Part shown: one piece after another, positions 1 through 16,778 of the stretch
Layout: every line of letters begins with the position of its first letter
Position numbering within the stretch: the stretch's first letter is position 1
NCBI GenBank assembly: GCA_002299005.1
Contig: DBMZ01000166.1
Location: 1 to 16,778, forward strand
From: Alphaproteobacteria bacterium UBA685
GTDB taxonomy: Bacteria; Pseudomonadota; Alphaproteobacteria; Puniceispirillales; Puniceispirillaceae
Direction: 5' to 3'
DNA length: 16,778 nt
Notes under the pieces: generated by a model
The model's database searches: none
Seen by the model: only the letters and a program-made list of their open reading frames with translations
What the model was told of the DNA's origin: nothing
Translations under genes and position numbers: made by a program

Positions 1-728
1 TTTAGGCCCATTGAGCCACAAATCATCACACGATCGCTGGTCGCGTCAAACGCTGGCACGCCCAAATCATCAAATAATGTGCCATTTTCAATCAGCGTGG
101 TGATACGCCCCATCTTCGGGCTGTCTTGCCTTGTTGTGGTCGGATAATAACGCAATTGCCCTGCGGCCATCTCGCCGATAAGCGGGTCTTTTTTGGTCTC
201 TTCCACCAGCCACGCACCATAGGCAAGCTCATCCACATCACGGCATGTATGGGTTAAGATAATTTCTTCATATTGCTCATAAACCTCAGGATCACGAATA
301 AGAGAGGCAAACGGCGCGATGCCTGTGCCTGTGGCAATCATATATAATCTCTTGCCGGGGATAAGCGCATCAAGAACCAATGTGCCAACCGGCTTGGTTT
401 TCATGATGATATAATCACCGGGGACAATTTTCTGAAGCTGTGAGGTAAGCGGGCCATCTTGTACTTTAATCGAATAAAAAGACAACGTCTCAGACCAGAA
501 AGGCGCGGCAATGGAATAGGCGCGCAAAAGGGGCTTGCCTGCGTCATTTAACAAGCCGATCATCACAAATTCACCAGAGCGAAACCGGAAACTGGCTGGG
601 CGCTCAACCTCAAAATGGAACAAGCGATCATTCCAATGTTTGACAGACAAAACTTTGACAGCGTCCTTGGTATCAGACGCAACGCCAACAGACGAATTAG
701 CCGCAGAAATCATATCAGATGCGCTCAT
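1..728 (-). CDS. fpr: Ferredoxin--NADP+ reductase, 3' end cut off by the window edge
   Basis: This FAD enzyme moves electrons between NADPH and ferredoxin or flavodoxin in the cytoplasm. 242 residues are visible. The FAD-binding beta-barrel carries the RAYS motif at residues 69-72. The NADP-binding domain carries GTGIAP at 134-139, and the late CGSM segment starts at Cys237, just before the window ends. Bacterial Fpr proteins are about 255-275 residues, so only the extreme C-terminus is missing. The ATG at 728-726 is chosen because GAGGG lies 10 bases upstream of it. An in-frame ATG at 737-735 lies only one base from that GAGGG and is less likely. The gene lies downstream of the cytochrome c gene but is separated from it by a terminator. 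Electron supply to the sulfite reductase encoded at 3045-4694 is a reasonable inference, not shown. Confidence 0.93.
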   Translation of the reverse strand, partial: MSASDMISAANSSVGVASDTKDAVKVLSVKHWNDRLFHFEVERPASFRFRSGEFVMIGLLNDAGKPLLRAYSIAAPFWSETLSFYSIKVQDGPLTSQLQKIVPGDYIIMKTKPVGTLVLDALIPGKRLYMIATGTGIAPFASLIRDPEVYEQYEEIILTHTCRDVDELAYGAWLVEETKKDPLIGEMAAGQLRYYPTTTRQDSPKMGRITTLIENGTLFDDLGVPAFDATSDRVMICGSMGL

Positions 729-776
729 ATCTATCATACCCTCTTGAAAAGCCTGATGGCCTATACTGTGCCTTTT

Positions 777-805
777 GATATCAACCACATAGGCATTTAT
801 GTCAA
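777..805 (-). promoter_or_regulatory. Candidate promoter for fpr
   Basis: On the minus strand a perfect TTGACA (805-800) is followed after 17 bases by GATATC (782-777), which matches a sigma-70 -10 box at only three of six positions. The -10 overlaps a perfect 10-base palindrome, TTGATATCAA, at 775-784, which could be an operator. The position, about 50 bases upstream of the fpr ATG, is sensible, but the weak -10 keeps confidence low. Confidence 0.35.
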
Positions 806-847
806 TTAGCGCCGTGAGAAAATAGTTGCGCGTCTATCCTTGGACTT

Positions 848-887
848 AAAAAAAACGCCTAATCCGCAATTCGCACGCAGATTAGGC
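848..887 (-). terminator. Intrinsic terminator downstream of the cytochrome c gene
   Basis: Read on the minus strand, GCCTAATC (887-880) pairs with GATTAGGC (864-857), an 8-bp perfect stem with two further inner pairs past a mismatch. One base (G) after the stem comes a run of eight T (855-848). It begins 21 bases after the cytochrome stop codon and separates that gene from fpr. Confidence 0.88.
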
Positions 888-907
888 ATCAGATATTGTG
901 AAACATG

Positions 908-1291
908 CTAGTTGCTAAAGCTTTTTAGATACGCAATGACATTGACGCGATCTTTTTCTTTGCGCAGGCCAGCGAACGCCATTCTTGTGCCTTTAATGTA
1001 GGCCTTTGGCTTTGTTAAGTAAGCGTCCAACGTTGCCTCATCCCACACAATATCAGCGGCAACCATCGCCTTTGAATATTTTGTATAGCTCTCAAGGCTA
1101 CCAGCTTTGCGGCCGAAGAGATTCACAAGGTGCGGGCCTGTTTTGTTTTTCTCAGCATCGACCACATGGCACGCTTTGCATTTCTTAAACACCTTCGCGC
1201 CTGCCTCAATATCACCGGCAAAAGTGGGGCTTGCGCTCAAAGCTGTTACAATGAGGGCCGCACCGATAGCTGATTTAACCATTTTTGACAT
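908..1291 (-). CDS. Periplasmic class I c-type cytochrome
   Basis: A small soluble monoheme cytochrome c, 127 residues before processing, likely an electron carrier in the periplasm. Residues 1-25 are a Sec signal peptide with a hydrophobic core and a likely cleavage after the Ala at 25 (TFA|GD). The heme-attachment motif is CKACH at 38-42, with Cys38, Cys41 and the proximal ligand His42. Met104 in the GTRMAF segment is the likely distal ligand. The mature size of about 100 residues and the G-T-x-M context fit the cytochrome c2/c550 type. AAGGAT precedes the ATG. It has its own promoter and terminator, so it is a one-gene unit. Its redox partner is not in the window; bc1 complex to oxidase transfer is typical of the family but inferred. 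Confidence 0.93.
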   Translation of the reverse strand: MSKMVKSAIGAALIVTALSASPTFAGDIEAGAKVFKKCKACHVVDAEKNKTGPHLVNLFGRKAGSLESYTKYSKAMVAADIVWDEATLDAYLTKPKAYIKGTRMAFAGLRKEKDRVNVIAYLKSFSN

Positions 1292-1328
1292 GTTTTTATC
1301 CTTCTAACATAGTCTTAATCTCACCCCC

Positions 1329-1357
1329 CATATAGTGCTTTCTGAGGCAAATCTCAA
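1329..1357 (-). promoter_or_regulatory. Sigma-70-type promoter for the cytochrome c gene
   Basis: On the minus strand TTGAGA (1357-1352) matches the -35 consensus at five of six positions. After exactly 17 bases comes TATATG (1334-1329), four of six to the -10 consensus. Transcription would start near 1322, leaving a leader of about 30 bases that includes the AAGGAT ribosome-binding site. Confidence 0.6.
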
Positions 1358-1490
1358 CCTTCATAAATGGCACAAATGCCGCACGTAAGAGTTGCCGGCC
1401 TAATAATAATCACCTACCAAACTTAGCCTTGACTAAATTCATAAGGCGTGCAACAAATTAGAAGCATAACTGAATTTACGTAATGATGGC

Positions 1491-2657
1491 ATGACATCCT
1501 TGTATATTGAAAAAACCCCGCTTGAGGCGACAAGACGCCCTGCTCCAATTTATTGGGGCTTGCTGATTGTTGCGTTGATGTTGGGGATTTGGTCATTGCT
1601 TGATGCGCAATTTGCGCAGGTGATTATCTCAACAATTGCCGATGCCTATCTTCAGGTAACAACTTTTGTTGCCGCAACCTTGCTTATTTTTTATGGGCTT
1701 GAGCGCCTCTTTGGGTTTAATGCGGTTCAGCTACTATCACGCTCTGGCGCATGGCAGGTGCCGATCGCGGCAGCTCTTGGCGCATTGCCCGGTTGCGGCG
1801 GGGCGATTATTGTTGTCACAAATTATGTCTCAGGCCGCCTTAGCTTTGGGGCTGTGCTTGCCACATTGACCGCCACCATGGGAGATGCCGCCTTTTTGCT
1901 GATCGCCAAAGAGCCTGTCACAGGCATGCTTATCATGGTTATTGGCCTTGTTGTTGGCACGGTGTCTGGCTATTTGGTAGACGCTATTCACGGCAAAGAT
2001 TTCCTTCGCCCAAAAGACAGACAGTCAAAAGACGATACCACCGCCGCCTCAAGACAAGATGCGCCAGAATTTGTTAACCGCATTTGGCTTCTTGCGATTA
2101 TCCCTGGCATTGTCATCGGGGTGTTTGGCGCGTTTCAAATCGATCTCGACCCGCTCTTTGCCAACCAGTTAACAGACCAACCTGTCACAGTCTTTGGCTT
2201 CATGGCTGGTTTATTATGCTTTGCGATGTGGCTGTTACCGCGCTTCTTAAAACAGGGCCAATCTGAACAGCCAACAAGCAACATAGTGCGTCAAACAATT
2301 GCTGACACAAATTTTGTTACGGGCTGGGTCATCATTGCCTTTTTGGTATTTGAAGTCTCTTTATTCGTCACAGGCTATGAGCTATCTGAATTATTCCAAG
2401 GGCTGACTATCTGGTTGCCGCTGATGGCTGTTGCGATTGGTCTGTTGCCCGGATGTGGGCCGCAAGTGCTTGTCACAACCCTCTATTTGGCAGGCATTGT
2501 GCCGCTATCTGCGCAAATCGGTAATGCGATTAGCAATGATGGTGATGCGCTATTCCCCGCCATCGCGCTGGCACCAAAGGCAGCTTTGGTTGCGACACTT
2601 TATTCGACTGTCCCTGCGTTAATATTGGCCTATGGCTGGTATTTTTATCAGGCATAA
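1491..2657 (+). CDS. Multi-pass permease of the putative 10-TM heavy-metal exporter family
   Basis: A 388-residue inner-membrane protein with about ten hydrophobic segments. It resembles the family often annotated as putative manganese transporter or arsenic efflux protein (Pfam ArsP_2-like); assignment is by motif recall. The two halves are related: the first carries LPGCGG at 99-104 and a GD pair at 131-132, the second LPGCG at 319-323 and a GD pair at 350-351, with nearly equal spacing. A charged loop around residues 168-190 separates the halves. The substrate is unknown. There is no clear Shine-Dalgarno before the ATG at 1491, so the start is less certain than the frame. Its last 10 bases overlap the 3' end of the convergent DUF934 gene. 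The neighbouring sulfite-reduction genes leave a sulfur-related role possible but unproven. Confidence 0.8.
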   Translation: MTSLYIEKTPLEATRRPAPIYWGLLIVALMLGIWSLLDAQFAQVIISTIADAYLQVTTFVAATLLIFYGLERLFGFNAVQLLSRSGAWQVPIAAALGALPGCGGAIIVVTNYVSGRLSFGAVLATLTATMGDAAFLLIAKEPVTGMLIMVIGLVVGTVSGYLVDAIHGKDFLRPKDRQSKDDTTAASRQDAPEFVNRIWLLAIIPGIVIGVFGAFQIDLDPLFANQLTDQPVTVFGFMAGLLCFAMWLLPRFLKQGQSEQPTSNIVRQTIADTNFVTGWVIIAFLVFEVSLFVTGYELSELFQGLTIWLPLMAVAIGLLPGCGPQVLVTTLYLAGIVPLSAQIGNAISNDGDALFPAIALAPKAALVATLYSTVPALILAYGWYFYQA

Positions 2658-3052
2658 ATCTGCGCACGATAATTAACAGCCACACGATTAGCTTGCTCAA
2701 GCCAATGTCGCTCTGGCATCTTTGCCGCTTGTTCTTGGCTTATCAGCACCCCATCAAATCCTGATTGACGCGCATGACGATATTGATCACACACCAAGCC
2801 GCCCACCGCGATCACCCGGCCCTGATAGCCCCTATCGCGCAGACATCTTGCCGTTGAAAAGCCGCGCCCATCGGCTGGCGAGGCAAAGGAGATATGCACC
2901 TCTGCGATACCGTTTAGCACCTCATCCAAATCCTCTGGCGCCTCTTCCACTGTCACGGCGCGAATGGGGGTTAGGGCTTTATAGGCCGCAAACCCGTTAT
3001 CGGTGACATATATACCCGTTAAATTTATACTCGTTGAATTTACATCAGGCAT
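2648..3052 (-). CDS. DUF934 protein of the sulfite-reduction operon
   Basis: A 134-residue cytoplasmic protein of the DUF934 family (often labelled oxidoreductase), which is nearly always encoded beside sulfite or PAPS reductase genes; its biochemical role is unknown. The family hallmark is visible at about residues 62-101: a SFASPADGRGFS segment, then ARCLRDRGYQG, then a conserved IAVGG and SGFDG. The ATG at 3052-3050 is chosen because AAGGAGG lies 9 bases upstream, inside the end of the sulfite reductase gene. The start overlaps that gene's stop by 8 bases, implying translational coupling. A 32-residue upstream extension of the frame lies wholly inside the sulfite reductase gene and is not supported. 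In many relatives cysH lies between these two genes; here there is no room for it. Confidence 0.9.
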   Translation of the reverse strand: MPDVNSTSINLTGIYVTDNGFAAYKALTPIRAVTVEEAPEDLDEVLNGIAEVHISFASPADGRGFSTARCLRDRGYQGRVIAVGGLVCDQYRHARQSGFDGVLISQEQAAKMPERHWLEQANRVAVNYRAQIYA

Positions 3053-4694
3053 GATAAAGCACCTCCTTAAACGGGGTGATGCCAACGCGTTTATAATAGG
3101 CAAGAAAACTCTCATCCTTACCGGTCCGCTTGGCCAGATAATGGGCAATGATCCTATCTATCGCGCCGATAATTTGCTCATAAGAAAAGCCCGGCCCTGT
3201 GCGCTCACCAATTGCCGCATCCTGTGTGCCATCACCGCCGATGGTGATTTGGTAATTCTCCACCCCGGCCCTATCAAGGCCAAGAATGCCAATATGCCCG
3301 ACATGATGATGACCGCAAGCATTGATACAGCCTGAGATTTTAATTTTCATCGGGCCAATATCATATTCTGTTTTCAGCCCCTCAAAATGCGTTGCGATTT
3401 GCTGGGCGATGGTAATAGAGCGCGCCGTCGCAAGACTGCAATAATCAAGCCCCGGGCAGGCGATAATATCAGAGACGAGCCCAATATTTGCCGCCGCCAA
3501 ATCAGCCTCTTGCAAGGCTTGGTAAATGGCTAACAGATGTTCTTTTGGCACATGCGGTAAGATGATGTTTTGCTCATGGCTGACACGCAATTCATCATAC
3601 GCATAGGCCTTTGCCAGCTCTGCCATGACGCGCATTTGCGCCGTGCTCGCATCCCCCGGTGTCGCCCCTTGCTTCTTCAGCGATATGGTTATGCTGACAT
3701 GATTTTCATCACGGTGCGCATGCACTGATTGCCCCGCCCAGCGTGCAAAAGCAGGTGATAAGGCCATTTGCGCTTCAAGATCAAACGCGCTTGCCTTGCT
3801 AAGGTTAGGGAGGGCAAAATCATCTTTTATCTTGCGCAGTAACGTCTCTGATAGGGGGCGATGTGTCTTTTTGATTTGCGCAAAATAGGCGTCAATCTGC
3901 GCCTTTGTTTGCGCCAGCCCGTTCTCTTGCACAAGAATTTTGATACGCGCTTTATATTTATTATCACGCCTGCCATAGCGGTTATAAATATGCATCACCG
4001 CCTCAAGATAGCACAGCAAATCAGCCTTTGGCACAAACGCAGATAATTCTTGGCCAATAAGCGGCGTGCGCCCAAGACCGCCGCCTATCAAGATACGATA
4101 GCCCGTCTCACCATCCCTATTTTGGACAATCTGGATACCAATATCATGAAAGGCAATCACTGCCCTATCATTAGGAGCACCGCTGACAGCAATCTTAAAC
4201 TTACGCGGCAGGAAGGCAAATTCAGGATGCGCCGTTGACCATTGGCGCAGTAATTCAGCCACCATGCGCGGATCTTCAATTTCATCTGGTGCGCAGCCTG
4301 CGAAATGATCCGCTGTGACATTGCGAATACAATTGCCAGAGGTCTGGATAGCGTGCATATCCACCTCAGATAATGCCTCAAGCACATCGCCGACATCGGC
4401 TAATTTCATCCAATTAAACTGGATATTTTGACGCGTGGTGAAATGCCCATAGCCCTTATCCCAACGCTCAGCGATATCAGCTAATTTATGCATTTGGCGC
4501 GATGACAAGGTGCCATAAGGGATTGCCACCTGCAGCATATAGGCATGAAGCTGGAGATAGAGGCCATTTTGCAACCGAAAGGGCTTATACTCATCTTCGC
4601 TAAGCACACCGTCAATGCGACGTTGGGTAATCGTTCTAAATTCAGAGACTCTGTCTTTGACAAAATCTCTGTCAAAATCTTGATAATGATACAT
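3045..4694 (-). CDS. cysI: Sulfite reductase hemoprotein (siroheme, 4Fe-4S), nitrite/sulfite reductase family
   Basis: 549 residues, cytoplasmic. It reduces sulfite to sulfide with six electrons for cysteine synthesis. The four cysteines that bind the 4Fe-4S cluster and bridge to siroheme are Cys413 and Cys419 (CPGLDYC) and Cys456 and Cys460 (CINAC). Candidate substrate-binding basic residues are Arg88 (TTRQN), Arg124 (NCIRN) and Lys165/Lys167 (RKFK), matching the Arg/Arg/Lys/Lys set known in E. coli CysI. Two ferredoxin-like halves are present, as in the family. No flavoprotein CysJ gene is in the window, so ferredoxin is the likely donor. AGGA precedes the ATG, 8 bases after the DUF2849 gene. 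Nitrite as substrate cannot be excluded by sequence, but siroheme synthase, DUF2849, DUF934 and xsc nearby favour sulfite. Confidence 0.92.
   Translation of the reverse strand: MYHYQDFDRDFVKDRVSEFRTITQRRIDGVLSEDEYKPFRLQNGLYLQLHAYMLQVAIPYGTLSSRQMHKLADIAERWDKGYGHFTTRQNIQFNWMKLADVGDVLEALSEVDMHAIQTSGNCIRNVTADHFAGCAPDEIEDPRMVAELLRQWSTAHPEFAFLPRKFKIAVSGAPNDRAVIAFHDIGIQIVQNRDGETGYRILIGGGLGRTPLIGQELSAFVPKADLLCYLEAVMHIYNRYGRRDNKYKARIKILVQENGLAQTKAQIDAYFAQIKKTHRPLSETLLRKIKDDFALPNLSKASAFDLEAQMALSPAFARWAGQSVHAHRDENHVSITISLKKQGATPGDASTAQMRVMAELAKAYAYDELRVSHEQNIILPHVPKEHLLAIYQALQEADLAAANIGLVSDIIACPGLDYCSLATARSITIAQQIATHFEGLKTEYDIGPMKIKISGCINACGHHHVGHIGILGLDRAGVENYQITIGGDGTQDAAIGERTGPGFSYEQIIGAIDRIIAHYLAKRTGKDESFLAYYKRVGITPFKEVLYHA
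3060..3068 (-). promoter_or_regulatory. Ribosome-binding site that sets the DUF934 start
   Basis: On the minus strand AAGGAGG (3068-3062) lies within the last codons of the sulfite reductase gene, 9 bases before the ATG at 3052. It rules out the longer open frame starting upstream. Confidence 0.85.
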
Positions 4695-4702
4695 GGGCGA
4701 TC

Positions 4703-5047
4703 CTATCTTTTGCGATTTGCGACTAGTTGTTGGCCATTGCGATTATTGTGGTGATAATTACTTGGGCCTTTTGTGCGCAGTTGCTCTTTGGTACTAAGCG
4801 GCCAGCCAGCCTCATCAAGCGCGATGAGGTAAATGCCCACCGTTTGATTGGCATAGAGGCTTTGGCATTCACGCACCGCTTCTTCTGCGCTTGTCTCGGT
4901 TTTAAATTGCTTGGCATGCGTTACATCCCAAACCCATCTGCCCGTTGGTGATAGATAGACCACATCACCTGTCAAAAGCAGGTTAGCTGTGACGGCAAAA
5001 TACCGCGGATGCACCCCTTTGATGGTTTTAAGCTTGCTCTGTGACAT
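4703..5047 (-). CDS. DUF2849 protein of the sulfite-reduction operon
   Basis: A 114-residue cytoplasmic protein matching the DUF2849 family, found in alphaproteobacteria between siroheme synthase and sulfite reductase genes; its function is unknown. Visible family features are AVTANLLLTGDVVYLS near residues 18-33, a Trp-rich GRWVWD segment, an acidic-basic stretch resembling a helix, GIYLIAL, and the RTKGPSN signature near the C-terminus. The ATG at 5047-5045 is chosen for the AAGGAGG 9 bases upstream, inside the end of the siroheme synthase gene. The two genes overlap by 20 bases, so translation is probably coupled. A 14-residue longer frame exists but starts upstream of this site. The C-terminal tail is basic and Asn/Gln-rich. 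Confidence 0.88.
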   Translation of the reverse strand: MSQSKLKTIKGVHPRYFAVTANLLLTGDVVYLSPTGRWVWDVTHAKQFKTETSAEEAVRECQSLYANQTVGIYLIALDEAGWPLSTKEQLRTKGPSNYHHNNRNGQQLVANRKR

Positions 5048-6473
5048 GTGGCAGTGCCTCCTTCCACGCAAGAGGCCGCAAATTGGCAAGATGTGCCTGA
5101 TGCGGGGCTAGCCCTAAATAGATCAAAGCAGGCCCTGTGATATCTGCCTGTGCGATGGCACGCGGCAAATCACCGAGGCTGGTCACAAGCCAACCTTCAT
5201 CTTTGCGCGAAATATTCTCAGCTATCGTCACCTTTATCTGCGGCGGCGCGCCATGCATGATAAGCCGCCCTGAAAGATAAGACGCCGCGCGCACAGACAT
5301 ATAGACAGCTGCCGTAAAGTCATCCTCACGCAGGCCCTTGGCCATTTCACGCCAATCATGGTCCGCATAGCCATTCACATCATGACCTGTCAGGATACGA
5401 AAGCCTGAATTGCGCCCGCGCTTGGTAAGAGACGCCCCCATCTGCGCCGCCCCTGCACTAGCGCTTGTGAGGCCAGCGGCAATTTCAAAGGGGATATTAT
5501 AACCATCAAGGGCCGTAATCTCTTCATCTAGGCGGCCAAAAATGGTTGCATCACCTGATTTTAAGCGCACAAGTTTTTGACCTGTTTGCGCCTTTGCGAC
5601 CATCAGCGCATTGATATCAGCTTGACGCCATGAGGCTTCAAAGCCCTTTTTGCCAACCTCAATCACCTCAGCCTCTCGCCGGCATAGCTCTAGGATGGCG
5701 GGCGGCACAAGCCTGTCATGCAAGATGATATCTGCCTCATGCAAAAGACGGCGTGCTTGCATGGTCAGTAAATCAGGTGATCCCGGCCCTGCCCCGACAA
5801 ACCAGACAGGTGGCTGTGCTTGTGGCGCCCCGCCCATCTCAGCTAGCAGATATTCGCCATGCGCATGGGCACCTGCCCCATCCATCTGGCTATGTGCCCC
5901 CTCGAAATAGCGGGCCCAAAAATCACGTGCTTGCGGTGCCAAGAGTTGCGCGCCAACCTTTTCACGCAAAGCCCCTGCGACGCGCGCAAGCACACCATAA
6001 GATTGTGGCAAACGCTCTTCAAATTCCTTTTTTAAAAGGCGTGCCAAGACAGGCGCTTGCCCCTCGGTGCCAATCGCAATACTCAGCGGCGCACGGTCGA
6101 TAATCGCCGGCGTCGTAAAGGTACTAGCGGCCAGATTATCAATCACGCAAAAGGGGATATGGGCGGCTGTGAACAGCGCCATCAAAGACGCATCAGGGCC
6201 TGTGAGATAGACAAAGGCAATGGGAGGGCGCGCCTCATCATCACGATCAGAGGCATCAAAGGCGCGCGGATAATGCTTTATTGCCTGCCCTGTCCCCTTG
6301 TCTGTCATGTTCTTAATAAAGGCAGACAGCCCCTCTTCAGGCGCACTGGCGTAAATCTCAACCAGCGCTTCTGACTTAGCGACAAGCCGCGCTTTGGCAA
6401 CCGCATCATCCTCATTGCCGATAATGCAAATGCGCTTGTCTGTCACCTTTAAATAGATGGGAAAATGCTTCAT
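5028..6473 (-). CDS. cysG: Siroheme synthase, fused precorrin-2 dehydrogenase/ferrochelatase and uroporphyrinogen-III C-methyltransferase
   Basis: 481 residues, cytoplasmic. It makes siroheme, the cofactor of the sulfite reductase encoded downstream, from uroporphyrinogen III. The N-terminal half (about 1-180) is the NAD-dependent dehydrogenase/ferrochelatase, with the conserved Asp112 (VIDN) and PAIIDRAPLSIAI at 122-134, followed by PVLARLLKKEFE. A linker rich in Ala, Gly and His (about 190-222) leads to the SAM-dependent methyltransferase (about 223-465), with VGAGPGSPDLLT at 226-237, VRLKSGD at 302-308 and LTGHD at 361-365. The length fits bifunctional CysG (about 457-500). Oddly, the usual glycine-rich NAD motif is GNEDDA at 19-24, lacking the second glycine. 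AAGGAG lies 7 bases before the ATG. First gene of the operon. Confidence 0.94.
   Translation of the reverse strand: MKHFPIYLKVTDKRICIIGNEDDAVAKARLVAKSEALVEIYASAPEEGLSAFIKNMTDKGTGQAIKHYPRAFDASDRDDEARPPIAFVYLTGPDASLMALFTAAHIPFCVIDNLAASTFTTPAIIDRAPLSIAIGTEGQAPVLARLLKKEFEERLPQSYGVLARVAGALREKVGAQLLAPQARDFWARYFEGAHSQMDGAGAHAHGEYLLAEMGGAPQAQPPVWFVGAGPGSPDLLTMQARRLLHEADIILHDRLVPPAILELCRREAEVIEVGKKGFEASWRQADINALMVAKAQTGQKLVRLKSGDATIFGRLDEEITALDGYNIPFEIAAGLTSASAGAAQMGASLTKRGRNSGFRILTGHDVNGYADHDWREMAKGLREDDFTAAVYMSVRAASYLSGRLIMHGAPPQIKVTIAENISRKDEGWLVTSLGDLPRAIAQADITGPALIYLGLAPHQAHLANLRPLAWKEALPHVTEQA
5057..5063 (-). promoter_or_regulatory. Ribosome-binding site that sets the DUF2849 start
   Basis: AAGGAGG on the minus strand (5063-5057) lies 9 bases upstream of the ATG at 5047, within the last codons of the siroheme synthase gene. 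It supports the 114-residue form over the longer frame. Confidence 0.85.
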
Positions 6474-6521
6474 GACAGGCTCCTTTTTAAAAACCTTTAC
6501 AGAGCTGTCAATTTCGCAAAA

Positions 6522-6547
6522 TATTCTTAATCTACAATCGCAGAATA
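6522..6547. repeat. Short inverted repeat upstream of the siroheme synthase operon
   Basis: TATTCT (6522-6527) and AGAATA (6542-6547) form an inverted repeat with a 14-base spacer, 49 bases upstream of the cysG ATG in A/T-rich DNA. It could be a binding site for a sulfur-responsive regulator, but 6-bp arms in A/T-rich sequence can arise by chance. I found no convincing -35/-10 pair in this 161-base interval (6474-6634). Confidence 0.3.
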
Positions 6548-6634
6548 AGGGATTTAGTCAGATATTTCACAATTTCAGGAGAATTTTAGAAAATATTGCC
6601 TGCATGCGTGACATTACTAGCAAGCTATTCAGGC

Positions 6635-6672
6635 AAAAAAAAGAGCGCACCCTCATCATAAAGGTACGCTCT
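6635..6672 (-). terminator. Intrinsic terminator downstream of xsc
   Basis: Read on the minus strand, AGAGCGTACC (6672-6663) pairs with GGTGCGCTCT (6651-6642): ten pairs including one G-U wobble, with an 11-base loop, then a run of eight T (6642-6635). It begins about 30 bases after the xsc stop and makes xsc a unit separate from the sulfite-reduction operon. Confidence 0.9.
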
Positions 6673-6702
6673 AATTCATTAGATTTTGCTTAGTTTCGGA
6701 AG

Positions 6703-8481
6703 CTATGCCCCTTGCTGTGGGCGCATATCATCTTTGCTGATACCGGCAACCGCAACAGGCTTTTTCATTGCATCACGGCGGAAAGGCTCACCTAGCTCTT
6801 GGTTAAGCAACACTTCGATGAATGTCGTCTCGCCCTTATTCATTTGGGCATCAATCGCCGCATTTAGCGCGTCTTCCAAATTCGCCATTGAATCGACCTG
6901 AATACCCTTCACACCACAAGCCTCAGCGATACCAGCATATTGAACGCCTGTATCAAGCTCTGTGCCAACGAAATTATCTTCGAACCACAATGTTGTGTTA
7001 CGCTTCTCAGCACCCCACTGATAGTTGCGGAAGATAATCATTGTGATAGGCGGCCATTCATTACGACCAATCGCTGTCATTTCGTTCATTGAGATACCAA
7101 AGGCACCATCACCGGCAAAACCAATCACAGGCACATCAGGGCGACCAATTTTCGCACCCATAATCGCTGGCAGACCATAACCACAAGGGCCAAACAGACC
7201 TGGCGCAAGGTATTTGCGGCCATCTTCGAATGTTGGATAGGCGTTACCAATCGCACAGTTATTGCCAATATCTGATGAGATAATCGCATCTTGCGGCATC
7301 GCAGATGTAATCGCGCGCCATGCCATACGAGGTGACATTTTCTGTGGCTCTCTATCACGTGCGCGTTCATTCCAACTTGTGCCCGGATCATCATCTTCAT
7401 GGTCAAGCGAGGTAAGCTCTTGTGCCCAAGCTGATTTTGTTGTGGCAATCAGTGATTTACGTGCATCACGGCCCGCATCGCCAGCGGCATCACCTAATTT
7501 CGCCAATAGCTGTTCAGCCACTTTCTTGGCATCGCCGACGATACCAACAGACACAGGCTTTGTGAGGCCAATACGGTCAGGGTTGATATCAACCTGAATA
7601 ATCTTGGCATCTTTTGGCCAGTAATCAATGCCATAGCCCGGCAATGTTGAAAATGGGTTCAAGCGTGTACCCAATGCCAACACAACATCAGCCTTAGAGA
7701 TAAGCTCCATACCAGCCTTTGAGCCATTATAGCCAAGCGGGCCAGCAAATAGCGGATGTGAGCCCGGGAAAGCGTCATTATGCTGGTAACCACAACATAC
7801 TGGCGCATCAAGGCGTTCTGCCAATTTCATCGAGGCATCAATCGCGCCGCCAATCACGACACCAGCGCCGTTTAGCATCACAGGGAATTTCGCTGATGAG
7901 AGCAATTCAGCCGCTTGTGCTAGTGCATCTTCACCGCCTGATGGGCGCTCAAATTCAACAACAGCTGGCAATTCAATATCAACAACCTGCGTCCAGAAAT
8001 CGCGTGGCACGTTAATCTGTGCAGGGGCTGAGGCGCGTTTTGCTTGCAAAATAACACGGTTCAAAACTTCAGCGATACGAGAGGCATCACGCACTTCTTC
8101 TTGGTAGGCAACCATATCTTTGAACAAAGCCATTTGCTCAACTTCTTGGAAACCACCTTGGCCGATTGTCTTATTCGCGGCTTGCGGTGTCACCAATAGA
8201 AGCGGTGTGTGGTTCCAATAAGCGGTCTTCACAGGTGTCACAAAATTTGTGATACCCGGGCCATTTTGCGCAACCATCATTGACATCTTACCAGACGCTC
8301 TTGTGAAGCCATCGGCCATCATGCCCGCATTACATTCATGAGCGGCATCCCAAAATGTGATGCCAGCTTGAGGGAACAAGTCAGAAATAGGCATCATGGC
8401 TGAACCGATGATCCCAAAAGCATGCTCAATACCATGCATTTGAAGTACTTTTACAAAAGCTTCTTCCGTAGTCATTTTCAT
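6703..8481 (-). CDS. xsc: Sulfoacetaldehyde acetyltransferase, thiamine-diphosphate enzyme
   Basis: 592 residues, cytoplasmic. Xsc converts sulfoacetaldehyde and phosphate to acetyl phosphate and sulfite, the C-S bond cleavage step of taurine and related sulfonate breakdown. The fold is the three-domain acetolactate-synthase type. The cofactor-activating Glu49 lies in AAHECNAG, and the thiamine-diphosphate motif runs from GDG at 457-459 to Asn486 with exactly 26 residues between. Segments typical of Xsc rather than acetolactate synthase include IGSAMMPISDLFP at 25-37, TFWDAAHE at 42-49 and VTPVKTAYWNHTPLLL. The length fits the family. GGGAGG lies 9 bases before the ATG. No phosphotransacetylase, taurine aminotransferase or taurine transporter gene is in the window. 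The acetyl phosphate presumably goes to acetyl-CoA via an enzyme encoded elsewhere. Confidence 0.93.
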   Translation of the reverse strand: MKMTTEEAFVKVLQMHGIEHAFGIIGSAMMPISDLFPQAGITFWDAAHECNAGMMADGFTRASGKMSMMVAQNGPGITNFVTPVKTAYWNHTPLLLVTPQAANKTIGQGGFQEVEQMALFKDMVAYQEEVRDASRIAEVLNRVILQAKRASAPAQINVPRDFWTQVVDIELPAVVEFERPSGGEDALAQAAELLSSAKFPVMLNGAGVVIGGAIDASMKLAERLDAPVCCGYQHNDAFPGSHPLFAGPLGYNGSKAGMELISKADVVLALGTRLNPFSTLPGYGIDYWPKDAKIIQVDINPDRIGLTKPVSVGIVGDAKKVAEQLLAKLGDAAGDAGRDARKSLIATTKSAWAQELTSLDHEDDDPGTSWNERARDREPQKMSPRMAWRAITSAMPQDAIISSDIGNNCAIGNAYPTFEDGRKYLAPGLFGPCGYGLPAIMGAKIGRPDVPVIGFAGDGAFGISMNEMTAIGRNEWPPITMIIFRNYQWGAEKRNTTLWFEDNFVGTELDTGVQYAGIAEACGVKGIQVDSMANLEDALNAAIDAQMNKGETTFIEVLLNQELGEPFRRDAMKKPVAVAGISKDDMRPQQGA

Positions 8482-8516
8482 GGAAACAATCCTCCCGAAT
8501 GAAATGGTTAACGCGC

Positions 8517-8546
8517 GTCACTGCAACAAATTGGCTACAGAGTGAC
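8517..8546. repeat. Inverted repeat in the xsc/mcm divergent promoter region
   Basis: GTCACT (8517-8522) and AGTGAC (8541-8546) form a perfect 6-bp inverted repeat with an 18-base spacer, 36 bases upstream of the xsc ATG. A partial direct repeat of the left arm (GACACTGCCCCAA at 8566-8578, compared with GTCACTGCAACAA at 8517-8529) lies 49 bases away. Together these suggest a regulator-binding region within the 261-base gap at 8482-8742, which otherwise holds no gene. No strong -35/-10 pair was found for either gene. TACTAT at 8698-8703 is a possible -10 for the mutase. Confidence 0.35.
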
Positions 8547-8742
8547 CAAAATAAATATCTGGAATGACACTGCCCCAACCTCTTTTGCATGGATAGTGCC
8601 AGTTGCATCTATATTTAATACCAGCTTGAGAGGCTGATTAACCCGCATAAGCAACGGCGCAAACAAAGGCAGACTAGATCTTTTATGCAGTATTGCTTAC
8701 TATAGCGGCAAATTGAGAAAAATAGCGTGATGAGGTCCTTTC

Positions 8743-10932
8743 ATGTCACATAAAGACGCGTTTGAACAATGGCAGAAACAAGCTGATAAAGAGCTGAAGC
8801 GCACATCTGACAGTGCTGAGCCACATGGCAAGCAAACGCTCGAAGGCATCACCATAAAGCCGCTCTATACCAAAGAAGACAGCGCCTCATTACCACATAT
8901 CGATAATCTGCCCGGCCAAGCGCCCTTTACCAGAGGCCCGCGCGCCTCAATGTATGTTGGCCGCCCTTGGACAATCCGCCAATATGCCGGATTTTCAACC
9001 GCCAAAGCCTCTAATGAGTTCTATCGCAAAGCGCTTGCCGCCGGGCAAAAGGGCCTGTCGGTTGCCTTCGACCTTGCCACCCATCGCGGCTATGATTCAG
9101 ACCATGCGCGCGTCGTTGGTGATGTCGGCAAGGCAGGTGTTGCGATTGACTCTGTCGAAGATATGAAAACCCTGTTTGATGCCATCCCGCTTGATGAGAT
9201 GTCTGTCTCTATGACAATGAATGGCGCGGTTCTGCCTGTTTTGGCAGGCTTTATTGTGGCAGGCGAAGAGCAAGGCATTGATAAATCCAAGCTATCTGGC
9301 ACGATTCAAAATGACATCTTAAAAGAATTCATGGTGCGCAATACCTATATTTACCCGCCAGAGCCGTCTATGCGCATTGTCTCTGACATCATTGGCTATA
9401 CCGCCCAGCATATGCCGAAATTTAACTCAATCTCTATCTCTGGCTATCATATGCAAGAGGCTGGTGCGAATAATGTGCAAGAGCTTGCCTTTACCTTGGC
9501 AGATGGTCTTGAATATGTCCGCACAGCTTGCCGCAATGGCATGAATGTGGATGATTTTGCCCCGCGCCTATCCTTCTTCTTTGCGATTGGCATGAACTTC
9601 TTTATGGAGGCCGCCAAGCTTCGCGCCGCGCGCACACTTTGGGCGGTTTGGATGGAAAAGCTATTTGATCCGCAAGACCAAAAATCATTGATGCTGCGCA
9701 CGCATTGCCAGACGTCTGGCGCGTCTTTGCAAGAACAAGACCCGTATAATAACATCGTGCGCACAACCATCGAGGCACTTGCCGCCGCGCTTGGTGGCAC
9801 ACAATCGTTGCACACAAATTCATTTGATGAGGCGATTGCCCTGCCGACCCCAACATCATCGCGCATTGCCCGCAACACACAGCTTATCCTGCAACATGAA
9901 ACAGGCATCACAGACACAGTTGACCCGCTTGCTGGCTCTTACTATGTCGAAAGCCTGACCAATGAGCTGATTGAAAAAGCCAATGCGCTTATCGAACAGG
10001 TTGAAGAGATGGGCGGCATGACAAAGGCCGTGCAAGAGGGCTTCCCGAAGGCTGAGATTGAAAAAGTGGCCGCCGCAAGACAAGCGCATATTGATAGCGG
10101 CTCACAAGTCATTGTGGGTGTGAATAAATACCAGCCGCAAGAAGCCACCGATATTGATATTCTTGAAATTGATAATCAGGCTGTACGCGAAGAACAAATA
10201 GCCCAGCTTGAAGCCATCAAAGCAAAACGTGATGATGCACAAGTCGCAAAGACGCTTGAAGATTTGCGCCATTATGCCAAGACAGGCACAGGCAATTTGC
10301 TAGAGGCAAGTGTCGAAGCCATGCGTGCAAGAGCCACCGTGGGCGAGGTCTCAGATGCATTAGGCGATGTCTTTAACCGCTATCAAGGCACGCCAGAGCT
10401 TGTGACAGGCGTTTATCGTGACGCCTTTGGCGATGATGCGGTCTTTGATGAGATTGAAGCCGCCCTTGGCAAATTCAAGACCATCACCGAACAAGCCCCA
10501 TCTCTTTATATGGCAAAGCTTGGTCAAGATGGCCATGATAGAGGCGCCAAAGTTATTGCCTCTGCCTTTAGTGACATGGGCATGGATGTGCATGTTGGCA
10601 CCCTGTTCGAGACACCAGCCGAGGCGGCAGATAGTGCGATTGGCATGGGCGCCCATATCATCGGCATCTCAACACTTGCCGCAGGCCATAAGACCTTAAT
10701 CCCACAGCTTATCAGCCATCTCAAAGATAAGGGGGCTGAGGATATTATGGTGATCTGCGGCGGCGTTATCCCTGAACAGGATTACCAATTCCTCTATGAT
10801 GCAGGCGTCAAGGCTATCTTTGGGCCTGGCACAAATATCACAAAAGCGGCCCTAGAGACGATTGATGCGGCCCATGATCAGATGAGCCGCATGCATAATT
10901 ATCGTCAAGCACGTCTTAATCAAGAGAGCTAA
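8743..10932 (+). CDS. Methylmalonyl-CoA mutase, single-chain adenosylcobalamin enzyme
   Basis: 729 residues, cytoplasmic. It interconverts (R)-methylmalonyl-CoA and succinyl-CoA, the last step in feeding propionyl-CoA into the TCA cycle. The N-terminal catalytic barrel (about 60-560) carries [13 protein letters not shown] at 74-86, SMTMNGAV at 156-163, PPEPSMR at 205-211 and the Tyr235-His236 pair in GYHMQEAG. The C-terminal cobalamin domain (about 590-725) carries DGHDRG at 596-601, whose His598 is the lower axial ligand of B12, then [10 protein letters not shown] and ICGGVIP. The close match to homodimeric methylmalonyl-CoA mutases and the length favour this over ethylmalonyl-CoA mutase or isobutyryl-CoA mutase. 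GAGG lies 7 bases before the ATG. No epimerase, carboxylase or MeaB chaperone gene is nearby. The gene ends with a 4-base overlap with the convergent htpG. Confidence 0.93.
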
Positions 10933-12803
10933 ATCTTAAGACCTCGTGTCATCAGGCGTGTCATACGCTGGCTAAAGGCGGCCACATCTTTTGGTGGCTT
11001 GCCTTCGAGGATGAGTGATTGTTCAAACATCATGAAAGAGGCGTCTGTCACAACATCGCCGTCTGTGCCTTTGGCGACAAGCTGGTTCAAGCTTTGGACC
11101 AATTCATGGCGCGGATTGACCTCTAAGATACGCGGCTGATCTTGGAAGTTTGGATCATGCGCCTTCATCAGCCTTTGCATTTGAATATCCATGCCGCCTT
11201 CATCTGCGACAAGGCAAGCAGGGCTGTCGGTGAGCGTCTTTGAGATGCGGATATCAGCCACAGAGCCGCCAAGCGCCCCCTTCATTGCCGCAACAAGCGC
11301 CTCAACATCAGGGGCCTCATCATCTTGCTTCGCATCATCTTCGGCTTCAAATTTATCGATATCAACACCGCCCTTGGTGATAGAGGCAAATGTCTTACCC
11401 TCAAATTCAGGCACAAGCGGTAGCCAGAACTCATCCACAGGATCTGTGAGGTATAAGACCTCAATCCCTCTGGCTTTAAAGCCTTCCAAATGCGGGCTCA
11501 TCTCTGCTTGGGTGATGGTATCAGCCGACAGGTAATAAATCACATCCTGGCCATCTTTCATCCGTGACACATAATCAGCAAGGCCTGTTAGCCCTTCAGA
11601 GGTGCTTGAATGAAAGCGTGAAATAGGCAGGATCTTTTCACGATTATCAGCATCTTCATACATCCCCTCTTTGAGGACGACACCGAACTGTTCCCAAAAG
11701 CCGTCATATTCTTCAGGCTTTTTGTCATGCATCTTTTTCAATTCTGTCAAAATACGGCGCACAACCGCTTTGCCAATACGATCGAGCGTCTTGTTATGTT
11801 GCAGTAATTCGCGGCTGACATTCAAATCAATATCCGCTGTGTCAACAATACCGCGCACAAACCGAAGCCAAGCAGGGATAAAGGCATCACAATCATCTGT
11901 GATATAAACACGGTTAATATAGAGCTTTACCTTCGGCTTTCTGGCAGGGTCAAACAAATCATAAGGCCGCATTTGCGGAATACATAAAAGGTTCGTAAAG
12001 CTAACCGTGCCTTCAGAGACATTATGCAAGGTCAAAAGCGGCGTGCCGTAACCTGCGCCCATATCTGAGAAGAAGGCGTCATAATCTTCTTGCGAAATCT
12101 CTGATTTTGGACGCGTCCACAAGGCAGAGCCTGAATTTAGCTGGCTGACCTCTTCCCCATCAATGAAATTAACAGGATAGCTGATATGGTCAGCATAGGT
12201 CTTAATCACATGGCCAATGCGCACCTGTTCAAGAAATTCTTTGGCATCTTTTTTCAAATGAAGCGTGATTATTGTGCCATGTTCGGCTTTTTCAGACGGC
12301 TCAATGCTATAGCCAGAACGGCCATCAGATGACCATAGATAAGCATCATTAGTGCCAGCTTTGCGGGTAAGCACCTCCACCTTATCAGCGACCATAAAGG
12401 CTGAATAAAAGCCAACACCAAATTGACCGATAAGCGAGACATCTTGACCCTCACCTTCCTTCTTATCACCCGCCTTTTTGTCACCGAGCGCTTCCAAAAA
12501 TGATTTCGTGCCAGAACGCGCGATCGTGCCAAGGCTTTGGGTTAATTCGCCCTCATCCATGCCGACCCCATTATCAGTAATAATCAAGGTCTTTGCCTTT
12601 TTATCGGCCGTAATCGAGATAGAAAATTCAGCGCTTAAATCTGACAGCTTTTTATCGCTTACAGACAAATAGCGTAATTTATCAATCGCATCAGAACTGT
12701 TTGAGATAAGCTCACGCAAAAAGATCTCTTTGTTCGAATAAAGAGAATGGATAACAATATCCAGAATTTTGCCAGTATCTGCTTCAAAATTATATGCTGA
12801 CAT
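10929..12803 (-). CDS. htpG: Molecular chaperone HtpG (bacterial Hsp90)
   Basis: 624 residues, cytoplasmic ATP-dependent homodimeric chaperone. The N-terminal GHKL ATPase domain shows the catalytic Glu31 and Asn35 in [16 protein letters not shown], the adenine-binding Asp77 in TDNGVGM at 76-82, GTIARSGT and [13 protein letters not shown]. The middle domain follows, with the SRELLQ segment that carries the catalytic-loop Arg. The C-terminal dimerisation domain ends in TRGLKI. The length is typical. The ATG at 12803-12801 is chosen because AGGAG lies 9 bases upstream. A 12-residue longer frame (from 12839) would begin before this site, only a few bases after the likely transcription start. A candidate heat-shock promoter lies upstream. 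No terminator is visible at the 3' end, where it overlaps the convergent mutase gene. Confidence 0.97.
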
Positions 12804-12851
12804 AGGGGTGCACTCCTGCTGTTTTTTTGCCCAAATCAATCGTTCTCAAGA

Positions 12852-12881
12852 CATATAGGCACTCTGGATTTCGCCTTCAAG
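12852..12881 (-). promoter_or_regulatory. RpoH (sigma-32) type heat-shock promoter for htpG
   Basis: On the minus strand CTTGAA (12881-12876) is followed after 16 bases by CCTATATG (12859-12852). This agrees with the alphaproteobacterial RpoH pattern of CTTG, about 17-18 bases, then CYTATNT. Transcription would start near 12845, giving a leader of about 42 bases before the htpG ATG. HtpG is a classic heat-shock gene, which supports the assignment. Confidence 0.7.
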
Positions 12882-12937
12882 AGGACAGCTTTTGCGATTG
12901 GCAGAAATAAAAGAGTGACAAGTTGACGAAATCTGAT

Positions 12938-12961
12938 AGCACCACTCGTATAAAAGGTGCT
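12938..12961. repeat. Inverted repeat around a possible -10 box upstream of the MFS gene
   Basis: AGCACC (12938-12943) and GGTGCT (12956-12961) form a perfect 6-bp inverted repeat with a 12-base spacer that contains TATAAA (12949-12954). A TTGACG (12923-12928) lies 20 bases before TATAAA, longer than the ideal 17. The arrangement looks like an operator over a plus-strand promoter for the transporter gene at 13007. No regulator gene is encoded nearby. Confidence 0.4.
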
Positions 12962-13006
12962 GATATGTTAATGGTAACGATTTGGCACAGATGAATTGGC
13001 GCGGAC

Positions 13007-14233
13007 ATGACAGCATCAAAAACCACAGATAGCCCTCTTGCACATCTAAGCCCTCTCTTGCAAAAGCGCGGTATGTTGACCTATCTTCTGGCAACAATTG
13101 TTGGCCTGCCAACCATGTCAATCACCTTGATTGCACCAGCTATCCCTAAAATCAAAGTTGAATTTGCCGCCACCTATAATGAGGCACAATTGGTGCTGAC
13201 CGGCTTTTTGATTGCGATGGCGGCGGGCCTGTTATTTATCGGCCTACTCTCAGACAGATTTGGCAGGCGCCCTATCTTGCTCAGCGGTTTGACGTTATTT
13301 TTTATCGGCTCTCTCATCGGCACCTTTGCGACCTCTATCTCTGTTTTGGTGATAGCGCGCGTTCTGCAAGGGTTTGGTGCGGCGGCGCTGATGATCACAG
13401 GGCGCATAATCGTCAATGATATTTACGCAGCAAAAGATGCCTCGCGCGCTTTATCCTCCATCACCGCTGTGCAATCAATTGTGCCGGTTATTGCCTTGGC
13501 ACTTGGCGGGGGCATTGTTGAATTTTTTGGCTGGCGCATGACCTTAATCGTGATGCTGGTATCATCTACGATTGTGTTGGCACAAAGCTATTTTTTGATA
13601 CCAGAGACCAATAAAAACCGTCTTAGCATGTTAAATCTCGCAAAATTATTCGAGGCATTTAACACGGTTTTATCATCGCGCTACTGGCAGCTTTACTCTT
13701 TATGTGCTGGCCTGCAAATTGGTATGTTTTATTCAATGAATGGCTATATGCCTTATCATTTTGAACGTTTAGGCGCGTCTATCACCGCCTTTGGTTTCTA
13801 TTATGCGACCATCTCTGTTGGTTATATGATTGGCAATCTTATTAATCGTCGCTATGGCGCAAGCTACAGCCTTGGGCAATGGGTGCTTATTGGTTGTTGG
13901 ATTTGTCTGGCCACTCTTATTGCCATCTTAGTGGGCCATTCGTTTGACCTGCTAACACCTTTGCGCCTCTCAGCTCTGATATCTTTTATTGGCTTCTCAC
14001 ACGGCCTGCTTGTGGCCAATGCAATTATTAGCTCTATGAAGAATATGGGCCCGCATTCGGGCAGTGCGAACGGGCTTGGGGCTGGCATGCATATGCTTAT
14101 CGGCGCGATATCAGGCTCACTTATCATATCGCTTGGTGGCGCAACGTTATTTTGGGTCTCTGTTATGGTGAACATCTTGATGGCTATCATGGCCATCATG
14201 GCCGCGGCACGCGCGCTGAAGCTGTCATCATAG
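13007..14233 (+). CDS. MFS transporter, Bcr/CflA-like drug efflux type
   Basis: 408 residues with about twelve hydrophobic segments, an inner-membrane proton-driven exporter by family. The MFS motif A, GLLSDRFGRRP, is at 79-89 in the loop after the second membrane segment. ARVLQGFGAAA near 123-133 resembles the motif B region, with a buried Arg and the QG pair of the 12-TM drug antiporters. LIAPAIPKI in the first segment region and FFGWRMTL at the middle are typical of the Bcr/CflA drug-resistance group. The substrate cannot be told from sequence. The first 22 residues are hydrophilic and presumably cytoplasmic. There is no good Shine-Dalgarno before the ATG, so the start could be internal, for example at Met23. 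It is divergent from htpG, and a dyad sits over its candidate promoter. Confidence 0.87.
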   Translation: MTASKTTDSPLAHLSPLLQKRGMLTYLLATIVGLPTMSITLIAPAIPKIKVEFAATYNEAQLVLTGFLIAMAAGLLFIGLLSDRFGRRPILLSGLTLFFIGSLIGTFATSISVLVIARVLQGFGAAALMITGRIIVNDIYAAKDASRALSSITAVQSIVPVIALALGGGIVEFFGWRMTLIVMLVSSTIVLAQSYFLIPETNKNRLSMLNLAKLFEAFNTVLSSRYWQLYSLCAGLQIGMFYSMNGYMPYHFERLGASITAFGFYYATISVGYMIGNLINRRYGASYSLGQWVLIGCWICLATLIAILVGHSFDLLTPLRLSALISFIGFSHGLLVANAIISSMKNMGPHSGSANGLGAGMHMLIGAISGSLIISLGGATLFWVSVMVNILMAIMAIMAAARALKLSS

Positions 14234-14301
14234 CACTTGCCAACATCTTGCTAGCGCATTAAATATCAGATGAGTTCTTTTAAGATTATGAAAGTTTGAA
14301 C

Positions 14302-14571
14302 ATGTCAGCATCGGTAAAACAAGTCCGCTCATTACGCAAAAATGGCAGTCAGAAATTGACAAAATTGCGGTCTGAATTGACAGATATGGCGTGGGAGTTA
14401 AGTGATAAAAACCAAACGCTTGGCGATAAAAACATCGCGCAGACGCTTGTGCTGATTGATAAAAGCCTGATTGAAATCGAAAAGGCCTTGAGCCAGCTCA
14501 ATTCTATCTGGCTTGTTGACCGGAACGTGGCCAAGGTCAAAGGCGAGAGCTTGCATAACTATAAATTTTAA
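14302..14571 (+). CDS. Small helical protein of unknown function
   Basis: An 89-residue protein I do not recognise. It has no signal peptide, membrane segment or cysteine. The N-terminal third is strongly basic (KQVRSLRKNGSQKLTKLR), followed by heptad-like hydrophobic spacing through a DKNQTLGDKN turn and a second helix (about 45-70), suggesting a two-helix or coiled-coil fold. The ATG at 14302 is preferred; a TTG two codons upstream (14296) is the only nearby alternative, and neither has a clear Shine-Dalgarno. It begins 68 bases after the MFS gene on the same strand, so the two may be co-transcribed. It ends 4 bases before the stop of the convergent deacetylase gene. Basic character could mean nucleic-acid or membrane contact, but that is a guess. 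The open frame filling the gap supports a real gene. Confidence 0.6.
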   Translation: MSASVKQVRSLRKNGSQKLTKLRSELTDMAWELSDKNQTLGDKNIAQTLVLIDKSLIEIEKALSQLNSIWLVDRNVAKVKGESLHNYKF

Positions 14572-14575
14572 GAGC

Positions 14576-15490
14576 CTATAAGGCCTCTTGCGATAGGGCC
14601 CTTAGGTGCGCGCGCGTTGATTGTGCCAGCGCCGCAAGATCATACCCGCCCTCAAGCAATGAGACAACGCGCCCACCAGCGGTTTTTTCGGCCAGTGCCA
14701 TGATACGGCTTGTGACCTCATAAAAATCATCTGATACCAGCCGCAAGGACGCCAACGGGTCATTGAGATGCGCATCAAACCCAGCGGAAATCACGACCAG
14801 CTCTGGCCCAGCTTTTGCCAAATCAGCCAATAGAGGCTGCCATGCCTCAATCATATCACCGCCATCCATGCCAGACCGCATTGGCTGGTTCAGCACTGTC
14901 ACCTCTTCACTAACCTGTCCGGTACCGGGGAATAAGGGCATCTCATGGGTCGAGGCATAATAGCAATGTTTCTTGCCAACAAAGGCGGCTTGTGTGCCAT
15001 TGCCATGATGGACGTCAAAATCAAGCACAGCGACATTTTCAATCCCATAGGCTTGCTGGGCATGACGCGCGGCAATCGCGGCATTTGAGAAAAAACAAAA
15101 CCCCATCGCACGGTCAGGCTCAGCATGATGGCCGGGCGGGCGCATCGCCACAAAGGCGGTTGAGGCCTTGCCACTCATCACATCATCAACCGCCCCACAA
15201 GCGGCCCCTGCCCCTCTTTGCGCCGCCTCAAGCGTATGCGGCGAGAGATAGGTATCCCCATCAATACCGCGCATCCCATCTGTCGGCACAGCGGCAAATA
15301 ATGCGTCTAAATAGGCTTCATCATGAATAAGAGCTAGCTGGTCTCTGGTGACCAACGGGGCCGCTTTGCGCTCATACTGGCCAAAATCAGCCTCAAGCAT
15401 TGCCAAAACGCTTTTGATACGCGCCGGTCGCTCAGGATGGCCTGTTGGCACCTGATGCAAAGCCGCGCTTTCATGATGATAGATAATCAT
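14576..15490 (-). CDS. Histone-deacetylase-family metal amidohydrolase
   Basis: 304 residues, cytoplasmic. The HDAC/acetylpolyamine-amidohydrolase family uses zinc to remove acetyl groups from lysines, polyamines or related amides. The catalytic set is complete: His121-His122 in RPPGHH, zinc ligands Asp159 and His161 in LDFDVHHGNGT, Asp239 in AGFDAH, and Tyr283 in LEGGYD. The N-terminal TGHPERPAR segment (16-24) is also typical. The length is near that of bacterial class II HDAC-like enzymes. The natural substrate in bacteria is usually unknown, and the sequence does not settle it. It starts 2 bases after the glyoxalase II stop, with AAGGA 12 bases before the ATG, so it is the last gene of a three-gene unit. 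A link to acyl-group removal during aldehyde detoxification is speculation from position. Confidence 0.92.
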   Translation of the reverse strand: MIIYHHESAALHQVPTGHPERPARIKSVLAMLEADFGQYERKAAPLVTRDQLALIHDEAYLDALFAAVPTDGMRGIDGDTYLSPHTLEAAQRGAGAACGAVDDVMSGKASTAFVAMRPPGHHAEPDRAMGFCFFSNAAIAARHAQQAYGIENVAVLDFDVHHGNGTQAAFVGKKHCYYASTHEMPLFPGTGQVSEEVTVLNQPMRSGMDGGDMIEAWQPLLADLAKAGPELVVISAGFDAHLNDPLASLRLVSDDFYEVTSRIMALAEKTAGGRVVSLLEGGYDLAALAQSTRAHLRALSQEAL

Positions 15491-15492
15491 GA

Positions 15493-16284
15493 TCAGAACA
15501 CATCCTTGCGCCGTCTGATCTCTGTGAAAATCTCTGCCTCACTTGCCCCTTGCATGCCTAAATGCGCGGCAATAGACGCACTATCTGCGCGGCAAAACGG
15601 GTTTGTGGCCCGCTCTTCTGCCATGGTTGAAGGCACGCATGGCTCGCCCTTATCTCTTTTGGCGCGAATGGCTGTGATACGTTCGCGCAAGGCCAGATTA
15701 TCAGGCTCTATCGTCTCAGCAAAAGCGGCATTGCCAAGCGCATATTCATGCGCCGAATAAATCACCGTCTCATCTGGCAATGCCAGCAATTTTGACAGCG
15801 AGTGATGCATCATAGGCCCATCGCCCTCAAACAGACGCCCACAGCCAAGCACAAACAGGCTATCACCGCTAAATAGCATCTGATTGGACGCGCTATAAAA
15901 ATTAATCATATCAAGCGTATGACCAGGCGTTGCGATGATTTTGATGACATCATTTGCGAAGGGAATCTCATCACCATCTACCAGCGCGACATCTATCAAG
16001 GCGGCGATTTTATCCTTTGTGCCGCGCGGCCCATAGACCGTGGCACCTGTCGCCTCTTTTAGCGGGGCAAGACCATCTGTGTGGTCCCAATGATGATGCG
16101 TGATAAAGATATGCGATAGGCTAAGACCTCGCTCAGCAAGAGCGCTAAGAAAGCTCTTATCGCATCCGGCATCAATCGCCGCGGTTTGCCCGCTCTCAGG
16201 ATCATGCAATAAAAACCCATAATTATCGTCATTATAGGCAAATTGGTAACAAAGGAGCCGATGACTTTGAAATTGGGCCATCAT
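15493..16284 (-). CDS. gloB: Hydroxyacylglutathione hydrolase (glyoxalase II)
   Basis: 263 residues, cytoplasmic metallo-beta-lactamase fold. It hydrolyses S-D-lactoylglutathione to D-lactate and glutathione, the second step of methylglyoxal removal. The binuclear metal site is complete: His63, His65, Asp67 and His68 in THHHWDH, His122 in PGHT, Asp141 in SGDSLF and His179 in SAHEY. The C-terminal substrate-binding region has the family's NPFCR segment. The length is typical (about 250-260). Two adjacent ATGs (16284 and 16281) could start translation; an AGGGGG just upstream is closer to ideal for the second, so Met2 may be the true start. It follows glyoxalase I by 6 bases and precedes the deacetylase by 2, indicating an operon. 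Confidence 0.94.
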   Translation of the reverse strand: MMAQFQSHRLLCYQFAYNDDNYGFLLHDPESGQTAAIDAGCDKSFLSALAERGLSLSHIFITHHHWDHTDGLAPLKEATGATVYGPRGTKDKIAALIDVALVDGDEIPFANDVIKIIATPGHTLDMINFYSASNQMLFSGDSLFVLGCGRLFEGDGPMMHHSLSKLLALPDETVIYSAHEYALGNAAFAETIEPDNLALRERITAIRAKRDKGEPCVPSTMAEERATNPFCRADSASIAAHLGMQGASEAEIFTEIRRRKDVF

Positions 16285-16290
16285 CGCCCC

Positions 16291-16734
16291 CTACCAGCTA
16301 CCGCTATTTGGCATAGAGGCCCATGGTTCTTGCGGCGGCAAAGGCCCCTCTTCTTGGATAAGTTCAATCGACACATTATCAGGCGATTTCACAAACGCCA
16401 TATGACCATCACGTGGCGGCCGGTTAATCTCGACCCCCTTATCCATTAATTCTTGGCATTTGGCATAGATATCCCCCACACGGTAGGCCAAATGCCCCCA
16501 TGAGCGACCTGTCTCATAAAGCTCATCAGACCCCCAATTATAGGTCAGCTCAAGCTCAGGTGCGTGAGTGGCGTGGGCGCTTTCCTCATCTTGCGGAGCG
16601 GCCAAGAAAATCAGGGTAAATTTGCCAGCTTCATTATCCGTGCGGCGCGTCTCCACAAGCCCCATCTTATTCACCCAAAAATCGAGGGACTCATCAATAT
16701 CAGTTATTCGGATCATTGTATGAACAAAACGCAT
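16291..16734 (-). CDS. gloA: Lactoylglutathione lyase (glyoxalase I)
   Basis: 147 residues, cytoplasmic. It isomerises the glutathione hemithioacetal of methylglyoxal to S-D-lactoylglutathione. All four metal ligands of the E. coli enzyme have counterparts: His5, Glu62 (LELTYNWG), His81 (GHLAY) and Glu124 (SIELI). Two beta-alpha-beta-beta-beta halves are visible. The loop before ELTYN (about 46-60) is longer than in E. coli GloA, which is about 135 residues. The ATG at 16734-16732 is chosen because AGAAGGA lies 9 bases upstream and because His5 then falls at the usual position. A TTG seven codons upstream extends the frame but would swallow that ribosome-binding site. The remaining 44 bases to the window end show no gene. 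Confidence 0.95.
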   Translation of the reverse strand: MRFVHTMIRITDIDESLDFWVNKMGLVETRRTDNEAGKFTLIFLAAPQDEESAHATHAPELELTYNWGSDELYETGRSWGHLAYRVGDIYAKCQELMDKGVEINRPPRDGHMAFVKSPDNVSIELIQEEGPLPPQEPWASMPNSGSW

Positions 16735-16743
16735 GGCTGGTTT

Positions 16744-16750
16744 TCCTTCT
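16744..16750 (-). promoter_or_regulatory. Ribosome-binding site that sets the gloA start
   Basis: AGAAGGA on the minus strand (16750-16744) lies 9 bases upstream of the ATG at 16734 and decides between it and an upstream TTG. Confidence 0.75.
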
Positions 16751-16778
16751 GGCAAAAAATAGCTGTGATAGGCCGGTG

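Follow-up and report, generated by a model that had tools for sequence, protein, structure and literature searches.

Genes and signals of the xsc locus

The window, which is the whole stretch of 16,778 nucleotides analyzed here, comes from an uncultured marine SAR116 bacterium whose genome assembly (G000) comprises 186 contigs and is 91.9% complete. Its relevant features are as follows.

3..788 (−): fpr, ferredoxin-NADP reductase gene truncated at the contig end (best model NF008178, 111.2 bits, below the cut-off of 390)
908..1291 (−): gene for a small cytochrome c (PF00034)
1491..2657 (+): arsP2, ArsP_2-family permease gene, convergent with the cys operon with a 10-base overlap (PF11449, 444 bits)
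2648..3052 (−): gene for a DUF934 protein, start corrected to the ATG at 3052, AAGGAGG ahead of the ATG (PF06073)
3045..4694 (−): cysI, predicted NirA-type siroheme sulfite reductase, 549 aa (PF01077 and PF03460)
4703..5047 (−): gene for a DUF2849 protein, start corrected to the ATG at 5047, AAGGAGG ahead of the ATG (PF11011)
5028..6473 (−): cysG, siroheme synthase, 481 aa (NF007922, 423.3 bits, cut-off 400)
6642..6672 (−): intrinsic terminator 3′ of xsc, 14-pair stem, 3-base loop, T7 tail
6703..8481 (−): xsc, sulfoacetaldehyde acetyltransferase, 592 aa (TIGR03457, 933 bits, cut-off 676.4)
8743..10932 (+): methylmalonyl-CoA mutase gene, divergent from xsc (NF006944, 1183.1 bits)

By curated family models the gene at 6703..8481 is xsc, with phosphate-dependent sulfoacetaldehyde cleavage as its predicted function: its product scored 1041.8 bits against NF005713 (cut-off 620) and, over the full length of the protein (residues 2-578), exceeded the curated cut-off of TIGR03457. 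No second close xsc was found in G000, the next match having 32% identity. The terminator that follows xsc (6672-6642, minus strand) consists of 14 pairs and seven T. Terminator-like sites are not in excess in the window (20 versus 17.0 ± 3.5 in shuffles), but by length this one ranks in the top two; by-eye inspection revealed hairpins 3′ of xsc in the related genomes G044 and G046 as well. With the corrected ATG starts, the DUF2849 open reading frame overlaps its upstream neighbour by 20 bases and that of DUF934 by 8 bases. Together with the AAGGAGG that precedes both starts, these overlaps make cysG, DUF2849, cysI and DUF934 look like one tight operon, and the terminator makes a common transcript with xsc unexpected. 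The sequence-only reading had described xsc followed on the same strand by these four genes and separated from them by a terminator; family models and corrected starts bear out the gene order, and the stem with its T tail confirms the separation. That reading was silent on the truncated fpr gene (3-788, minus strand), which has 81% identity to fpr of G044, and on the absence of cysH. An Rfam scan of the window returned zero matches at gathering scores, and the presence of a known RNA element was rejected.

The DUF2849, CysI and DUF934 proteins all exceed the cut-offs of their Pfam models. CysI matches 11 NCBIfam models, all below their cut-offs, among them the CysI/sir equivalogs TIGR02041 (124.4 of 756.55 bits) and TIGR02042 (121.8 of 731.5); the CysI of G015, the one alphaproteobacterial protein used for comparison, is likewise below the NCBIfam cut-off. 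The protein has both Pfam domains of an assimilatory siroheme sulfite reductase along with C413-x5-C419 and C456-x3-C460, which we take to be the cluster cysteines of siroheme/4Fe-4S reductases. Its highest-scoring NCBIfam model is the NirA family NF007126 (227.7 bits, cut-off 523) and its closest solved chain is the NirA 1zj8, presumably of the Mycobacterium type, both of which would fit a ferredoxin nitrite reductase. We consider this identity extremely unlikely, because CysI carries at residue 162 the motif LPRKFK found in maize sulfite reductase 5h8v, unlike the LPRKWN of nitrite reductase 3b0h, and because in Falsirhodobacter, Rhodovulum and Sphingomonas the DUF2849 and DUF934 genes belong to an operon that includes cysH. 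We assume that the last residue of LPRKxK is lysine in the sulfite type and asparagine in nitrite reductase; CysI has the lysine, but so does the listed nitrite reductase chain 3vlx (LPRKWK), which we take to be an engineered form.

Sulfate assimilation and the origin of sulfite

We searched for PAPS reductase (CysH, TIGR00434) and found it in none of 136 genomes of the order, nor in any of the 43 of high quality; the same search matched 9 of 14 known genomes used as a positive control. The four genomes of the window's genus (g1) gave no match to PF01507, which covers CysD or CysH, at E ≤ 1e-10. Complete assimilatory sulfate reduction was thus not found, with no CysH in the order and no CysD in the genus by the PF01507 search. 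Across the family, 13 of 61 genomes match PF01507, at 14 places, six of which were inspected; a CysN-like gene lies alongside at five of these, as judged by eye. Reading these matches as sulfate reduction was rejected, since the three places scored with NCBIfam gave two CysD (both among the five CysN-linked places) and one DndC (in G015), and the CysH model finds nothing.

Sulfite reductase, on the other hand, is encoded by 22 of the 136 genomes of the order. With CysH found in none of them, sulfite for the reductase must have another origin, and the window's enzyme apparently cannot be supplied from sulfate via PAPS reductase. Xsc is a clear candidate source. The apparent inability to reduce sulfate, combined with the position of xsc beside a sulfite-reducing operon, suggests that sulfonates may serve as a sulfur source.

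Gene distributions in the family were all compared with relatedness uncorrected. Xsc at ≥75% identity is present in 38 of 61 genomes, and its co-occurrence with cysI is only suggestive (13/16 cysI genomes versus 25/45 others, Fisher p = 0.08, relatedness uncorrected); the three cysI genomes in which xsc was not detected are G048, G058 and G010 (67, 69 and 96% complete). The SoxC/SorA-type domain PF03404 occurs in 22 of 61 genomes, within g1 only in G044, and its relation to the absence of cysI has p = 0.13, while cysI and soeA are unlinked (p = 1.0), both without correction for relatedness. CysKM homologues fall below the cut-off in all 42 genomes that match, G000 among them, and do not track cysI (13/16 versus 29/45, p = 0.35, likewise uncorrected). 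In G015, which we take to be the cultured SAR116 strain IMCC1322, xsc, cysI and soeABC-like genes are present and cysH was undetected.

Conservation and origin of the operon

The adjacency of xsc and the cys operon is whole on one contig only, that of the window. In the congeners G045 and G046 the operon lies beside arsP2 and the contig breaks on the xsc side. G044 (98% complete) possesses xsc, adjoined by arsP2, without cysI or the operon. Synteny of xsc with the methylmalonyl-CoA mutase gene extends to all three. Two overlapping sets of xsc loci with flanks of varying length, 80 named loci and another 22 from SAR116, yielded no CysI-like stretch, and in the sister family f4 the cys operon stands without an xsc match in 6/6 stretches of 9.6 to 18 kb. 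Recurrence of the arrangement in relatives, which the sequence-only reading had proposed to check, was not seen beyond the genus, where the operon itself is missing from one of four congeners. Intact on a single contig and not found in other genera, the adjacency by itself is weak evidence. G044 may have lost the operon or the other congeners may have gained it, and the Xsc tree does not settle relations within the genus.

A chimeric metagenome contig, or a CysH missed through genome incompleteness, would be compatible with an assembly in 186 pieces and 91.9% complete and with an adjacency whole on a single contig. We regard such an artefact as most improbable given that the operon also adjoins arsP2 in G045 and G046, whose contigs break toward xsc and show the xsc-mutase synteny on the opposite side, and that CysH is absent from 43/43 high-quality genomes.

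The operons of Falsirhodobacter and Rhodovulum (cysG or cobA, DUF2849, cysI, cysH, DUF934) have the same genes in the same order as the window, except that cysH stands between cysI and DUF934 in these two Rhodobacterales and is missing here, as in 6/6 f4 loci and in the Sinorhizobium pSymB operon. Unlike them, the window's operon has xsc upstream. The fpr gene follows the operon in Falsirhodobacter and Sinorhizobium, whereas arsP2 and the cytochrome gene intervene between DUF934 and fpr in the window. A first CysI tree placed the g1 proteins (with G052) beside the two Rhodobacterales; with f4 added, g1 and f4 form one clade (100/99) that leaves both Rhodobacterales outside, and direct acquisition of the operon from Rhodobacterales was accordingly rejected. 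In both trees the groEL-linked CysI proteins from the remaining SAR116 genera stand apart as a group of their own with long branches. The g1 type of CysI is thus common to the sister family, and may have come to the genus through descent or through exchange within the order.

Proposed fate of sulfite released by Xsc

Taurine genes called by similarity to G001, G004 and G059 proteins are located elsewhere in G000, on two short contigs, as aptA-tauA (L207; aptA, omega-aminotransferase) and tauR-pta-soeA-soeB (L236), so that the components of Xsc-type taurine dissimilation occur in the same genome. The SAR116 taurine locus (soeABC-pta-tauR and aptA-tauABC) is whole in G044, on two contigs in G046 and in parts in G000. 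The xsc gene lies outside this locus in the window's genus; in G001, G004, G006 and G008 (genus g2) it is clustered with the soe and aminotransferase genes. We did not find soeC (DmsC/SoeC) in G000, but the contig that carries soeB (C66) breaks off right after this gene; absence of a sulfite dehydrogenase was rejected, SoeA and SoeB being present. The sequence-only reading, which had sulfite reduced rather than oxidized and called for a check that sulfite dehydrogenase was missing, fails on this point: SoeA and SoeB in the taurine locus, beside tauR and pta, make oxidation possible too. Its proposal that sulfite is reduced and assimilated is favoured by the lack of a CysH route from sulfate and by the taurine genes, more than by adjacency alone. 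Of the outcomes it had set against itself, non-conservation was found beyond the genus, within the loci searched, and full sulfate assimilation was not; a taurine-linked sulfite dehydrogenase is present, without a second close xsc (next match 32%).

The gene content probably reflects a branch point at sulfite between oxidation and assimilation, with cell sulfur drawn from sulfonates, not sulfate; as part of this explanation, the locus would likely be two separate transcription units meeting at sulfite. Taurine would be imported and deaminated to sulfoacetaldehyde, which Xsc would split into acetyl phosphate and sulfite. One share of the sulfite would be oxidized by Soe for energy, while a ferredoxin-linked siroheme reductase would turn the other into sulfide, which a CysK-type enzyme would incorporate into cysteine. 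Cell sulfur would then come from sulfonates, and perhaps further sulfite donors, rather than from sulfate.

Alternatively, the neighbours could be functionally unrelated, Xsc serving taurine dissimilation with SoeABC only and the reductase being fed by methanesulfonate, alkanesulfonates, thiosulfate-derived or free sulfite. This is compatible with an adjacency found only within the genus, with soeAB in a taurine locus containing pta and tauR, with the three cysI genomes lacking a detected xsc and with the six f4 operons without one; moreover, PMC12262181 puts forward SsuD and MsmA as a sulfite source for SoeABC. We nevertheless hold it unlikely. Sulfite would form one cytosolic pool, such that Xsc-released sulfite would be accessible to CysI unless channelled, and no SsuD-like protein was found in G000 at E ≤ 1e-40 (across the family, 28 of 61 genomes encode such proteins, all under the curated cut-off). 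Still less probable is a reductase that chiefly detoxifies or buffers Xsc-made sulfite: it adjoins a sulfite-producing gene and its distribution is patchy, but SoeA and SoeB are already in the genome and the operon corresponds in its genes to those annotated for assimilation in Alphaproteobacteria.

Supply of sulfur assimilation by Xsc is not new. According to PMC11423573, Rhodobacter capsulatus assimilates taurine sulfur by Tpa and Xsc with the released sulfite as sulfur source, and an xsc deletion abolishes anaerobic phototrophic growth with taurine as sole sulfur source. The same use of Xsc sulfite is proposed here. R. capsulatus, as described there, also grows on sulfate, whereas on the SAR116 side CysH was not found order-wide and SoeAB is present. 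Incomplete assimilatory sulfate reduction was published in 2011 for SAR116 strains HIMB100 and IMCC1322 and resembles that of the window's genome; the proposal of that paper is exogenous reduced sulfur such as DMSP or DMSO (PMC3368413). Unlike that proposal, the sulfite reductase kept here points to sulfite donors as well.

Tentatively, and with some doubt, SAR116 bacteria that keep the operon could be 'sulfite-only' assimilators, unable to use sulfate despite sulfate-rich sea water and relying on sulfonates such as taurine via Xsc and a CysH-less reductase, with DMSP an alternative and not the sole source. If true, the sulfur supply of this common surface-ocean group would comprise plankton sulfonates in addition to the DMSP-type reduced sulfur proposed in 2011, and a single sulfite pool would join energy gain through Soe and cysteine synthesis through CysI.

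The xsc locus and its neighbouring sulfite reductase operon

The window is the entire contig C138 of a 1.74-Mb genome (G000; 186 contigs, 91.9% complete), which we place in SAR116. Its family includes a single-contig genome of 2,753,527 bases (G015), which we take to be Candidatus Puniceispirillum marinum IMCC1322, and two CysI relatives, at 74% and 77% identity, are named Candidatus Puniceispirillaceae. We confirmed the gene content described by the sequence-only reading: on the minus strand, xsc is followed by a terminator and then by cysG-DUF2849-cysI-DUF934, whose genes overlap or are closely spaced. Beyond the operon, an ArsP_2 permease gene converges with it and is followed by genes for a small cytochrome c and a truncated ferredoxin-NADP reductase.

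3-788, minus strand: truncated ferredoxin-NADP reductase gene (fpr)
1491-2657, plus strand: ArsP_2-family permease gene (arsP2)
2648-6473, minus strand: cysG-DUF2849-cysI-DUF934 operon
6642-6672, minus strand: terminator
6703-8481, minus strand: xsc, sulfoacetaldehyde acetyltransferase
8743-10932, plus strand: methylmalonyl-CoA mutase gene (MCM)

Compared with four annotated operons (Falsirhodobacter, Rhodovulum, Sphingomonas and Sinorhizobium pSymB), the window operon is ordinary apart from one absent gene, cysH. The Falsirhodobacter and Rhodovulum operons have the same gene order with cysH added between cysI and DUF934, whereas cysH is placed after DUF934 in Sphingomonas and is missing from the operon of Sinorhizobium pSymB, as it is from that of the window. 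The fpr gene follows the operon in Falsirhodobacter and Sinorhizobium but not in Rhodovulum or Sphingomonas. The window CysI (siroheme sulfite reductase) possesses the four cluster cysteines and the motif LPRKFK, as in maize sulfite reductase, instead of the LPRKWN of nitrite reductase 3b0h.

Conservation of the xsc-cys adjacency

Among the four genomes of the genus (g1), xsc and cysG were found on one contig in G000 only. In G045 and G046, arsP2-DUF934-cysI-DUF2849-cysG (arsP2 being cut in G046) lies on one contig and xsc-MCM on another, with contigs that break between or inside these blocks, which fits the adjacency without proving it. In G044 (98% complete), arsP2 directly adjoins xsc with 62 bases between frames, and CysI gave no match at E <= 1e-30. 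No CysI-like stretch was detected, even at E <= 1, in 80 named xsc loci (best 80 of 581 candidates), of which 54 extend 5 kb or more in each direction from xsc; one, from a genus member, is uninformative on adjacency as it ends just past xsc. Nor did 22 additional SAR116 xsc stretches, 8.6 to 20 kb long and in some cases identical to contigs of the named set, yield one at E <= 1e-3. The cys genes of G015 and G054 sit among genes that visual inspection identified as COX15, aspS and groEL. In six CysI loci of the sister family f4 (stretches of 9.6 to 18 kb), cysG was found in 6/6, a DUF2849 match in 5/6 and a DUF934 match in 6/6, with no Xsc or CysH match nearby. As far as searched, the adjacency is thus peculiar to this genus.

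The ArsP_2-family permease gene adjoins xsc or the cys operon in all four genus genomes and had no match in the other xsc loci compared; its product might be a candidate exporter of sulfite or another anion rather than metal.

Sulfate route and origin of the operon

The sequence-only reading linked xsc to the cys genes by proximity while treating them as separate units. The latter view stands: the terminator argues against co-transcription, and the link by neighbourhood therefore stays weak. The absence of CysH (PAPS reductase) is a stronger argument for an xsc-CysI link. A model search found CysH in 0/136 genomes of the order, including 0/43 of high quality, while the positive control gave matches in 9/14 known genomes; therefore, sulfate cannot feed the window sulfite reductase via CysH. 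Sulfate assimilation was reported as incomplete in HIMB100 and IMCC1322, for which reduced sulfur such as DMSP or DMSO was proposed as a source (PMC3368413). PF01507 matches occur in 13/61 family genomes and in none of the genus. Six of the 14 PF01507 places were inspected; five (L131, L132, L135, L137 and L128, from SAR116 genomes without detected CysH) hold a CysD-type gene next to a CysN-like gene recognized by eye, two of them scoring as CysD. In G058 this pair adjoins a gene read by eye as mannose-1-phosphate guanylyltransferase, hinting at glycan sulfation. The second G015 place (L141) is a DndC-type DNA phosphorothioation gene.

CysI was found in 22/136 genomes of the order and 16/61 of the family, the latter including one interrupted gene (G005), one with an internal stop (G058), two short fragments (G023, G057) and three partial genes (G051, G052, G055). 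The G005 gene appears as two separate matches (L123 and L127, contig C24) and contains a stop, a possible sign of decaying sulfite reduction in SAR116. Xsc (at least 75% identity, fragments counted) was detected in 38/61 family genomes, namely 13/16 with CysI versus 25/45 others (p = 0.08, a statistic that ignores relatedness and genome incompleteness), a co-occurrence that is suggestive only.

In a 48-row tree, the genus CysI joined that of f4 (100/99) with two Rhodobacterales outside, which indicates that the CysH-less operon is common to two families of the order; six groEL-linked SAR116 CysI formed a separate long branch. Before f4 was included, the tree had pointed to Rhodobacterales as the closest relatives, a placement overturned by adding f4. 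A 4,042-base contig of a genus-g9 genome (L167; G052 C38) carries a g1-like cysI-DUF934-fpr stretch (CysI 71% identical to the window, Fpr 86% to G044), reflecting either horizontal transfer or a wrongly binned short contig.

Taurine genes and the proposed fate of sulfite

G044 carries the taurine locus soeCBA-pta-tauR / aptA-tauA-tauB-tauC, which G046 holds over two contigs and G000 in part (aptA-tauA on C129, tauR-pta-soeA-soeB on C66). The proposal that Xsc sulfite is reduced and not oxidised is thereby contradicted, as G000 itself encodes soeA-soeB beside tauR-pta. SoeA was found in 51/61 family genomes; the name Soe (sulfite dehydrogenase) follows gene order and the soeABC reported for SAR116 in PMC12262181, and the NCBIfam matches listed included no Soe model. 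That article describes SoeABC sulfite oxidation supplied by SsuD or MsmA, and the terms sulfite reductase, xsc, taurine, cysH and cysI are absent from its main text. The aminotransferase belongs to the AptA type of omega-aminotransferases (605.9 bits against a cut-off of 500, scored on the G004 protein, to which that of G000 is 79% identical), and an omega-amino acid aminotransferase is reported as able to replace Tpa (PMC12625764).

A cysKM homologue on C18 of G000 scores under the curated cut-off, as do all 42/61 matching family genomes; none was found at E <= 1e-50 in G044, which lacks cysI, and no cysKM-cysI link was seen across the family (p = 0.35). A gene for a SoxC-type sulfite dehydrogenase precedes a cytochrome-like gene in G044 (L156) and G025 (L154), with TIGR04555 scored on the G044 protein only (633.4 bits); within the genus, PF03404 occurs only in G044, the genome without cysI. 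Another G044 stretch (L162) contains, at about 4,700-4,800, a run of N (X in the translated frame) that may be an assembly gap or a withheld segment.

Rhodobacter capsulatus is reported to obtain all its sulfur from taurine by way of Xsc when no other source is supplied (PMC11423573). By titles and abstract openings, none of the open-access matches listed connected Xsc to a SAR116 sulfite reductase unaccompanied by CysH. From the genes found, we infer that taurine would be converted to sulfoacetaldehyde, from which Xsc would produce acetyl phosphate and sulfite. This sulfite would then be either oxidized to sulfate by Soe or reduced by CysI to sulfide and incorporated into cysteine.
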